Part shown: positions 1-64,000 of the stretch, in pieces
Layout of the letters: every line of letters begins with the position of its first letter
Position numbering within the stretch: the stretch's first letter is position 1
NCBI RefSeq assembly: GCF_006334915.2
Contig: NZ_VDMA02000016.1
Location: 124,001-188,000 of the forward strand
DNA from: Microbispora catharanthi
Lineage (GTDB): Bacteria > Actinomycetota > Actinomycetes > Streptosporangiales > Streptosporangiaceae
Direction: 5' to 3'
Length of the DNA: 64,000 bases
Notes under the pieces: generated by a model
Database searches by the model: none
What the model saw: only the letters and a program-made list of their open reading frames with translations
What the model was told of the DNA's origin: nothing
Program-made: the position numbers and the translations under genes

Positions 1-2404
1 TGGCGGTGTCGCACCGGGGGTCGGCCGAGCCGTCGTAACGTTCCATCCCCAGGCAGCCGAGCAGCCTGCAGCGCAGTTCGGAGTCCCCCTCCGGCAGCGC
101 GGTGAGGGCGTCCTCGATGCGCCGCACGGTGTGCAGCTCGATGTCGCCATAGGTGTAGAACTTCCACAACCCCGGGGCGTCCAGGCTGGTCAGCGCCCGC
201 GCGGCGAGCAGCGGGTCGCCCGACCTGTCGGCCGCGAGCACCGCCTCCGCCCGGGTCTGCCGTGCCGAGAAGCCGTGACCGGCGGCGAGCTGCGCCCGGA
301 CCAGTTGGAGCAGGAGTTCGACGTGCTCGCGGGGGTCCGCGCCGGGCAGCGTCCCGTGCGCCTCCACCGCCCGGCGCCACCACTGCGCGGCGTCCTCGTA
401 CGCGTGCCGTCCGGCCGCCTGCCCCGCCGTGGCCGACGCCCAGCGCACCGCGTCCGCCGCGGCGGCGGGCCCGGCGGCCAGCGCGTGCCTGGCGAGGACC
501 GCGAGGTCGGCCCCCGGCCGCAGTTCGAGCGCCCGGAGCGCGGCCAGGTGCAGCCCGGCCCGGCGGCGCGGCGGGATGCCGGCGTAGACCGTCTCCCGGA
601 CCAGATCGTGGGTGAAGCGCAGGTCCTCGTCCAGAACGCGGAGGGCGGTCGCGGCGTCGAGCGCCTCGTCCACGTCCGCGCCCGAGGCGTCCGCGACGAC
701 CTCGGCCAGCAGCCGCCGGTCCGCGCCGGTGCCGAGCACGGCCGCCGCGTCGATGGCGGGGCGGTGCCGGGCGGGCAGGTCGAGCAGGCGGCGGCGCAGG
801 ACGTCGGCCAGGCCCTCGGGAACCCCGGTGAGCGCCCTCTCGATGCCCCGGTCCTCGGCCAGCCGGAGGGTCTCGCGGATGAACAGCGGATTGCCCCGGG
901 TGCGCTCGGCGAGCGCCGCCACGCTCGCCGCGTCGCGCAGCCCCGACAGCTCGGCGACCGCGGCGCGGTCGAGCCCGGCCAGCGGCAGGCGGAGGGCGTC
1001 GTGCCGCCCGAGCAGGCCGAGCGTGTCGTGCACCGCGGCCGGGCCCTCGCCGGACCGCACGGTGATCACGATGGCGACCGCGCCGCGCAGCAGCAACGCG
1101 AGGTCGGACAGCAGGCCCAGCGACGCCGTGTCGGCCCACTGGAGATCGTCGATCGCCACGAGCAGCGGCCGGTCGGCCGCGGCCGTCCCCAGGTACGCCG
1201 CGGTCGCCTGGTGCAGCCGGAACCGGGCCTCGCTCGCCTCGGCGGGCCGTTCGGCCCCCGGGGCGGGGTCGTCTCCCGGGGCGTCGTCGGCGAGCAGCAC
1301 CCGCAGGGCGGCGGCCTGCGCGGGGGAGGGGGGGACCCGGGCGGCGAGATCCCGGACGATCTGCTGCCACGGCCACAGCGCGGGCACGCCGGAGGTCTCG
1401 TGACATCTGCCCCAGGCGACCAGCCAGCCCTCGGCGGCCCGCCGCGCGGCGAACGCCTCCGCCAGCCACGTCTTGCCGATCCCCGGCTCACCGGAGATCA
1501 CCGCGATCCCCGGCCCGCGCTGGGCCACTCCCCGGGCCGCCTGGATGACGTCCCGCGCCAGCTCGTCGAGCCGGTCGAACTGCGTCCCCCGGCCGACGGC
1601 GCGCCGCTCCGGCCGGTCCGCCTCGGCCCGTGCCGCTTCGGCGCGTGCCGCTTGGACTGGCACCGCGCGGCCCTGCCGTACGGGGACGGGGCCGTCGAGG
1701 GCCGGGTCCTGGGCGAGGATCGCCTCCTCCAGGCGTCGCAGCGCCGGGCCGGGGTCGAGGCCGAGTTCCTCGGCCAGGTGGACCCGGGCCGTGCGCAGCG
1801 CCTCCAGGGCGTCCGCCTGCCGGCCCAGGGCGTAGAGCGTGCGGGCGAGCAGCTCCCACAGCCCCTCGCGCAGGGGATGCCCGGCCACCAGGGCCTCCAG
1901 CTCGCCCACCACGTGCGGGTCGCCCACCCGCCCGGCCAGGAGACGTTCCCGCGTCACCAGATGCGCCTCGGCGAGCCGCTCGATCTCCGGCCGGAGCCAG
2001 GGCACGTCGCCGAACTCCTCGTACGGCATGCCGCGCCACAGGGCCAGTGCGCGTTCCGGCTCGCCTGCCTGGGCCAGGCGGAGGAACTCGTCGGCGTCCA
2101 CCTCGTGCGGCCCGAGCGCGTACCCCGGAGGGCGGCTGAGGAGCACGGACGAGGGCGTGCGCGGAGCACGGCCGGGTTCGAGCACCCGGCGCAGGTTGGA
2201 GATGTAGCTGTGCAGCGTGCTCTGGGCGCGCGGCGGCGGCGTGCCGTCGTACAGGTCGTCGAGGATCGCGTCCACCGACACGGTCGCGCCCCTGGCGATC
2301 AGCAGGCGGGCCACCAGCAACCGGGGCCGCGGCCCGCCGAGGTCGACGGGAACGCCGTCGACGTACGCCTCGACCGGGCCGAGCACCCGGAACATGACCG
2401 CCAT
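1..2404 (-). CDS. BTAD/AfsR-SARP-type transcriptional regulator with AAA ATPase domain (partial, C-terminus beyond left edge)
   Basis: Reading leftwards from ATG 2404 (alternative ATG 2395) the frame stays open to the window edge. The N-terminus (FRVLGPVEAYVDG, then RLLVARLLIARG) is the winged-helix part of SARP/AfsR regulators. It is followed by a bacterial transcriptional activator domain of TPR type, with the typical VDADEFLRLA and LREGLWELLARTLYALGR segments. A STAND-type ATPase follows, with Walker A GEPGIGKTW and Walker B LLVAIDDLQWAD, then helical repeats. Members are cytoplasmic DNA-binding activators, often of secondary metabolism or stress genes; the target here is unknown. There is no clear Shine-Dalgarno. 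Four 21-22 bp direct repeats lie 40-120 bp upstream. The missing end prevents deciding whether a LuxR or TPR tail is present. Confidence 0.88.
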   Translation of the reverse strand, partial: MAVMFRVLGPVEAYVDGVPVDLGGPRPRLLVARLLIARGATVSVDAILDDLYDGTPPPRAQSTLHSYISNLRRVLEPGRAPRTPSSVLLSRPPGYALGPHEVDADEFLRLAQAGEPERALALWRGMPYEEFGDVPWLRPEIERLAEAHLVTRERLLAGRVGDPHVVGELEALVAGHPLREGLWELLARTLYALGRQADALEALRTARVHLAEELGLDPGPALRRLEEAILAQDPALDGPVPVRQGRAVPVQAARAEAARAEADRPERRAVGRGTQFDRLDELARDVIQAARGVAQRGPGIAVISGEPGIGKTWLAEAFAARRAAEGWLVAWGRCHETSGVPALWPWQQIVRDLAARVPPSPAQAAALRVLLADDAPGDDPAPGAERPAEASEARFRLHQATAAYLGTAAADRPLLVAIDDLQWADTASLGLLSDLALLLRGAVAIVITVRSGEGPAAVHDTLGLLGRHDALRLPLAGLDRAAVAELSGLRDAASVAALAERTRGNPLFIRETLRLAEDRGIERALTGVPEGLADVLRRRLLDLPARHRPAIDAAAVLGTGADRRLLAEVVADASGADVDEALDAATALRVLDEDLRFTHDLVRETVYAGIPPRRRAGLHLAALRALELRPGADLAVLARHALAAGPAAAADAVRWASATAGQAAGRHAYEDAAQWWRRAVEAHGTLPGADPREHVELLLQLVRAQLAAGHGFSARQTRAEAVLAADRSGDPLLAARALTSLDAPGLWKFYTYGDIELHTVRRIEDALTALPEGDSELRCRLLGCLGMERYDGSADPRCDTA

Positions 2405-2443
2405 GCCGGGATTGTGCCACGATCATCGGCCGAGACTGAGCCC

Positions 2444-2526
2444 TCAGGCGGAGAGCACTGCGCTTCAGGTGCAGAGCACCCTGTTCTCAGGTGCGGAGCA
2501 CCCTGTCTCAGGCGCGGAGCAGCCCG
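2444..2526. repeat. Four direct repeats of 21-22 bp upstream of the BTAD/AfsR regulator
   Basis: Copies begin with TCAGG at 2444, 2465, 2487 and 2508, each reading approximately TCAGGYGCRGAGCACCCTG. The last copy covers the stop codon and final codons of the neighbouring amidohydrolase gene. The others fill the gap before the regulator start at 2404. The two-helical-turn spacing is what SARP-type activators recognise, but a tandem duplication of the upstream gene's 3' end would look the same. Confidence 0.7.
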
Positions 2527-3827
2527 GGCACGGCTTCGCGGAGGTGGGCGAGGCTCGCCGCCGCGGCGTCCATGGCCCGCCCGACCGGCCCGGTGAGCAC
2601 GCCGTCCCGCTTCACGACCACGCCGTCGCAGACGACCGTGCGGACCAGCCCGGGGTGGCCGGCGAGGACGACGGCGGCGCGCGGGTCGAGCATCGGCGCC
2701 ATGGCGGGGGTGGCGGCCTCGATCACGATCAGGTCGGCCCGCTTGCCGGGCGTGAGGCTGCCGGTGACGGCGGACAGCCCGGCCACCGCGGCGCCGTCGG
2801 CGGTGACCATCCGCAGCAGGCCGTCGGCGGTGAGCGGCGCCGGATCCTGCGTGAACCGGTGGTGCGCCAGGGCGGCGCGCATCTGGGTGAACATGTCTCC
2901 CGAGGTGGCGACCTCGGTGTCGGTGCTGAGGCCGGTGACGAGGCCCGCCCGCAGGAGACGGCCGGTCGCGGGCGTGCCGAGCCCGGGCATGGTCATCTCG
3001 ATGAACGGCGACACGCTCGCGGTCGCGCCGGCGTCCGCGGCGGCCTTCAGCTCGTCGTCGCCGGTCGCGCTCGCGTGCACCAGCGTGATCGTCTCGTCGA
3101 GCAGGCCTTCGTCGTGCAGCCACCCGACGCTGCCCGCCTTGTCGGCGGAGCCGACGTGCATGGTGGCCCGCAGGCCGAGCTCCCGCGCGAGCAACAGGTC
3201 ACGCCGGGCGGCGGCGGGAGCCGACATCTCGGGGCCCCGCGCCGCCAGGGCCATCGTCACGCGGGCGGTGTCGTCGCGGAGCACGTCCCTGATCCGGCGG
3301 ACGTCGGCGGGAAGCTCCGCGTCGCTGTGGTCACCCACCCAGGTGAGCGGGTCGATCTGGGGCCAGCCGTAGGCGAAGACCCCGCGGATCCCGCTGTCGC
3401 GCAGTGCGGCCACGGCGGCGTCGCTGTGCTCGGGGGTGTTCTGGATGTGGGACCAGTCGAGGAGCGTGGTGATCCCGGACTCCAGCGCGCCGAGCGCGCC
3501 GAGCAGGGTGCCGGCGTAGACGTCCTCGGGCCGGAAGTTCGGCCCGAGCTGGAGGAACGCGGCCCCGAGGTAGTCCATCAGGCTCCAGTCCAGCCCGATG
3601 TGACGCAGCGCGGACTGCCAGGTGTGGCGGTGGGTGTCCACCAGGCCCGGCATCACCACGCAGCCCGAGGCGTCCACGACGTCCGCCTCCGGGGACGCTC
3701 CTGCGGCAGGGCCGACCGACACGATCACGCCGTCGTGGACGACGACGTCGGCGGGGCCGTCCGGCACCGCCGGGTCCATGCCGATCACGTGGCCGCCGGT
3801 GACGATCAGATCGTTGCTGAGAGGCAT
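2508..3827 (-). CDS. Amidohydrolase family protein (TRZ/ATZ, SsnA-like deaminase/hydrolase)
   Basis: This 439-residue cytoplasmic metal-dependent hydrolase belongs to the amidohydrolase superfamily that deaminates or hydrolyses amino-substituted heterocycles (guanine, cytosine, s-triazines). Visible ligands are HRH at residues 66-68 (DTHRHTWQSA), the later histidines in ATMHVGSA and TLVHASA, and the aspartate in LSTDTEVATSG, so the site looks complete. Start ATG 3827 is chosen because GAAGGAGC sits 7 nt upstream; a longer frame to 3893 lacks such a site and runs into a hairpin. It lies downstream of a solute:sodium symporter on the same strand but behind a strong hairpin, so it may be transcribed separately. 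The substrate cannot be read from sequence; a role in purine or pyrimidine catabolism is inference. Confidence 0.85.
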   Translation of the reverse strand: MPLSNDLIVTGGHVIGMDPAVPDGPADVVVHDGVIVSVGPAAGASPEADVVDASGCVVMPGLVDTHRHTWQSALRHIGLDWSLMDYLGAAFLQLGPNFRPEDVYAGTLLGALGALESGITTLLDWSHIQNTPEHSDAAVAALRDSGIRGVFAYGWPQIDPLTWVGDHSDAELPADVRRIRDVLRDDTARVTMALAARGPEMSAPAAARRDLLLARELGLRATMHVGSADKAGSVGWLHDEGLLDETITLVHASATGDDELKAAADAGATASVSPFIEMTMPGLGTPATGRLLRAGLVTGLSTDTEVATSGDMFTQMRAALAHHRFTQDPAPLTADGLLRMVTADGAAVAGLSAVTGSLTPGKRADLIVIEAATPAMAPMLDPRAAVVLAGHPGLVRTVVCDGVVVKRDGVLTGPVGRAMDAAAASLAHLREAVPGLLRA

Positions 3828-3876
3828 CCTTCGCTCCTTCGATGTTCGAGGTGATGCCTCTTTGTCCCACCGCATG

Positions 3877-3927
3877 CTTGTGGCCGGCTCCACGCGGCGC
3901 GCGCCGCCGCGTCAAGCCGGCCACAAG
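3877..3927 (-). terminator. Large hairpin between symporter and amidohydrolase genes
   Basis: A perfect 13-bp inverted repeat (CTTGTGGCCGGCT at 3877-3889, complement at 3915-3927) encloses a second 8-bp stem (3892-3899 with 3905-3912). It lies 16 nt past the symporter stop and upstream of the amidohydrolase ribosome-binding site. It is best read as a terminator for the symporter operon; there is no T tract, which is common in actinomycetes. Confidence 0.7.
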
Positions 3928-3943
3928 TCGGTGTGGACCCCGG

Positions 3944-5536
3944 TCAGGCGGCGGGCGCCGTGGTTTCCAGTTCGTGGACGCGCGGGTCGCCCTGGTCGGC
4001 GAAGTAGTCCTCCGGCCGGGTGCCGTCCGGGCCGTCGGTGCTCTTGAGGGCACGGGCCACGAAGGTCCCGAGCACGGCGACGACCAGGTTGACGATCAGC
4101 GCGAGGAACCCGGCGTACACCGTGATCTTGGTGTCGAACCCGAGCTGCGACAGCGGGAAGGCCGAACCGCCGAAGTGGGCGTGGTTGGTGGCCGGGTTGG
4201 CGATGTTGTACAGCAGCACCATCCCGGCCGCCATGCCCGCGGCCCAGCCCGCGATCAGGCCGCCCCGGTGGAACCAGCGGGTGTACAGGCCGAGGCCCAC
4301 CGACGGGAGCGTCTGCAGGATGATCACGCCGCCGATGAGCTGCAGGTCGATCGAGAACTGCGGTTCGATGAGCAGGATGCACAGCACCGCGCCGATCTTC
4401 ACGACCAGCGACGCGATCTTGCTGACCGTGGCCTCCTGGGCGGCGGTGGCGTCCCGCTTGATGTACTCCTTGTAGATGTTGCGGGAGAACAGGTTGGCCG
4501 CGGCGATCGACATGATCGCGGCCGGCACGAGCGCGCCGATGCCGACGGCGGCGAAAGCCACTCCGGCGAACCAGTCGGGGAACACGTTGTCGAACAGCTG
4601 CGGCACGATCGTGTTGCTGTCCTTGCCGATCGGCTTGACCCCGGCCGCGATCGCCATGTAGCCGAGCAGCGCGATCAGGCCGAGCAGCAGGCTGTAGGCC
4701 GGCAGGGCCGACATGTTCCGCTTGATGACGTTCCGGTTCCGCGACGCGAGGATCCCGGTGACGCTGTGCGGATAGAGGAACAGCGCCAGCGCCGAGCCGA
4801 ACGCGAGCGTGACGTACTGGAGCTGGTTGTTGGCGTTCAGCAGCGGGCCGTCGCCTGGGTTCGGGGTCGCGTCGAACTTGGCCTTCGCGGCGTCGAAGAT
4901 CGACCCCCAGCCGCCGAGCTTGGCCGGGATGTAGATGATCGCGACCAGGATCACCAGGTAGATCAGCGAGTCCTTGACGAACGCGATCAGCGCGGGGGCG
5001 CGCAGCCCGGACTGGTAGGTGTAGGCCGCGAGGATCGCGAACGCGATGATCAGCGGCAGGTCGCCCGTCAGCCCCATCGTCTTCAGCACCGCCTCGATGC
5101 CGATGAGCTGCAGCGCGATGTACGGCATGGTCGCGACGATGCCGGTGATCGCCACGAGCAGCGCCAGCGTCGGGGAGCCGAAGCGCACGCGGACGAAGTC
5201 GGCCGGCGTGACGAGGTTGTGCACGTGTGAGACCGACCACAGCCGGACCAGCACGAGCATCACCATCGGGTAGACGACCACCGTGTACGGCACGGCGTAG
5301 AAGCCCATGGCGCCCGCGCCGAAGATCAGGGCGGGCACGGCCACGAACGTGTAGGCCGTGTAGAGGTCGCCGCCGATCAGGAACCAGGTGATCCAGCTGC
5401 CGAAGCTGCGCCCGCCGAGACCCCACTCGTCCAGCGTGGCGAGGTCGCCGGGACGGCGCCAGCGGGCGGCGAGGAAGCCCATGCCGCTGACGACCAGGAA
5501 CAGGAGCGTGAAGATGACGATCTCGGTGGTCTTCAC
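3944..5536 (-). CDS. Sodium:solute symporter family protein (MctP-like monocarboxylate permease)
   Basis: The 530-residue inner-membrane transporter has about 13 hydrophobic segments, beginning TEIVIFTLLFLVVSGMGF. The family features DEWGLGGRSFGSWITWFL, GDLYTAYTFVAVPALIFG and VTPADFVRVRFGS are typical of the SSS branch that takes up short monocarboxylates such as lactate and pyruvate. Its ATG at 5536 overlaps the stop of the upstream DUF3311 gene in an ATGA junction, the usual arrangement for this pair, so the two are co-translated. The C-terminus is a soluble charged tail. The substrate is inferred from family resemblance only; other organic acids or amino-acid-like solutes remain possible. 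Confidence 0.87.
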   Translation of the reverse strand: MKTTEIVIFTLLFLVVSGMGFLAARWRRPGDLATLDEWGLGGRSFGSWITWFLIGGDLYTAYTFVAVPALIFGAGAMGFYAVPYTVVVYPMVMLVLVRLWSVSHVHNLVTPADFVRVRFGSPTLALLVAITGIVATMPYIALQLIGIEAVLKTMGLTGDLPLIIAFAILAAYTYQSGLRAPALIAFVKDSLIYLVILVAIIYIPAKLGGWGSIFDAAKAKFDATPNPGDGPLLNANNQLQYVTLAFGSALALFLYPHSVTGILASRNRNVIKRNMSALPAYSLLLGLIALLGYMAIAAGVKPIGKDSNTIVPQLFDNVFPDWFAGVAFAAVGIGALVPAAIMSIAAANLFSRNIYKEYIKRDATAAQEATVSKIASLVVKIGAVLCILLIEPQFSIDLQLIGGVIILQTLPSVGLGLYTRWFHRGGLIAGWAAGMAAGMVLLYNIANPATNHAHFGGSAFPLSQLGFDTKITVYAGFLALIVNLVVAVLGTFVARALKSTDGPDGTRPEDYFADQGDPRVHELETTAPAA

Positions 5537-5754
5537 CGGCTCCTCCTCGTCGCGCGGTAGACGAGGGTGGTGGAGGTGACGCCGAGGATGATGAAGGCGA
5601 GTTGCAGCCAGTAGAACATCGGGATGCCGAACAGCCGCGGTTCGTCGGCGTTGAACAGGGGCGGGATGAGCGGGATCACGATCGGCAGCAGGAGCAGCCA
5701 GTTCAGCGGGCTTCGGTCAGGGTTTCGGCCGCGGTCGGCGCGGGGGGTCGTCAC
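5533..5754 (-). CDS. DUF3311 small membrane protein
   Basis: This 73-residue protein has two hydrophobic helices (NWLLLLPIVIPLIPPLF and a second around FYWLQLAFIILGVTSTTLVY) and a basic C-terminus, as in DUF3311 proteins found next to MctP-like symporters. GTG 5754 is chosen as start because TTGGAG lies 6-7 nt upstream; the longer in-frame extension to 5859 is arginine-rich and unlike the family. The stop overlaps the symporter ATG. It is probably an accessory or small subunit of the permease, analogous to small subunits of other SSS carriers; direct functional evidence for the family is limited. Confidence 0.85.
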   Translation of the reverse strand: MTTPRADRGRNPDRSPLNWLLLLPIVIPLIPPLFNADEPRLFGIPMFYWLQLAFIILGVTSTTLVYRATRRSR

Positions 5755-6090
5755 ACGTTCTCCAATCGGACACGGACCAGGCGTGCCCGGCAGATCCGCG
5801 CGACGGGGCCGTCGCGCGGACCAGCGGGACGGTTGCTCGGCGGCAGCGTAAGGACTCACAGGTCACAGGGAGATCACCGATCGCCGAACGGTCGTGTTGG
5901 CGCGCCCAGCGACGATCGGCGACTCACCGGCGAAGGATCGGCGAGTGATCGGCGGTCGATATGGCGACGACGCGGATCAGGGCGCCCACGGCGGCGATCG
6001 CGGGGGAGGTCGCCGACCAGATGGCCGCCCGATACCTGACGCGGTCTGACAGGAACGGGGGATAGCCTCCCGCCGGAAGGAGGCGATGCG
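5755..6090. other. 336-bp divergent intergenic region
   Basis: This gap separates the minus-strand DUF3311 operon from the plus-strand DUF1697 gene and must carry both promoters. It contains three imperfect direct copies of ATCGGCGA(C/G)T around 5914-5970 and a TAGCCT hexamer at 6063-6068 that could be a -10 for the DUF1697 gene. No convincing coding frame was seen. Confidence 0.5.
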
Positions 6091-6618
6091 ATGCGATACG
6101 TGGCGCTGCTGCGCGGCATCAACGTCAACCCCGCCACCGCGGTGGCGATGGCCGATCTCAGGGCACTGCTGGAACGGCTCGGATACGGAAACGTGCGCAC
6201 GCACCTGCGCAGCGGGAACGCCCTGTTCACCGCGGACGGCGACGCCGAGCCGATCGCCGCCGCGATCGAGCGCGGGATCCGGGAGGAGCTCGGCCTGTCC
6301 GTCGCGGTGATCGTCCGTACGGCTGAGCAGCTTCGCGGCGTGGTGGAGCACAACCCCCTGGAGGTCCGGGACCCCGCCCGGTTCGCCGTGGTCTTCCTGG
6401 CCCGGCCGCCGGACCGGGAGGGGCTGGCGAGCATCGATCCGGCGGCGTACGCCCCGGAGGAGATGCGGATAGGCGAGCGGGAGCTCTACGTCTACTTCCC
6501 CGACGGGCTGCGGCGTCCCAAGCTGCCGCCCCTCATGGAGAAGTATTCGACCGGCCCGGCCACCATGCGCAACTGGAACACCGTCACCCGCCTGCTCTCG
6601 CTCGCCGAGGGCCTCTAG
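6091..6618 (+). CDS. DUF1697 domain-containing protein
   Basis: The 175-residue protein begins MRYVALLRGINVNP, the hallmark of DUF1697, and contains the family's later NVRTHLRSGNALF, VVFLARPPD and EKYSTGPATMRNWNTV segments. The domain is nearly the whole protein, at normal length. Its biochemical role is not established. ATG 6091 is preferred over ATG 6086 because GGAAGGAGG lies about 8 nt upstream. It appears monocistronic. Confidence 0.85.
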   Translation: MRYVALLRGINVNPATAVAMADLRALLERLGYGNVRTHLRSGNALFTADGDAEPIAAAIERGIREELGLSVAVIVRTAEQLRGVVEHNPLEVRDPARFAVVFLARPPDREGLASIDPAAYAPEEMRIGERELYVYFPDGLRRPKLPPLMEKYSTGPATMRNWNTVTRLLSLAEGL

Positions 6619-6659
6619 GAACACTCCTCGGCCCGGGACCCAGTAGGGTCTGTGTCCTG

Positions 6660-8288
6660 ATGAGCGCCACTCTTGTCGCGAAGGAACTCACCGCCGGGCA
6701 CGGCGACCGCGTCCTGTTCACGGATCTCGATCTGGTCGTCGCGCCCGGGGACGTCGTGGGGCTGGTGGGTGTGAACGGCGCGGGCAAGTCGACGCTGCTG
6801 CGCCTGCTGGCCGGCCTCGACGCCCCCGAGCACGGCAGCGTCCGGCTCAGCCCGCCCACCGCCAACATCGGCCATCTGCCGCAGGAGCCCGAACGGCGGC
6901 CCGGTGAGACCGTCGCCGCCTTCCTCGCCCGCCGGACCGGGGTCGCCCCCGCGCAGCGGGCCCTCGACGCGGCCACCGAGGCCCTCGTAAGCGGCGATCC
7001 CGGCGACGCGTACGCCGAGGCCCTCGATCGCTGGCTCGCCCTCGGCGGCGCCGACCTGGAGGAGCGGGCCGAGGAGGTGGTCGCCGACCTCGGGCTCACG
7101 GTCGGCCTGGAGCAGGAGATGACGTCCCTGTCCGGCGGCCAGGCGGCCCGGGCGGGGCTGGCCTCGCTGCTGCTCAGCCGTTACGACGTGTTCCTCCTCG
7201 ACGAGCCCACCAACGACCTCGACCTCGACGGTTTGGACCGGCTCGAACGCTTCGTGACGGGGCTGCGCGCCGGGACCGTGGTCGTCAGTCACGACCGCGA
7301 GTTCCTCGCCCGTACGGTGAACAGGGTGGTCGAGCTCGACCTGGCCCAGCAGCAGGTCCGCGCGTACGGCGGCGGTTACGACGCCTACCTGGAGGAGCGC
7401 GAGATCGCCCGCAGGCACGCGCGCGAGCAGTACGAGGACTACGCCGAGACGAGGGCGTCTTTGGAAGCCCGCGCCCGGGCCCAGCGCGCCTGGATGGAGA
7501 AGGGCGTCAAGAACGCGCGCCGCAAGGCCACCGACGGGGACAAGATCGGGCGGAAGTTCCGCACCGAGGCGACGGAGAAGCAGGCGGCCAAGGCCCGGCA
7601 GACCGAGAGGCTGATCGAGCGGATGGACGTCGTCGAGGAGCCGCGTAAGGAGTGGGAGCTGCGGATGGAGATCGCCGCCGCGCCTCGCTCCGGGGCCGTG
7701 GTCGCAACGCTGCGCGGCGCGGTCGCGCGACGTGGCGCCTTCACGCTCGGGCCCGTCGACCTGCAGATCGACTGGGCGGACCGGGTCGCGATCACCGGCG
7801 CGAACGGCTCGGGCAAGAGCACCCTGCTCGGCGTGCTGCTCGGCCGGGTGCCCCTCGACGAGGGGACGGCGGCGCTCGGCCCCAGTGTGGTCGTCGGCGA
7901 GGTCGACCAGGCCCGCGCCCTCTTCGAAGGCGACGAGCCGCTCCTCGACGCGTTCGGCGCGCTCGTCGACCTGCCGCCCGCCGACGTCCGCACGCTGCTG
8001 GCCAAGTTCGGCCTGCGCGCCGACCACGTGCTCCGCTCTGCGGCCACGCTGTCGCCGGGCGAGCGCACGAGAGCGGCCCTCGCTCTCCTGCAGGCCCGTG
8101 GGGTCAACCTGCTCGTCCTGGACGAACCCACCAACCATCTCGACCTTGCGGCGATCGAACAGCTGGAGTCCGCGCTCGCCTCGTACACGGGGACCCTGCT
8201 GCTCGTCACCCACGACCGGCGCATGCTGAAGGCCGTCCACACGACCCGCCGCATCGTCGCCGAGGCCGGCCGCGTCCGCGAGGCCTGA
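6660..8288 (+). CDS. ABC-F family ATP-binding cassette protein
   Basis: The 542-residue soluble protein carries two ABC ATPase domains and no membrane segment. The first domain has Walker A GVNGAGKST (residues 37-45), LSGGQAARAG and Walker B FLLDEPTNDLDL. The second has Walker A GANGSGKST (near residue 380), LSPGERTRAAL and LVLDEPTNHLDL. Between them is a highly charged linker (around KGVKNARRKATDGDK) that in ABC-F proteins inserts into the ribosomal E site. Functions range from translation factors (EttA type) to antibiotic ribosome protection; which applies is not decided by sequence alone. TAGGGT at 6644-6649 lies 10 nt before the ATG and no Shine-Dalgarno is visible, suggesting a very short or absent leader. 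Confidence 0.9.
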   Translation: MSATLVAKELTAGHGDRVLFTDLDLVVAPGDVVGLVGVNGAGKSTLLRLLAGLDAPEHGSVRLSPPTANIGHLPQEPERRPGETVAAFLARRTGVAPAQRALDAATEALVSGDPGDAYAEALDRWLALGGADLEERAEEVVADLGLTVGLEQEMTSLSGGQAARAGLASLLLSRYDVFLLDEPTNDLDLDGLDRLERFVTGLRAGTVVVSHDREFLARTVNRVVELDLAQQQVRAYGGGYDAYLEEREIARRHAREQYEDYAETRASLEARARAQRAWMEKGVKNARRKATDGDKIGRKFRTEATEKQAAKARQTERLIERMDVVEEPRKEWELRMEIAAAPRSGAVVATLRGAVARRGAFTLGPVDLQIDWADRVAITGANGSGKSTLLGVLLGRVPLDEGTAALGPSVVVGEVDQARALFEGDEPLLDAFGALVDLPPADVRTLLAKFGLRADHVLRSAATLSPGERTRAALALLQARGVNLLVLDEPTNHLDLAAIEQLESALASYTGTLLLVTHDRRMLKAVHTTRRIVAEAGRVREA

Positions 8289-8360
8289 AGCGCGAGAGGT
8301 TCGACGCGTTTGTCGATCAATCACATGGCGTGATGCTGATGGGTGGTTGATGATGCCGGT

Positions 8361-8768
8361 ATGCGCGGATGGGGACCGGTCTGGGGTGGGGCCGGGGTCG
8401 CGGTGGCGGCCCTGGCGGCGCTGGGCGTCTACTTGTCGCAGGTGGGGCTGGATAAGGCGGACAAGCTGGCCAGCGTGATCGGGCTGTTCGTCGCCCTGGC
8501 CGGGCTGGGGATGGCGGTGTACGGGCTGGTCGCCGAGCGGAAGAGCGGTGGTGGCGGTGTGCGGCAGCGGGCCGAGGCCACCGGGCGTGGCCGCGTCTTT
8601 CAGGCCGGCCGTGACATCAACGCCGGGCTGCCACGGCGGCACGGAGGAAGCGACGACGACACGGTGGGTGGCACCGCCGCCGGTGCAGCGCACCCGGTGT
8701 GGCAGCAGGCCACGGCCACTGAGGACGGCCAGGTGGATCAGGCCGGCCGCGACATCGACAAGCGGTGA
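8361..8768 (+). CDS. Two-TM membrane protein with two QAGRDI motifs, partner of the downstream P-loop/TPR protein
   Basis: This 135-residue protein is not a named family I recognise. Two hydrophobic helices occupy about residues 6-27 and 36-58, separated by a short KADK turn. A glycine-rich, basic and disordered tail then carries two copies of one motif: RVFQAGRDIN at 78-87 and QVDQAGRDID at 124-133. The stop codon overlaps the GTG of the next gene (GTGA), so the two are translationally coupled. The downstream protein has a related motif, RIYQAAGDLIVYGG, at its N-terminus. This layout suggests an effector or adaptor recruited to the receptor-like ATPase through motif-motif contact; that is inference. 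An alternative start is ATG 8343. Confidence 0.7.
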   Translation: MRGWGPVWGGAGVAVAALAALGVYLSQVGLDKADKLASVIGLFVALAGLGMAVYGLVAERKSGGGGVRQRAEATGRGRVFQAGRDINAGLPRRHGGSDDDTVGGTAAGAAHPVWQQATATEDGQVDQAGRDIDKR

Positions 8769-11700
8769 AGCCGGCACGCGGGTCACGCAAGGTGATCCAG
8801 CATGCGGAAGGCGCGGGGCTGGCCCGGATCTACCAGGCCGCCGGAGACCTGATCGTGTATGGAGGCGAGGAGCCGTACCGGTGGGCCCTGTGGCCTGCAC
8901 CGCCGCCTGCGACGGCGGGCGAGGCGCGCGCGCAGCCGAGTGAGCTGTTGCGGGCCTCTCGCGCGCTGATCGCCTTCACCGGCCGCCGTGATTTGCTGGC
9001 GGAGCTGGCGAGCTGGCGGGACGCCGGCACCGGGCAGGACGTGGCGGTGCGTCTGATCCATGGGCCGGGCGGGCAGGGCAAGACCCGGCTGGCCGGACAT
9101 GTGGCGCACCTGTGGGGGCAGCAGGGATGGGTGGTGCTGACGGCCCACCACCGGCGTGATCGCTCCACCGCGGCGGACTTCGAGGTTCCCGCCTTCGACG
9201 AGGCGGCCGGGGTGCTGGTGCTGGTGGACTATGCCGAACGGTGGGACACCGCCGACCTGCTCACCCTGCTGCGTGATGCGCATGCGTCCGGGCGGGTGCC
9301 GGTGCGGGTGCTGTTGCTGGCCCGCCCGGCCGGCACCTGGTGGGACAGCCTGAAGGGGCGGATGCAGCGGGACCTGGGCCTGGTGCCCAGCCGGCGGGAG
9401 CTGGAGCCGTTGGAGCGGGAGAGCGGGATCACTCGTGCGGGGCTGTTCGCCGCGGCCCGTGATCGGTTCGCCGAACTGCTGCGGGTGCCCGAGGCCGGTT
9501 CGGTGGCCGCGCCGTCCGGGCTGGAGCGGCATGAGGCCTATCGGCTGGTGCTGACCGTGCACATGGCCGCTTTGGCCGCGGTGCTGGCCGCCGAGCGTGG
9601 TCAGGTGGCGCCCGTCGATCCCGTGCGGGTGTCGGAGTTCCTGCTGGCGCGTGAACGAGATCATTGGGAGGCGATGGCGTCCCCGCGCCGGGAGAAGCCG
9701 CTGGCGACCTCGCCGGAGGCGATGGGCCAGATCGTCTACACCGCGACGCTGACCGGACGGCTCGGCTACGACGACGGCAAAGCCGCCCTGGCACGCGCCG
9801 AGGTCGAGTCGACCCAGGCGATCGGGCAGCTTCTGAAGGACCACGCGGTGTGCTACCCGCCCGCCGGGCCGGCCTCGCCGGAGGGGGTATCGACTGCTCA
9901 CGCGAGCGCCACGGTGCTGGAGCCGTTGTATCCCGACCGGCTGGGCGAGGACTTCCTCGCCTTGTCCGTCCCCGGCCATTCCTGCGATTTTCCCGTCGAC
10001 CCGTGGGCGCAGACGGCGCCTGCCCGGCTGCTGGCCCCGCCCGTCGGCGCCGGTGACGGACCGGACCAGGGCGGCGGCGTACCGGCATGGGTACAGCATG
10101 CGGTGACCACGCTGATCGAGGCCGCGTGCCGGTGGCCCCATCTGACGCAGCGGCAGTTGTATCCGCTGCTGGCCGATGCCCCGCACCTGGCTGTGCACGC
10201 CGGCGGCGCCGCTTTGGCCAGGCTGGCCGGCCTGGACGACATCGATGCGAGGTTACTGGCGGCCATCGAGGCGATGCTGCCCGATCATCGGCATATCGAT
10301 CTCGATATCGGGGCCGCCGCGGTAGCCTCCCGCCTGGCCGAGCACCGGCTGGCCGCCGCCACCGATCCGGCCACCCGTGCCCACATCTATGACGCCTTGG
10401 CTGTCCGCCTGTCCTACGCGGGGCTGCACGCACGCGCCCTGGCCGAAGGCCACCAGGCCGTCCGGCTCTGGCGTCGGCTCGCCGCGCTGGACCGGGACGC
10501 TCACCTGCCCGACCTGGCGTTGTCGTTGCACAATCACGCGACCCGGCTGGCGGAGGTCGGGCGGCGGGCCGAGGCGGTGCCGGTCAGCGTGGAGGCCGTT
10601 CGCCTGCACGGCGAGCTGGCCGAGCTCGACCGGGACGCCTACCTGCCCGGTCTGGCCGACTCGTTGCACAACCACGCCGCCTTACTGTCGGAGGTCGGGC
10701 GGCGGGCCGAGGCGGTGCCGGTCAGCGTGGAGGCCGTTCGCCTGCACGGCGAGCTGGCCGAGCTCGACCGGGATGCCTACCTGCCCGGCCTGGCCGCCTC
10801 GTTGAACAACCACGCTCTGCGGCTGGCGGAGGTCGGGCGGCGGGCCGAGGCGGTTCCCTTCAGTGAGGAGGCCGTGCGTCTGCGCCGGGTGCTGGTCGAG
10901 CTCAACCGGGACGCCTACCTGCCCGGCCTGGCCGACTCGTTGGGCAACTACGCGAACCAGCTGGCGGAGGTCGGGCGGCGGGCCGAGGCGGTTCCCTTCA
11001 GTGAGGAGGCCGTGCGTCTGCGCCGGGAGTTGGCCGAGCTCAACCGGGACGCCTACCTGCCCGGCCTGGCCGGCTCGTTGACCAATCACGCTCTGCGGCT
11101 GGCGGAGGTCGGGCGGCGGGCCGAGGCGGTTCCCTTCAGTGAGGAGGCCGTCCGTCTTCACGGCGAGCTGGCCGAGCTCGACCGGGACGCTCACCTGCCC
11201 GACGTGGCGATGTCGTTGCACAATTACGCCGCCTTGCTGGCGGAGGTCGGGCGGCGGGCCGAGGCGGTTCCCTTCAGTGAGGAGGCCCTCCGCCTGCACC
11301 GGGTGCTGGTCGAGCTCAACCGGGACGCCCACCTGCCCGACCTGGCCCGCTCGTTGACCAATCACGCCGCCTTCCTGGCGGGCATGCGGCGCCGGGCCGA
11401 GGCGGTTCCCTTCAGCGAGGAGGCCCTCCGCCTGCACCGGGAGTTGGCCGAGCTCAACCGGGACGCCTACCTACCCGGCCTGGCGATGTCGTTGAACAAC
11501 CACGCTGCCTTGCTGGCGGGTGTCGGGCGGGGGGCCGAGGCGGTTCCGGTCAGTGAGGAGGCCGTGTGCCTGCACCGGGAGTTGGCCGAGCTCGATCGGG
11601 ACGCCTACCTGCCCGGCTATGTCAGAAGCCTTGCGGCCCGCGGGTATGTGAGGATCGAGGACTCCCGATTCGGTGCCGCCGTAACCCCGCTGATCGAGGC

Positions 11701-11881
11701 GTTGCTGGCGTCGCGGGAACTGCCCGAGCACATCGCCCAGGACATCATCGGCTCGGTCGCCGACCTGCTGCTTCTCGCCTATGCGGGAGACGCCGCCGCG
11801 GTGGCCGAGGAGTTCCGTGTCGTCACCGGCCGGGACATCCCGGTCTGGATGAAGGAGCCGCCCTCCGCCACCTCAGGCTGA
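8765..11881 (+). CDS. P-loop (STAND/NB-ARC-like) ATPase with C-terminal TPR array
   Basis: The 1038-residue cytoplasmic protein has three parts. The N-terminus holds a short motif RIYQAAGDLIVYGG (residues 21-34). An ATPase follows with Walker A GPGGQGKTR (100-108) and Walker B VLVLVDYAERWD (about 150-161), plus winged-helix-like and helical segments to about 540. A TPR array runs to about 950. At least eight units have a strict 46-residue period, each with SLxNHAxxLAEVGRRAEAV and LDRDAYLPG. The domain order (signalling motif, NTPase, repeat sensor) is that of bacterial NLR-like STAND proteins, which sense an input through the repeats and oligomerise to activate an effector. GTG 8765 overlaps the preceding stop. 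A role in immunity or regulated killing is inference; generic TPR regulators have similar layouts. Confidence 0.8.
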   Translation: MKPARGSRKVIQHAEGAGLARIYQAAGDLIVYGGEEPYRWALWPAPPPATAGEARAQPSELLRASRALIAFTGRRDLLAELASWRDAGTGQDVAVRLIHGPGGQGKTRLAGHVAHLWGQQGWVVLTAHHRRDRSTAADFEVPAFDEAAGVLVLVDYAERWDTADLLTLLRDAHASGRVPVRVLLLARPAGTWWDSLKGRMQRDLGLVPSRRELEPLERESGITRAGLFAAARDRFAELLRVPEAGSVAAPSGLERHEAYRLVLTVHMAALAAVLAAERGQVAPVDPVRVSEFLLARERDHWEAMASPRREKPLATSPEAMGQIVYTATLTGRLGYDDGKAALARAEVESTQAIGQLLKDHAVCYPPAGPASPEGVSTAHASATVLEPLYPDRLGEDFLALSVPGHSCDFPVDPWAQTAPARLLAPPVGAGDGPDQGGGVPAWVQHAVTTLIEAACRWPHLTQRQLYPLLADAPHLAVHAGGAALARLAGLDDIDARLLAAIEAMLPDHRHIDLDIGAAAVASRLAEHRLAAATDPATRAHIYDALAVRLSYAGLHARALAEGHQAVRLWRRLAALDRDAHLPDLALSLHNHATRLAEVGRRAEAVPVSVEAVRLHGELAELDRDAYLPGLADSLHNHAALLSEVGRRAEAVPVSVEAVRLHGELAELDRDAYLPGLAASLNNHALRLAEVGRRAEAVPFSEEAVRLRRVLVELNRDAYLPGLADSLGNYANQLAEVGRRAEAVPFSEEAVRLRRELAELNRDAYLPGLAGSLTNHALRLAEVGRRAEAVPFSEEAVRLHGELAELDRDAHLPDVAMSLHNYAALLAEVGRRAEAVPFSEEALRLHRVLVELNRDAHLPDLARSLTNHAAFLAGMRRRAEAVPFSEEALRLHRELAELNRDAYLPGLAMSLNNHAALLAGVGRGAEAVPVSEEAVCLHRELAELDRDAYLPGYVRSLAARGYVRIEDSRFGAAVTPLIEALLASRELPEHIAQDIIGSVADLLLLAYAGDAAAVAEEFRVVTGRDIPVWMKEPPSATSG
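10506..11613 (+). repeat. Tandem 138-bp coding repeats (TPR units)
   Basis: About eight copies of a 138-bp unit are nearly identical at DNA level; for example GAGGTCGGGCGGCGGGCCGA recurs at 10553, 10691 and 10829 and onward every 138 bp. Later units diverge (GGCATGCGGCGC at about 11380, GGTGTCGGGCGG at about 11518). The conservation, including synonymous sites, points to recent unit duplication or gene conversion. Confidence 0.9.
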
Positions 11882-11994
11882 CGAGAGCGACCTCGGTGAT
11901 GTGCCGCCGGGCTCGCGGCCGTCGCGGTTCGCGTCGCTGATTTGCGTTTCTGACACTCCCCGAGGGCCGGACCACGAGACCCTCTCGCCCGCCA

Positions 11995-12498
11995 TCACGC
12001 CCGAGAAGTTCCGCCGGAGCCGAAGTAGCGGGCCACGACCCGCGTGTGCAGTGGGAACGCCAGCTCCTGAGGGCCGTCGATCACCAGCCACTCGCTGGTC
12101 TCCGCGGTGCGCGCGACCGGCGGGAGGGCGTCGGAGGTCGTGCGCGGCCCGAGGCCGAAGATCAGCACGGTGCCGTCGGGCGCGCTGACCGCGTCGAACA
12201 GCCGCACGCCGGCCGCGTCGGCGACGACGCCCGTCTCCTCGCGGAGCTCCCTCACGGCGGCCTGCTGCCAGGACTCGCCGATGTCGATGAAGCCGCCGGG
12301 GAGGGCGAGCAGACCGCGGTGCGGCTCGACGTCCCGGCGGACCACGAGAAGGCCGTCGTCCACCGGAAGCACCATGACCGCGACCGGCACGGGGTTGAGA
12401 TAGCTGGTGCCGCCGCACTCCTGGCAGGTCCTCGGCCAGGGCAGGCCGGGCGCGTAGGCCGCTCCGCAGAAGGAGCAGTGGGAGTTCCTGATCGCCAC
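11995..12498 (-). CDS. NUDIX hydrolase with N-terminal zinc ribbon
   Basis: The 167-residue protein starts with a four-cysteine zinc ribbon (CSFCGAAY then CQECGG). It is followed by a NUDIX fold with a complete NUDIX box, GGFIDIGE with the spaced REL-REETGVV, needed for Mg-dependent hydrolysis of nucleoside-diphosphate-linked substrates. The zinc ribbon is shared with NADH pyrophosphatase (NudC)-like and related enzymes, but the protein is shorter than NudC. GTG 12498 is chosen: it lies 7 nt after TACTCT (12511-12506 on the minus strand), consistent with leaderless expression, and no ribosome-binding site is seen. It is convergent with the TPR gene; substrate unknown. Confidence 0.85.
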   Translation of the reverse strand: MAIRNSHCSFCGAAYAPGLPWPRTCQECGGTSYLNPVPVAVMVLPVDDGLLVVRRDVEPHRGLLALPGGFIDIGESWQQAAVRELREETGVVADAAGVRLFDAVSAPDGTVLIFGLGPRTTSDALPPVARTAETSEWLVIDGPQELAFPLHTRVVARYFGSGGTSRA

Positions 12499-12542
12499 GA
12501 TCGCGAGAGTAGCAACGTCCGCCGGAACGGTCGTGGGCCGGC

Positions 12543-14216
12543 TCAGGGCAGCGCGGGGAGGATCACGGCCGAGGGATGGCGGGGGTCGTGCAGGATCTCC
12601 TGGTCGGAGGCGACCATCGGGGTGCCCGCCGTCAGCGGCGCGCCGGTGCCCGGGTTGCGCGCGATGCGCGGATAGGCCCCGCTCGCCACCTGCACCCGGA
12701 TGCGGTGCCCGCGGCGGAACCTGTGGCCCATCGGCCACAGGTCGATCTCCACCCGGCGCACGCCGTCCTCGTCGCCGCGGTCTGCGGGGGTCAGGCGGCG
12801 CACGCCCTCGCAGACGTTCATCGACGTGCCGTCGGGATGCACGTCGCACACCCGTACGACGAGGTCGGTGTGCTCCCTGCCGGTGCGCACGAACAGCTCG
12901 GCGCTCACCGGGCCGATCATGTCGGTGTCCCGGCCGAGCACGTCCGAGGTGTAGACGAGCACGTCACGCCGGGCCTCCAGACGGCGGTTGTCCCGCGGCT
13001 CGGAGTTGCCGATCAGCACCGGGCCGCCGATCACGGGCGTGGGGTGCTCGGGGTCGTAGCGGTAGCGGTCCGGCTCGCCGCCCGCCGGGTTGTCCCGCGA
13101 CAGGGCGAAGCCCGGCTGCAGGTGCCAGCGCTCGCGCCGCATGCGGGGCGGCGGCCAGTCGGACTCGTCCCGCCACTCGCCCGCGCCGGTGACGTACAGC
13201 CGGACGGGGGAGGTGCGCAGCCCCGACGGGTCGCCGAGCAGGTGGGCGCGGAACCAGGCAAGAGCGTCGGCGTTGGCGGCCCGCCCATGGCGGACGTCGG
13301 CGTGATACCACGGCCCGATGGTCAGGTGCGGGTGCCGCCCGGCCGCCCGCAGTGCCGCGTAGTCCTTGAGCTGCCAGGGCAGGAACACGTCGTACCAGCC
13401 GCCGGTCATCGTGATCTCCGCGCCGACCTGCCCCACCGACGCGGAGAAGTCCGCCTTGTCCCAGTACGAGCAGAGGGTCTCACCGTGGTGGGCCAGCAGT
13501 TCGCGGAAGAACGGCAGCGGCCTGCCCGCCGACAGCAGGTCGAGCTCGGGCAGCGGGCGGCCCGACAGCACGGCCCGCCGCGTGCGCCGGGGCGCGGTGA
13601 ACGCGGCCACGCCGCCCAGCCTGCCCTCCAGGTGCGCGGTGAGCGTCGTCCAAATCAGCGTCGACTCCAGCGCGAACGACCCTCCGACGTACGCCGCGTC
13701 CCGGAAGCACGAGGCGGTCACCTGGACGGCCATCGCCCGCAGGTCGGGCGTCTCCGCCGCGATCGCCCACTGGGTGTAGCCGAGGTAGGAGGGCCCGTGC
13801 ATGGCGAAGCTGCCGCCATACCACGACTGCGCCCGCATCCACTCGACCGTCGCCAGGCCGTCCTCCTGCTCGTGGACCAGGGGATCGAGCCGCCCGCCGG
13901 AGCCGAAGCCGCCCCGGCAGCTCTGCAGCAGCACCTGGAACCCGTGCCGGGCGAAGGTCCAGCCGTACATCCAGCCGACCACTCCGCCCCTGCCGTACGG
14001 CGTGCGGATCAGGATCGTGGGGGGCCGGTCGGTGCCGACGGGCGCGTAGTGATCGGCCAGGAGCGTCACGCCGTCCGGCATCGGCACGGGCATGTCACGG
14101 CGGACCCGGACCCGGCGGCCCTGCGGCCCGCTCGAACTCCCGCTCGTACCCCTCAGCTCGCCCAGCCCTCCCGGGCCGTGGCGGTGCACAGGCAGGCGGG
14201 CCGGCACGCGGACCAT
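12543..14216 (-). CDS. CocE/NonD family hydrolase (X-Pro dipeptidyl-peptidase S15-like)
   Basis: The 557-residue alpha/beta hydrolase of the CocE/NonD family acts on esters or amides. The core begins DMPVPMPDGVTLLADHYAP. The nucleophile elbow is GPSYLGY (Ser) within SFAMHGPSYLGYTQW. The acid is likely in GGWYDVFLPWQ and the catalytic histidine in GPWYHADVRHG. A C-terminal jelly-roll typical of S15 enzymes follows, with DLVVRVCDVHPDG and RRGHRIRVQVAS. There is no clear signal peptide, so it is probably cytoplasmic. GGAAGGAGG lies 5 nt before ATG 14216. Only about 45 bp separate its stop from the upstream end of the NUDIX gene on the same strand. Physiological substrate unknown. Confidence 0.88.
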   Translation of the reverse strand: MVRVPARLPVHRHGPGGLGELRGTSGSSSGPQGRRVRVRRDMPVPMPDGVTLLADHYAPVGTDRPPTILIRTPYGRGGVVGWMYGWTFARHGFQVLLQSCRGGFGSGGRLDPLVHEQEDGLATVEWMRAQSWYGGSFAMHGPSYLGYTQWAIAAETPDLRAMAVQVTASCFRDAAYVGGSFALESTLIWTTLTAHLEGRLGGVAAFTAPRRTRRAVLSGRPLPELDLLSAGRPLPFFRELLAHHGETLCSYWDKADFSASVGQVGAEITMTGGWYDVFLPWQLKDYAALRAAGRHPHLTIGPWYHADVRHGRAANADALAWFRAHLLGDPSGLRTSPVRLYVTGAGEWRDESDWPPPRMRRERWHLQPGFALSRDNPAGGEPDRYRYDPEHPTPVIGGPVLIGNSEPRDNRRLEARRDVLVYTSDVLGRDTDMIGPVSAELFVRTGREHTDLVVRVCDVHPDGTSMNVCEGVRRLTPADRGDEDGVRRVEIDLWPMGHRFRRGHRIRVQVASGAYPRIARNPGTGAPLTAGTPMVASDQEILHDPRHPSAVILPALP

Positions 14217-14322
14217 GCCCCCTCCTTCCCCGGCCTCGGGCGGATCGCTCCTCGCCGAGAGTGAGGTTTCCCTACCAGTAACAGAATATCTATCCGCTGT
14301 TCGCCCTTCCAGTCATGCCGCG

Positions 14323-14352
14323 TTGCATGATCGCGGTTTCCGCCGCTACCCT
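14323..14352 (+). promoter_or_regulatory. Promoter of the trpL-trpEG transcript
   Basis: TTGCAT (14323-14328) and TACCCT (14347-14352) are separated by 18 bp. Only six bases lie between the -10 hexamer and the ATG of the leader peptide, so transcription should begin at or within a base or two of that ATG. Confidence 0.65.
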
Positions 14353-14358
14353 TGACGC

Positions 14359-14397
14359 ATGCGAACTCATGCACCTTCCCAGTGGTGGCGCCGCTGA
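14359..14397 (+). CDS. trpL: Tryptophan leader peptide (attenuation control)
   Basis: A 12-codon open frame reads M-R-T-H-A-P-S-Q-W-W-R-R, with tandem Trp codons at 14383-14388 followed at once by the first arm of a chain of competing hairpins and then trpEG. Tandem Trp codons in a tiny frame before an anthranilate synthase are the signature of ribosome-mediated attenuation. Its role is to make a stalled ribosome report tryptophan scarcity, not to yield a functional peptide. The ATG sits six bases after the -10 hexamer with no room for a ribosome-binding site, so the leader is probably translated as a leaderless message. Confidence 0.88.
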   Translation: MRTHAPSQWWRR

Positions 14398-14458
14398 CAG
14401 GCGGCGTTTTCGCATTCGCGTCGAATAGACCGGCCGCCCCATGAGTGGCGGCCTTCTG
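14389..14458 (+). promoter_or_regulatory. trp attenuator: 1:2, 2:3 antiterminator and 3:4 terminator hairpins
   Basis: Segment 1 is CGCCGC (14389-14394) and segment 2 is GGCGGCG (14400-14406), giving a pause hairpin. Segment 3 is GGCCGCC (14432-14438) and segment 4 is GGCGGCC (14447-14453), a perfect 7-bp terminator followed by TTCTGT. Segment 2 can instead pair with segment 3 (GGCGGC with GCCGCC, 6 bp), excluding the terminator. A ribosome stalled on the Trp codons just upstream would cover segment 1 and favour 2:3, allowing read-through into trpEG when tryptophan is low. Confidence 0.85.
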
Positions 14459-14498
14459 TATGTCCGCCCCGGGGCATACGAAAAAAGGGGCGTGGACA

Positions 14499-16634
14499 GT
14501 GGAGATCAGCGGATATACCACGGCCGGCGGCATCGCGGTCGAGCGCCGGGTGCGCGAGGTGCCCGAGGAGGCGCTGGAGCGGATCGTCACGTCGCTGGGG
14601 GAGCGGCGCGGCGGGGCCTTCTCGTCCGGCATGGACTACCCGGGCAGGTACAGCAGGTGGGCGTTCGGCTACGTCGATCCCTGCCTTGAGATCGTGGCGC
14701 GGGGGCGGCGCATCTCCGCCCGCGCGCTCAACGAGCGCGGACAGGTCGTGCTGCCCGTTGTCGCCTCCTGCCTGCTGGCGGCCGGCAAGCCGGTGGCCGA
14801 GCCGGCCCACGGCTACGTCGAGGTGCACGTCCCCGAGTCCGAGGACCTGCTGCCCGAGGAGATGCGCAGCCGCAGGCCCACCGTCTTCACCGCCATCCGC
14901 GAGATCATCGCGGCCTTCCGGTCCGACGACCCGCACCTCGGCCTGTACGGCGCCTTCGGCTACGACCTGGCCTTCCAGTTCGAGCCGATCCGCTACCGCC
15001 TGACCCGCCCCGGCGACCAGCGCGACCTGGTGCTGCACCTGCCCGACCGGCTCGTCGTGATCGACCGGGTCCGCGAGACCAGCGTCGAGCACTGCTACGA
15101 GTTCACCGTGGACGGCGTCTCCACCAGCGGCCTCGAGCGCACCGGCGAGACGATCCCCCTGGCCGCGCCCCGCGAGATCCCGCCGAACCCGGTGCGGGGG
15201 ACCTACTCCGAGGTCGTCGCCAAGGCCAAGGAGAAGTTCCAGCGCGGCGACCTGTTCGAGGTCGTCCCCGGCCAGGTCTTCCACGGCGCCTGCGCCGACC
15301 CGTCCGCCTTCTACCGTTCGCTGCGCACCGAGAACCCGGCGCCGTACGAGTTCCTGCTCAGCCTCGGCGACGGCGAGCACCTGGTCGGCGCCTCGCCGGA
15401 GATGTACGTCCGGGTGACCGGCGACCGGGTCGAGACCTGCCCGATCTCCGGCACCATCGCCCGCGGGGCCAACCCCGTCGAGGACGCCGAGGCGATCCGC
15501 ACGCTCCTGTCCAGCGTGAAGGAGGAGTCGGAGCTGACCATGTGCACGGACGTGGACCGCAATGACAAGTCGCGGATCTGCGTGCCGGGCAGCGTCCGGG
15601 TGATCGGCCGCCGCCAGATCGAGATGTACTCCCGGCTGATCCACACCGTCGACCACATCGAGGGCCGCCTGCGCCCCGAGTTCGACGCCCTCGACGCGTT
15701 CCTCACCCACATGTGGGCCGTCACCGTCACCGGCGCCCCCAAGACGTGGGCCATGCAGTTCATCGAGGACCACGAGGAGACCACCCGGCGCTGGTATGGC
15801 GGCGCGGTCGGCTTCATCGGCTTCGACGGCTCGATGAACACCGGCCTGACCCTGCGCACCGCGCAGATCCGCGACGGCGTCGCCACCGTGCGCGCCGGGG
15901 CCACGCTGCTGTACGACTCCGACCCCGAGGCCGAGGAGCGGGAGACCGAGCTCAAGGCCAGCGCCCTCCTCGGCGCGCTCGCCGCGTCCGCCCGTCCCCG
16001 GGAGGAGGCGCGGACGGAGCCCCGCGCCGACCTGCCGGGCGAGGGCCACCGCGTGCTGCTCGTGGACCACGAGGACTCCTTCGTCAACACGCTCGCCGAC
16101 TACTTCCGCCAGCAGGGCGCGTCGGTGGTCACGCTGCGGCACGGGTTCCCGCTGGAGAAGCTGGACGAGATCGCGCCCACGCTCGTCGTGCTGTCGCCCG
16201 GGCCCGGCTGGCCGTCCGACTTCGGCTGCTCGGCGCTGATCGAGGCGCTGTACGCCCGGAGGCTCCCCGTGTTCGGGGTGTGCCTGGGCCTGCAGGCCAT
16301 GGTCGAGCAGGCGGGCGGCACACTCGAACTGCTGCCCTACCCGGAGCACGGCAAGCGCGGCCGGGTCCGCCGCGAGGGAGACAGCGCGCTGCTCGACGGC
16401 CTGCCCGGCGAGTTCGTCGCGGCCCGCTACCACTCCGTGCACGCCAAGGAGCCGGGAGTCAAGGGCTTCCAGGTCACCGCGTACACGCCGGACGGCGCGG
16501 CCATGGCGATCGAGGACGCCGAGAACCTGCGCTTCGGCGTGCAGTTCCACCCCGAGTCGATCCTGACCACGCAGGGCGGGGCCGGAGCGCGGATCATCGC
16601 CAACGTCCTGCGGCTTTGCGCACGCCATGGCTGA
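14499..16634 (+). CDS. trpEG: Anthranilate synthase, fused TrpE-TrpG
   Basis: The 711-residue protein joins the chorismate-binding component I (about residues 1-510) to a class I glutamine amidotransferase (about 530-711). Together they make anthranilate from chorismate and glutamine in the first committed step of tryptophan synthesis. Component I shows VGASPEMYVRV, CPISGTIARG, ELTMCTDVDRND, the HMWAVTVTGAPK region and YGGAVGFIG. The GATase part shows LVVLSPGPGWPSD, the nucleophile in GVCLGLQAM (Cys near 592) and the FHPES end of the triad. GTG 14499 is preferred because AGGGG lies 8 nt upstream and the start falls after the attenuator; an in-frame start at 14445 would lie inside the terminator hairpin. 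Fused TrpEG proteins occur in several actinomycetes. Confidence 0.93.
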   Translation: MEISGYTTAGGIAVERRVREVPEEALERIVTSLGERRGGAFSSGMDYPGRYSRWAFGYVDPCLEIVARGRRISARALNERGQVVLPVVASCLLAAGKPVAEPAHGYVEVHVPESEDLLPEEMRSRRPTVFTAIREIIAAFRSDDPHLGLYGAFGYDLAFQFEPIRYRLTRPGDQRDLVLHLPDRLVVIDRVRETSVEHCYEFTVDGVSTSGLERTGETIPLAAPREIPPNPVRGTYSEVVAKAKEKFQRGDLFEVVPGQVFHGACADPSAFYRSLRTENPAPYEFLLSLGDGEHLVGASPEMYVRVTGDRVETCPISGTIARGANPVEDAEAIRTLLSSVKEESELTMCTDVDRNDKSRICVPGSVRVIGRRQIEMYSRLIHTVDHIEGRLRPEFDALDAFLTHMWAVTVTGAPKTWAMQFIEDHEETTRRWYGGAVGFIGFDGSMNTGLTLRTAQIRDGVATVRAGATLLYDSDPEAEERETELKASALLGALAASARPREEARTEPRADLPGEGHRVLLVDHEDSFVNTLADYFRQQGASVVTLRHGFPLEKLDEIAPTLVVLSPGPGWPSDFGCSALIEALYARRLPVFGVCLGLQAMVEQAGGTLELLPYPEHGKRGRVRREGDSALLDGLPGEFVAARYHSVHAKEPGVKGFQVTAYTPDGAAMAIEDAENLRFGVQFHPESILTTQGGAGARIIANVLRLCARHG

Positions 16635-16692
16635 GTAAAGGGGCCGTTTAGGGCGGTGCCGGCGCGGCGGGGGAGCCGTAGAGTCCACTGCC

Positions 16693-17919
16693 GTGCCGGA
16701 GCCGAGATCCCACGACATGCTGCCCGTGCCCCTTCCCGACGCGGTGCGGGCCGCCCTGCTCGCGCCCATGGTCGACCAGCACTGCTGCGGCGTGCGCAGA
16801 GACGACACCACCAGGTCGGGATTCGAGCAGCTCATCGGCGAGGGCGGCACGCCCGCGCCGCCCGGCACCACGCACTTCGACACCCCGGCCGGCGCCGCCA
16901 TCCGCCGTTGGTGCGCGCCGGTCCTCGGCCTGGAGCCGCACGCCTCGCCCACCGTCTACCTGTCGCGCCGCGCCGAACTCGGCGCGGCCGAGGTCAACCG
17001 GCGGCTGCTGCGCGGCGCCGGGGTGTCGGCCTTCCTGGTCGACACCGGGCCCGACGTCCCCGCGCTGCTCTCGCCCGCCGAGATGGGGCGTCTCGGCTCG
17101 GCCGCCGCCGACGAGATCGTCCGGCTGGAGCAGGCCGAGCAGGACGTCGCCGAGGCCGGGCTGCCCGCCGCCGACTACGCCGGGATGCTGCGAGACGAGC
17201 TCGCGGTCCGCGCGGCCCGCGCCGCCGCGCTCAAGTCGGTCGCGGCGCATCGCTGCGGCCTCGGCTTCGACCCCTCCCGGCCCTCGCGCGGCAGCGTGAT
17301 CGCGGCGGCCGGCCGCAGGCTCGCCGACCCCAAGTCGCGCCTGGACGACCCCGTCCTCGTACGGCACCTGCTCTGGGCGGCGGTCGACGTCGCCAGAGAG
17401 CGGGGCCTGCCGCTGCAGTTCCACTGTGGTTTATCCGGCGGTGGTCTGTCCGGCTGGGGCCTGTCCGGTGGTGGCCTGTCCGGTGGTGCGCTGCCCGGCA
17501 TCGGGGCCGGCCACCTGACCGATCCCGCACTGCTGACCGGGTTCGTCCGCGCCCTCGCCCCTCTCGGGGTGACGGTCGTCCTGCTGCACTGCTACCCCTA
17601 CCACCGCCAGGCGGCGCACCTCGCGGGCGTCTTCCCGCACGTGTACGTGGACGCCGGGCCCGCCATCGCCCACACCGCCGCCGGCTCCGCCCACGTCCTG
17701 CGCGAGCTGCTCGAACTCGTCCCGTTCCACAAACAGATGTACGGCTCCGGCTGCCATGGCGCCGCCGAGCTGTGTTTCCTCGCCGCGCTCTGCCATCGCC
17801 GCGGCCTGGCCCGCGTGCTCGCCGACCGGATCGCCGAAGGCGAGTGGAGCCCTGCCGACGCCGCCCGGATCGCTCACATGATCGGCTCGGGCAACGCCCG
17901 CCGCGTCTACCGGCTGTGA
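16693..17919 (+). CDS. FluG-like amidohydrolase, probably degenerate
   Basis: The 408-residue protein aligns in outline with the amidohydrolases that accompany or fuse to glutamine-synthetase-like enzymes: VDQHCCGVRRDD, FDTPAGAAIRRWCAPVLGLEP, LLRGAGVSAFLVDTG, LLHCYPYHRQAAHLAGVF. Several metal ligands look changed. The expected HxH near the N-terminus is HCC (QHCCGV), and the late Asp motif (usually SSDA-like) is GSGCHG. A low-complexity insert of four 5-residue repeats (GLSGG-like) follows the FHCG strand. The protein may therefore be inactive or repurposed. GTG 16693 lies 8 nt after TAGAGT (16679-16684), suggesting leaderless expression independent of trpEG. Confidence 0.72.
   Translation: MPEPRSHDMLPVPLPDAVRAALLAPMVDQHCCGVRRDDTTRSGFEQLIGEGGTPAPPGTTHFDTPAGAAIRRWCAPVLGLEPHASPTVYLSRRAELGAAEVNRRLLRGAGVSAFLVDTGPDVPALLSPAEMGRLGSAAADEIVRLEQAEQDVAEAGLPAADYAGMLRDELAVRAARAAALKSVAAHRCGLGFDPSRPSRGSVIAAAGRRLADPKSRLDDPVLVRHLLWAAVDVARERGLPLQFHCGLSGGGLSGWGLSGGGLSGGALPGIGAGHLTDPALLTGFVRALAPLGVTVVLLHCYPYHRQAAHLAGVFPHVYVDAGPAIAHTAAGSAHVLRELLELVPFHKQMYGSGCHGAAELCFLAALCHRRGLARVLADRIAEGEWSPADAARIAHMIGSGNARRVYRL
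17428..17487 (+). repeat. 15-bp coding minisatellite in the FluG-like gene
   Basis: Four tandem 15-bp units (consensus GGYCTGTCCGGTGGT) encode G-L-S-G-G repeats placed just after the FHCG strand. They interrupt the place where relatives have a short acidic loop. Unit-number variation is expected. Confidence 0.8.
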
Positions 17920-17932
17920 TCGTCGAGACGGC

Positions 17933-18358
17933 TCACTGCCTGATCGCTTCGGCCAGCTCGTCGCGGAACTCGGCCCCGGCCAGGGGGTTGGCGTAGTCGC
18001 GCGAGTGCACGATCAGGCCGTCCCTGATGCGCATCACCATGACGTAGGAGAAGACGAAGGGCCGGCCGGACCTCGTCATCGACCCGTGCAGGTCGTACTC
18101 CACGATGACGACCTCCGGGTCGCGGGTCTCGTGGACGACGACGGGAGCGGCCTTCTCGAACCGCCGCAGCGGTGCGGCGGCCTTGAACCGGGCGCGGAAC
18201 AACTCCCGCCCCTGTGATCGGGCGGGGACGCCCTCGGGCGCGAAGGGGATCTCGACCATCGCGTCCGGGGCGTACAGGTCGGCGAGGTCGTCCCAGGCGT
18301 TGGCGGCCGAGGCGCGCAGGAAGCGGTCGACGATCTCGCGGGGGGAGGGCGTGCTCAT
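17933..18358 (-). CDS. NTF2-like/SnoaL-like family protein
   Basis: The 141-residue protein has the cone-shaped NTF2-like fold pattern: N-terminal helix EIVDRFLRASAANAWDDLADLYAPDAMVEIPF, then alternating strands ending VMVMRIRDGLIVHSRDYANP. Members include SnoaL-type cyclases, ketosteroid isomerase-like enzymes and many stress or catabolic accessory proteins; no specific activity can be assigned. It is transcribed divergently from a TetR regulator across about 120 bp containing a duplicated 20-bp motif, so it is the likely regulatory target. GAAGGAGTC lies just before ATG 18358. Confidence 0.82.
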   Translation of the reverse strand: MSTPSPREIVDRFLRASAANAWDDLADLYAPDAMVEIPFAPEGVPARSQGRELFRARFKAAAPLRRFEKAAPVVVHETRDPEVVIVEYDLHGSMTRSGRPFVFSYVMVMRIRDGLIVHSRDYANPLAGAEFRDELAEAIRQ

Positions 18359-18405
18359 GAGACTCCTTCAGGGAAGCCCGGCCGTGCGGCGGCCGCGGAT
18401 AGAAT

Positions 18406-18453
18406 CGGAACGATCGGCCCGGTTGGGACGTTACGGAACGATCGCCCCGGTTG
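18406..18453. promoter_or_regulatory. Duplicated 20-bp element, candidate TetR operator
   Basis: CGGAACGATCGGCCCGGTTG at 18406-18425 is repeated with one mismatch at 18434-18453, 28 bp apart, between the divergent NTF2-like and TetR genes. Both copies contain the palindrome CGATCG. Direct repeats between a TetR gene and its divergent neighbour usually mark the operator. Confidence 0.6.
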
Positions 18454-18477
18454 TCAACGCGGGCGAAGGAGGAGCAC

Positions 18478-19293
18478 ATGTCCGACGACGACGACGGTCG
18501 CGTCGGCGCCGCGCCCGCGCGGGCGGACGCGCGGCGCAACCGGGAGCGCGTGCTGGAGGCGGCGCAGCGTGCCTTCGCGGAGCTCGGCCTCGCGGTGCCG
18601 CTCGACGAGATCGCGCGGCGCGCGGGAGTGGGAGCCGGCACGGTCTACAGGCATTTCCCGAGCAAGGAAGCCCTGTTCGAGGCCGTGGTGCTGGAGCGCC
18701 TGAAACGGCTCGCCGAGGAGGTCCTCGCCCTGGCCGCTTCGCCTCGTCCCGCCGAGGCCTTCTTCCACGCCGTCCACCTCACTGTCGAACGGGCGGCGCT
18801 GAACAAGGCGCTGTGCGACGCCCTGTCCGCCGGGGTGGACCTGCGCCTCGCCGCGCCGGTCCGGGAGGAGTACGCGGCCGCCCTCGGCGTGCTGCTCGAC
18901 CGGGCCCAGCGGGCCGGCGCCGTACGGCCGGACGTCGACGCGGCCGACGTGCAGGCGCTCCTCGCCGGGTGCCTTGCGATGGAGGGCAGGCCGGGCCGCG
19001 CCCCCGGACGGGCGACGGCGATCGTCCTCGACGGGCTGCGTCCCTCCCCGGCGGGCGGGCGTCCTCCGCTCCCCGCCGTAACGAAACTTCCTCCCGACCT
19101 GTCACGGAACTCGGTGGCGGGGGTGGCCGGCGGTAACGGAACTGACGGTGCGGACGGATCCGGAGAAGAGGATGGACCGCGCTGCCCGGAGTGTGGTCGG
19201 CCCCTCCGGCTCTCCCGCACTGGGCGGCCGGCCCGGTTCTGCGGCCCCGCATGCCGGCAGAAGGCGCACCGCCGCCGGGCCGCCGCGCGCTGA
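18478..19293 (+). CDS. TetR family regulator with C-terminal zinc-ribbon
   Basis: The 271-residue protein has an N-terminal TetR helix-turn-helix (RERVLEAAQRAFAELG, then VPLDEIARRAGVGAGTVYRHF) and a helical ligand-binding region to about residue 175. A low-complexity linker follows. The C-terminus is a four-cysteine module, CPECGRPL then RFCGPACRQKAHRRR, resembling the zinc finger of CGNR-type proteins. TetR proteins normally end after the ligand domain at about 200 residues, so this tail is an addition. ATG 18478 has AAGGAGG about 6 nt upstream; the longer frame from 18451 starts inside the operator repeat. It probably represses the divergent NTF2-like gene and itself. Ligand unknown. Confidence 0.85.
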   Translation: MSDDDDGRVGAAPARADARRNRERVLEAAQRAFAELGLAVPLDEIARRAGVGAGTVYRHFPSKEALFEAVVLERLKRLAEEVLALAASPRPAEAFFHAVHLTVERAALNKALCDALSAGVDLRLAAPVREEYAAALGVLLDRAQRAGAVRPDVDAADVQALLAGCLAMEGRPGRAPGRATAIVLDGLRPSPAGGRPPLPAVTKLPPDLSRNSVAGVAGGNGTDGADGSGEEDGPRCPECGRPLRLSRTGRPARFCGPACRQKAHRRRAAAR

Positions 19294-19379
19294 GGCGGGC
19301 GGGGGCCGGGTCGCGATCGTGGGCCTGAGCTGGTTTGCTTGGACGGTCACCCATCGGCACCACTTCACGGGGAATGTGA

Positions 19380-20162
19380 ATGCGCAGCGTCGAGCCCGAG
19401 GTCTTCCTCGTCGCCAAACCGTCCGTCGACTACGACGAACTGGCCCGCTACCTCCACGAGATCGGCGGGGAGAGCTGGCTGGAGCGGCTGGAGCGGGGCG
19501 AGTTCGACGCCCAGAACCTCGCCGAGTTCGCCGGACGGCTGTGCTACCGGTCGTTCGAGCCGGGCCTGAACCCTAACGTCACGAGAGTGCGCACCGACCA
19601 GGAGGCGTACCTGCGCAACATCCTGGCCAGCGCGCACGGCAGCGTCCTGGAGCACCTCAGCTTCAGCTTCGTGCTGCACAACGTCTCGCGGGTGCTCACC
19701 CACGAGCTGGTGCGGCACCGGCCCGGGGTCGCGATCTCGCAGGAGTCGCTGCGGTTCGTCCGGCTGAGCGACATCCCGTTCTGGTTCCCCGAGTGGGCGC
19801 GCGAGGACGCCGAGCTGATGAAGCGGGCGACCGAGATGCTCGACCGGATGGAGGAGTTCCAGAACTGGATGGCGGCCCACTTCGGGCTGGACGAGGACGG
19901 TGTGCCGTTCGCGGAGAAGAAGCACCGCACCTCGTTCATGCGCCGCTTCGCGCCCGAGGGCGTCGGGACCGGCCTGGTCTGGACGGCCAACGTGCGCACC
20001 CTGCGGCACACGATCGAGGCCCGTACGGCCGCGGGAGCCGAGGAGGAGATCCGCCTCGTCTTCAACCGCATCGGGGAGGTCATGCGGGAGGAGGCCCCGG
20101 CCCTGTTCGGCGACTACGTCGTCGAGGACGGCGCCTGGGTTCCCGGCTACCGCAAGGTCTGA
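19380..20162 (+). CDS. thyX: Flavin-dependent thymidylate synthase
   Basis: The 260-residue enzyme methylates dUMP to dTMP using methylene-tetrahydrofolate, FAD and NADPH. The ThyX signature RHR-x7-S is present as RHRPGVAISQES, within LTHELVRHRPGVAISQESLRF. The preceding HGSVLEHLSFSF and the later NVRTLRHTIEAR segments complete the family pattern. It is slightly longer than many ThyX proteins because of an N-terminal helix pair. GGGGA lies about 8 nt before ATG 19380. It appears monocistronic and ends at a strong bidirectional hairpin. Confidence 0.95.
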   Translation: MRSVEPEVFLVAKPSVDYDELARYLHEIGGESWLERLERGEFDAQNLAEFAGRLCYRSFEPGLNPNVTRVRTDQEAYLRNILASAHGSVLEHLSFSFVLHNVSRVLTHELVRHRPGVAISQESLRFVRLSDIPFWFPEWAREDAELMKRATEMLDRMEEFQNWMAAHFGLDEDGVPFAEKKHRTSFMRRFAPEGVGTGLVWTANVRTLRHTIEARTAAGAEEEIRLVFNRIGEVMREEAPALFGDYVVEDGAWVPGYRKV

Positions 20163-20240
20163 GCCGGCCGAGCCTGCCTCGTCGAGGGTTGGGCCCCGAA
20201 GGGCCAGTGAGGACTGATCCGCGGAGGTCGTGAACCGCCG

Positions 20241-20271
20241 CCCCGCGGTCGCCCGGAAGGGCGCCGCGGGG
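20241..20271. terminator. Bidirectional terminator between thyX and the Asp-box gene
   Basis: CCCCGCGG (20241-20248) pairs with CCGCGGGG (20264-20271). Inside it CGCCC (20250-20254) pairs with GGGCG (20259-20263) around a GGAA tetraloop. It sits between the convergent thyX and sialidase-like genes. Confidence 0.85.
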
Positions 20272-20285
20272 TCAGTGGCGGCGGG

Positions 20286-21362
20286 TCAGAGGACGGCGGC
20301 CCGCACGCACAGCACGTCGGGCAGGTGACGGGCGATCAGTGACCAGGTCTCGCCCGCGTCGGCCGAGCCGTACACCTCGCCGTCCCGGGTGCCGAAGAAC
20401 ACCCCGGCGGGCCCGGCGGACATCGCGTCCCTGAGCACCGAGGCGTGCACCGGGCCCTCGGGCAGCCCGGCGGAGTGTCCGTGCCAGGTGGCCCCGGCGT
20501 CGTCGCTGCGGAACACCTGGTATCGGTGGCCGAGCGGCGTCCGGTCGACGTCACCGTGCAGCGGGAAGACGTACAGCCTGTCCGGGTCGTCCGGATCGAC
20601 CGCGATCGGGAACCCGAAGTCGGAGGGCAGGCCGGACCCGATCTCGGTCCAGGAGTCGCCGAAGTCGTCGGACCGGTAGACCCCGAAGTGGTGCTGCAGG
20701 TAGAGCCGCTCGGGCGCAGCGGGATGCTGCGTCACCTTGTGCACGCACTGGCCGAACTCGGGATACTGCGCGCCCTCGGGAAGGAAGGGCGCGCGGATGT
20801 TCTTGTTGGACGGCCGCCAGGTGGCCCCCGCGTCGTCGCTGCGGAAGAACCCCACGGCGGAGGCGGCGATCCCGATGCGCCGCGGGTCAGAGGAGTGGGG
20901 GATCACGGTGTGGAGGCACAGCCCGCCACCACCGGGCTGCCACTGGGGCCGGGTGGGGTGGTCCCACAGGCCGTCGACCATGGTGTAGGTGGCCCCGCGG
21001 TCCTCCGACCGGAACAGCGCGGCGGGCTCGGCGCCCGCCCAGACCACGTCCGGCTCGGACGGCGACGGCTGGAGCTGCCAGACCCGGGCCAGTGCGGCCC
21101 CGGTGCGCTCGGGGAAGGCGACCGGCGGGGTCGTCGCCTCCTCCCAGGTCTCGCCGAGGTCGTCGGACCACATCACCGACGGGCCGAAATGGCCGTACTC
21201 GATGCCGGCGAGGAGGCGGGGCGTGCTCCCGCGGGTGTCGATCGCGACCGAGTGGATCGCGATCGTGGAGAACCGCACGGGCTCGACCTCGAACGAGCCG
21301 CCTTCCGAGGAGCGCGCGAGGAACAATCCCTTGCGAGTACCGATCGCGAGCAGTGCGGTCAT
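20286..21362 (-). CDS. Sialidase-like Asp-box (BNR) repeat protein
   Basis: The 358-residue protein is a beta-propeller built from repeats with Asp-box motifs: SDDLGETW, SEDRGATY, SDDAGATW, SDDFGDSW, SDDAGATW and SADAGETW, six in all. It starts MTALLAIGTRKGLF with no signal peptide, so it is probably cytoplasmic. True sialidases need an arginine triad and Tyr/Glu pair that I cannot identify. It is better described as a BNR/VPS10-like propeller of unknown function, common in actinomycetes and often mis-named exo-alpha-sialidase. GGGAGGA lies 4 nt before ATG 21362. Confidence 0.85.
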   Translation of the reverse strand: MTALLAIGTRKGLFLARSSEGGSFEVEPVRFSTIAIHSVAIDTRGSTPRLLAGIEYGHFGPSVMWSDDLGETWEEATTPPVAFPERTGAALARVWQLQPSPSEPDVVWAGAEPAALFRSEDRGATYTMVDGLWDHPTRPQWQPGGGGLCLHTVIPHSSDPRRIGIAASAVGFFRSDDAGATWRPSNKNIRAPFLPEGAQYPEFGQCVHKVTQHPAAPERLYLQHHFGVYRSDDFGDSWTEIGSGLPSDFGFPIAVDPDDPDRLYVFPLHGDVDRTPLGHRYQVFRSDDAGATWHGHSAGLPEGPVHASVLRDAMSAGPAGVFFGTRDGEVYGSADAGETWSLIARHLPDVLCVRAAVL

Positions 21363-21442
21363 ATGTCCTCCCTGTGCCGATTTCGATTATGTTTTCGATT
21401 CGAATCCTGCCAGGAAAGCGTCCACGTCGCCCGCCGTTCCGG

Positions 21443-22582
21443 TCAAGCCTCGCTCTGCGCCGTGCTGCTCCGCACCGTGTCGCTCTGTATCGGGTCGCGG
21501 TGGATCCGCGCGAGCGGCACCCCCGAGATCTGCAGGCGCCGTACGGTCTCGTTGACCATCGAGGTCGGCCCGCAGACGTACGCCTCGTGGTCGGCCCAGG
21601 AGTGGAACCTCTCGACCACGTCGGGGAGCCGGCCGCGCATCCCCTCGTAGGCCGGGTCGTCGGAGACCGCCGGCACGACCCGCAGCCAGGGGAAGCTGGC
21701 CTCCATCCTCGCCAGGTCCGGCATGTCGTACAGATCGCACGCGCGCCGGACACCGAACAGCAGGTGGATGTTCGGGCGGTCGCCGGAGGCGATGACGTGC
21801 TCGATGACGGCCTTGAGCGGCGCGAGGCCGGTGCCGCCGGCGACGCAGAGGAGGTCGCGGTCGGACTCGGGCGGCGTCATCGTGCCCACCGGCGGGCCGA
21901 GCAGGAGCTGGTCGCCGATGCGGGTGTGGCGGACCAGCGCCGTGCTCACCCAGCCGCCCGGCACGGCGCGCACGTGCAGGCGGAGCGTGCCGTCCGCGCG
22001 GGGCGCGTTGGCGATGGAGAACCGCCGCCACACCCGTGGCCACCTCGCCGTCTGGACCGTGACGTACTGCCCGGGGACGAAGTCCATGCGCTGCGAGGGC
22101 CGCAGCGTGAGCACCGCGATGTCCCGGGTGCGCGGCTCGTGGTCGATCACCTCCGCCAGCCACCAGGCGGGCGTGGTCTCCGCGGCGGCGGCGTCGATCA
22201 TGATCTTCGCCGCCATGGCGTACGCCTCGGTCCAGGCGGCCTCGATCTCGTCGGTCCAGATCTCGGCGGCGAAATGCCTGATCGTTGCGAGAAGTGCGCT
22301 TCCCACGGCTCTGTAGTGCTCGGGGGACACGCCGTACTTGCGATGGTCCCGCCCGAGCTGGGCGAGATAGGACGCCAGCCCCTCGGGGCTGTCGAGCATC
22401 CAGACGACCCTCGTGAGCGCGTTGAACAGCCGGTCGCGCTGCACCTCCATGCCCGGCGGGAACATGCCCCGCATGTGCGGGCAGTGCGTGAACAGTCGTC
22501 CGTAGAAGTACCCCGCGGCCTTCCCGGCGACGGGCTCGACGACCGAGAAGCTCTCCTTGACGAGGCGTGGATTCAGCGGCAT
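21443..22582 (-). CDS. Flavohemoprotein-like globin with FAD/NAD reductase domain
   Basis: The 379-residue protein has an N-terminal globin (about 1-140; proximal histidine probably in LGRDHRKYGV, distal region VVWMLDSPEG) fused to a ferredoxin-reductase module. FAD binding is marked by WRRFSIANAP, and NAD binding by LLCVAGGTGLAPLKAVIEH and EAYVCGPTSMV. This is the architecture of Hmp nitric-oxide dioxygenases, which detoxify NO to nitrate using NADH. Length is near the roughly 400 expected. A TAGGGT -10 lies 12 nt before the ATG, with a 7-bp inverted repeat overlapping the -35 side, suggesting repression, plausibly by an NO or redox sensor. Confidence 0.88.
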   Translation of the reverse strand: MPLNPRLVKESFSVVEPVAGKAAGYFYGRLFTHCPHMRGMFPPGMEVQRDRLFNALTRVVWMLDSPEGLASYLAQLGRDHRKYGVSPEHYRAVGSALLATIRHFAAEIWTDEIEAAWTEAYAMAAKIMIDAAAAETTPAWWLAEVIDHEPRTRDIAVLTLRPSQRMDFVPGQYVTVQTARWPRVWRRFSIANAPRADGTLRLHVRAVPGGWVSTALVRHTRIGDQLLLGPPVGTMTPPESDRDLLCVAGGTGLAPLKAVIEHVIASGDRPNIHLLFGVRRACDLYDMPDLARMEASFPWLRVVPAVSDDPAYEGMRGRLPDVVERFHSWADHEAYVCGPTSMVNETVRRLQISGVPLARIHRDPIQSDTVRSSTAQSEA

Positions 22583-22594
22583 CAGTTGTGTCCC

Positions 22595-22623
22595 ACCCTA
22601 GGGACCGGAAGCGTGCTCCGGTC
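22595..22623 (-). promoter_or_regulatory. Promoter with overlapping inverted repeat for the flavohemoprotein gene
   Basis: On the minus strand TAGGGT spans 22600-22595. Immediately upstream GACCGGA (22603-22609) and TCCGGTC (22617-22623) form a 7-7-7 inverted repeat across the spacer and -35 position, the usual place for a repressor operator. The cognate regulator is not identifiable here. Confidence 0.55.
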
Positions 22624-22878
22624 TGTCGATCCACCTCCCTGACGGCTCCGGGTGACGAGCGCCGGCGGCCCCGGCTCGACCGATCGCTCAACGGGGAGTG
22701 TTCCACTCGCTCTCGGGCGTCACAACCGATTCCCCGCAAGGCAACCGACTGTGAACACTTCGTTATTTGTCGTGACGCCACCCACTGTGACTGGTGTGAC
22801 TGATGTGAAAACTGACAAAAAGGAAAACGATCTGCGCCATGATGGGCCTGCCTGCTCGCACACCCCCAGGAGATGGCC
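22624..22878. other. Divergent intergenic region upstream of the GATase-like gene
   Basis: The region between the flavohemoprotein promoter and the start at 22879 is less GC-rich than its surroundings around 22740-22830. It contains a cluster of GTGACTG/GTGTGACTG words near 22787-22805 that may be promoter or operator material. No coding frame was accepted. Confidence 0.4.
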
Positions 22879-23577
22879 ATGGCGCGTCCCATCGTCGGCA
22901 TCACCACCTATCTCGAGGCCGCGCGCTGGGGCACGTGGGTCCGTGAGGCGGCGGTCTCACCCCAGGCGTACGCGCGGGCGGTGGAGAAGGCGGGCGGCGC
23001 GCCCGTCCTGCTGCCGCCGCTGAGCCCCGTGTCCGCCGGCGACTATGTGCGACGCCTGGACGCGGTCATCCTCGCCGGGGGCGTGGAAGTCGATCCTGCG
23101 CTGTACGGCGAGGTCCCGGCGGGGGAGCCGGACGACGACGGGCTCGGCGGGCCGCAGCCCCAGCGCGATCGGTTCGAGACCGCGCTGGCGCAGGCGGCGG
23201 TGGAGGCGGAGGTGCCGCTGCTGGCGATCTCGCGCGGCATGCACGTGCTCAATGTCGCCCAGGGCGGCACGCTGATCACATCTCTGCGGGAGGCCGTCGG
23301 CCACGACCGTCACGAGACGGCCGCGCACGTGGTCACCGTCAGCGTGTCGAGCAAGGTCGGCAAGGCCGTGGGCGACCGCGCGGAGGTGACCGGCGCGCAC
23401 CGCCGGGCCGTCCGGCGGCTCGGCACCGGCCTGATCGCGGTGGCCTGGGCGGACGACCAGATCGTCGAGGCCGTCGAACTCCAGGGGCACCGGTTCGCGG
23501 TCGGCGTCCAGTGGCATCCCGAGCGCGGCGCGGACAACCGCCTGGTGGAGGCCCTGGTGGACGCGGCCCGCCCCTGA
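22879..23577 (+). CDS. Gamma-glutamyl-GABA hydrolase (PuuD) family protein lacking the catalytic cysteine
   Basis: The 232-residue protein has the class I glutamine amidotransferase-like fold of PuuD hydrolases: PIVGITTYLEAARWG, AVILAGGVEVDPALYGE and the C-terminal VGVQWHPE. The nucleophile position, normally CRG in a GICRGMQ-like elbow, is SRG here (LAISRGMHVLNVAQGG, TCG codon). The usual HHQAV motif is AHRRAV. The protein is therefore unlikely to hydrolyse glutamyl bonds by the standard mechanism and may be inactive, regulatory or altered. ATG 22879 is preferred over 22873 because AGGAG ends exactly at 22872, leaving normal spacing only for 22879. It does not share an operon with the esterase gene downstream, which has its own -10. 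Confidence 0.82.
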   Translation: MARPIVGITTYLEAARWGTWVREAAVSPQAYARAVEKAGGAPVLLPPLSPVSAGDYVRRLDAVILAGGVEVDPALYGEVPAGEPDDDGLGGPQPQRDRFETALAQAAVEAEVPLLAISRGMHVLNVAQGGTLITSLREAVGHDRHETAAHVVTVSVSSKVGKAVGDRAEVTGAHRRAVRRLGTGLIAVAWADDQIVEAVELQGHRFAVGVQWHPERGADNRLVEALVDAARP

Positions 23578-23683
23578 CCCGTACGGACCGTGTCCCGGAG
23601 GCGGCGCGGGCGCCGGTCGGCCGGGAGAGCGCGCCGCGGCCGCTTCGGCGGTTGTGTCGGCGGGCGCTGTTACTGTGCGGGGC

Positions 23684-24609
23684 ATGGCGTTGCATCCCCA
23701 GGCGGAGTCCTATCTCAAGCTGTTCCCCTCGGACCTCGGTGTGGACCTCGCCTCCCTCACCCGTGAGCAGATCGCCCGGCTGCGGTCCCTGGACGGGATG
23801 GTGGAGCAGCGCGGGCCGAGGATCGACCTGCCTGCGGTCAGGGACGAGACGGCGGCCGGGGTGCCGGTCCGGATCTACCGCCCGGAGCCGGGCGAGCATC
23901 CGCTGCCGGTGCTCGTCTACTTCCACGGCGGCGGCTGGGTCTTCGGCAGCGTCGAGCGCAACGACGCCCTTGGCCGCGACTTCACCCACAGGACCGGAGC
24001 GGTCGTCGTCTCGGTGGACTACCGCCTCGCGCCCGAGCACCCGTTCCCCGCGGCCGTCGAAGACGCCTTCGGCGTGGTCCGCGACGTGCACGCCCGCCCG
24101 GCGTTCTACGGCGCGGACGCGCGCAGGGTGGCGGTCGTCGGCGACAGCGCCGGCGGCAACCTCGCGGCGGTGGCGGCCTGGCTGGCCAGGGACGCCGGGC
24201 TCCGCCTCGCCCACCAGGCGCTGATCTGCCCGGTCATCGACGTCGCTGCCGACACGCCCAGCTACCGGACGTACGGGAAGGGGTTCGGGCTCGACGCGGC
24301 GGAGATGAGGTGGTTCATCGAGCAGTACGCCGGCGGCGCCGACCCCCGCGACCCCCGGCTCGCGCCGATCCACCTGCCGGACAAGTCGGGCCTGGCGCCC
24401 GCGACGGTGATCACGGCGGAGTGCGACCCGCTGTGCGACGAGGGCGCGGCCTACGCGCGGGCGCTCGCCGAGGCGGGCGTCCCCGTGGAGCACCGCTGCT
24501 TCGAGGGCGCGCTGCACGGCTTCCTCGGCCTGCCCGGGTTCTTCGACCAGGCCATGGAGGGCCGCGACTTCCTCGCCGCCAGGATCAGGGAAGCCCTGGG
24601 AGTGGCGTC

Positions 24610-24613
<4 letters not shown>
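23684..24613 (+). CDS. Alpha/beta hydrolase, hormone-sensitive-lipase family
   Basis: The 309-residue esterase has the oxyanion-hole motif HGGGW (about residue 82), the nucleophile elbow GDSAGG (about 152), an acid in [10 protein letters not shown] and the histidine in LHGFLGLPG, so the catalytic machinery is complete. HSL-family enzymes hydrolyse short- to medium-chain acyl esters. ATG 23684 lies exactly 7 nt after TACTGT (23671-23676), indicating leaderless transcription. The stop overlaps the GTG of the enoyl-CoA hydratase gene (GTGA), so the pair is co-translated; together they suggest ester or fatty-acyl catabolism. Confidence 0.9.
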
Positions 24614-25401
<788 letters not shown>

Positions 25402-25430
25402 GGAGAGGCGCGAGGAGTGGCGGACACGAC

Positions 25431-25853
25431 CTAGCTGAAGCGCTTGCGGAGCGACTCCAGGCCGGGGACGAAGACGCCCCGGGTGAGGATCTTGGCGATC
25501 TTGTCCGGGGCGTCGGCCTCGTAGCTCGCGTACCACTCCACGAACGCCTGCCCGGAGTCGGTCACCGGGGCGACCCGGCACGTCGCGCGGTAGTCGCGCA
25601 TCGGCAGCGGGGACTCGAGGGTGGCGTACGTCAGCGTGCGCTCCTCGTCGTCGAGGGTCAGCAGTTGCTCGCGGAACACCCCGCCCGCCCCCTCGACCCG
25701 CCGCACGACCCCCGGGGCGAGCGGTTCGCCGTCCTCGATCTCACAGGTGGACACGCCGGGCAGCCACTCGTGGAGGTTGCCGAACTCCCGCAGATACGCC
25801 CAGACGTCCCCGGCGTCCGCGCTGATCACCGTGCTGGCGTACGGACCGCGCAT
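25431..25853 (-). CDS. SRPBCC family protein (polyketide cyclase/START-like)
   Basis: The 140-residue single-domain helix-grip protein begins MRGPYASTVISADAGDVWAYLREFGNLHEWLPG, with FVEWYASYEA near the C-terminal strand. Such proteins bind hydrophobic ligands or act as cyclases or dehydratases; no activity can be assigned. AAGGAG lies 7 nt before ATG 25853; a longer frame to 25901 lacks support. It follows the acyl-CoA dehydrogenase gene on the same strand with a 75-bp gap and is probably co-transcribed. Confidence 0.83.
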   Translation of the reverse strand: MRGPYASTVISADAGDVWAYLREFGNLHEWLPGVSTCEIEDGEPLAPGVVRRVEGAGGVFREQLLTLDDEERTLTYATLESPLPMRDYRATCRVAPVTDSGQAFVEWYASYEADAPDKIAKILTRGVFVPGLESLRKRFS

Positions 25854-25928
25854 GTGTGACTCCTTCCGCTGCCTCAGGTAAGTGCCCCGCAGGGGCGGCA
25901 CGCAAGCGGCCGGAAGTGATCGGAGCGG

Positions 25929-27110
25929 TCAGAAGCTCCTGGGCAGGCCGAGCACCTGGGTGGCCAGGTAGTTGAGCAGCAGTTCCTCGGTCACCGGCGC
26001 GATCCGGCCGATCCTGGCGTCGGCCAGCAGTCGTGCGACGGGGTACTCCAGCGAGTACGCCATGCCCCCGTGGGTCTGGAACGCGGCGTCGGCGGCCTCC
26101 CACGCGGCCTGCGAGGCCGTCAGTTTGGCGATGTTGGCCTCCGTGCCGCAGGGCAGGCGGTTGTCGAACGACCAGGCCGCCTTGTGCAGCATCAGCCTGG
26201 CCAGCTCGATCTTGGCCTTGACCTGCGCCAGCGGGAACGCGATGGCCTGGTTGGCCCCGATGGGCCGGCCGAAGACCTCTCGCTGCTTCGCGTAGTCCAC
26301 GCCCACCCGCAGCGCCACCTCGGCTCCGCCGAGGGCACTGGCCGCCAGCAGGATCCGCTCGGGGTTCAGCACGTCCCACAGCACGGCCGCCCCCCGGTCC
26401 ACCTCGCCGAGCACGCTGGAGGCGGGCAGTCGCAGGTCGTCGATGAAGACCATGTTGGACGGCGTGGTGTTCGCGCCCATCTTGGGGATCGGCCGGTAGG
26501 ACAGCCGCCCCGCCGCCACGGCCTCCGGCACGTTCACCAGGAACACCGTCAGCCCGTCGCTGCGCGGCCTGGCCTGCGCCGCCGGGATCGTCCGGGTGAC
26601 GAGCAGCATCCAGGCGGCCCGCTGGACCCCGGTGATCCAGATCTTCTGACCGTTGACGACGAAGTCGTCGCCGTCCCTGCGGGCGAAGGTCGAGATCGCC
26701 AGGGAGTTGGACCCGGCGTCGGGCTCGGTCAGCGCGAAGCAGGTCTCGATCTCCCCCGTGGCCAGCTTCGGCAGCAGCGCGGCCTTCTGCTCGGCCGAGC
26801 CGTGCCTGGCCAGCGTGAGCGCCCCGAACCCCGGCGTCAGCACGTACATGAAGGCCGAACCGCCGGCGGAGCCGGAGGCCGACAGGGTCTCGGTGGCCAC
26901 GGCCAGCTCCAGCAGGCCCTGTCCGGCTCCGCCGTACTCCTCGGGCACGGCCAGGCCGAGCCAGCCGCCCTTGGCGAGCTCGGCCCACACCTCCTCGGGC
27001 CAGCGCTTGTCCGATTCGCAGCGCTGCCAGTAGTCCATGTCGTACCGCGAGCAGATGTCCGCGATGCCCCGACGCACCGCCTGCGCGCTCTCCGGCAGCG
27101 TGAAGTCCAT
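25929..27110 (-). CDS. Acyl-CoA dehydrogenase
   Basis: The 393-residue FAD enzyme has all three acyl-CoA dehydrogenase regions: N-terminal helices, the beta-barrel with CFALTEPDAGSNS and KIWITGVQRAAWMLLV, and the C-terminal helical bundle with QREVFGRPIGANQAIAFPLA and QTHGGMAYSLEYPVARLLAD. The catalytic base residue cannot be fixed by eye. It oxidises acyl-CoA esters with electron transfer to ETF. ATG 27110 lies 7 nt after TAGAGT (27123-27118), implying a leaderless message; a GTG nine bases further upstream would lie inside the -10. Substrate chain length is unknown. Confidence 0.9.
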   Translation of the reverse strand: MDFTLPESAQAVRRGIADICSRYDMDYWQRCESDKRWPEEVWAELAKGGWLGLAVPEEYGGAGQGLLELAVATETLSASGSAGGSAFMYVLTPGFGALTLARHGSAEQKAALLPKLATGEIETCFALTEPDAGSNSLAISTFARRDGDDFVVNGQKIWITGVQRAAWMLLVTRTIPAAQARPRSDGLTVFLVNVPEAVAAGRLSYRPIPKMGANTTPSNMVFIDDLRLPASSVLGEVDRGAAVLWDVLNPERILLAASALGGAEVALRVGVDYAKQREVFGRPIGANQAIAFPLAQVKAKIELARLMLHKAAWSFDNRLPCGTEANIAKLTASQAAWEAADAAFQTHGGMAYSLEYPVARLLADARIGRIAPVTEELLLNYLATQVLGLPRSF

Positions 27111-27149
27111 GCCCGCCACTCTAGAACGCCATTCGGCGGGCTGGCGAGA

Positions 27150-27740
27150 TCACCGGCGGGGCCGGCGCGCGTGGTAGACGAAGGCGGGCGGCAGGTTCCG
27201 CCACACCGTGCGCCCGGCCACCACCTCCTCGAACGCCTCGCCCAGCCTGCGGCGGAACCGCAGGGCCGCGGGCAGGGCGCGGGCGTGGACGTAGGAGAAC
27301 GTCGTGAACGCGCCTCCCGGCGCGAGCGAGGCGACCACGGCCCGCAGCAGGTCCGCCTGGTGGGCGGGGGGAAACGCCGCCCAGGGCAGCCCGCTCACGA
27401 TCACGTCGGCGGCGGCCACGCCCCGGCCGGCGAGGAGCTCGGGCAGCCGCGCGGCGTTGTCGACCACGAGCTCCACCCCCGGGTAGCGGGCGCCGAGGTG
27501 GCCGGCCAGCCGCGCATTGATCTCGACCGCCAGGTGCCGCCCCCGCCCGCCGATGCGGCGCTGGATCTCGGCGGTGAAGGGGCCGGTGCCCGGCCCCAGC
27601 TCGACCACGACGGGGTCGCCGCGCTCCGGAACCGGCACGCACACCGCCTCCGACAACCGCCGTGAGCTGGGCGCGACCGCCCCGGTCACGGCGGGGGAGC
27701 GCAGGAACTGCCCGAAGAAGACCGCTGTTTCGTTCGCCAT
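27150..27740 (-). CDS. Class I SAM-dependent methyltransferase (phospholipid N-methyltransferase-like)
   Basis: The 196-residue protein has motif I VVVELGPGTGPFTAEI and the acidic SAM ribose-binding segment LAVEINARLAGHL. The motif IV region ADVIVSGLPWAAFPP and FTTFSYVHARAL resemble bacterial phosphatidylethanolamine N-methyltransferases (PmtA type) and related rRNA dimethylase-like folds. There is no membrane segment, as for PmtA, which associates peripherally. It is divergent from the histidine kinase gene. The phospholipid substrate is inference from resemblance. Confidence 0.82.
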   Translation of the reverse strand: MANETAVFFGQFLRSPAVTGAVAPSSRRLSEAVCVPVPERGDPVVVELGPGTGPFTAEIQRRIGGRGRHLAVEINARLAGHLGARYPGVELVVDNAARLPELLAGRGVAAADVIVSGLPWAAFPPAHQADLLRAVVASLAPGGAFTTFSYVHARALPAALRFRRRLGEAFEEVVAGRTVWRNLPPAFVYHARRPRR

Positions 27741-27913
27741 GCGGCGACGCTAGGGCCGCGCGACCGCCCGGGTCGCCCGCCGTCCGGGCCGACCTGGTGG
27801 CCAGGTGGATCACCGCGTGCGGCCCCTCGGGCGGACGGAAGCGGCCAGAAGGAGGAGAAGCGTCCTCCCAACGGAGGACCGGCCTCCGCACGGGCGGGCG
27901 GTAGCGTTCCCTC

Positions 27914-29611
27914 ATGCGGTGGCCCTCGACGCGCCGGCTCGTCCCTCGGCGTCCCCTCAGCGGCAGGCCCTTCGCGCTCTCGCGCGGCACGGCACTCGAC
28001 ATCGGCCTGGCGGTGGGCGGGACCGGGCTCGACGCGCTCGTCAGCGCCGGGTCCTGGAGCGGCGGGAGCGGCCCTGCCCCGGCGTGGGTGGGGATGGGCT
28101 TCGCCCTGCTGGCCGGGCTGCCGATGGGCCTGCTGCGCCGATGGCCCGGCCCTGTGGCCGTCTACCTGTCCGTGCTGCTGGTGGTGTGCGACCAGCTCGG
28201 CGCGTTCACCGTCAACACCCTGCAGGTCCTGCTGCCGATCTCGGTGGGCGTGCTGGCCAGGTCGCGCGGCTGGGGCTGGACGGCGCCGGCCGCCGTGCTC
28301 GCCTCCGCCGCGACCGCCGTGAACCTCGCCGACCCCGGCATCGCCCTCACGAGCAACACCTGGTTCTACTCCGTCGCGCTGATCGCGGCCCCGGTGCTGA
28401 TCGGCCGCTACCTGCACGGTCAGGAGGGGCGCCGCAAGGAGGACCCCGCGCCGCTGCTCGACCTGCTGCTCGCCGGCGGGGGGGTGGCGCTGTCGGTGCT
28501 GACCACCTGGCCGTACTGGCACGGCGGCGAGCCACCCGTGTGGGCGGTCGCGCTCGGGGTGATGCTCGCGGGGCTCGCGCTGGGCGTCGTGCGGCACCTG
28601 CCCGGCGCGGTGCTGCTGCTGGAGAGCCTCGCGCTGGTCGTGGCCGACCAGTACGTCCCGAGGGCCGGCAACAGCCTGCAACTGCTCGCCCTGGTGGCCC
28701 TCGGCGTGTTCGCGACCCGCGCCGCCTGGTCCTGGGTCGCCGCGGCGTACGCCCTGACCTGCTCGGTCGCCGCGATCGTGGTCGTGGACGACCTCGCCGA
28801 CATCACCCCGTTCCGGGTGGTGGCGCTGATGACGATGGTGACCGCGCCCGTGGCGATCGGCCGGTACGTCGGCGTGCGGCAGGCCCAGGCCAGGCACGCC
28901 TCCGAACTGGCCGCCGAGCGGGACAGGGCCGGCCGGCTCGCCGAGCGGGAGCGGATCGCCCGCGAGGTCCACGACATCGTGGCCCACCATGTGGGGGCGA
29001 TGGTGCTGCGGGCGAGCGCGGCGCAGTACGCGGGAGCCGCCGGCCCGGCCGCCGAGGCGCTGGCCGACATCAGGGACACCGGCCATCGCGTCCTGGAGGA
29101 CCTGCGCGGCCTGCTGGCCGTGCTGCGCGACCCGGACGAGGCACTGGGCTCCGACCTCATGCTCGCGAACATGCTGGCCGACCCCGGCGACGTGCTGCGC
29201 GACGCCGTGTCCCGGATGTCGGCGGCCGGCCTGCGCGTGGACCTGCGTCTCGCGCCCGAAGTGGAACGGGCCCCGCTGGTGGTGCGGGCGTCGGCGGCGA
29301 GGATCGTCCAGGAGGGGCTGACGAACGTGCTCAAGCACGCCGGCCCGGGGGCCCGGGCGGAGGTCGATGTGGCGATGCGCCCGGACGCGCTCACGGTCGA
29401 GGTGCGCAACGGCCCCGGCACGTCCCGTCCCCCGGACGTGCTGCCGTCCCACGGCCAGGGCATCGCGGGCATGCGGGAGCGGGCTCGCGCCTTCGGCGGG
29501 CACGTCACCGCGGGCCCGGCCGAGGGCGGCGGCTGGCGGCTGGCCGCCTCGCTGCCGGTGCCGCGTGAGGACCGGCCGGAGTGCCGCCGCATGGCGGGGA
29601 GGTTCGCGTGA
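27914..29611 (+). CDS. Sensor histidine kinase, NarL-partner (HisKA_3) type
   Basis: The 565-residue membrane kinase has about eight transmembrane segments arranged as two similar four-helix blocks (roughly residues 28-155 and 175-315). A coiled linker, a dimerisation/phosphoacceptor domain with RIAREVHDIVAHHVGAMV (His near 356) and a HATPase with QEGLTNVLKHAGPG and GQGIAGMRERARAFGG follow. It autophosphorylates and passes the phosphate to the adjacent regulator. ATG 27914 lies 6 nt after TAGCGT (27902-27907), consistent with leaderless expression. The stop overlaps the GTG of the regulator gene. Signal unknown; the multi-helix sensor has no large extracellular loop, so it probably senses membrane state or a hydrophobic ligand. 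Confidence 0.92.
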   Translation: MRWPSTRRLVPRRPLSGRPFALSRGTALDIGLAVGGTGLDALVSAGSWSGGSGPAPAWVGMGFALLAGLPMGLLRRWPGPVAVYLSVLLVVCDQLGAFTVNTLQVLLPISVGVLARSRGWGWTAPAAVLASAATAVNLADPGIALTSNTWFYSVALIAAPVLIGRYLHGQEGRRKEDPAPLLDLLLAGGGVALSVLTTWPYWHGGEPPVWAVALGVMLAGLALGVVRHLPGAVLLLESLALVVADQYVPRAGNSLQLLALVALGVFATRAAWSWVAAAYALTCSVAAIVVVDDLADITPFRVVALMTMVTAPVAIGRYVGVRQAQARHASELAAERDRAGRLAERERIAREVHDIVAHHVGAMVLRASAAQYAGAAGPAAEALADIRDTGHRVLEDLRGLLAVLRDPDEALGSDLMLANMLADPGDVLRDAVSRMSAAGLRVDLRLAPEVERAPLVVRASAARIVQEGLTNVLKHAGPGARAEVDVAMRPDALTVEVRNGPGTSRPPDVLPSHGQGIAGMRERARAFGGHVTAGPAEGGGWRLAASLPVPREDRPECRRMAGRFA

Positions 29612-30306
29612 TCCGCGTCGTGGTCGCCGACGACCAGGCCCTGGTGCGGGCGGGCGTCCGGATGATGCTGGAGGCGGCCGGCGACATGGAGGTGTGCGGG
29701 GAGGCCGCCGACGGGGCCGAGGCCGTACGGCTGGTCGAGCGGCACCGTCCCGACGTGGTGCTGATGGACCTGCGGATGCCGCGCGTCGACGGACTGGAGG
29801 CCACCCGCAGGATCCTCGCCGCCCAGCCGTCCGCCCGGATCGTCGTGCTCACCACGTTCTCCGAGGACGAGAACCTCTACGCCGCGCTGGGCGCGGGCGC
29901 GCTCGGGTTCCTGGTCAAGGACGACCCGCCGGCCCGGATGGTCGAGTCGGTCCGGCGGGCCGCGACGGGGGAGCCTCCGCTCGCGCCGTCGGTGCTGCGG
30001 CGCGTCGTCGAACGGGCCCTGGCGGCCGAGCGGCAGGCGGTGCCGCTTCCGCCGGGTCTCACCGGGCGCGAGGCACAGGTGCTCACCCTGGTCGGGGTCG
30101 GCCTGTCCAACGCGGAGATCGCCGACCGGCTGCACGTGGGGGTCACGACGGTCAAGAGCCATGTCGCCGCGCTCATCGACAAGCTGGGGCTGCGCAACCG
30201 CACCCAGGCGGCGGTGATGGCGCACCGGTTCGGCTTGGTCGACACCGGGTTCACCCCCGTGGCTCCTGCCGGGAGCGACCGGGAGAGCGGCGTCTCCGGC
30301 TCCTGA
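29608..30306 (+). CDS. Response regulator, NarL/LuxR family
   Basis: The 232-residue regulator has a receiver domain with the acidic pocket VVADDQ and phosphoacceptor VVLMDLRMP (Asp about 54), the conserved Thr region VVLTTFSED and Lys in FLVKDD. It is followed by a LuxR-type helix-turn-helix (LTGREAQVLTLVGVGLSNAEIADRL). GTG 29608 overlaps the kinase stop. The last about 20 residues (TPVAPAGSDRESG onward) lie beyond the family domain and match the tail of the ABC exporter at 35.1 kb; the DNA of these tails forms the direct repeats flanking the RiPP cluster. Control of that cluster is plausible by proximity, not shown. Confidence 0.92.
   Translation: MIRVVVADDQALVRAGVRMMLEAAGDMEVCGEAADGAEAVRLVERHRPDVVLMDLRMPRVDGLEATRRILAAQPSARIVVLTTFSEDENLYAALGAGALGFLVKDDPPARMVESVRRAATGEPPLAPSVLRRVVERALAAERQAVPLPPGLTGREAQVLTLVGVGLSNAEIADRLHVGVTTVKSHVAALIDKLGLRNRTQAAVMAHRFGLVDTGFTPVAPAGSDRESGVSGS
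30253..30293 (+). repeat. Direct repeat, left copy flanking the RiPP cluster
   Basis: 41 bp beginning ACCCCCGTGGCTCCTGCC match 35116-35156 at 37 of 41 positions, in the same orientation and the same reading frame at the 3' ends of two unrelated genes. See the right copy. Confidence 0.85.
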
Positions 30307-30356
30307 CCGTGACGCCGGCCGCCGTCGTCCTGCTCGGCGCCTGCCACGGGATCAAC

Positions 30357-30427
30357 CGAGGGCGGTGCTCGCCGGGTTCGGGCCGTGGCACCTGCTCGCC
30401 CGGCGGCGCTTCCGCCGGGTGCCCTCG
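30357..30427 (+). terminator. Terminator downstream of the two-component system
   Basis: CCCGGCGG (30399-30406) and CCGCCGGG (30412-30419) form an 8-bp hairpin with a CGCTT loop. Outer arms CGAGGGC (30357-30363) and GCCCTCG (30421-30427) can also pair. TCTTT follows. It should end the kinase/regulator transcript before the RiPP genes. Confidence 0.65.
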
Positions 30428-30490
30428 TCTTTGCGGCCTGGGCACCCCGGACCATAAGCGACCGTTCAGCCGATGCCTAGATCGTCCAAA

Positions 30491-30518
30491 GTGGACACCA
30501 AGAAGGCCCTCCTAGCGT
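30491..30518 (+). promoter_or_regulatory. Candidate promoter of the RiPP cluster
   Basis: GTGGAC (30491-30496) and TAGCGT (30513-30518) are 16 bp apart, upstream of the precursor gene at 30591. The predicted leader is about 65 nt, and GGAGGG lies about 6 nt before the ATG. Confidence 0.45.
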
Positions 30519-30590
30519 CTGTGTCCGGCGCCCGACCGGGTGCCCTCACATCAGGAACCGCGCCGTCCCCGGACGGCTGGAGGGATCACA

Positions 30591-30743
30591 ATGCCCAAGA
30601 TCAGAATCGACGACATCGCGGCGGCCGGCCCGGAGCTCGACGAGGGAGACCTCCGTCTCGTCAACGGCGGCCAGAGGTTCGAGTGGTCGAGCCACGTCAT
30701 CTCCCCGGACGGCAGCATCGACGCCCAGGACCCCGACTTCTGA
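30591..30743 (+). CDS. Putative RiPP precursor peptide (double-glycine leader, ATP-grasp substrate)
   Basis: The 50-residue peptide starts MPKIRIDDIAAAGPELD and has a leader ending in LRLVNGG at residues 21-27, a double-glycine site for a C39 protease. The 23-residue core begins QRFEWSSH and ends AQDPDF. It has three or four serines and five acidic residues but no Cys, Thr or Lys, so Ser-to-Asp/Glu ester links, as in graspetides, are possible while lanthionine chemistry is not. GGAGGG precedes the ATG. The gene is followed within 81 bp by an ATP-grasp enzyme and then a C39 exporter. The match of leader, core composition and neighbours is good; the actual modification is inferred. Confidence 0.78.
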   Translation: MPKIRIDDIAAAGPELDEGDLRLVNGGQRFEWSSHVISPDGSIDAQDPDF

Positions 30744-30823
30744 GCGACCCCTGCCGAGTGACCGCGCGGGGCGCCCTTCCGGCGCCCCGCGCCCCATCGG
30801 GAAGCCAGACCAGGAAGAGCGAG

Positions 30824-31840
30824 ATGTCCGGCGAGATACTCATCCTCACGATCGACGGAGACCCCCATGCGGAGCACGTGGCCCGTCTGCTGGCCGCGCG
30901 GGAGGCGGAAGCGGTCGTCTTCGACCCGGCCGACTATCCGGTCCGCGCGGTGCTCGACGCGGTTTACCACCGTGACGGGCGGGTGCGGCGGCGGCTGCGC
31001 ACGGAGAAGGCGGACGTCGATCTCGATCATCTGACGGCGGTGTGGTTCCGCCGTCCCCAGGCTCCCGTCGCGCATCCCGAGATCGCCGACCCGGTGGCAC
31101 GTGCCCACATAGAGCAGGAGTGCGCGGTGTTCGCCGGGGACCTGTGGGAGCAGCTCGACTGCCGCATGGTGCCCGCGCCCAGGGAACGGGTGCGGCTGGC
31201 CCAGCGCAAGCCGTCACAGCTGGTCCTGGCCGGCCGTCTCGGATTCGAACTGCCGGACACGCTGATCACCAACGACCCCGACGAGTTCCTGGACTTCTTC
31301 AACCGGCACCAGGGCCGCATCATCACCAAGCCCCTGGGCGTTCCCACGAGCCTGCGCGCCGACGGGGAGGGCGTGGCCCGGATGTCGGAACCGGTGTCCA
31401 CCCGGGATATGGCGTACGCGGACGCGATCAGGTTCGGCCCGGTCGTCATCCAGGAGTACGTGCCCAAGCGGGTCGAGCTGCGGGTGACCGTCGTGGGGCG
31501 GGCCGTCTTCGCAGCGGAGATCCACTCACAGGAGAGCAATCACACGAGGCTCGACTGGCGCCGCTACGACCCGGGCAGCACCCGCCATGAGGTGCACGAG
31601 CTGCCGCCGGAGGTGGCCGAGCGCTGCGTGCGGATCGTGCGGCGGCTCGGCCTGTGCTACGGCGCGATCGATCTCATCCTGACCCCCGACGGGCGTTACG
31701 TCTTCCTCGAAGTCAACCCCAGTGGCCAGTGGCTCTGGATCGAGAAGGCCACGGGCCTGCCGATCGGCGCGGCCCTGTGTGATCTGTTGATGTACGGCAC
31801 GGTCGGAGAGGAGACCGCGCATGTTGCCGGACGCCCTTGA
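30824..31840 (+). CDS. MvdD-like ATP-grasp peptide maturase
   Basis: The 338-residue enzyme resembles the ATP-grasp ligases that form ester or amide macrocycles in microviridin-type peptides. Features are an N-terminal Rossmann-like lobe (MSGEILILTIDGDPHAEHV), the family motif LTAVWFRRPQAP, QRKPSQLVLAGRLGFELPDT and the ATP-binding lysine in IITKPLG. VIQEYVPKRVELRVTVVG and the Mg-binding YVFLEVNPSGQWLW complete the active site. These enzymes phosphorylate an acidic side chain of the core and let a Ser, Thr or Lys attack. AGGAAGAG precedes ATG 30824. The 3' end overlaps the next gene by 20 bp, indicating an operon. Confidence 0.88.
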   Translation: MSGEILILTIDGDPHAEHVARLLAAREAEAVVFDPADYPVRAVLDAVYHRDGRVRRRLRTEKADVDLDHLTAVWFRRPQAPVAHPEIADPVARAHIEQECAVFAGDLWEQLDCRMVPAPRERVRLAQRKPSQLVLAGRLGFELPDTLITNDPDEFLDFFNRHQGRIITKPLGVPTSLRADGEGVARMSEPVSTRDMAYADAIRFGPVVIQEYVPKRVELRVTVVGRAVFAAEIHSQESNHTRLDWRRYDPGSTRHEVHELPPEVAERCVRIVRRLGLCYGAIDLILTPDGRYVFLEVNPSGQWLWIEKATGLPIGAALCDLLMYGTVGEETAHVAGRP

Positions 31841-32792
31841 AACCCTCCGCGGCCTGGACGGCGTCGATCCGTCCGAGGCCCAGGAGCGCCTGCGGGAGTT
31901 GCGGGAGCGCCATCCCGGCGTGCGCTTCCGGCTGCTGTGGCAGCGGGAGGACTACGACGACTCGCTCCACTACGACCTTCTGATCAAACGGCCGGGGGAG
32001 GGGACGGTGTCGCTGTCCTGGTGCCCCGACCGTGCCCTGCCCTGGCCCCTGCGGGGTGTGCAGCGGGCCGGCGAGATGCTGCTGCTGCGGATCGACGGAG
32101 TCGGGGTCAAGGTGGTCGACGCGGTCGCCTGGCTCGACTTCCTGTGGGACGAGGCCCGGCTGGTGGACCGGATCATCGCCGCCGCCCTCGTCCAGGCCGA
32201 GATGGAGGAGGCGCCGGTCGAGCTCTCCGACCACGAGATCCAGGAGGCGGTGGACGCGTTCCGGCGCGCCCGGGGACTGCTCACCGCCGAACGGACGCGC
32301 GAGTGGATGGACCGCCGCTCCCTCACCGTCGTGGACCTCCAGGAGTTGGTCGCGGGGGAGGTGGCCGCCGCCCGCGTCCGCGAGCGGGTGACGGCCGGAC
32401 GGGTCGAGCCGTACTTCGAGGAGCACCGGGAGGAGTTCGGCACGGCCCGGGTCGCCCGCCTCACCTTCCCCGACTCCGAGGCGGCCCGGCGGGCGGCGGC
32501 CGAGATCGACGCCGGAGCCGGCTTCTTCGCGCTGGCGGAGCGGACGCGCGGCGCCCGGCTGGTCGTCGAGGACGTGCCCGCGGCCGAGACGGGCACCGCC
32601 CGCCCCGGCGACGTCGTCTCGCCCGCCCCGGACGTCCTGCTCAAGGTGATCTCCGTGGCCGGCGCCGAGCTCGACGCGGACACGCGCCGCCGCGTCGAAC
32701 GGCGGGTCTTCGACCTGTGGATCGATGAACGCCGCCGGGCCGCGAAGATCGAATGGTTCTGGGGAACCACGGCGCGGACCGGCACGCTGTGA
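31821..32792 (+). CDS. PpiC-related putative peptide maturation protein
   Basis: The 323-residue protein has an N-terminal domain of unknown type (VRFRLLWQREDYDDSLHYDLL, then TVSLSWCPDRALPWPL). A helical middle and a C-terminal half resembling parvulin-type PpiC isomerases follow: YFEEHREEFGTARVARLTF, GAGFFALAERT, and a terminal SVAGAELDADTRRRV-AKIEWFWG. I recall such proteins as a family annotated as putative peptide-maturation components near RiPP genes, but no chemistry is established. It may chaperone or isomerise the precursor or scaffold the ligase. GGAGAGGAG lies ahead of ATG 31821, inside the ATP-grasp gene, and its stop overlaps the next GTG. Confidence 0.75.
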   Translation: MLPDALETLRGLDGVDPSEAQERLRELRERHPGVRFRLLWQREDYDDSLHYDLLIKRPGEGTVSLSWCPDRALPWPLRGVQRAGEMLLLRIDGVGVKVVDAVAWLDFLWDEARLVDRIIAAALVQAEMEEAPVELSDHEIQEAVDAFRRARGLLTAERTREWMDRRSLTVVDLQELVAGEVAAARVRERVTAGRVEPYFEEHREEFGTARVARLTFPDSEAARRAAAEIDAGAGFFALAERTRGARLVVEDVPAAETGTARPGDVVSPAPDVLLKVISVAGAELDADTRRRVERRVFDLWIDERRRAAKIEWFWGTTARTGTL

Positions 32793-32965
32793 ACAGGCAG
32801 ATCTTCCGTGCCGAGGCGCTGCGCCGCCATGCCGCACCGCCGTCCGCCCCGGCCGCTGTCAAGGAGGTCGGCAACCGTAGCCTCGTCCTGCTCTGGTGCG
32901 CGGTCGCGGTGCTCACCTCGGGGCTGGCCGTTCTCACCGCTCTGGTCCTGAGGGGTGGCGGGTGA
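32789..32965 (+). CDS. Single-span membrane protein of the RiPP cluster (HlyD N-terminus-like)
   Basis: The 58-residue protein starts at GTG 32789, overlapping the previous stop, and ends overlapping the exporter GTG. It has a basic N-terminus (NRQIFRAEALRRHAAPPS), then one transmembrane helix (SLVLLWCAVAVLTSGLAVLTALVL) and stops after three residues. This looks like only the membrane-anchoring start of a HlyD-type adaptor, whose periplasmic coiled coil and lipoyl domains are absent. In a Gram-positive host a short anchor could serve as an exporter accessory. Function unknown. Confidence 0.7.
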   Translation: MNRQIFRAEALRRHAAPPSAPAAVKEVGNRSLVLLWCAVAVLTSGLAVLTALVLRGGG

Positions 32966-35160
32966 GACGGGTCCCGGTCTTTCTGCAGAACTCGGCGACC
33001 GAGTGCGGCGCGGCCTGCCTGGCCGTGATCCTGTCCTTCCACGGCCACCGCACCACCGTGCAGGAGGTCACCGACCACCTCCAAGTGGGCAGGGACGGCC
33101 TGAGCGCGCTGGCCATCGTCCGCGCCGCGCGGGAGTTCGGCCTGAACGCCAAGGCGTTCTCGCTGGATCCGGCCGACCTCGGGCGGGTGCCCATGCCCGC
33201 GATCGTCCACTGGGAGTTCCAGCACTTCGTGGTGGTGGAGCGGTGGACGCCCGATCACGTGGACATCGTGGACCCCGGCCAGGGACGCAGGCGGCTCACG
33301 CCCGCCGAGTTCGACGCCGGCTTCACCGGCGTGCTGCTGGCGTTCGAGCCGGAGCCTGGGTTCCGCCAGGTGCGGTCCAGCGCCGCGCGGGCGTGGCGGC
33401 GCGACTTCCTGCGCGCCCTGGTGTTCCGCAGGAAGGGCCTGCTCGCCCAGGTGGTCGCGGCCTCGATGCTGCTCCAGGTGCTCGGCCTCGGGCTCGCGAC
33501 GGCGTTCCAGATCGTCGTCGACCGGATCCTCCCGCACGGGGGCTCCGGGCTTCTCTCGCTCCTCGGCGTGGCCGTGCTGGTCGCCGTGGTCACCCAGTTC
33601 GCGGTGAGCTACCTGCGTTCGGTGCTGCTCGTCGCGCTCCGCTCGCGCACCGACGGCGAGGTGACGCGGAACCTGGTGTCGCACCTTGTCGCGCTGCCGT
33701 ACCGGTACTTCGCGGTGCGCGGCAAGGGAGACCTGGTGAACCGATCGAACAGCGTCATCGCCCTGCGCGAGACGCTGACCGGGCAGATTCTCTCATCGTT
33801 GCTCGACGGGCCGCTCGCCCTGGTCTACCTGCTGCTCGTCTTCGCCCGGGACCCGGTCTTCGGCGGCTTCCTCGCGCTGCTCGCCGCGGGGCAGGCCGCC
33901 CTCCTGCTCGGCACCGCCCGCCGGGTGGGCGACCTGACCAGGCGCGAGCTGGCCGCTCTCGCCGTCACGCAGGGCCGGCTCATGGAGGCCGTCGGCGGCA
34001 TCGAGACGCTCAAGGCGTCCGGGGCCGAGCCGCGGGCGATGCAGCGCTGGTCGGACCTGTTCGCCCGGCAACTCGACGCCGACGTGCGGGGAGGGCTCGT
34101 CCGGGGGCTCATCGAGGCGGCGCTCGGGGCGGTGCGCTATCTCGCGCCGCTGGGGCTGCTGTGGGTCGGCGCGTGGCGGGTGCTCGACGGGTCGCTGAGC
34201 CTCGGGACGCTGCTCGCGCTGAACGCCCTGGCCACCGCCGCGCTCACCCCGATCGGCTCGCTGATGACCAGCCTGCGCAGCCTTCAGCAGGCCGGGGCGC
34301 ACTTCGACCGGCTGTCGGACATCCTCGCCTCCGAGCCCGAGCCGTCCACGGGGATCGAGGTGCTGCGGCTGCGCGGCGGCATCGAGCTGCGCGGGGTGGG
34401 TTTCCGACACGACCCGCGCGGCCCGTGGACGCTGCGCGACGTCTCACTGGTCGTACGGCCGGGGCAGAAGGTCGCGCTGGTCGGTCCCTCTGGGTCGGGC
34501 AAGAGCACGCTCGCCCGCCTCCTGCTCGCCCTGTACCAGCCGACGACCGGGGAGATCCGATACGACGGCGTTCCCGCGGCCGAGCTCAACCCGCGATCGC
34601 TGCGCCGCCAGTTCGGCGTGGTCACCCAGGAGCCGTCGCTGTTCACCGGGACGATCCGGGAGAACATCGCACTCAACTTCCCCGAGGCCGGCATGGACCG
34701 GATCGCCGAGGCGGCCCGGCTCGCCGCCCTGCACGACGAGATCATGGCGATGCCGATGGGCTACGAGACGATCCTGGTCGAGGGCGGCGGCCTGTCGGGT
34801 GGACAGCGCCAGCGCCTCGCCCTGGCCCGCGCGCTGCTGCCCCGCCCCAAGGTGCTGCTGCTCGACGAGGCGACCAGCAACCTGGACAGTGCGACCGAGG
34901 CCGACATCGAGGCGCGGCTGTCCCGCCTGACGCAGACCCGCATCGTGATCGCGCACCGGCTGAGCACGGTGCGGGACGCCGACCTGATCCTGGTCGTCGA
35001 GCGGGGCACGGTGGTGGAGCGGGGCACCCACGAGGAGCTGCTGGCCCTGGGTGGGCGCTACACCCGACTCGTCGCCGCGCAAACGGCCTCCACCCAGGCC
35101 GGCACCCGTAGGCGAACCCCCGTGGCTCCTGCCCGGATCGACAGGGAGAGCGGCATGTAG
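32962..35160 (+). CDS. Peptidase-containing ABC transporter (C39 protease, leader cleavage and export)
   Basis: The 732-residue exporter has three parts. The N-terminal C39 protease has Cys15 in SATECGAACL, His in VHWEFQHFVVVE (about 87-97) and Asp in VDIVDPGQG (about 110). A six-helix ABC transmembrane domain covers about 155-420. The ATPase has Walker A GPSGSGKST (about 508), LSGGQRQRLALARALL and Walker B KVLLLDEATSNLD. It cleaves after the double glycine of the precursor and exports the core. GTG 32962 overlaps the preceding stop and places the Cys at the usual distance from the N-terminus. The last 15 residues (RTPVAPARIDRESGM) match the response-regulator tail, forming the right flanking repeat. 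The TAG stop is also the first half of the next gene's TAGGGT -10. Confidence 0.93.
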   Translation: MRRVPVFLQNSATECGAACLAVILSFHGHRTTVQEVTDHLQVGRDGLSALAIVRAAREFGLNAKAFSLDPADLGRVPMPAIVHWEFQHFVVVERWTPDHVDIVDPGQGRRRLTPAEFDAGFTGVLLAFEPEPGFRQVRSSAARAWRRDFLRALVFRRKGLLAQVVAASMLLQVLGLGLATAFQIVVDRILPHGGSGLLSLLGVAVLVAVVTQFAVSYLRSVLLVALRSRTDGEVTRNLVSHLVALPYRYFAVRGKGDLVNRSNSVIALRETLTGQILSSLLDGPLALVYLLLVFARDPVFGGFLALLAAGQAALLLGTARRVGDLTRRELAALAVTQGRLMEAVGGIETLKASGAEPRAMQRWSDLFARQLDADVRGGLVRGLIEAALGAVRYLAPLGLLWVGAWRVLDGSLSLGTLLALNALATAALTPIGSLMTSLRSLQQAGAHFDRLSDILASEPEPSTGIEVLRLRGGIELRGVGFRHDPRGPWTLRDVSLVVRPGQKVALVGPSGSGKSTLARLLLALYQPTTGEIRYDGVPAAELNPRSLRRQFGVVTQEPSLFTGTIRENIALNFPEAGMDRIAEAARLAALHDEIMAMPMGYETILVEGGGLSGGQRQRLALARALLPRPKVLLLDEATSNLDSATEADIEARLSRLTQTRIVIAHRLSTVRDADLILVVERGTVVERGTHEELLALGGRYTRLVAAQTASTQAGTRRRTPVAPARIDRESGM
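35116..35156 (+). repeat. Direct repeat, right copy flanking the RiPP cluster
   Basis: This 41-bp copy matches 30253-30293 with four mismatches and encodes TPVAPARIDRESG at the exporter C-terminus. The two copies lie 4.86 kb apart and bracket exactly the precursor-to-exporter block. This suggests insertion of the cluster with duplication of a target, or recombination between the repeats; a small mobile repeat element is the alternative. Confidence 0.85.
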
Positions 35161-35163
35161 GGT
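35158..35163 (+). promoter_or_regulatory. TAGGGT -10 of a leaderless promoter
   Basis: TAGGGT lies exactly 7 nt before GTG 35171 and overlaps the TAG stop of the exporter gene. It separates the RiPP operon from the housekeeping genes downstream. Confidence 0.6.
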
Positions 35164-35170
35164 CTGGGGC

Positions 35171-35737
35171 GTGAACGCTGCCGAGGACCGGATCTGGACG
35201 GTGCCCAACCTGCTGAGCGCCCTGCGGCTGCTCGGCGTCCCCGTCTTCCTCTGGCTCGTGCTGGGTCCCCACGCCGACGGGTGGGCCATCGCGCTGCTGG
35301 CGCTCGCCGGCTTCAGCGACTGGCTCGACGGCAAGCTCGCCCGCGCCTGGAACCAGATCAGCAGGCTGGGCCGGCTCATCGACCCGCTCGCCGACCGGCT
35401 CTACATCCTCGCCACCCTGATCGGCCTGGTGCTGCGGGGCGCCGTCCCCTGGTGGCTGGCGCTCGCGGTGCCGCTGCGCGACGTGCTGCTGCTGTGGATG
35501 CCGCCCGTGCTGCGGCGGCACGGGTACGGCCCGGCGCTGCCCGTCCACTTCCTCGGCAAGGCCGGCACCGCCGCCCTGATGTACGCGTTCCCGCTGCTGT
35601 TCCTCGCCTCTCACGAGGGATGGTACGCCGAGATTGCCGCGATCTTCGGATGGGCCTTCGCCATCTGGGGAACTGGTCTGTATTGGTGGGCGGGGGTGTT
35701 GTATGTCGTACAGGTGCGCCAGCTAACGAAGGGGTGA
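35171..35737 (+). CDS. CDP-alcohol phosphatidyltransferase family protein
   Basis: The 188-residue membrane enzyme has about five transmembrane helices and the complete CDP-alcohol phosphotransferase signature D-x2-DG-x2-AR-x8-G-x3-D-x3-D, seen in SDWLDGKLARAWNQISRLG and RLIDPLADR. It transfers a phosphatidyl group from CDP-diacylglycerol to an alcohol (glycerol-3-phosphate or an inositol derivative, not decided here) at the inner membrane. GTG 35171 is supported by the -10 seven bases upstream. It stands next to the ManC-like gene as in other actinobacteria. Confidence 0.9.
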   Translation: MNAAEDRIWTVPNLLSALRLLGVPVFLWLVLGPHADGWAIALLALAGFSDWLDGKLARAWNQISRLGRLIDPLADRLYILATLIGLVLRGAVPWWLALAVPLRDVLLLWMPPVLRRHGYGPALPVHFLGKAGTAALMYAFPLLFLASHEGWYAEIAAIFGWAFAIWGTGLYWWAGVLYVVQVRQLTKG

Positions 35738-35740
35738 CCC

Positions 35741-38245
35741 GTGAAGGCCGTCGTCATGGCGGGCGGGGAGGGGACACGGCTGCGGCCGATGACCGCGAAC
35801 CAGCCCAAGCCCCTGCTCCCCATCATCAACCGGCCGATCATGGAGCACGTGCTCCGGCTGCTCAAGCGGCACGGGTTCACCGAGACCGTGGTGACCGTGC
35901 AGTTCCTGGCCGCGCTGATCCGCAACTACTTCGGCGACGGCGACGAGCTGGGCATGACCCTCCACTACGCCACCGAGGAGGTCCCCCTCGGGACGGCCGG
36001 CAGCGTGAAGAACGCCGCCGACAAGCTCCGCGACGACCGCTTCCTGGTCATCTCCGGCGACGCGCTCACCGACATCGACCTGACCGACATGCTCCGCTTC
36101 CACCGCGAGAACCGGGCGCTGGTCACCATCGGGCTCAAGCGCGTGCCCAACCCGCTGGAGTTCGGGATCATCATCGTCGACGACAGCGGCCGCATCCAGC
36201 GCTTCCTGGAGAAGCCCACCTGGGGTCAGGTGTTCTCCGACACGGTCAACACCGGCATCTACATCATGGAGCCGTCGGTCCTCGACGAGATCGCCCCCGG
36301 CCAGTCGGTCGACTGGTCGTCCGACATCTTCCCCGACATGCTCGAACGGGGCTGCCGGCTGTTCGGCTACGTGGCCGAGGGCTACTGGGAGGACGTCGGC
36401 ACGCACGAGAGCTACCTCAAGGCCCAGGCCGACGTGCTGGAGGGCAAGGTCAAGGTCGACTTCGACGCGTTCGAGCTGGCCCCGGGCGTGTGGGCCGCCG
36501 AGGGCGCCTCGGTGGACCCCGAGGCCGTGCTCAAGGGCCCCCTCTACATCGGCGACTACGCCAAGGTCGAGGCCGGCGCCGAACTGCGGGAGTACACCGT
36601 GCTCGGCAGCAACGCCGTCGTCAAGGAGGGCGCCTTCCTCCACCGCGCCGTGGTCAGCGACAACGTGTACGTCGGCCCGGCCGCCCACCTGCGCGGCTGC
36701 GTGATCGGCAAGAACACCGACGTGATGACCGGCGCCAGGATCGAGGAGAACGCCGTCGTCGGCGACGAGTGCGTCATCGAGGCCGAGGCGTACGTCTCCT
36801 CCGGCGTGAAGATCTACCCGTTCAAGACGATCGAGGCGGGCACGGTCGTCAACACCAGCGTCATCTGGGAGTCGCGCGGCCAGCGCAGCCTGTTCGGCCC
36901 CCGCGGGGTCTCCGGGCTGGTCAACGTCGAGATCACCCCGGAGCTGTGCGTACGGCTGGCCAGCGCGTACGCCACGACGCTGCGCAAGGGTGACACGGTC
37001 GTCACCTCCCGCGACGCCTCGCGCGCGGCACGGGCGCTCAAGCGGGCGGTGATCAGCGCGCTGAACTCCAGCGCGATCAACGTGGTCGACCTGGAGGCCG
37101 CCGCCCTGCCGGTCGCCAGGTTCAACACCTCGCGGGAGAACGTCCGGGGCGGCATCGCCCTGCGCACCACGGCGGGCGACCCCCAGAGCGTCGACATCGT
37201 GTTCATGGACGAGACGGGGGCCGACCTGTCCCAGGCGACCCAGCGCAAGCTGGAGCGGGTCTTCTCCCGGCAGGAGTACCGGCGCGCCTTCCCCGGCGAG
37301 ATCGCCGAGCTGACCTTCCCCGCCCGCGCCGTCGACACGTACGCACGGGAGCTGCTGGCCTGCATCGACATGTCCGGGGTGAAGGACACCGAGATGAAGG
37401 TCGTGGTCGACTGCGCGGGCGGCACCTCCTCGCTCGTGCTGCCGAGCCTGCTGGGCCGGGCCGGGGTCGACGTGCTCACCGTGAACAACCGCCTCGACGA
37501 CGCCTCGCCGACCGAGACGCTCGCCGAGCGCCGCCGCGATCTGCAGCGCCTGGCGGAGCTGGTGGCCTCGGCGCGGGCCGCCTTCGGCGTACGGTTCGAC
37601 CCGGTGGGGGAGCGGGTCTCCCTGGTGGACGAGATGGGCCAGCTGATCAGCGAGGAGCGCGCGCTGCTCGTCGTGCTCGACCTGGTGGCGGCCGAGCGCC
37701 GGGGCGGCCGGGTGGCCCTGCCGGTCACCACGACCCGGGTGGCGGAGATGGTGTGCCGCTTCCACGGCGTGCAGGTCGACTGGACGGCCACGAGCCTCGA
37801 CACGCTGACGCGGGCGGCCCGGCACCCCGACACGATCTTCGCCGGCGACGGGAAGGGCGGCTTCATCGTCCCGGAGTTCGCGCCCACCGTGGACGGCCTG
37901 GCGGTGTTCCTGCGCCTGCTCGGCCTGGTCGCGCGCACCCGGCTGTCGCTCAGCCAGATCGACGCCCGCATCCCGGAGGCCAAGCTGCTCAAGCGGACCG
38001 TTCCCACGCCATGGGCGCACAAGGGGGCCGTGATGCGCTCGGTCGTCGAGGCGGCCGAGGGCCACCGCCTGGACACCACCGACGGCGTCCGGGTCGTGGA
38101 GGACGACGGAAGCTGGGCCCTCGTCCTGCCCGACCCCGCCGAGGCCGTCACCCACCTGTGGGCGGAGGGCCACGACATGGACACCGCCCAGGCCCTCCTG
38201 GAGCGCTGGGCCCACGTCGTCGAACAAGCCGCCGGCGCCCACTGA
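35741..38245 (+). CDS. Mannose-1-phosphate guanylyltransferase-like protein with left-handed beta-helix and degenerate phosphomannomutase domain
   Basis: The 834-residue protein starts with a nucleotidyltransferase ([23 protein letters not shown], residues 6-28). A left-handed beta-helix of hexapeptide repeats covers about 250-380 ([20 protein letters not shown] and similar). The C-terminal part is a phosphohexomutase-like fold of about 440 residues. In the mutase part the usual phosphoserine loop (TASHNP type) is absent; [11 protein letters not shown] stands there, so mutase activity is doubtful. The intact N-terminus should make GDP-mannose or a related NDP-sugar for glycolipids or wall polymers, or regulate such an enzyme. 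AAGGGG precedes GTG 35741, four bases after the previous stop, so the two are probably one operon. Confidence 0.85.
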
Positions 38246-38591
38246 CCCCTCAAGTAAGGTACGGCGCGCGACCATCACGCGAGGGGCGCGGCTACCCCTG
38301 CGAGGATTGCGGTGCCCAGCCCTCACGCGAGGGGCGCGGCTACCCCCGCGCGAGGATTACGGTGCGCAACCATCACGCGAGGGGCGCGGCCGCGACTGGA
38401 CTGAGGAGCGCCCGGAGCGAGGAACGAGCGAGGACGCGACGAGGGCTGTGCTCATGGCGCGCCTCCGGCACGACGACGTGAAGGCGCCCCGAGCCGCCGC
38501 GCCGGAGGCGCGGCAATACAACACGTGTGGCGGGATGGACCTTGAACCTCCGCTGGCTGTAGCGTTGGTCAGTCCACGCCCAGCCGCGGTC
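38246..38591. other. Gene-free stretch with tandem repeats upstream of garA
   Basis: No credible coding frame was found. The first third holds the tandem repeats listed next. Then comes a run of GAGCGAGGAACGAGCGAGG-like words near 38406-38440, a loose inverted repeat of GCGCCTCCGG/CCGGAGGCGC (38458-38467 and about 38504-38513), and then the garA promoter. In mycobacteria this interval holds DUF881 genes and gcvH, which are not here. Confidence 0.6.
38275..38390. repeat. Tandem repeat of about 49 bp (2.4 copies)
   Basis: TCACGCGAGGGGCGCGGC recurs at 38275, 38323 and 38373. The intervening sequence TACCCC-CGAGGATT-CGGTGC is also repeated, giving a period of 48-50 bp. Each unit can fold weakly through its GC-rich arms. 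It follows the ManC-like gene directly and is non-coding. Confidence 0.85.
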
Positions 38592-38620
38592 TTGACCTTT
38601 GTGCCTGATCAGCGTAAGTT
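38592..38620 (+). promoter_or_regulatory. Consensus-like promoter of garA-ftsR
   Basis: TTGACC (38592-38597) and TAAGTT (38615-38620) are separated by 17 bp, close to the vegetative consensus. The leader to ATG 38680 is about 52 nt. Confidence 0.7.
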
Positions 38621-38679
38621 GCGGCATTCGCAGTTTGAGCCAGTCCTAGAGCAAGTCGTGAGAGAGGCCGAGCCGTTCG

Positions 38680-39183
38680 ATGCCCAGCGTCTACTGCACG
38701 CAGTGCGGTCATGCCAACCCCGAGGATGCCCGTTTCTGTTCACGATGCGGTTCGCCGCTGAGCGCTCCGGCGCCCGTCGCAGCCGACACGACCTCGACGA
38801 TCTCACTTGAGGCGCTCGAGGCGGAGACGGGCCAGACGCTTCTGCCGGACAGGGCCGCGGTCGAGCAGTTGCCGCCCGGCACGGCTCTGCTGGTGGTCAT
38901 GCGGGGGCCGAACGCGGGGAGCCGTTTTCTGCTCGACAGCGACCTCACTACGGCGGGTCGCCACCCGGAAAGCGACATTTTCCTGGACGATGTGACGGTG
39001 TCCAGGAGGCACGTGGAGTTCTACCGGCGCGGCGGCCAGTTCACCGTGCGTGACGTGGGCAGCCTCAACGGCACCTACGTCAACCGGGAGCGCATCGAGG
39101 AGTCCCCGTTGCAGGGTGGCGACGAGGTGCAGATCGGCAAGTTCCGGCTGGTGTTCCTCACGCGTGGTCCTGGAGGGCTGTGA
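38680..39183 (+). CDS. garA: GarA-like FHA protein with zinc ribbon
   Basis: The 167-residue protein has an N-terminal zinc ribbon (CTQCGHANPEDARFCSRCG). A TT-containing segment (ADTTSTIS) corresponds in position to the kinase-phosphorylated ETTS motif of mycobacterial GarA. The C-terminal FHA domain has TAGRHPESDIFLDD, VSRRHVEF and SLNGTYVN. In mycobacteria and corynebacteria (OdhI) the FHA protein inhibits 2-oxoglutarate-using enzymes unless phosphorylated by PknB/PknG-type kinases. The gene order garA-ftsR-DUF151-merR-gcvP supports orthology. The zinc ribbon is an addition relative to mycobacterial GarA. Confidence 0.85.
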   Translation: MPSVYCTQCGHANPEDARFCSRCGSPLSAPAPVAADTTSTISLEALEAETGQTLLPDRAAVEQLPPGTALLVVMRGPNAGSRFLLDSDLTTAGRHPESDIFLDDVTVSRRHVEFYRRGGQFTVRDVGSLNGTYVNRERIEESPLQGGDEVQIGKFRLVFLTRGPGGL

Positions 39184-39202
39184 TCGGTGAGGAGGAGGAG
39201 TC

Positions 39203-39859
39203 ATGAGCGCGCAAGCCGTACGGGCGTTCATGAGCATCGGGGAGGTGCTCGCCCTGCTGCAGGGCGAGTTCCCGGACGTGACCGTCTCCAAGATCCGGTT
39301 TCTGGAGGGTGAGGGGCTGATCGAGCCCCAGCGGAGCCCGTCGGGGTACCGCAAGTTCACCTACAACGACGTCGAGCGCCTGCGGTACATCCTGCGTGCG
39401 CAGCGTGACCAGTACCTGCCGCTCCGCGTGATCAAGGATCAGCTGGACGAGCAGGCGGTCCGTCCGCACGCCGTGTCCGACGGCGCTCCGCCCGTGCGTC
39501 TCAGCCGGGAGGAGCTCATCGAGGCCGCAGGCATCGACGAGGAGACCCTGGCCGAGATGGAGAGCTTCGGCCTGGTCGCCCCCGTGGCACGCCGCTACGA
39601 CGGCGAGGCGCTGGAGGTCGCGCGCAGCGTGGGGGCGCTGGCGCGGTTCGGCCTGCAGGCGCGGCACCTGAGAGCGATCCGCGCCGCGGTGGAGCGGGAG
39701 ACCGGTCTCATCGAGCAGGCGGTGGCCCCGCTGCTGCGGCGCAAGGCGCCGGGGGCGATCGCGGAGGCGGACGAGACCGCCCGGGAAATCTCCGGACTTC
39801 TCCAGGAACTTCACAATGCGTTACTGCGTGGGAGTGTTCGCGGCGTTCTGGGGCGGTGA
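39203..39859 (+). CDS. ftsR: MerR family regulator FtsR
   Basis: The 218-residue MerR-type protein has an N-terminal winged helix (MSIGEVLALLQGEFPDVTVS, KIRFLEGEGLIEPQRSPSGYRKF). Its effector region lacks the clustered cysteines of metal sensors and has a second helical domain, as in the actinobacterial FtsR family. FtsR homologues activate ftsZ in corynebacteria; this role is carried over by homology and conserved position after garA. GGAGGAGGAG precedes ATG 39203, 19 bp after the garA stop, so the two form an operon. Confidence 0.85.
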   Translation: MSAQAVRAFMSIGEVLALLQGEFPDVTVSKIRFLEGEGLIEPQRSPSGYRKFTYNDVERLRYILRAQRDQYLPLRVIKDQLDEQAVRPHAVSDGAPPVRLSREELIEAAGIDEETLAEMESFGLVAPVARRYDGEALEVARSVGALARFGLQARHLRAIRAAVERETGLIEQAVAPLLRRKAPGAIAEADETAREISGLLQELHNALLRGSVRGVLGR

Positions 39860-39935
39860 CCGGCACATCCGCACCTCCGTGGGTGTTACGTTGAATGCCT
39901 GGTGATATGCCGCGACGCTTGAGACGGAGCCGCCC

Positions 39936-40406
39936 GTGTTGCAGATGGAGGTCGTGGGGGTTCGCGTTGAGATGCCCACCAACCAGCCGATCGTTCTCCT
40001 GAAGGAGACGAGCGGTGATCGGTATCTGCCGATCTGGATAGGCATGACCGAGGCGACCGCTATCGCGTTGGCCCAGGCGGAGGAGCCGCCGCCCCGGCCG
40101 CTGACCCACGACTTGTTCCGTGACGTTCTTGAGGCCTTGGGGGTGCGGTTGCGCACCGTCAACATCGTCGCGCTCCGCGATGGAATCTTCTTCGCCGATC
40201 TGGTCTTCTCCAACGGCGTGGAGGTCAGCGCCCGTCCTTCGGACTCGATCGCGCTGGCGTTGCGTACGGGCGCGACGATCTACGCGAGTGAGGACGTGAT
40301 CCAGGAGGCGGGCGTGAGCATGCCCGACGACCAGGAAGACGAAGTGGAAAAGTTTCGCGAGTTCCTGGACAAAATCACACCGGAAGACTTCGGCCGGGCG
40401 GGCTGA
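39936..40406 (+). CDS. Bifunctional nuclease family protein (DUF151)
   Basis: The 156-residue protein matches DUF151: MEVVGVRVEMPTNQPIVLLKET, YLPIWIGMTEATAIALA, RPLTHDLFRDVLEALG and SARPSDSIALALRTGA. Members include a plant-type bifunctional nuclease and the conserved actinobacterial protein next to ftsR; physiological role in bacteria is unclear. GTG 39936 is supported by ACGGAG six bases upstream; ATG 39945 is the alternative. It has an acidic C-terminal tail. Confidence 0.88.
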   Translation: MLQMEVVGVRVEMPTNQPIVLLKETSGDRYLPIWIGMTEATAIALAQAEEPPPRPLTHDLFRDVLEALGVRLRTVNIVALRDGIFFADLVFSNGVEVSARPSDSIALALRTGATIYASEDVIQEAGVSMPDDQEDEVEKFREFLDKITPEDFGRAG

Positions 40407-40458
40407 CGTGCCGGACGATTTCGGGAGATTACGCTTCACGACGCGCCGGACGGGGTCG

Positions 40459-40487
40459 TTGACTGACGATGGCCCCGGTCCTACGGT
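40459..40487 (+). promoter_or_regulatory. Promoter of the MerR gene
   Basis: TTGACT (40459-40464) and TACGGT (40482-40487), 17 bp apart, lie upstream of GTG 40562. The predicted leader is about 68 nt. Confidence 0.6.
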
Positions 40488-40561
40488 GCAAGGGAAACCA
40501 CGGTTGTAATTCACGAACCCCCAGATCAGACCGTGGGATGAGAGAAAGCCGGAGGTCCGCA

Positions 40562-41179
40562 GTGGCGGTCAGCAGCGGCGAGGGTAAGTCGGCCGGCCAG
40601 CACGACCCGGTTCGGCAGGCGGCGCGCGAGCGCGCCGGCGAACAGGGTCTGCTGTTCGACGAGCAGCCGACGGCGCTGCCCCAGGGCATCGGATACCGCG
40701 GGCCCACGGCGTGCGCGGCGGCCGGGATCACCTACCGGCAACTCGACTACTGGGCCCGGACCGAACTGGTGCTCCCGACGATAAGGGCCGCCCAGGGATC
40801 CGGGTCCCAGCGACTGTACAGCTTCCGCGACATCCTCGTCCTGAAGGTCGTCAAACGTCTTCTGGACACGGGGGTCTCCCTCCAGCAGATACGCACCGCC
40901 GTACGGCATCTGCGCGACCGCGGCGTCAACGACCTGGCCCAGATCACTTTGATGAGCGACGGCGTGAGCGTCTACGAGTGCACGAGCGCCGACGAGGTGA
41001 TCGACCTGCTGCAGGGTGGCCAGGGCGTGTTCGGCATCGCGCTCGGGCGGGTGTGGCGGGAGGTCGAGGGATCGCTGGCCGAGCTTCCGGGCGAGCGCGC
41101 GGAGGCCGCTCCGGATGCGGAGGGGGACCATCCCTCGGACGAGCTGGCCCGCCGGAGAAAGGCCCGCAGGACCGGCTGA
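40562..41179 (+). CDS. MerR family transcriptional regulator
   Basis: The 205-residue protein contains a MerR winged helix displaced from the N-terminus by about 45 residues: GITYRQLDYWARTELVLPT and QRLYSFRDILVLKVVKRLL, followed by the TGVSLQQIRTAVRHLRDRG helix. No sensor cysteines are seen. It corresponds in position to the MerR gene that follows the DUF151 gene in mycobacteria. GTG 40562 is chosen because CCGGAGG lies six bases upstream. Target unknown; the glycine-cleavage gene follows after a riboswitch. Confidence 0.85.
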   Translation: MAVSSGEGKSAGQHDPVRQAARERAGEQGLLFDEQPTALPQGIGYRGPTACAAAGITYRQLDYWARTELVLPTIRAAQGSGSQRLYSFRDILVLKVVKRLLDTGVSLQQIRTAVRHLRDRGVNDLAQITLMSDGVSVYECTSADEVIDLLQGGQGVFGIALGRVWREVEGSLAELPGERAEAAPDAEGDHPSDELARRRKARRTG

Positions 41180-41225
41180 GATCATTCCGCAGGGGTGGGA
41201 GTGATGCCCGATAACGGGTAGCCGG

Positions 41226-41231
41226 TAGAGT
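41226..41231 (+). promoter_or_regulatory. TAGAGT -10 of the riboswitch-gcvP transcript
   Basis: TAGAGT at 41226-41231 lies just before the riboswitch. The inverted repeat CCCGATAACGGG sits about ten bases upstream. The -35 is not obvious. Confidence 0.45.
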
Positions 41232-41251
41232 GGAACACGGCCGACGACCTC

Positions 41252-41444
41252 GTGCGGGAGAGACCCCTGGCCTTCAGGGGCGCCGAAGGAGCAAACCTCC
41301 CCGGAATCTCTCAGGCATCCGTACCGCACGGACGAGGCGACTCTGAAAAGCAGGCCCGCCGGCCAGGCGGCGCCTCACCGAAGGGGAAAGCCGGGCTCGA
41401 CGGCCCGGTGAAGCTCTCAGGTCCGATGACAGAGGGGGAGACCG
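41252..41444 (+). ncRNA. Tandem glycine riboswitch
   Basis: Two consecutive glycine aptamers are visible. The first has GCGGGAGAGACC, GCGCCGAAGGAGCAAA, TCTCTCAGGCA and GGCGACTCTG. The second has CACCGAAGGGGAAA, AAGCTCTCAGGTC and GATGACAGAGGGGGA. These are the conserved cores of the class that binds glycine and usually turns on glycine-cleavage genes, and gcvP follows 75 bp downstream. Linker and boundaries are approximate. Confidence 0.93.
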
Positions 41445-41518
41445 CTTCACGACCGGCCGCGCCACGCAGGGCGCCGGACGGTCGCCGCAGGTCTCGACCC
41501 GCCCAGGAGGCCCCTGTC

Positions 41519-44344
<2,826 letters not shown>

Positions 44345-44435
44345 TCAGTTGGGTATGTCGGCCCCGCCCGGCGGCCGGTCTCGTTAAGATCGCGGTGATC
44401 GTTCCTCATCACCTGCGACCATGCGAGGCCCCTGT

Positions 44436-44978
44436 ATGACGGCCATCGATTCCGGGCGGCGGTCCGACCGGCTCGACCACGCGCGCCGGCTCGCCGAAAG
44501 CGGCGACCTCGACGGCGCTGCCGCGATCTTCGCGGAACTCGCCGCGGACGAGGACGCGCCGGACCGCGGCGAGGCCGGCGAGGGTCTTTCCGTCGTGGTC
44601 GAGCGGATGGCCGAGCGGCTGCTGGAGGACGGCGAACCCGAGCGGGCCGCCGACGTCCTGCTTGAGGCGCTGTCGGTCAGCGCGGTGGCCGACCCGGCGC
44701 GCCTGCGGGTGCTGCTCGGCATGGCGCACCTGGAGATGGCGTGCGCGCAGTTCGCCGGGGCGGTGGAGGACAGCCGCCAGGAGGGGGCCGACGCAGGCAC
44801 CGGCGCGCTCGCGATCGAACTGCTGGCCCGCACGCTGCCGCTGCGGGGCCGCGACGCCGACGCGGAGACCGTGTGGCGCTACGGCCTCGACCATCCCGAC
44901 CCCGCGCTCGCCGAGCAGGTACTGCTGCGCCTGGGGCGGGACGTCCGCCCCCCGATGGAGGCCGGCGCGGCCGGCTGA
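44436..44978 (+). CDS. TPR-like helical protein, unknown function
   Basis: The 180-residue soluble protein is predicted to be all alpha-helical with TPR-like pairs (DHARRLAESGDLDGAAAIFAEL, EPERAADVLLEALSVS, LLARTLPLRGRDADAETVWRYGL). It has no recognised catalytic motif. ATG 44436 is preferred, with GCGAGG eight bases upstream; ATG 44421 is in frame. The stop codon lies inside the left arm of its own terminator hairpin. It may be a protein-interaction adaptor. Confidence 0.7.
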   Translation: MTAIDSGRRSDRLDHARRLAESGDLDGAAAIFAELAADEDAPDRGEAGEGLSVVVERMAERLLEDGEPERAADVLLEALSVSAVADPARLRVLLGMAHLEMACAQFAGAVEDSRQEGADAGTGALAIELLARTLPLRGRDADAETVWRYGLDHPDPALAEQVLLRLGRDVRPPMEAGAAG

Positions 44979-45008
44979 GGGCGCTCAGCCGGCGGCGGTG
45001 ACCGCCGG
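44970..45008 (+). terminator. Terminator overlapping the TPR-like gene stop
   Basis: GCCGGCTGAG (44970-44979) pairs perfectly with CTCAGCCGGC (44984-44993) around a four-base loop; the TGA stop is in the left arm. An alternative stem CCGGCGG (44989-44995) with CCGCCGG (45002-45008) overlaps it. Confidence 0.75.
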
Positions 45009-45118
45009 GGCCGGACCACCGCTCCCGGCAAGACCTACCTCGTCCGACGGGCGGCCGCGCATCGCGTGGAGATCGAGGACAACCGGCGCCGATGGACGCC
45101 GACTGATCCCGCCGGGTG

Positions 45119-45532
45119 TCAGCGCTGGGAGCGTCGGCTGACGGCGTAGGCGAAGTTGACCGCGATGATCCCGCCCCAGGCCAGGAGCAGGCCCGCGGGG
45201 CCCGCGTTCGCCACCGCGATCCCGGTCAGCGGGATGCCCAGGGCCAGCGACCCCATGGCCACGCCCACGGCGCTGTCCTTCTGCTTGACCAGGGGGCCGG
45301 GCGGCTGGTGACGTAGCTGGGCCGCCACCTCGTTGCGTATCCGTGCGGCGATCTCGACGTCGAGCTTGTCGAGGAACGAGTCGACCAGCGCGTCCTCGTA
45401 CTCAGGGCCGAGGTCGCGGCGGGCCGCCATGACGGCGCGCAGGTCCTCGCGGGTCGAGGGGGCCGCCGGCGGCGGAGGGACGGGGCGCCCGGTCGCGGGC
45501 GGCGGCTGCTGCGATGCGATGTCCGTCACCAT
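45119..45532 (-). CDS. Small membrane protein, unknown function
   Basis: The 137-residue protein has a proline-rich N-terminus (PPPATGRPVPPPPAAP). A helical segment common in actinomycete proteins follows (LRAVMAARRDLGPEYEDALVDSFLDKLDVEI). Two C-terminal transmembrane helices come last (VAMGSLALGIPLTGIAVA and GLLLAWGGIIAVNFAYAV). AAAGGGG lies about 10 nt before ATG 45532; GTG 45529 is possible. It is divergent from the alpha/beta hydrolase gene across 90 bp. Function unknown. Confidence 0.75.
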   Translation of the reverse strand: MVTDIASQQPPPATGRPVPPPPAAPSTREDLRAVMAARRDLGPEYEDALVDSFLDKLDVEIAARIRNEVAAQLRHQPPGPLVKQKDSAVGVAMGSLALGIPLTGIAVANAGPAGLLLAWGGIIAVNFAYAVSRRSQR

Positions 45533-45622
45533 GACATTCTGGCCCCTTTCGCGGGGGCCCGCCATCCTCCGATCGTAGGGTCGCCTGCTCCTGCTCCGGT
45601 CGGACCCGCTACCGTCGCCGGC

Positions 45623-46219
45623 ATGGAGATCGAGACTCCGCACGGCCGCGCCCTGGCCGAGGTGGACGAGGCGGCCGATCCCCGGCTGCTGCTGGTCCTG
45701 ACCCACGGGTCCGGGGGAGGTGTGGACGCCCCCGACCTGCTCGCCGTGCGGGACGCGGTGCTGGCGATCGGGGGGACCGTCGCACGGGTGACCCAGCCCT
45801 TCCGGCTGCGCGGCGCGCGGGCGCCGGGGTCGGCGGTCAAGCAGGACGAGGCGTGGCTGTCGATCGTCGCCGAGCTCCGCGAGCGCCACCCGGGCCTGCC
45901 GCTCGTCCAGGGCGGGCGGAGCAACGGCGCGCGGGTCGCCTGCCGCACCGCGAGCGCCGCCGGGGCCGAGGCGGTGGTGGCGCTCGCGTTCCCGCTCCAC
46001 CCGCCGGGCAAGCCGGAACGGTCGCGGGCGGAAGAGCTGAGGCAGGCGGGGACCCCCGTGCTCGTGGTCAACGGGGATCGGGATCCGTTCGGCGTGCCGG
46101 ACGAGAAGGACGCCGCACGTCTCGTGGTCCTCCCGGGGGAGGGGCACGAGTTCAAGAAGGACCCCGCCCGGGTGGGCGAGGTGGTGGCGCGGTGGCTGCT
46201 TTCGCCTAGGCCGCGCTGA
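45623..46219 (+). CDS. Alpha/beta hydrolase, KANL3/Tex30-like family
   Basis: The 198-residue small alpha/beta hydrolase has LTHGSGGGVDAPDLLAV, the nucleophile elbow QGGRSNGARVACR (Ser), and likely acid and histidine in VVNGDRDPFG and PGEGHEFKKD. It resembles dienelactone-hydrolase-like KANL3/Tex30 proteins; substrate unknown. ATG 45623 lies exactly 7 nt after TACCGT (45610-45615), consistent with leaderless expression. Its 3' end overlaps the convergent DUF5999 gene by 14 bp. Confidence 0.85.
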   Translation: MEIETPHGRALAEVDEAADPRLLLVLTHGSGGGVDAPDLLAVRDAVLAIGGTVARVTQPFRLRGARAPGSAVKQDEAWLSIVAELRERHPGLPLVQGGRSNGARVACRTASAAGAEAVVALAFPLHPPGKPERSRAEELRQAGTPVLVVNGDRDPFGVPDEKDAARLVVLPGEGHEFKKDPARVGEVVARWLLSPRPR

Positions 46220-46406
46220 TGGCCATGTCGGTGGGGCGGTGCGGGGCGATGACGCCGCCGTCGGGCAGCAGCTCGCCGGTGTCCTCGAACAGCACGACGC
46301 CGTTGCAGAGCAGGCTCCAGCCTTGCTCGGGGTGACAGGCTATCGTGCGGGCGGCTTCTCGGTCCTTTGCATCCGCTCTGGGACAGGCCGGTTCATGAGG
46401 GCACAT
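46206..46406 (-). CDS. DUF5999 family protein
   Basis: The 66-residue protein begins MCPHEPACPRADAKDREAAR and contains HPEQGWSLLCNGVVLFEDTG and LLPDGGVIAPHRP, diagnostic of DUF5999, a short actinobacterial family with conserved N-terminal Cys and His residues of unknown role. GGAG lies eight bases before ATG 46406. It converges with and overlaps the hydrolase gene, which suggests antisense interference between the two transcripts. Confidence 0.85.
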   Translation of the reverse strand: MCPHEPACPRADAKDREAARTIACHPEQGWSLLCNGVVLFEDTGELLPDGGVIAPHRPTDMAISAA

Positions 46407-46730
46407 CGCCGGGGCTCCGTGTCTTTATCGTTCGCTCTTTTTTGTCTTCCTGGTGTCCGTGGGGTATGACGCACACCACACTGGACTACACCAGTTTGCG
46501 GCTCGGCCGCATCCGTACGACATAGTCAGTTCGGAGCATTTCCGCCGGTCGGGCAGGGGACCCGGCCGCACCCCGAGCAGGCTCACGCACACTGATGTGA
46601 CCTAGTACACAAGAATGCCCCATTGGAGGCAACGGTCCGGCCTCGACACGCCGACGGCCGGGTAACCGAGAGATCACAGATTCCGGTCACCGAACACGGC
46701 CGATGCGGCCGGCCCGGAAATCTCCGGCTC
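46407..46730. other. 324-bp AT-richer region between DUF5999 and TetR genes
   Basis: It holds the DUF5999 promoter region, a run of pyrimidines around 46421-46448 (CTCTTTTTTGTCTTCC) and a small inverted repeat ACTGG/CCAGT at 46480-46495. Short frames here look like chance. Base composition is markedly less GC-rich than the flanks. Confidence 0.45.
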
Positions 46731-47306
46731 TCAGCCGCCGAGGCCCGTGATCAGCGCGTCGAGGCCGTGCTCGAAGTCGCGCTCGCCCTCGGCGGTGCGC
46801 GCGTCGCGCACCTCGGCGTCCGGATCGGCCCACCCCGACTGCTGGACCTCCACCGCCACGCTGCCGAAGACGTAGGCACGCAGCGCGCGGACCGCTCCAG
46901 CCGGGTCGCCCGCCCCCGACTCGCGCAACTGCTCGGTCTGCTCCGTAATCGCGATGAGGGCCGACCCCTTCGGCGGCTTGGTCAGGGCCAGCGACAGCAC
47001 GCCCGGGTGCTCGAGCAGCGCGGCACGGCTCGCGCGGGCCCAGGCGCGCGCCCTGTCCTGCCAGGTGGTGGCGGCGGCCGGATCGACCTCCACGGTCGTC
47101 ACGTGCTCGGCGAGGGCGTCCATCAGCGCCTCCTTGCCCCGCGGCAGGTGGTGGTAGATCGCCATGGCCTCCACCTGGAGGGCGTCGCCGAGACGTCGCA
47201 TGGTCAGCCGGCGCAGGCCCTGGCCGTCGGCGATGTGCAGGGCGGCGTCGATGATCCGCTCGCGGGAGAGGGGGACGGGTGGTCGCTTGGCAGGCACGGC
47301 GATCAT
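46731..47306 (-). CDS. TetR/AcrR family regulator
   Basis: The 191-residue protein has the TetR helix-turn-helix (SRERIIDAALHIADGQGLRRLTMRRLGDALQV, then AMAIYHHLPRGKEALMD). The longer C-terminal domain (ALLEHPGVLSLALTKPPKGSA, LRAYVFGSVAVEVQQSG) is of the kind seen in TetR proteins that bind drugs or lipids. ATG 47306 is chosen; there is no strong ribosome-binding site. A palindrome at 47323-47333 just upstream is a likely autoregulatory site. It has no divergent structural gene other than the small protein at 47449. Confidence 0.85.
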   Translation of the reverse strand: MIAVPAKRPPVPLSRERIIDAALHIADGQGLRRLTMRRLGDALQVEAMAIYHHLPRGKEALMDALAEHVTTVEVDPAAATTWQDRARAWARASRAALLEHPGVLSLALTKPPKGSALIAITEQTEQLRESGAGDPAGAVRALRAYVFGSVAVEVQQSGWADPDAEVRDARTAEGERDFEHGLDALITGLGG

Positions 47307-47320
47307 GCTGCCATATCGAT

Positions 47321-47336
47321 CCTTACTTCGTAAAGG
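47321..47336. promoter_or_regulatory. Palindromic operator TTAC-N3-GTAA upstream of TetR
   Basis: TTACTTCGTAA (47323-47333) within CCTTACTTCGTAAAGG lies 15 bp before the TetR start. A near-identical element, TTACTTTGTAAAGG, occurs at 63833-63846 upstream of the YigZ-like gene. Confidence 0.55.
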
Positions 47337-47397
47337 GCGGCGCACCCTGCGGTGCGAGCCCCCGCGCGGAGCGCGTACGCTACCGACTGCGACGCGA

Positions 47398-47423
47398 GTT
47401 CGATTGCGCACGTTCGATTGCGC
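47398..47423. repeat. Two 12-bp direct repeats upstream of a small gene
   Basis: GTTCGATTGCGC occurs at 47398-47409 and 47412-47423. It lies 25 bp before ATG 47449 and may be an operator or a slippage product. Confidence 0.6.
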
Positions 47424-47448
47424 GAGTCCGATACCGAAGGGGCTGACG

Positions 47449-47901
47449 ATGGCGTTTTTCCGTCCGCGGGTGAGCCGGGAGGCGGAGGTCCGCTACCACG
47501 CGGATCTGGAGATCCGGAAGGACTTCGACCACGTGCTGGAGAAGGTCCGGGTGGCGCAGCGGCGGTTCCAGGAGGCGAAGGCGGCGGGCGCGCCGCTCGC
47601 CGAGCTCCGTGAGGCGGCCCTGGGCCTCGACGCCGCCCTGACCGAGGCGCTGCGCGCCGCGGAGGCGGGCCAGCGCGCCACTTTCGGCGTGAAGTCCTAC
47701 GACAGCAGGATCGCCCGGCGCAAGGCGAAGGCCACCCCCGACGGCGCGCTGTGGACCGACGAGGTGAACCGCCTGCGCACGCTGCGCGAGGCGCACCGCC
47801 TCAGCGGCATCCCCCGGGTGCCCCGCGCCTCCAAGACGGGCGACCCCGCCCGCCTGACCCCGCGCGACGTACGCAAGGGCCTGGCCGCCGCCGGCCGCTG
47901 A
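47449..47901 (+). CDS. Hypothetical charged helical protein
   Basis: The 150-residue protein is rich in Arg, Lys, Glu and Ala and is predicted to be mostly helical and partly coiled coil (YHADLEIRKDFDHVLEKV, FQEAKAAGAPLAELREAA). There is a basic segment SRIARRKAKA and no membrane segment or known motif. AAGGGG lies seven bases before ATG 47449. Codon usage matches its neighbours, so it is very probably real. I do not recognise the family. Confidence 0.7.
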   Translation: MAFFRPRVSREAEVRYHADLEIRKDFDHVLEKVRVAQRRFQEAKAAGAPLAELREAALGLDAALTEALRAAEAGQRATFGVKSYDSRIARRKAKATPDGALWTDEVNRLRTLREAHRLSGIPRVPRASKTGDPARLTPRDVRKGLAAAGR

Positions 47902-47913
47902 GCGCAGGCAGCA

Positions 47914-47948
47914 GTACGGCCCGCACCCCCAGGGGGTGCGGGCCGTAC
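47914..47948. terminator. Bidirectional terminator
   Basis: A perfect 17-bp inverted repeat starting GTACGGCCCGCACCCCC with a single central A lies between the convergent hypothetical gene and the sigma factor gene. It is the strongest hairpin seen in the window. Confidence 0.92.
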
Positions 47949-47975
47949 GAATATCTGAATCAGCCGGTCCGAGTT

Positions 47976-49361
47976 TCAGCTGGCCCAGTCGAGCAGCGGG
48001 CGGGTGTTGCTCGGGTGGCGCAGCTTGGACAGCGACTCCTTCTCAAGCTGGCGGATCCGCTCCCGGGTCAGGCCCAGGTGCTTGCCGATCTCGTCCAGCG
48101 TGTGCGGCTTGCCGTCGGCCAGGCCGAAGCGCAGGCTCATGATCTTCGCCTCACGCGGCGACAGGTTGCTCAGCACGCCCTTGAGCTGCTCGGCCAGCAG
48201 TTGCCGGTCCACGACCTCGGACGCCTCGGGGGAGTCGACGTCCTCGATGAGGTCGCCGATACGCGTCTCGCCGTCCTCGCCGATGGTCGAATCGAGGCTG
48301 ATCGGCTGCCGGCTGGTGCGCAGCAGCTCCTCGATCTGGTCCGGGGTCTTGTCCAGCTCGACGGCCAGCTCCTCCGGCGTGGGCTCCCGGCCGAGCCGCT
48401 GGTGCATGTCACGCTCGACGCGCGACAGCTTCGACAGCATCTCCAGCACGTGGACGGGCAGCCGGATCGTGCGGGCCGAGTCGGCGAAGCCGCGCTGGAT
48501 GGCCTGCCGGATCCACCACATGGCGTACGTCGAGAACTTGTAGCCCTTGGTGTAGTCGAACTTCTCGACGGCGCGGATCAGGCCGAGGTTGCCCTCCTGC
48601 ACGACGTCGAGCAGGGCCATGCCGCGATCGGTGTACTTCTTGGCCACGGAGACGACCAGGCGGAGGTTGGCCTCCAGCATGTGGTCCTTGGCCCGCCTGC
48701 CGTCCTCGATGACCCATTCCAGGTCCTCACGCACGTGCGGGGGCAGGTGCTCGCCGTTCTCGAGGGCGGTCTCCAGCTTGTACTCGGCGTACAGCCCGGC
48801 CTCGATGCGCTTGGCCAGCTCCACCTCCTGGGCGGCGGTGAGCAGGGTGCGGCGCCCGATGGACTTCAGGTAGGTGTGGACCGAGTCGCCCATGACCGAG
48901 GAGGTGTCGTCGAGGTCGAGCGTCTCGCCGTCCTCCGCCTCGGCCTCGTCGGCCTGCGGCTCCTCGTCGTACGGCTCCTCGTCGGCGGCCTTGGCCGTCT
49001 TCTTCGCGGCGCTCCTGGCGGCCGGCCCGTTCTTGGAGGCCTGCGCCGCGGCCTGGGCGGCCCGGCGGGACTTCCTGGCCGGCGCCTTGGCGGGGGTCGG
49101 CGCCCCCGTCTCGGCTGCCGCCTCGGTCTGCGCGCCCGGCTCGTTCTGCGTGCCGTTGTCGGCGGCCAGGTTCACGCCCGCCTCGGTGAGCTCGCGCAGG
49201 ATCGAGCGGCCCTCGACGGGGCTGACGCCGGCCTTCGCGAAGGCCTCGCGCAGCTCCGACAGGGAAAGACGACCCTGCGCACGGCCTCGCTCCAGGAGCA
49301 GGTCGAGCGTCGTCGGGGTCGCCTCGCGCTCGGGCGAGGCCGCCACGGCGGTCCGGGGCAT
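47976..49361 (-). CDS. RNA polymerase sigma factor, sigma-70 group 1/2 (region 1.1 present)
   Basis: The 461-residue factor has an N-terminal region 1.1-like segment ([20 protein letters not shown]) and a low-complexity Ala/Lys/Glu linker. Region 1.2 is [21 protein letters not shown], region 2 is [20 protein letters not shown] and [15 protein letters not shown] (-10 recognition), and region 3 is [12 protein letters not shown]. Region 4 is [21 protein letters not shown] (-35 recognition). It ends [17 protein letters not shown], not the LRDYLD-type ending of canonical HrdB, and region 3 also departs from HrdB, so it is probably a second primary-like sigma factor. GGAGG precedes ATG 49361. The upstream region has a sigma-R-like promoter. 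Confidence 0.9.
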
Positions 49362-49457
49362 GAGGACACCTCCTCCTTGCGGAGTTCATGGTTGGTTCGA
49401 GGTCTGATGCTTGCGATCGGGGCGCGGCGTCCGGCAGCTCAGCGCACCAGTATCAAT

Positions 49458-49483
49458 AACGCTCTCGCGCCCGGTTTGTTCCC
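49458..49483 (-). promoter_or_regulatory. Candidate ECF (sigma-R-like) promoter upstream of the sigma factor gene
   Basis: On the minus strand GGGAAC (49483-49478) is followed after 17 bp by GTT (49460-49458). This is close to the GGGAAT-N18-GTT used by SigR-type stress sigma factors, which in Streptomyces activate hrdB and hrdD. The spacing is one short and no second example is available, so the assignment is tentative. Confidence 0.4.
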
Positions 49484-49527
49484 TCACCCCGCTGGGGACG
49501 CTGCCGGACTCGCCCCGGGCGGGCCGG

Positions 49528-49911
49528 TCAGTCGGGGATGATGCTGACGCTGACCTGGGGCACCGGCATGGGGTTCGCGTCCTGCATGCGCTCGCGGGTC
49601 CAGTAGTCGGCGACCCCGTCCGGGTCGTCCGTGAGCTCCTTCAGCACCACGTCGGGGTCGACCTCGGGAGTGGCCCGCGGCCCGGTGAGCTCGCCGCGGC
49701 CGGGATCGTCGGGGGAGACCTCGACCGATCCTCCGTGACCGCCCGTCGCCGGGCCGAGCTTGGCGGCGGGGGCGTCGCCCACCTTCGCGACGTCGTCCAG
49801 GCGGCCCGCGAAGGCGGCGGCCGTGATCGACGCCCCGCCCACGATGACGACGCCGACGAGCACGGCGGAGGCCATCATCTTGTGGGCCGGCGTGAAGCGG
49901 ATCGGTTGCAT
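49528..49911 (-). CDS. Membrane-anchored hypothetical protein
   Basis: The 127-residue protein has one N-terminal transmembrane helix or uncleaved signal ([23 protein letters not shown], about residues 12-35) and an acidic, Pro/Gly-rich external tail with [21 protein letters not shown] near the end. It resembles short actinomycete surface proteins of unknown function. It is on the same strand as menE and 40 bp from it, but upstream of the sigma gene; operon membership is uncertain. Confidence 0.7.
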
Positions 49912-49951
49912 GCGGCGTCCCCTTCCCCCTGCTCTTACAGACGCACGAAGG

Positions 49952-51124
49952 TCATCCGCGGTTCCGGTTCTTGAGTTCGACCATATCGGGTTTGCCGTTC
50001 GGCAGGAGCGGTATCTGGGACACCAGCTCGACGGCGCGCGGCGCGGCGTAGGCGGGCAGCCGCTCCTTGGCGAAGGCCCTCAGCTCGCCGAGCGTGACCT
50101 CGCCGCCATCGCGGGGGACCACGACGGCGACCACGATCTCGCCCCACTCGGGGTCGGGCCTGCCCACCACCACGACGTCGCGTACGGCCGGGTGCCCGGC
50201 CAGGACCCCGGCGACCGAGCCGGCCACGACCTTGCGGCCCCCGGTGTTGATCACGTCGTCGGCCCGGCCCAGCACGGTGAGCCGTCCGTCCTCGATCGAG
50301 CCCAGGTCGGAGGTGACGAACCAGCCGCCCTCGAAGGGCCGCTCCTCGCGCAGGCGGTAACCCGAGAACAGCACAGGGCCCGCGATCCGCACCCGCCCGT
50401 CGCCGCCGATCTTGACCTCGACTCCGTCGAGCGGCACGCCGTCGTACACGCATCCGCCGCTCGTCTCGCTCGAGCCGTACGTGGTGACGATCCTGGCCCC
50501 CGCCGCGCGGGCCTCGGCCAGCAGGCCCGGAGGGGCGGCGGCCCCGCCGAGCAGGATCGTGCCGAAGGCCGCGACGTCCGCCCCCGCGTCCAGCATCCGC
50601 CGCAACTGGGTGGGGACCAGCGAGACGTGGTCCGCCCCGCTCGCGGCGACCTCGTCGGGGGAGAAGCGCGCGTGGACGATCGGCTCGGTGCCGCACAGCA
50701 GCGACCGGACGAGCACCTGCGCGCCGGAGATGTGCGACGGCGGCAGGCAGCACAGCCAGCGGTCGCCCTCGCCGGCGCCGAGCCTGGACAGCGAGGCGCG
50801 GGCCGAGGCGAGCAGCGCCTCGGCCGTCAGCTCCACCCCCTTCGGGACGCCGGTGGAGCCGGAGGTCGCGATGATCAGCGCGGCGTCGGACGGCACCCCG
50901 TCCGGCTCGCGCCGCACGCCGCCGGCGGTGACGACGTGGGTGGGGCGCAGCGCGGCGAGCGTCGCCTCGAGCGCGGGCCGCGGCAGGTCGGGCGACAGCG
51001 GCAGCACGGTGGGCGCGTCGCCGGTCAGGGCCTGCCGTACGGCCTCGGACAGGGCGGGCCCCGGAGGCAGGACGAGAGCGTGCACGGGTCGCTGTCCTGG
51101 GTGGTGTCCGGGAGGGCTGAGCAC
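49952..51124 (-). CDS. menE: o-Succinylbenzoate-CoA ligase (MenE)
   Basis: The AMP-binding enzyme of about 390 residues is short for an ANL ligase, as is typical for actinobacterial MenE. Motifs are [18 protein letters not shown] (P-loop), [43 protein letters not shown] and the C-terminal lysine in [11 protein letters not shown]. It converts o-succinylbenzoate to its CoA ester in menaquinone synthesis. GTG 51124 lies exactly 7 nt after TAACCT (51137-51132), suggesting a leaderless message; GTG 51085 would remove 13 residues and fit the family start better. It is divergent from menB. Confidence 0.9.
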
Positions 51125-51193
51125 GGTCGTAAGGTTAGTCCCGGTGCGGTGGCCGGAGGCGACCGCCTGGTTGGTGACGACGAAGGAGCGGGT

Positions 51194-52024
51194 GTGACGA
51201 GCGGGGTCGACTGGAAGCGGTCGGGCGAGTACGAGGACATCATCTACGAGACCGCGGAGGGGATGGCGAAGATCACGATCAACCGCCCCGAGCGGCACAA
51301 CGCCTTCCGGCCCACGACCTTGTTCGAGCTCCGCGAGGCCTTCAACCGCGCCCAGGAGGACACCGAGGTCGGTGTGATCATCTTCACCGGCGCCGGGGAC
51401 AAGGCGTTCTGCTCCGGCGGCGACCAGAAGATCCGCGGCGACGACGGCTACGTGGACGACAAGACCCACGGCATCGGCCGGCTCAACGTCCTGGACCTGC
51501 AGGTGCAGATCCGCCGCTGCCCCAAGCCGGTCATCGCCATGGTGGCGGGCTACGCCATCGGCGGCGGCCACGTGCTGCACGTCTGCTGCGACCTGACGAT
51601 CGCCGCCGACAACGCCAGGTTCGGCCAGACCGGCCCCAAGGTGGGCTCGTTCGACGGAGGGTACGGCTCCTGGCTGCTCGCCGAGACCGTGGGCCTCAAG
51701 CGGGCCCGCGAGATCTGGTACCTGTGCCGCCAGTACGACGCCCAGACCGCGCTTCAGTGGGGCCTGGTCAACGCGGTGGTGCCGCTGGAGCGCCTTGAGG
51801 AGGAGACCGTCCAGTGGGCCCGCGAGCTGCTGGAGAAGTCGCCCCTCGCGCTGCGCATGCTGAAGGGCGCGCTCAACGCGGTGACCGACGGCGCGGCCGG
51901 CATGCAGCAGTTCGCCGGCGACGCGACGCTGATCTACTACATGAGCGAGGAGGCCCAGGAGGGCCGCGACGCGTTCAAGGAGAAGCGCAAGCCGGACTTC
52001 TCGAAGTTCCCCCGCCGCCCGTAG
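51194..52024 (+). CDS. menB: 1,4-Dihydroxy-2-naphthoyl-CoA synthase (MenB)
   Basis: The 276-residue crotonase-fold enzyme closes the naphthoquinone ring. Diagnostic MenB segments are [53 protein letters not shown] and [16 protein letters not shown]. The MenB-specific Ser-Phe-Asp-Gly-Gly and C-terminal [13 protein letters not shown] endings are present, and length is normal. GAAGGAGCGG precedes GTG 51194. It is followed by menD after about 120 bp and divergent from menE. Confidence 0.96.
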
Positions 52025-52142
52025 ACGGCCGCGTGATGACGGCGGCCTCTCCGTTTTGCCGTACGCTTGCGGCTGCGGGAACGGGAGGAGACGGGCGGGT
52101 GGACAGGAACCGGGCCGACCGGGGCGTTCTGGGGGCGCGGCG

Positions 52143-53792
52143 GTGAACCCGGCGACCGCCCTCTCGACCGTCCTGATCGACGAACTGGTGCGCTGCGGGG
52201 TCACCGACGTGGTGCTCGCCCCGGGCTCCCGGTCCGCGCCGCTGGCGCTCGCCGCGCACGCCGAGTCGCGGGTGCGGCTGCACGTGCGCGTCGACGAGCG
52301 GTCGGCCTCGTACGTCGCCCTCGGCCTGGCCAAGCGGTCCGAGCGGCCGGTGGCCCTGATCTGCACCTCGGGCACGGCGGCGGCCAACTTCCACCCCGCC
52401 GTGATCGAGGCGTCCGAGTCGGGCGTCCCGCTGCTCCTGCTGACCGCCGACCGGCCGCCCGAGCTGCGCGGCACCGGCGCCAACCAGACGATCGACCAGG
52501 TCAAGCTGTACGGCTCGGCCGTGCGTTGGTTCGCCGAGGTCGGCGTGCCCGAGGAGCGGCCGGGCCAGGTGGCCTACTGGCGGTCGCTGGTGTCCCGGGC
52601 CTGCCAGCGCGCCGCCGGGCCGCCGGACCCCGGGCCCGTCCACCTCAACGTGGCCTTCCGCGAGCCGCTGATCCCCGACGGGGACGCGAGCTGGTGCGAG
52701 CCGCTGGACGGCGACGCCTCCGGCGCGTGGTTCCGGGCCCGGGTCGCGCCGCCCTCCGCCGCCCTGCACATCCCGCCGACCCGGCGCGGGGTGCTGGTCG
52801 TCGGCGACGGCGCCGCCAACGTGCGGCGATACGTCGCCGCCGCGGGCATGGCGGGCTGGCCCGTGCTGTCGGAGCCCAACGGCGGCGGCCGGTACGGCGA
52901 CCACGCGATCTCGACCTACCACTTCCTGCTGGGCGACCAGGAGTGGGCCGACGCCCACCGGCCCGACGTCGTGGTCACCCTCGGCCGCCCCGGGCTGTCG
53001 CGCCCGCTGCTGTCGTGGCTGCGCCGGGCCGGGGAGCACATCGTGGTCGCCCCCGATCTGACCCGGTGGCCCGACCCGACCCGCTCGGCGACGCAGGTGG
53101 CCCAGGCCGTGGAGATCCCGATCGCGGCCGGCGGGGACGCCTGGCTGCGCGCCTGGCGGCACGCCGACCACGTGGCCCGCGAGGCGATCGACGCGGTTCT
53201 CGACTCCTCGGGGCTGACCGAGCCGCGGCTGGCCAGGGACCTCGTCGAGGTGCTGCCCAACGGCTCGCTGCTGTTCTGCGGATCTTCCATGCCGATCCGC
53301 GACCTCGACCAGGCCATGCGCCCCCGGCGGGGACTGCGGCTGATGGCCAACCGGGGCGCGTCGGGCATCGACGGGCTGGTCTCCACCGCCGTCGGGGCGG
53401 CGCTCGCCCACAACGGCCCGGCGTACGCGCTGATCGGCGACCTCACGCTGCTGCACGACCAGAACGGCCTGATCCTCGGCCCGCGCGAGCCCCGGCCCGA
53501 CCTGTGCCTCATGGTGGTGAACAACGACGGCGGCGGGATCTTCTCGCTGCTGCCGCAGGCCGCGCTGGAGGACCCGTTCGAGCGGGTCTTCGGCACTCCC
53601 CACGGGGTGGATCTCGGCTACCTGGCGGCCGCGAGCGGCCTGCCGTACACGCTGGTCGAGGACCCGGAGGAGCTGTCCAGGGCGATCAAGGGGGACGGCC
53701 TGCGCATCGTGGAGGCGCGCACCGACCGGGTGAGCAACGCGGCCGTCCATGCCGCGATGCGCGACGCCGTGCGCGTGGCGATGCGCGACTGA
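52143..53792 (+). CDS. menD: SEPHCHC synthase (MenD)
   Basis: The 549-residue thiamine-diphosphate enzyme joins isochorismate and 2-oxoglutarate in the first committed menaquinone step. The N-terminus has VVLAPGSRSAPLALAAH and the catalytic Glu region VRVDERSASYVALGLAK. The ThDP-binding motif is GDLTLLHDQNGLILG followed by VVNNDGGGIFSLLPQ. The order menD, menB, menE with no menF in the window is a partial men locus; a menC candidate lies at 59.6 kb. Confidence 0.96.
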   Translation: MNPATALSTVLIDELVRCGVTDVVLAPGSRSAPLALAAHAESRVRLHVRVDERSASYVALGLAKRSERPVALICTSGTAAANFHPAVIEASESGVPLLLLTADRPPELRGTGANQTIDQVKLYGSAVRWFAEVGVPEERPGQVAYWRSLVSRACQRAAGPPDPGPVHLNVAFREPLIPDGDASWCEPLDGDASGAWFRARVAPPSAALHIPPTRRGVLVVGDGAANVRRYVAAAGMAGWPVLSEPNGGGRYGDHAISTYHFLLGDQEWADAHRPDVVVTLGRPGLSRPLLSWLRRAGEHIVVAPDLTRWPDPTRSATQVAQAVEIPIAAGGDAWLRAWRHADHVAREAIDAVLDSSGLTEPRLARDLVEVLPNGSLLFCGSSMPIRDLDQAMRPRRGLRLMANRGASGIDGLVSTAVGAALAHNGPAYALIGDLTLLHDQNGLILGPREPRPDLCLMVVNNDGGGIFSLLPQAALEDPFERVFGTPHGVDLGYLAAASGLPYTLVEDPEELSRAIKGDGLRIVEARTDRVSNAAVHAAMRDAVRVAMRD

Positions 53793-53919
53793 TCGGCTCC
53801 CGGTCGGAGGCGGGGCACGCCCGTCCTTCTCCCGGGTTACCCGCGTTGGTCCTTCCGGCGGATGTCGCACCCGTTGGGCGACGGCAGAATGGGTGCTGTT
53901 ACCGCGTTGAGGGAGTGAG

Positions 53920-54561
53920 ATGCACGTCGACGAGTGGCTGCAGACCATCCCGTCCGTCTGGGTCTACGTGCTCGTGGGCGCCGTCATCGGGCTGGAGAGC
54001 CTGGGCATCCCGCTCCCGGGTGAGATCGTGCTGGTGAGCGCCGCGCTGCTGTCGTCCAGAGGGGTCGTGGACCCTTTGGTCGTCGGGCTCTGCGCGAGCG
54101 GCGGCGCGATCGTGGGGGACTCCATCGGCTATCTGATCGGCCGCAAGGGCGGACGGGCGCTGTTCGACCGGCTGGGACGGCGCTTCCCCAAACACTTCGG
54201 CCCCGCGCACATCGCCAGGGCGGAGCACATGTTCAACCGCCACGGGATGTGGGCGGTGTTCTTCGGCCGCTTCATCGCCCTGCTGCGGATCCTCGCCGGG
54301 CCGCTGGCCGGGGCCCTGCACATGCCGTACTGGCGCTTCCTCGTCGCCAACGTCCTCGGCGGCGTCGCGTGGGCGGGCGGGACCACGGCCGGGGTCTACT
54401 ACCTGGGCGTGGTGGCCGACAAGTGGCTCAAGGGCTTCTCCTGGGTGGGGCTGGTGGTCGCCGTCCTGGTCGGCATCGGCACCACCCTGTGGCTCAAGCG
54501 CAAGGCCGCCAAGGCCGCGAGCGAGGAGGAGACCGTGCCGGAGACCGTCAGCGCCTCGTAG
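53920..54561 (+). CDS. DedA family membrane protein
   Basis: The 213-residue membrane protein has the DedA/VTT features: GLESLGIPLPGEIVLVSAALL near the N-terminus, GDSIGYLIGRKGG, and the re-entrant motif FFGRFIALLRILAGPLAGALHMPYWRFL. DedA proteins are scramblase-like lipid carriers, including undecaprenyl phosphate flippases. GAGGGAGTG precedes ATG 53920. Which lipid is handled here is not known. Confidence 0.92.
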   Translation: MHVDEWLQTIPSVWVYVLVGAVIGLESLGIPLPGEIVLVSAALLSSRGVVDPLVVGLCASGGAIVGDSIGYLIGRKGGRALFDRLGRRFPKHFGPAHIARAEHMFNRHGMWAVFFGRFIALLRILAGPLAGALHMPYWRFLVANVLGGVAWAGGTTAGVYYLGVVADKWLKGFSWVGLVVAVLVGIGTTLWLKRKAAKAASEEETVPETVSAS

Positions 54562-54616
54562 CGCGCCGTCCGTTTCCCGCCAGCCCTCCGGACGGCCGCA
54601 CGGCCACGATGAGGGC

Positions 54617-55159
54617 ATGACGTTCGAGATCAGGGCCATCGCGCCCGACGTGCTTGACCAGATCAGGAAGACCGACGACGCCGGGCGGAGGCCGCGCCGG
54701 ATCGTCGAGGAGGAGGGCGGCAGCCCGCTGCGCTGCTGCCTGCGCCGCTCCCGGCCCGGGGAGGCGGTCCTGCTCGCGGCCTACGCGCCGCTGCGCCGCT
54801 GGGCGGTGGAGACCGGCGCCGACCCCGGGGCGTACGAGGAGGTCGGGCCGGTGTTCGTCCACGAGGAGCCGTGCGAGGGCCCCCAGTCGAAGACAGGGCC
54901 CGGCTACCCGGCGGCGATGGGCGGCCCGCGCCGGGTCTTCCGCACCTACCGCGCCGACGGCTCCATCCTGAACGGGCACCTCGTGGATGGGCACCAGTCG
55001 GCCGACCCCGTCGCGGCGTCGATCCTGCTGGACACCCTGCTGGAGGACCCCGAGACGGCGGTGGTCCACGTGCGGGCCGTGGAGTTCGGCTGTTTCCTGT
55101 TCGAGGTACGGCGCGGGGTGTTGGAGAATCCCACTACGAGCGATGCGCCGGTTCGTTGA
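54617..55159 (+). CDS. DUF1203 domain-containing protein
   Basis: The 180-residue protein matches DUF1203: RAIAPDVLDQIRKTDDAGRRP, PLRCCLRRSRPGEAVLLAAY, GPVFVHEEPC and the terminal VVHVRAVEFGCFLFEVRR. The family has no known activity; members are soluble single-domain proteins. It lies between dedA and the serine hydrolase gene with separate spacing. Confidence 0.85.
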   Translation: MTFEIRAIAPDVLDQIRKTDDAGRRPRRIVEEEGGSPLRCCLRRSRPGEAVLLAAYAPLRRWAVETGADPGAYEEVGPVFVHEEPCEGPQSKTGPGYPAAMGGPRRVFRTYRADGSILNGHLVDGHQSADPVAASILLDTLLEDPETAVVHVRAVEFGCFLFEVRRGVLENPTTSDAPVR

Positions 55160-55232
55160 GGTGGACGAAGCAGCGGCGGGAAAGGACGCCTAGCGTTCGG
55201 GCAACGGCCCGGCGACGAAAGGACCCCCTCCG

Positions 55233-56564
55233 ATGGCTGACGTGGCAGGACGATGGCAGACCCGGCTCGGTGAGCTGATCGCCGAGTACGAGGTGCCCGG
55301 TGCGACCCTGGCCTTCCTGCACGAGGGAGAGGTCCACGAGTTCGCCGCCGGAGTGCTGAACGTCGCCACCGGCGTCGAGGCGACCCCCGACTCGCTCTTC
55401 CAGATCGGCTCGATAACGAAGCTGTGGACGGCGACGCAGATCATGCTGCTGGCCGAGCAGGGGCGGGTCACCCTCGACACCCCGGTGCGGGAGATCCTGC
55501 CGGAGTTCCGGGTCGCGGACCCGGAGGTGTCCAAGACGGTCACGCTCCGGCACCTGCTGTCGCACACCTCGGGCATCGACGGCGACCTGTTCCTCGACAC
55601 CGGCAGAGGCGACGACTGCCTGGAGAAGTACGTCGAGGCGTGCGCGGACCTCGCGCAGATCCACCCGCTCGGCGCCACCCACTCGTACTGCAACTCCGGC
55701 CTGTCCATCGCGGGCCGGGCGGTCGAGCGCCTGACCGGCAAGGTGTGGGACGCCGCGCTGCGCGAGCAGGTCGTCGAGCCCCTGGGCCTGACCCACACCT
55801 GGACCCTGCCGGAGGACGTCCTGCGCTTCCGCGCGGCCATGGGCCACATGGGCGGCGCGCCCGCGCCGATGTGGGGCCTGATGCGCTCGGCCGGGCCCGC
55901 CGGGCTGATCTGCGCCCGCGCCGCCGACGTCGTGGCGTTCGCCCGCGCCCACCTCGACGGAGGCCTGCTGGCCGACCCGCGGGCGATGTGGGAGCCGCAG
56001 GTGGACGTCCCCAACCCGCACACGCTGGGCCGGCAGTGGGGGATCGGCTGGATCCTCGACGAGTGGGACGGCCGCCGGGTGATCTCCCACGGCGGCAACA
56101 CGATCGGCCAGGCGGCCATGCTCTGGGCGGTCCCCGGCACGGGCACGGTCGTGTGCGTGCTGGCCAACGGCGGCCAGACCGGCGCCTTCCAGCACGCCGT
56201 GGCCACCGAGCTGTTCGCCGACCTGCTCGGCCTGACCGTCCCGCCCGTGCTCGGCCCGCCGGCCGAGCCGTACGAGACCGACGTGGAGCGGTACGCCGGG
56301 GTCTACGAGCGGGCCGGCATGCGCATCACGATGACCGTGCGCGACGGAGCGCTCGCGACGCACATGGAGGCCACGGGCGCCCTCGCCGGCGCGCAGCCGC
56401 CCATGGACTTCGACCTCGTGCCGGTGGACGACGTCACCTTCGTCGGCCGCCCGGAGGGGCAGCCCGACTGGTGGTCGGCGGTGTTCTTCCAGCTCGCCGA
56501 CGGCACGCCGTACGTCCACCTCGGCGCGCGGGCCACGCCCAGGATCGGCCGAGGCGGGGAATGA
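55233..56564 (+). CDS. Serine hydrolase, beta-lactamase class C/PBP-like
   Basis: The 443-residue protein has the class C/esterase triad: SxxK as SITK (QIGSITKLW, about residue 65), YxN as YCN (THSYCNSGLSI) and HxG as HGGN (RVISHGGNTIG). A C-terminal lipocalin-like beta domain follows (RYAGVYERAGMRITM). There is no signal peptide, so a cytoplasmic esterase or peptidase is likelier than a beta-lactamase. Its stop overlaps the ATG of the PucR regulator (ATGA), linking their expression. Confidence 0.9.
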   Translation: MADVAGRWQTRLGELIAEYEVPGATLAFLHEGEVHEFAAGVLNVATGVEATPDSLFQIGSITKLWTATQIMLLAEQGRVTLDTPVREILPEFRVADPEVSKTVTLRHLLSHTSGIDGDLFLDTGRGDDCLEKYVEACADLAQIHPLGATHSYCNSGLSIAGRAVERLTGKVWDAALREQVVEPLGLTHTWTLPEDVLRFRAAMGHMGGAPAPMWGLMRSAGPAGLICARAADVVAFARAHLDGGLLADPRAMWEPQVDVPNPHTLGRQWGIGWILDEWDGRRVISHGGNTIGQAAMLWAVPGTGTVVCVLANGGQTGAFQHAVATELFADLLGLTVPPVLGPPAEPYETDVERYAGVYERAGMRITMTVRDGALATHMEATGALAGAQPPMDFDLVPVDDVTFVGRPEGQPDWWSAVFFQLADGTPYVHLGARATPRIGRGGE

Positions 56565-58156
56565 GCGCACGGCCGCGCGCCAGCCTGCGCCGGGTCCTGG
56601 AGGATCTCGGCAGCACCGTGCTCGACGTGGCCGCCTCACCCGGTGACCTCGACGCCGAGGTCACCGGGGTGCACATCTACGACCCCCTCGACGAGCCGCT
56701 GCTTCAGGAGGGGGCTCTCGTGCTCGCCGTCGGGGTGGACTCGGCCGAGCGGATCCGGGCCCTGCTCGACGCGGCCGGTCCGGCGGCCGGCATCGTCGTC
56801 AAGCAGCCGGTGGAGGTGGACGAGCCGCTCCGCGCGAAGGTCCTGGAGACCGGGGTCGCCGTGCTCGGCCTCACCCGCGCCGCCTCCTGGGCCCAGGTGG
56901 CGGCGCTGCTGCGCTCCCTGCTGGCCGAGCTCCGGGGTGAAGGCGATCTCGCCGAGCCGGGAGAGCCCCCGCCGGACGGCCTGTTCTCACTGGCCAACGC
57001 CGTGTGCGCGCTGCTGGACGCGCCGGTGACCATCGAGGACCGCTCCTCGCGCGTGCTGGCCTACTCCGAGCGCCAGGAGGAGGCCGACCCCGGGCGGGTG
57101 GCCACCGTGCTCGGCCGTCAGGTGCCGGAGCGGTATCGGCGGATGCTGGAGGAAGGCGGCGTCTTCCGCCGGCTCTACCAGAGCCGCGAGCCGATCTACA
57201 TCGAACTCGACGACGAGGGGATCAACCGGGCGGCGGTGGCCGTCCGCTCGGGGGACGAGATCCTCGGCTCCATCTGGGCCGCGGTGCGCGAGCCGCTCAG
57301 CGAGCAGCGGCGGCGCGCCCTCGCCGACGCCGCCAAGATCGTCGCCTTGCAGCTCCTGCGGCAGCGCGCCGGGGCCGACACCAGCAGGCGGCTGCGCGCC
57401 GACCTGCTGTCGACCGTGCTCGCCGGCGGCCGTGACGCGGCGGAGGCTGCGGGCCGTCTGGGCGTGGCGAGCGAGCGCCTGTGCGTGCTCGCGGCCCAGC
57501 TCACCGAGGAGACCTACGACGACGCCGCCCGGCTGGAGGGCGACAGGCAGCGGTTCTGCGACGCCCTCGCGCTGCACGTCGGGGCCATCCACCCCAGGGC
57601 CGCCGCCGCGCTGGTCGGCTCGGTGGCCTACGCCGTGCTGCCCCTGCAGGCCGGCGGGCAGGAGGAGACGCGGGCCGTACGCGTGGCGGAGAGCTTCCTG
57701 ACCAGGGTCGGCCCCCGGCACGCGGCCAACATCGGCGTGGGGCGCCTGGCGGCCGACCTCACCGAGGTGGCCAGGTCGCGGGCCGACGCCGACCGGGCGC
57801 TGCGGGTGCTGCGCGCCAGGAGCGCCTCCGGCCAGGTGGCCGGGTATACGAGCGTGCACTTCGAGGCGTTGCTGCTCCAGCTGGCCGATCTGGTCAGGGC
57901 GGAGAAGCAGGCGCCCACCGGGCCGTACGAGCGGCTGCTCGCGTACGACGCCGAGCACGGCGGCGAGCTGGTCGCCACCCTGCGGGCCTACCTGGACGCC
58001 TTCGGCGACGTCAACGCCGCCGCCGCGCGGGTCCACGTGCACCCCAACACCTTCCGCTACCGCCTCAAGCGGCTGACCGAGATCGGCGGGCTGGACCTGG
58101 CCGACTCGGACGCGCGGCTCGGCGTCATGCTCCAGATGCGGATCTTCGGCCGATAG
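56561..58156 (+). CDS. PucR family transcriptional regulator
   Basis: The 531-residue protein has an N-terminal PucR domain (LRRVLEDLGSTVLDVAASP, VTGVHIYDPLDEPLLQEGALVLAVG), a GAF-like middle and a C-terminal GGDEF-like segment. The PucR C-terminal helix-turn-helix (FGDVNAAAARVHVHPNTFRYRLKRLTEIGGLDL) closes it. Such regulators control purine, amino-acid or other catabolic genes in response to nitrogen compounds. It overlaps the serine hydrolase gene, so that hydrolase may be its target or share its regulon. GAGGCGGGGA precedes ATG 56561. Confidence 0.9.
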   Translation: MSARPRASLRRVLEDLGSTVLDVAASPGDLDAEVTGVHIYDPLDEPLLQEGALVLAVGVDSAERIRALLDAAGPAAGIVVKQPVEVDEPLRAKVLETGVAVLGLTRAASWAQVAALLRSLLAELRGEGDLAEPGEPPPDGLFSLANAVCALLDAPVTIEDRSSRVLAYSERQEEADPGRVATVLGRQVPERYRRMLEEGGVFRRLYQSREPIYIELDDEGINRAAVAVRSGDEILGSIWAAVREPLSEQRRRALADAAKIVALQLLRQRAGADTSRRLRADLLSTVLAGGRDAAEAAGRLGVASERLCVLAAQLTEETYDDAARLEGDRQRFCDALALHVGAIHPRAAAALVGSVAYAVLPLQAGGQEETRAVRVAESFLTRVGPRHAANIGVGRLAADLTEVARSRADADRALRVLRARSASGQVAGYTSVHFEALLLQLADLVRAEKQAPTGPYERLLAYDAEHGGELVATLRAYLDAFGDVNAAAARVHVHPNTFRYRLKRLTEIGGLDLADSDARLGVMLQMRIFGR

Positions 58157-58212
58157 CACGACGAGCGCGGGAAGCCCGGTGAGGCGACTCGCGCGGCTGG
58201 AATCAGCAACGT

Positions 58213-58273
58213 GCAACCAATGGTTGCGCTAGCGCCACCCTCCTGGATAACCTCATGTGCAACCAAACGTTGC
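58213..58273. promoter_or_regulatory. Promoter with two ArsR-type operators
   Basis: GCAACCAATGGTTGC (58213-58227) is a perfect palindrome with 7-bp arms. GCAACCAAACGTTGC (58259-58273) is an imperfect copy 46 bp on. TTGCGC (58224-58229) and GATAAC (58246-58251) between them give a -35/-10 with a 16-bp spacer, so the two sites bracket the promoter. The downstream ArsR protein is the obvious candidate to bind. Confidence 0.75.
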
Positions 58274-58284
58274 AGGAGGCTGAC

Positions 58285-58746
58285 GTGGAGTTCGGCACAA
58301 TCGAGCGCGAGATCTACATCGAGGCGTCGCCGGAGATCGTCTTCGAGGTGGTGAGCAGTCCCGACCACCTCAAGGAGTGGTGGCCGGACGACGCCCGGTA
58401 CGAGCCGGCGCCCGGGGCGGCAGGGGAGATCGTCTTCGGTGACCGCGACGCCGGCGGGGCGGTGGTGTCGTTCACCGTCCTCGACGTGCGGCCGCCGCGG
58501 ACGTTCTCGTTCCGCTGGACGCATCCGGCCGGTGAGGTGGCGGCCGAGGGCAACTCGCTGCTGGTCACCTTCGACCTGACTCCCTCTGGCGGCGGGACGC
58601 TGCTCAAGATGACCGAGTCCGGCTTCCGCGAGATGGGCTGGGAGGTCGCCGTCTTGGAGCAGCAGTACCGGGAGCACGTCACCGGCTGGGACTTCTACCT
58701 GCCGCGGCTGGCGGCGTACGTCGCGACGCTGCGGGTGCGGCCGTGA
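58285..58746 (+). CDS. SRPBCC family protein (AHSA1-like)
   Basis: The 153-residue protein with an AHSA1/START-like fold begins FGTIEREIYIEASPEIVFEVV, with LKEWWPDDARYEP and TLLKMTESGF. AGGAGG lies before GTG 58285; an earlier ATG at 58255 lies inside the operator. Proteins of this kind are commonly paired with ArsR regulators. They may bind a hydrophobic ligand or act as activators of an ATPase, but no role is known here. Its stop overlaps the GTG of the ArsR gene. Confidence 0.85.
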   Translation: MEFGTIEREIYIEASPEIVFEVVSSPDHLKEWWPDDARYEPAPGAAGEIVFGDRDAGGAVVSFTVLDVRPPRTFSFRWTHPAGEVAAEGNSLLVTFDLTPSGGGTLLKMTESGFREMGWEVAVLEQQYREHVTGWDFYLPRLAAYVATLRVRP

Positions 58747-59093
58747 GCGTCGCGGCGGCCGAGAGCGTGGACGACGACCTCTGGTCGGCGATCGGAGACC
58801 CGACCCGGCGCCGGATGCTCGACCTGCTGCTCATCGAGGGCGACGGCACCGCGACCTCGCTGGCCCAGCGGCTCCCGGTCACCCGTCAGGCGGTGGCCAA
58901 GCACCTCGGTGTCCTCGACCGGGCCGGCCTGGTCCGGGGGACGCCGGCGGGCCGGGAGAAGCGGTATCGGGTGGACGACGCCCAGCTCGCCCGCGCGGTG
59001 GCCCAGCTGTCGTCCGTCGGCGCGGCGTGGGACGCCCGGCTGCAGCGGATCAAGCGGATCGCCGAGGCGATCCAGCGCACCCAACAGGACTGA
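58743..59093 (+). CDS. ArsR family transcriptional regulator
   Basis: The 116-residue winged helix protein has LWSAIGDPTRRRMLDLLL and LAQRLPVTRQAVAKHLGVLDRAGLV, and no metal-binding cysteine cluster, so it is not a classic arsenic sensor. GTG 58743 overlaps the upstream stop. It is very likely the repressor of its own operon through the two GCAACC palindromes upstream; inducer unknown. Confidence 0.9.
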   Translation: MSVAAAESVDDDLWSAIGDPTRRRMLDLLLIEGDGTATSLAQRLPVTRQAVAKHLGVLDRAGLVRGTPAGREKRYRVDDAQLARAVAQLSSVGAAWDARLQRIKRIAEAIQRTQQD

Positions 59094-59114
59094 CGAGACC
59101 AAGGAGAATCGAAG

Positions 59115-59558
59115 ATGGCAGACATCCTGCACAGGATCGGGGTCAAGAGCCCGTCGCCGGAGAAGGTGTACGACGCGCTGACGACCGTCGAGGGCCTCGC
59201 CGGCTGGTGGACCGACGACACGAAGGGGAGCGGCGACGTCGGCGGCGTGCTCGAGTTCCGGTTCCCGCCCGGCGGCTTCGACATGGAGGTCGTCGAGCTG
59301 GCTCCGTCCGAGCGGGTGGTGTGGCGGGTGGCCGACGGCCCCGAGGAATGGGTCGGGACGACGATCGACTGGCACCTCCGCCAGGACGGCGACTACACGA
59401 TCGTGCTGTTCACGCACCGGGGCTGGAAGGAGCCCGTGGAGTTCATGCACCACTGCAGCACCAAGTGGGCCACGTTCCTGATGAGCCTGAAGTCCCTGGT
59501 GGAGACCGGCGAGGGCGCGCCGTCGCCGCGGGACGTGCAGATCAGCGACTGGCACTGA
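59115..59558 (+). CDS. SRPBCC family protein
   Basis: The 147-residue second START-like protein of the operon has ILHRIGVKSPSPEKVYDAL, GLAGWWTDDTKG, VIDWHL-like TTIDWHLRQDG and a terminal helix THRGWKEPVEFMHHCSTKW. AAGGAG precedes ATG 59115, 22 bp after the arsR stop, so the three genes form one unit. The two SRPBCC proteins are only distantly alike. Substrate unknown. Confidence 0.85.
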   Translation: MADILHRIGVKSPSPEKVYDALTTVEGLAGWWTDDTKGSGDVGGVLEFRFPPGGFDMEVVELAPSERVVWRVADGPEEWVGTTIDWHLRQDGDYTIVLFTHRGWKEPVEFMHHCSTKWATFLMSLKSLVETGEGAPSPRDVQISDWH

Positions 59559-59583
59559 GCCGTCCACGGGTGGCCTGCGGGAG

Positions 59584-60747
59584 TCAGAGCGGGATCCACT
59601 CGGTGGCGACGGTGACCTCGTCCAGCAGCGACGGGATCGGCTCGACCCCGATGCCCGGGCCGGTGGGCACGGTCAGATGCCCGTCCTCGAGCTCGAAGGG
59701 CGGTGTGATGTCGGTTCTGTAGTAGCGACGGGAGCCGGAGGTGTCGCCGGGCAGGGTGAAGCCGGGCAACGCGGCCAGCGCGACGTTGGCCGCCCGGCCG
59801 ATCCCGGTCTCCAGCATGCCGCCGCACCAGACCGCCACGCCGTGGGCGCGGCACAGGTCGTGGATGCGCCGGGCTTCGAGGTAGCCGCCGACCCGGCCGG
59901 GTTTGATGTTGACGACCGAGCAGGCGCCGAGGGAGATGGCCGCCGCCGCGTGCTCGGCGGACTCGATCGACTCGTCCAGGCACACCGGGGTGCTGATCGC
60001 GGCGGCCAGCCGGGCGTGCTGGACCATGTCGTCGTCGGCCAGCGGCTGCTCGATGAGCAGCAGGCCGAACTCGTCCAGCCGCGCCAGGTGCGGGGCGTCG
60101 GCAAGGGTGTAGGCGGCGTTCGCGTCGACCTGCAGCGGCAGCTCGGGCCCGAAACGCTCGCGCACGGCGCGTACGGGCTCCAGATCCCAGCCGGGCTGGA
60201 TCTTGAGCTTGACGCGGACGTAGCCCTCGTCCAGGTAGCCGGCGACGGCGTCGAGCAGTTCGGGGACGGAGTTCATGATGCCGACAGAGACCCCGGCGGC
60301 CACCCGGCTCCTCGTGGCGCCGAGGAAGCCGGCGAGCGACTGCCCGGTGGCACGCAGGTGGGCGTCCAGCACGGCCGTCTCCAGCGCGGCCTTGGCCATG
60401 CGGTGCCCCTTGATCGGGCGCAGCGCCTCGTTGACGGCGTACGGGCCGGGGTGCGAGGGCAGCGCGGGGATCAGGAAACGGCGCAGCACGTCGGCCGCGC
60501 CTTCGGCGTACTCGGAGGAGTAGAGCGGCTGGGTCATCGCCACGCACTCGCCCCAGCCCTCGGCGTCGGGCGTGACGACGCGCAGCAGCAGCACGTCGCG
60601 CCGCGTCTCGGTGCCGAAGGACGTGCGGAACGGCGCGACCAGCGGCATCGCGATCCGCCGCAGCTCGACACCAGTGATCTTGATGCCCGTGTCTGTCATA
60701 TCCGTGGTTGTCATATCCGTGGTCTTCATCCCCGTGGTTTTCATCAC
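59584..60747 (-). CDS. N-acylamino-acid racemase / o-succinylbenzoate synthase (enolase superfamily)
   Basis: The 387-residue enolase-superfamily enzyme is of the NSAR/OSBS subgroup. The N-terminal capping domain ends at about 140. The barrel carries the catalytic lysine in VKLKIQPGWD, metal ligands in LQVDANAAY, LLIEQPL and CLDESI, and the second lysine in NIKPGRVGG. The subgroup racemises N-succinyl amino acids and often also makes o-succinylbenzoate (MenC). Its ATG overlaps the stop of a GNAT gene (ATGA). The context (GNAT, M20, M19) favours the racemase role, but no other menC is seen beside menE/B/D. The first 20 residues are four 5-residue repeats each starting with Met, so the true start may be any of them. 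Confidence 0.87.
   Translation of the reverse strand: MMKTTGMKTTDMTTTDMTDTGIKITGVELRRIAMPLVAPFRTSFGTETRRDVLLLRVVTPDAEGWGECVAMTQPLYSSEYAEGAADVLRRFLIPALPSHPGPYAVNEALRPIKGHRMAKAALETAVLDAHLRATGQSLAGFLGATRSRVAAGVSVGIMNSVPELLDAVAGYLDEGYVRVKLKIQPGWDLEPVRAVRERFGPELPLQVDANAAYTLADAPHLARLDEFGLLLIEQPLADDDMVQHARLAAAISTPVCLDESIESAEHAAAAISLGACSVVNIKPGRVGGYLEARRIHDLCRAHGVAVWCGGMLETGIGRAANVALAALPGFTLPGDTSGSRRYYRTDITPPFELEDGHLTVPTGPGIGVEPIPSLLDEVTVATEWIPL
60688..60747 (-). repeat. 15-bp tandem repeat carrying four successive ATG codons
   Basis: Four 15-bp units (ATGAARACCACGGRY-like) start the racemase gene on the minus strand, encoding M-K-T-T-G, M-K-T-T-D, M-T-T-T-D and M-T-D-T-G. Each unit supplies an in-frame start. 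Confidence 0.8.
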
Positions 60748-61568
60748 AGCTCGCGGCCTTCGCCGCCTCTCCTTTCGTCGCGGGCGCCCCGGCGGACGAC
60801 GTAGCAGGACCTGTCGTGGAATCCGGTGACCCGCGCGCCGTCGCGCAGCAGGCCGCCGAGCACCTCGCGCAGGGCCAGCCGCCAGGCCCGGGCCGCGGCC
60901 GGATCCGTCACGCGCAGGGTCTCGATGTCCCCGGGCACGGCGACCAGCACCGTCTCGGCGTCGGTGCGGCCCCGCACGGGCCGGCCGCCGTCGTCGTCCA
61001 GTCCCGTGACCGCGTCCGGCGGGATCTCCACCGGGGACGGCTCACGCCGTACGGCGGCGAGCACGGGCGGTGAGGTCAGGCACCAGACGGCGAGCACCCG
61101 GTCGGACTCGTCCCCGGCGTTGATCGCGTCGCCCATGCTGCCGTAGAAGGCCGGCAGGTACTCCTCGGGCCGGGCGCCGAGCTTGGCGAGGTTGAAGTGG
61201 GCGTTGCGGCGCACCAGCGGATCGTACGTCCAGGTGATCGTCTCCAGGCCCCGGTCGAGCGCCCACTTCCGCTGGTGCAGCTTCATCGCGAAGCCGACGC
61301 CCCGCCCGGTGAGTGTTCCGGTGATGTGGGAGTGCAGCGCCCGCCGCGGCGGGGCCGCGACGAACCCGACCGACGCGCCGACCAGCCGGTCGTGCAGGTA
61401 GGCCCCCGCGACGTAGTTGCCGGCGTGCGAGAGCGCACGCAGCATCTCCACCGTGACCGGCGCACCGCCGGGATCCGGCCGCCAGATGCCGCCGAACAGG
61501 CGGCAGACCTCCTCGAACTCCCCGATGGCGTGCAACTCGCGCAGGTCGGGTTCGTCAGGGCCGCTCAT
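60744..61568 (-). CDS. GNAT family N-acetyltransferase-like protein, probable D-amino-acid N-succinyltransferase
   Basis: The 274-residue protein has a GNAT core with YLHDRLVGASVGFVA, the acyl-CoA-binding loop TGRGVGFAMKLHQRKWAL and the strand ETITWTYDPLVRRNAHFN, typical of the COG3375-type GNATs. In Geobacillus a GNAT beside NSAR and an M20 enzyme succinylates D-amino acids in a D-to-L conversion pathway. The same three neighbours here suggest the same role. GTGCGGGG precedes ATG 61568, which overlaps the M20 stop, and its own stop overlaps the racemase ATG. Confidence 0.8.
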   Translation of the reverse strand: MSGPDEPDLRELHAIGEFEEVCRLFGGIWRPDPGGAPVTVEMLRALSHAGNYVAGAYLHDRLVGASVGFVAAPPRRALHSHITGTLTGRGVGFAMKLHQRKWALDRGLETITWTYDPLVRRNAHFNLAKLGARPEEYLPAFYGSMGDAINAGDESDRVLAVWCLTSPPVLAAVRREPSPVEIPPDAVTGLDDDGGRPVRGRTDAETVLVAVPGDIETLRVTDPAAARAWRLALREVLGGLLRDGARVTGFHDRSCYVVRRGARDERRGGEGREL

Positions 61569-62680
61569 CCCCGCACCGCCTCGACCAGGCCCGCCAGCAG
61601 CGTCGTACGGCCCGGCATCTCGGCCACGACCACGTGCTCGTCGTCGGCGTGCGCGCCGCCGCCGACCGCGCCCAGCCCGTCCAAGGTGGGGCAGCCGGCC
61701 CCGGCGGTGAGGTTGCCGTCCGACGCGCCTCCGACGGCCGCGCCCGTGAGGGGAGCGAGCCCGAGGCCGGCGGCGACCCGCTGGGCGAGCGCGAACAGGC
61801 CGGCCGACGAGGCCGGTTCGAGCGGCGGGCGGTTCGGGCCGCCGAGAACCTCCAGGCGGGTGCCGGGCGTCCGGGGTGACAGCGCCCGCATCAGCGCGTC
61901 CACGCGGAGCTGGGCCGCGACGGTCGGCAGGCGGACGTCCACGGCCAGGCGGGCCAGTGCGGGCACGGTGTTCACGGTGGTGCCGCCGGACAGCAGCGTG
62001 GGCGTGACCGTCGTTCCGTCCAAGGTCCCGTCCGGGCCGTCCGCGGCCGCCATCGCGGCGACGGCGAGGATCTGGTGGGCGAGCTCGACTCCGGCGTTGG
62101 CCCCCTTGCCGGGGTCGAGGCCCGCGTGGGCGGCCCGGCCGTGCACCACGATCTCGTACGCCGAGATGCCCTTGCGTGCGGTCTTCAACGCGCCGCCCTC
62201 GGCGCTCGCCTCCAGCACGAAGGCGGCGGCGCAGCCGCGCGCCGACTCCTCGACCAGGGTGCGGGAGGACGGCGACCCGACCTCCTCGTCCCCGGTGACC
62301 AGCACGCACACGCCGTCGGGCGAGGGCAGCGCGGCCAGCGCGTGGAACATCTGCACCAGCCCCGCCTTCATGTCGAACACTCCGGGCCCCCACGCGATCC
62401 CGCCGCTGACCGACCACGGCCGCGTGCGGAGGGAGCCGATCGGCCAGACCGTGTCATGGTGACCGAGCAGCAGCACGCGCGGCTCGCCGAAGCTCCACCG
62501 CAGGTGCGTCACCCCGTCGATCACGATCGTCTCGGGAGGCACGCCGAGCAGGCGGCGTCCCTGGCCGGCGACAACGGCGGCGCTGCGGGCCACCGCCTCG
62601 TGGTCGGCGGAGAACGACTCGCAGCAGACGAGCTCCTCCAGGTCCGCGAGCATGGCAGCGGCGTTCACGGCGGTCGTCAC
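61565..62680 (-). CDS. M20 family metallopeptidase, probable N-succinyl-L-amino acid hydrolase
   Basis: The 371-residue enzyme has two-zinc M20 peptidase motifs: LLLGHHDTVWP, the bridging Asp in GPGVFDMKAG, the Glu pair in VTGDEEVGS, and the dimerisation domain with VVHGRAAHAG. C-terminal GAHADDEHVVV supplies the last histidine. ArgE/DapE/CPG2-type enzymes remove N-acyl groups from amino acids. Position between the M19 and GNAT genes points to deacylation of N-succinyl-L-amino acids. GTG 62680 and the stop at 61565 overlap both neighbours by four bases. Confidence 0.87.
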   Translation of the reverse strand: MTTAVNAAAMLADLEELVCCESFSADHEAVARSAAVVAGQGRRLLGVPPETIVIDGVTHLRWSFGEPRVLLLGHHDTVWPIGSLRTRPWSVSGGIAWGPGVFDMKAGLVQMFHALAALPSPDGVCVLVTGDEEVGSPSSRTLVEESARGCAAAFVLEASAEGGALKTARKGISAYEIVVHGRAAHAGLDPGKGANAGVELAHQILAVAAMAAADGPDGTLDGTTVTPTLLSGGTTVNTVPALARLAVDVRLPTVAAQLRVDALMRALSPRTPGTRLEVLGGPNRPPLEPASSAGLFALAQRVAAGLGLAPLTGAAVGGASDGNLTAGAGCPTLDGLGAVGGGAHADDEHVVVAEMPGRTTLLAGLVEAVRG

Positions 62681-63738
62681 CGGGGCCTGCCCAGCTCGGC
62701 CCGGAACAGCCGCCGCACGTTGCCACCGAGGATCTTCAGGATGTCGTCGGCGGGCAGGCCGCGCCGCAGCAGGGCCTCGGTGACCAGGGGCAGCCCGCGT
62801 GGCCCGTCCAGCCCGGGCAGGGCGGCGCCGGGGTCGATCCCGTCGAAGCCGAAGTCCTCACAGCACGGGGGAGTGACGTCGTGCAGCACCTCGCGGACGA
62901 AGTCGGGCCCCAGTCCCACGTGGTCGATCCCGGCGACGTCCGCGACGTGTTCGATGTGGTCCACCAGCCGGTCCACGGTGTGGCCGGCGGAGTCCTCGGC
63001 GAGGAAGACGGGGAAGAAGTTGACGCAGACGACCCCGCCGGTGGCGGCGACGCCGCGGATCTGGTCGTCGGTGAGGTTGCGGTGGTGGTCGCGCAGGGCG
63101 CGCGCGGACGAATGCGTCGCCATCACCGGGCGGCCGGCCAGCTCCAGCACGTGCTCGACCCCGCGTGCGCCCAGGTGGGAGACGTCGAAGATCATGCCGA
63201 GCCGCTCCATCTCGCGTACGGCCGCCACCCCGGCATGGGTCAGCCGGCCACCGGTGGCGTCCTCGCCGCTGCCGTCCGCCAGCGGCGTGCGCCCCCAGTG
63301 GGCGATCGAGGCGACGCGTACGCCGAGCCGGTGCAGGGTGGGCAGCAGTTCGACGGAGGAGTCCAGGCCGGGCATGCTCTCCAGCGCCAGGACCAGGGCG
63401 ATCACGCCGTCGTCGAGCGCCCGGTCGACCTGCGCGCCGTCCAGGCACAGCCGTACGGCGTCCGCGTTGCCCTCGGCCAGGGTGTGCGCGCACTCGATCA
63501 TGCGAAGGGTCTGGCGCAGCGCGCCCTCCGGGCGGTAGCGGTCGTCGACGAAGACCGGCAGCACCTGGAGGTCGACTCCGCCGTCCCGCAGCTGGGGCAG
63601 CCACCGTTCCCGGAAGAACTCCGCCCACCGGGCCGGCGGGCGTTCGGCGACCGCCATCAGCAGGTCGTTGTGCGTGTCCGCGACGACCGCGCGGTGGTGG
63701 AGGCGCTGGTGGGGATGCTGGTGGAGTTCGACTGACAC
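62677..63738 (-). CDS. M19 family membrane dipeptidase
   Basis: The 353-residue renal-dipeptidase-like zinc enzyme has AVVADTHNDL (first metal ligands HxD), ALVLALESM (bridging Glu), IFDVSHLG and PVMATHSSARAL (histidines), and IDHVGLGPDF near the end. M19 enzymes cleave dipeptides, including those with a C-terminal D-amino acid, and can process peptidoglycan-derived D-Ala-D-Ala-like substrates. GTG 63738 lies exactly 7 nt after TACCGT (63751-63746), consistent with leaderless start; a longer frame to 63912 crosses the divergent promoter. It heads the four-gene operon. Confidence 0.9.
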   Translation of the reverse strand: MSVELHQHPHQRLHHRAVVADTHNDLLMAVAERPPARWAEFFRERWLPQLRDGGVDLQVLPVFVDDRYRPEGALRQTLRMIECAHTLAEGNADAVRLCLDGAQVDRALDDGVIALVLALESMPGLDSSVELLPTLHRLGVRVASIAHWGRTPLADGSGEDATGGRLTHAGVAAVREMERLGMIFDVSHLGARGVEHVLELAGRPVMATHSSARALRDHHRNLTDDQIRGVAATGGVVCVNFFPVFLAEDSAGHTVDRLVDHIEHVADVAGIDHVGLGPDFVREVLHDVTPPCCEDFGFDGIDPGAALPGLDGPRGLPLVTEALLRRGLPADDILKILGGNVRRLFRAELGRPR

Positions 63739-63832
63739 GCCGCTGACGGTACGGCAGGGAGGGAGCGGGTTAGTTCGTGCGGTCTCACCAAAGACCGGCG
63801 TGATGTTCGTCCGTTCGCACAAAGGCCTCACA

Positions 63833-63864
63833 TTACTTTGTAAAGGCAGTCCACTGAATAAGCT
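63833..63864 (+). promoter_or_regulatory. Promoter and TTAC-N3-GTAA palindrome upstream of the YigZ-like gene
   Basis: TTACTTTGTAAAGG (63833-63846) closely matches the palindrome in front of the TetR gene at 47.3 kb (13 of 14). TTGTAA and TAAGCT (63859-63864) could be the -35 and -10, with GTG 63871 six bases after the latter. Confidence 0.5.
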
Positions 63865-63870
63865 GACCTC

Positions 63871-64000
63871 GTGGCAGCGCCGTACCGGACGATCAGGGGC
63901 ATCGTCGAGCACGAGATCGAGATCCGCCGTTCGCGCTTCGTCTGCGCGCTCGCCCCTGCGGCCACGGAGGAGGCCGCGCGGGAGTTCGTCGCCGAGCGCA
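63871..64000 (+). CDS. YigZ/IMPACT family protein (partial at right edge)
   Basis: Forty-three codons are visible, reading VAAPYRTIRGIVEHEIEIRR then SRFVCALAPAATEEAAREFV. This is the start of YigZ/UPF0029-type proteins, which are related to eukaryotic IMPACT and often next to peptidase genes. GTG 63871 follows TAAGCT by six bases with no ribosome-binding site. Truncated by the window. Confidence 0.8.
   Translation, partial: MAAPYRTIRGIVEHEIEIRRSRFVCALAPAATEEAAREFVAER

Follow-up and report, generated by a model that had tools for sequence, protein, structure and literature searches.

Microviridin clusters encode two ligases, and ligases of the microviridin type (MdnB/MdnC and MvdD) share an ATP-grasp macrocyclase family with the ligase of the locus studied here. 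The microviridin leader motif is given as PFFARFL in PMC8939145. The described system most like this locus is the rosaritide (mir) cluster of Micromonospora rosaria, which belongs to group 21 of the graspetides (Carter et al. 2026, PMC13097080). According to that paper, the rosaritide donors are S8, S9 and T11, the acceptors are D22, D24 and D26, and both the ester chemistry and the need for a partner protein have been demonstrated: the ligase MirB depends on the TIGR04500 protein MirC, with which it copurifies, and such dependence is reported there as unobserved in other characterised graspetides. The same paper lists alanine variants D12A and D13A as against residues Asp13 and Asp14, and the residue names are followed here. 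The preliminary description of our locus held that its PpiC-like partner had no established role; this is out of date because MirC is the required partner of MirB (PMC13097080), and we accordingly rejected a reading in which the role of the partner is unknown.

Within the window (the whole 64,000-nucleotide stretch of Microbispora catharanthi DNA that was analysed) the five frames of the operon are all open and overlap or adjoin one another (Table 1), and the families they match bear out the earlier reading of a compact ATP-grasp RiPP operon with a GG-leader precursor, a PpiC-related protein and a C39 exporter. The ligase and partner frames share 20 nt, and the single-span and exporter genes both start with GTG and overlap the preceding gene by 4 nt. 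TIGR03796 is the best model for the exporter, in which the Pfam domains Peptidase_C39, ABC_membrane and ABC_tran all score over cutoff. Like the mir cluster as described, the operon combines a precursor, a TIGR04187-type ligase, a TIGR04500 partner and a TIGR03796-type exporter, and the two systems have in common a GG leader and an adjacent Ser pair; a D-x-D-F stretch near the core end is also common to both, the rosaritide side being read from the proxy loci L132 and L180. On the gene content, homology, conservation and core pattern documented here, we regard the operon as very probably a partner-dependent graspetide system of the rosaritide (group 21) kind.

Table 1. Features of the graspetide operon (window positions 30591-35160) and of its flanking repeat
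Feature	Position	Strand	Evidence
39-nt direct repeat, left copy (response-regulator gene 3' end)	30253-30291		92% identical to 35116-35154
Precursor peptide, 50 aa	30591-30743	+	TIGR04497, 32.3 bits (cutoff 32, barely passed)
Graspetide synthetase (ATP-grasp ligase), MirB-like	30824-31840	+	TIGR04187, 259 bits (under cutoff 350)
PpiC-related partner, MirC-like	31821-32792	+	TIGR04500, 323 bits (cutoff 180, passed)
58-aa single-span protein	32789-32965	+	homologues in 9/9 window-type clusters; no family
Peptidase-containing ABC exporter, MirD-like	32962-35160	+	TIGR03796, 610 bits (under cutoff 853)
39-nt direct repeat, right copy (inside exporter gene 3' end)	35116-35154		empty-site comparison

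For comparison we retained 89 loci after dropping L116, L119, L123, L127 and L190 as duplicate contigs of L004, L007, L008, L009 and L010, respectively. A ligase match is present in 80 loci, 70 of which have a precursor by profile; the profiles for the precursor and the single-span protein were each trained, in iterative rounds, on ORFs that they went on to score, and the precursor profile missed at least the precursors of L132 and L180, both of which were recovered by pattern. These two precursors carry all the MirA core residues named in PMC13097080 except at position 25 (Thr for Ser).

The ligase had been described as MvdD-like; it is in fact nearer to TIGR04187 than to MvdD, its second-best model (217 bits), and the ligase of a rosaritide proxy likewise falls below the TIGR04187 cutoff (236 of 350). 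Pfam places both its MvdD pre-ATP-grasp domain and its RimK domain above cutoff, and the DWR (residues 244-246) and ExNP (296-299) motifs are preserved relative to a rosaritide proxy; it is an MvdD/TIGR04187-type graspetide synthetase that keeps the catalytic motif. The nearest solved chains are 5ig8 (ATP grasp ligase), 7m4s (AMdnB), 5ig9 and 7mgv (CdnC). It is 50-52% identical to the rosaritide proxies, and SSN-style scores, computed against the proxies L132, L181 and L180 as stand-ins for MirB, are 78, 80 and 82. PMC13097080 uses an alignment score of 70 for graspetide grouping, and since all 80 ligases fell in one component at 70, the ligase network does not discriminate among them.

The partner stands next to the ligase in the co-occurrence typical of group 21. 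It comprises an N-domain, SurA-like helices, a parvulin-like part (approximately residues 195-281) and a long C-terminal helix. A sequence search with it against solved structures returned nothing significant; Foldseek with an AlphaFold2 model of moderate confidence (pLDDT 69.8) gave SurA, Cj1289 (3rgc) and PrsA as the best of 17 matches at E values up to 0.001, with query TM-scores of 0.19-0.34. The name PpiC-related carried by TIGR04500, the occurrence among these matches of entire SurA and PrsA chains that include parvulin domains, a weak Rotamase_2 match in Pfam (residues 190-242, E 0.015, below cutoff) and the presence of Pro12 and Pro21 in the core of the window strain would all suit an active prolyl isomerase that controls the cis/trans state of core prolines. 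However, conservation is lowest in the parvulin-like part (invariant columns 18/87, versus 44/97, 49/97 and 23/42 elsewhere in an alignment of seven rows), and this part is gone in two relatives (Acrocarpospora L009, L181) among the 29 of 80 partners measurable by an anchor pattern that gave no value for the other 51, while Pro21 is replaced by Leu in four of the six Microbispora cores. We therefore consider isomerase activity very unlikely; loss of the parvulin-like part fits the role of a chaperone or an adaptor better than that of an isomerase. As natural variants without this part exist, the choice between chaperone, adaptor and isomerase is directly testable. A search of viral_contigs, which covered close relatives of the partner, found none, and by this measure no viral link was seen. 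PADLOC gave no model for the ligase or the partner and matched the exporter to mad3 and mad8 solely within its ATPase part, a result that lends no support to an anti-phage reading.

The precursor consists of the leader MPKIRIDDIAAAGPELDEGDLRLVNGG, with the GG at residues 26-27, and the 23-residue core QRFEWSSHVISPDGSIDAQDPDF, in which four Ser and five acidic residues offer the donors and acceptors of a graspetide. Lack of conservation of the 50-residue frame as a gene had been named as a refuting outcome, and the comparison did not bear it out: the frame recurs with a GG leader and equal length in all six Microbispora clusters, the window's included, and its leader is conserved. The absence of Thr and Lys from the core, remarked upon earlier, holds for the window's sequence but does not characterise the class, since close sibling cores carry both (Thr at position 11 in four of the six Microbispora cores and at position 15 in two; Lys at positions 2 and 19 in four). 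Across these six cores the nine Ser/Thr/Asp/Glu positions all keep their class, whereas 7 of the other 14 positions vary; the probability of such class-keeping changes by chance, estimated post hoc and assuming four independent events, is 0.004 to 0.011. Position 11 is encoded by TCC (Ser) in the window, AGC (Ser) in M. rosea and ACC (Thr) in the other four, and Asp17 is invariant. Further afield, Ser/Thr at 6, 7 and 11 are conserved in Herbidospora and Acrocarpospora, in both of which the place of Asp17 is taken by Trp and the C-terminal Asp residues are at 19, 21 and 22; the Acrocarpospora precursor scores 20.8 with TIGR04497, below the cutoff of 32.

In the six Microbispora clusters the precursor frame as a whole bears no sign of purifying selection (pN/pS 1.03), because the core varies, as against 0.28 for the leader; the difference between leader and core is merely suggestive (Fisher p = 0.0498, six related sequences), and synonymous core differences number 0 in one count and 1 in a second (TCC/AGC Ser). 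The whole-frame ratio, together with the presence of the cluster in just 6 of 15 Microbispora genomes, might be taken to mean that it is a remnant or an inactive cluster undergoing loss. Yet all five window frames are open, the ligase-partner-exporter spacing is identical in the six clusters, the leader is constrained and the linking-type core residues keep their class, and we hold such decay to be highly improbable.

What sets the locus apart from the already known mir-type four-family cluster is the donor/acceptor pattern of the core. In place of the S-S-x-T donors and D-x-D-x-D acceptors of rosaritide, the window core presents S-S-x-V-x-S and D-x-x-D-x-D over 23 rather than at least 26 residues, and so does not reproduce the donor/acceptor spacing of rosaritide itself. 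All nine window-type cores have Val at the place of Thr11; eight of them have Ser/Thr two residues further on, which is missing in the most divergent (L182), and Asp17 is without an equally spaced counterpart in rosaritide.

By analogy with MirC, the PpiC-related protein would serve as a dedicated chaperone or adaptor bound to the ligase. Together the two would phosphorylate the side chains of C-terminal Asp residues in the core, the activated residues then being closed onto Ser hydroxyls of the N-terminal half to give macrolactones. The predicted ring number and connectivity are three esters joining Ser6, Ser7 and Ser11 with Asp17, Asp20 and Asp22 (a loss of 54 Da), among which Ser7-Asp22 may form the outer ring by analogy; that there are exactly three esters has, in our estimate, about an even chance. 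The calculated [M+H]+ of the mature core is 2633.19 without modification, 2597.17 for two rings and 2579.16 for three. The exporter would cut after the GG and export the product. Two rings, or a different third donor, are possible because of the invariant Val at the Thr11 place and the lack of a later Ser/Thr in L182. In a two-ring product the esters would link Ser6 and Ser7 with Asp20 and Asp22 in the DxDF stretch at the end (a loss of 36 Da), with Ser11 and Asp17 serving folding or binding; the features common to window-type and rosaritide-like cores are limited to the two neighbouring hydroxyl residues and a D-x-D-F/D-D-F near the end. Against this, position 11 retains a hydroxyl in all but one of the window-type cores, with Ser encoded by two different codons in two clusters, and Asp17 does not vary in Microbispora; we deem the two-ring product, and with it such auxiliary roles of Ser11 and Asp17, somewhat unlikely. 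The product is probably ester-linked and undescribed in the literature examined, as the preliminary description proposed; a word search of the papers examined found none pairing graspetide with Microbispora or with Streptosporangi.

The 58-aa protein, which begins MNRQIFRAEALRRH and has one hydrophobic stretch, has no match in Pfam or NCBIfam. It is an addition relative to the mir cluster as described and to its three proxies, none of which has a homologue; homologues occur in 33 of the 80 ligase loci, with longer versions of 173 and 179 aa in L113 and L120. It is possibly an exporter accessory. Its gene adjoins that of the exporter, and a FRxEAxxRHxxP motif that immediately precedes the hydrophobic stretch recurs in one TIGR03794-like protein (L223), features that, along with the longer versions, could point to a reduced N-terminal piece of the HlyD-type adaptor of an NHLM exporter. 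We judge this origin unlikely: the profile comparison is non-significant (E 0.76 for L223, which ranks below an unrelated-looking frame at 0.29), the longer versions lack any NCBIfam match and the gene is missing from all three rosaritide-like clusters, so the HlyD candidate was set aside as unsupported. Also unlikely, taken jointly, is that the product is a three-ester graspetide of undescribed topology, its third donor two residues past the SSxT place, that it is made with a parvulin-derived chaperone partner which can do without its parvulin part and in some relatives has lost it, and that the 58-aa protein is a new export subunit docking the exporter to the ligase-partner complex.

With this operon, partner-dependent synthesis of graspetides can be examined in a second system that has diverged from the first. 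Within Streptosporangiaceae, further ATP-grasp clusters linked to TIGR04500 share the ligase-partner pair and have related GG leaders, but their cores are very unlike that of the window, being for example of the AKSQVI type (Nonomuraea L010), the SVSWKIGGKPAEW type or the DPPGxC type, and they lie in separate clades of the ligase tree. The TIGR04500-ligase pair thus accompanies very different cores across the family.

The cluster is flanked by a 39-nt direct repeat, and cluster-less Microbispora preserve the empty site; repeats of ~70-84% identity are frequent in this GC-rich stretch (35 families), and only the 39-nt, 92% pair was used. We rejected the idea that the neighbouring two-component system belongs to the cluster, since Microbispora genomes that lack the cluster still have the response regulator. 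The last 14 codons and the stop of the exporter gene come from a response-regulator remnant, and this tail matches the empty-site sequence of cluster-less Microbispora.

The window operon is real, open and conserved, and is very probably a variant among recently described partner-dependent graspetides. It lies in a 9.25 Mb genome that is closest, among named species, to Microbispora siamensis, M. triticiradicis, M. rosea and M. amethystogenes. According to PMC13097080, published in 2026, the mir cluster of Micromonospora rosaria yields rosaritide and combines the same four families as the window operon (TIGR04497, TIGR04187, TIGR04500 and TIGR03796). There the ligase MirB is inactive without the partner MirC, both domains of MirC are required, the two proteins copurify as an active complex, and the product carries three macrolactones (Ser8-Asp22, Ser9-Asp26 and Thr11-Asp24). 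TIGR04500 had already been counted among ATP-grasp-linked families, with 40 occurrences, in an earlier survey (PMC8939145). A literature search, with subscription papers mostly outside it, returned nothing pairing graspetides with Microbispora or Streptosporangi, and did not find rosaritide named beyond PMC13097080.

Features of the window operon and its flanks
Feature	Window position	Best family	Details
Five-gene operon	30591-35160		all genes in the same direction; genes two to five overlap successively by 20, 4 and 4 nt
Precursor		TIGR04497	32.3 bits, cutoff 32
Ligase		TIGR04187	259 bits, below cutoff 350
Partner		TIGR04500	323 bits, above cutoff 180
Single-span protein			58 aa; no match in the family model comparison
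Exporter		TIGR03796	610 bits, below cutoff 853
39-nt direct repeat, left copy	30253-30291		piece of the regulator's 3' end; 92% against right copy
39-nt direct repeat, right copy	35116-35154		other side of the cluster; 92% against left copy

In the family of genome G353, TIGR04500 exceeds its cutoff in 2 of 200 genomes; because the precursors of these two loci (L132 and L180) carry all the MirA core residues named in section 8 of PMC13097080, except position 25, they served as rosaritide proxies. A third genome, whose TIGR04500 match is below cutoff, holds locus L181 with a related core. The comparison with rosaritide was made via these proxies, in place of MirA and MirB themselves. The window core (QRFEWSSHVISPDGSIDAQDPDF) and the proxy core (LPRNGAGSSKTIDDIPGGGRPDTDTDFD) share two neighbouring Ser residues and, close to the end, a D-x-D-F stretch, whereas two residues past the Ser pair the proxy has Thr and all nine window-type cores have Val. 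Two residues beyond that Val stands Ser or Thr in eight of the nine, and Asp in the divergent L182.

The six Microbispora cores are identical at 13 of their 23 positions. Class is preserved at all nine Ser/Thr/Asp/Glu positions, three of which vary within it (E/D at 4, S/T at 11 and S/T at 15), and 7 of the other 14 positions vary. At position 11 the codon is TCC (Ser) in the window, AGC (Ser) in M. rosea and ACC (Thr) in the other four. Across these six clusters the core shows 10 amino-acid changes against 1 synonymous, and the leader 4 against 5 (pN/pS 0.28 for the leader, 1.03 for the whole precursor frame). On these small numbers, we read the Microbispora core as one that may be free to vary everywhere but at its linking side chains. 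The Acrocarpospora and Herbidospora cores retain hydroxyls at 6, 7 and 11 and have acids at 19, 21 and 22; Asp13 is replaced by Ser in Herbidospora.

The partner was aligned in seven rows, excluding the Acrocarpospora protein (L009). Conserved columns number 44/97 in the N-domain, 49/97 in the helical part, 18/87 in the parvulin-like part and 23/42 in the C-terminal helix. The parvulin-like part is missing, in frame, from the L009 partner, and is likewise lacking in that of L181. Length between anchor patterns, measurable in 29 of 80 ligase-linked partners, is 203-232 residues in 26, the outliers being L009 (136), L181 (107) and the locus L201 (359). AlphaFold2 models are of moderate confidence (pLDDT 69.8 for the window partner, 66.7 for the short partner); the short one has the N-domain and helices, with the later strands absent. 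Foldseek matched the window model best to SurA, Cj1289 and PrsA, with 17 matches at E up to 0.001 and query TM-scores of 0.19-0.34; PMC13097080 likewise names Cj1289 as the structure closest to MirC. Conservation, short variants and models are in line with a chaperone or adaptor, and speak against a necessary isomerase.

Homologues of the single-span protein lie between partner and exporter in all nine window-type clusters. In total 33 of 80 ligase loci have such a homologue, and none of the three rosaritide proxies (L181 included) does. Scores are weak for the copies in Herbidospora (34 bits) and Acrocarpospora (40 bits). In the protein a single hydrophobic stretch comes after an FRxEAxxRHxxP motif, much as one NHLM HlyD-like protein (L223) begins, with a profile match to L223 that is not significant (E 0.76); longer versions of the single-span protein matched no NCBIfam model. 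Its gene position suggests an accessory of the exporter.

Matches to TIGR04500 above its cutoff occur in the window's family (35 of 150 sampled genomes), in its class (14 of 394) and in its phylum (2 of 396), each count including the window's own genome. Among 341 genomes of the family, 44 have some partner match at E 1e-25 and nine have a window-type partner (at least 62% identity); six of these nine belong to the 15 Microbispora sampled. In the 80-row ligase tree the nine window-type ligases form one clade (98/95), separate from the rosaritide proxies, and in other clades the same ligase-partner pair accompanies very different cores.

In cluster-less Microbispora the cardiolipin synthase gene directly follows a response-regulator gene (9/9 genomes, seven of the sites read letter by letter), and in the six cluster-bearing genomes the cluster lies between these two genes. 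In the window a 39-nt piece from the 3' end of the regulator stands on both sides of the cluster, so that the final 14 codons of the exporter gene, with its stop, are what was once the end of the regulator gene; right-side regulator remnants are longer in M. siamensis and M. rosea. The cluster appears to have arrived by an insertion that partly duplicated its target gene.

Six other loci (L071 and L106-L110) have two to four tandem precursors per ligase-partner pair, with Cys-containing cores of the DPPGxC type and the exporter gene beyond the ligase, on the far side. The window's genome also holds a second ligase-TIGR04500 pair (L084, G000:C19:99476-100423), near which neither precursor nor exporter was found; a similar pair occurs at L082. 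Nine TIGR04500-like loci (L077, L083, L087, L099, L100, L101, L102, L124 and L125) gave no ATP-grasp ligase match in the stretch examined. The frames beside the L084 pair, and neighbouring frames at several of seven such ligase-less loci, resemble 2-oxoacid dehydrogenase subunits.
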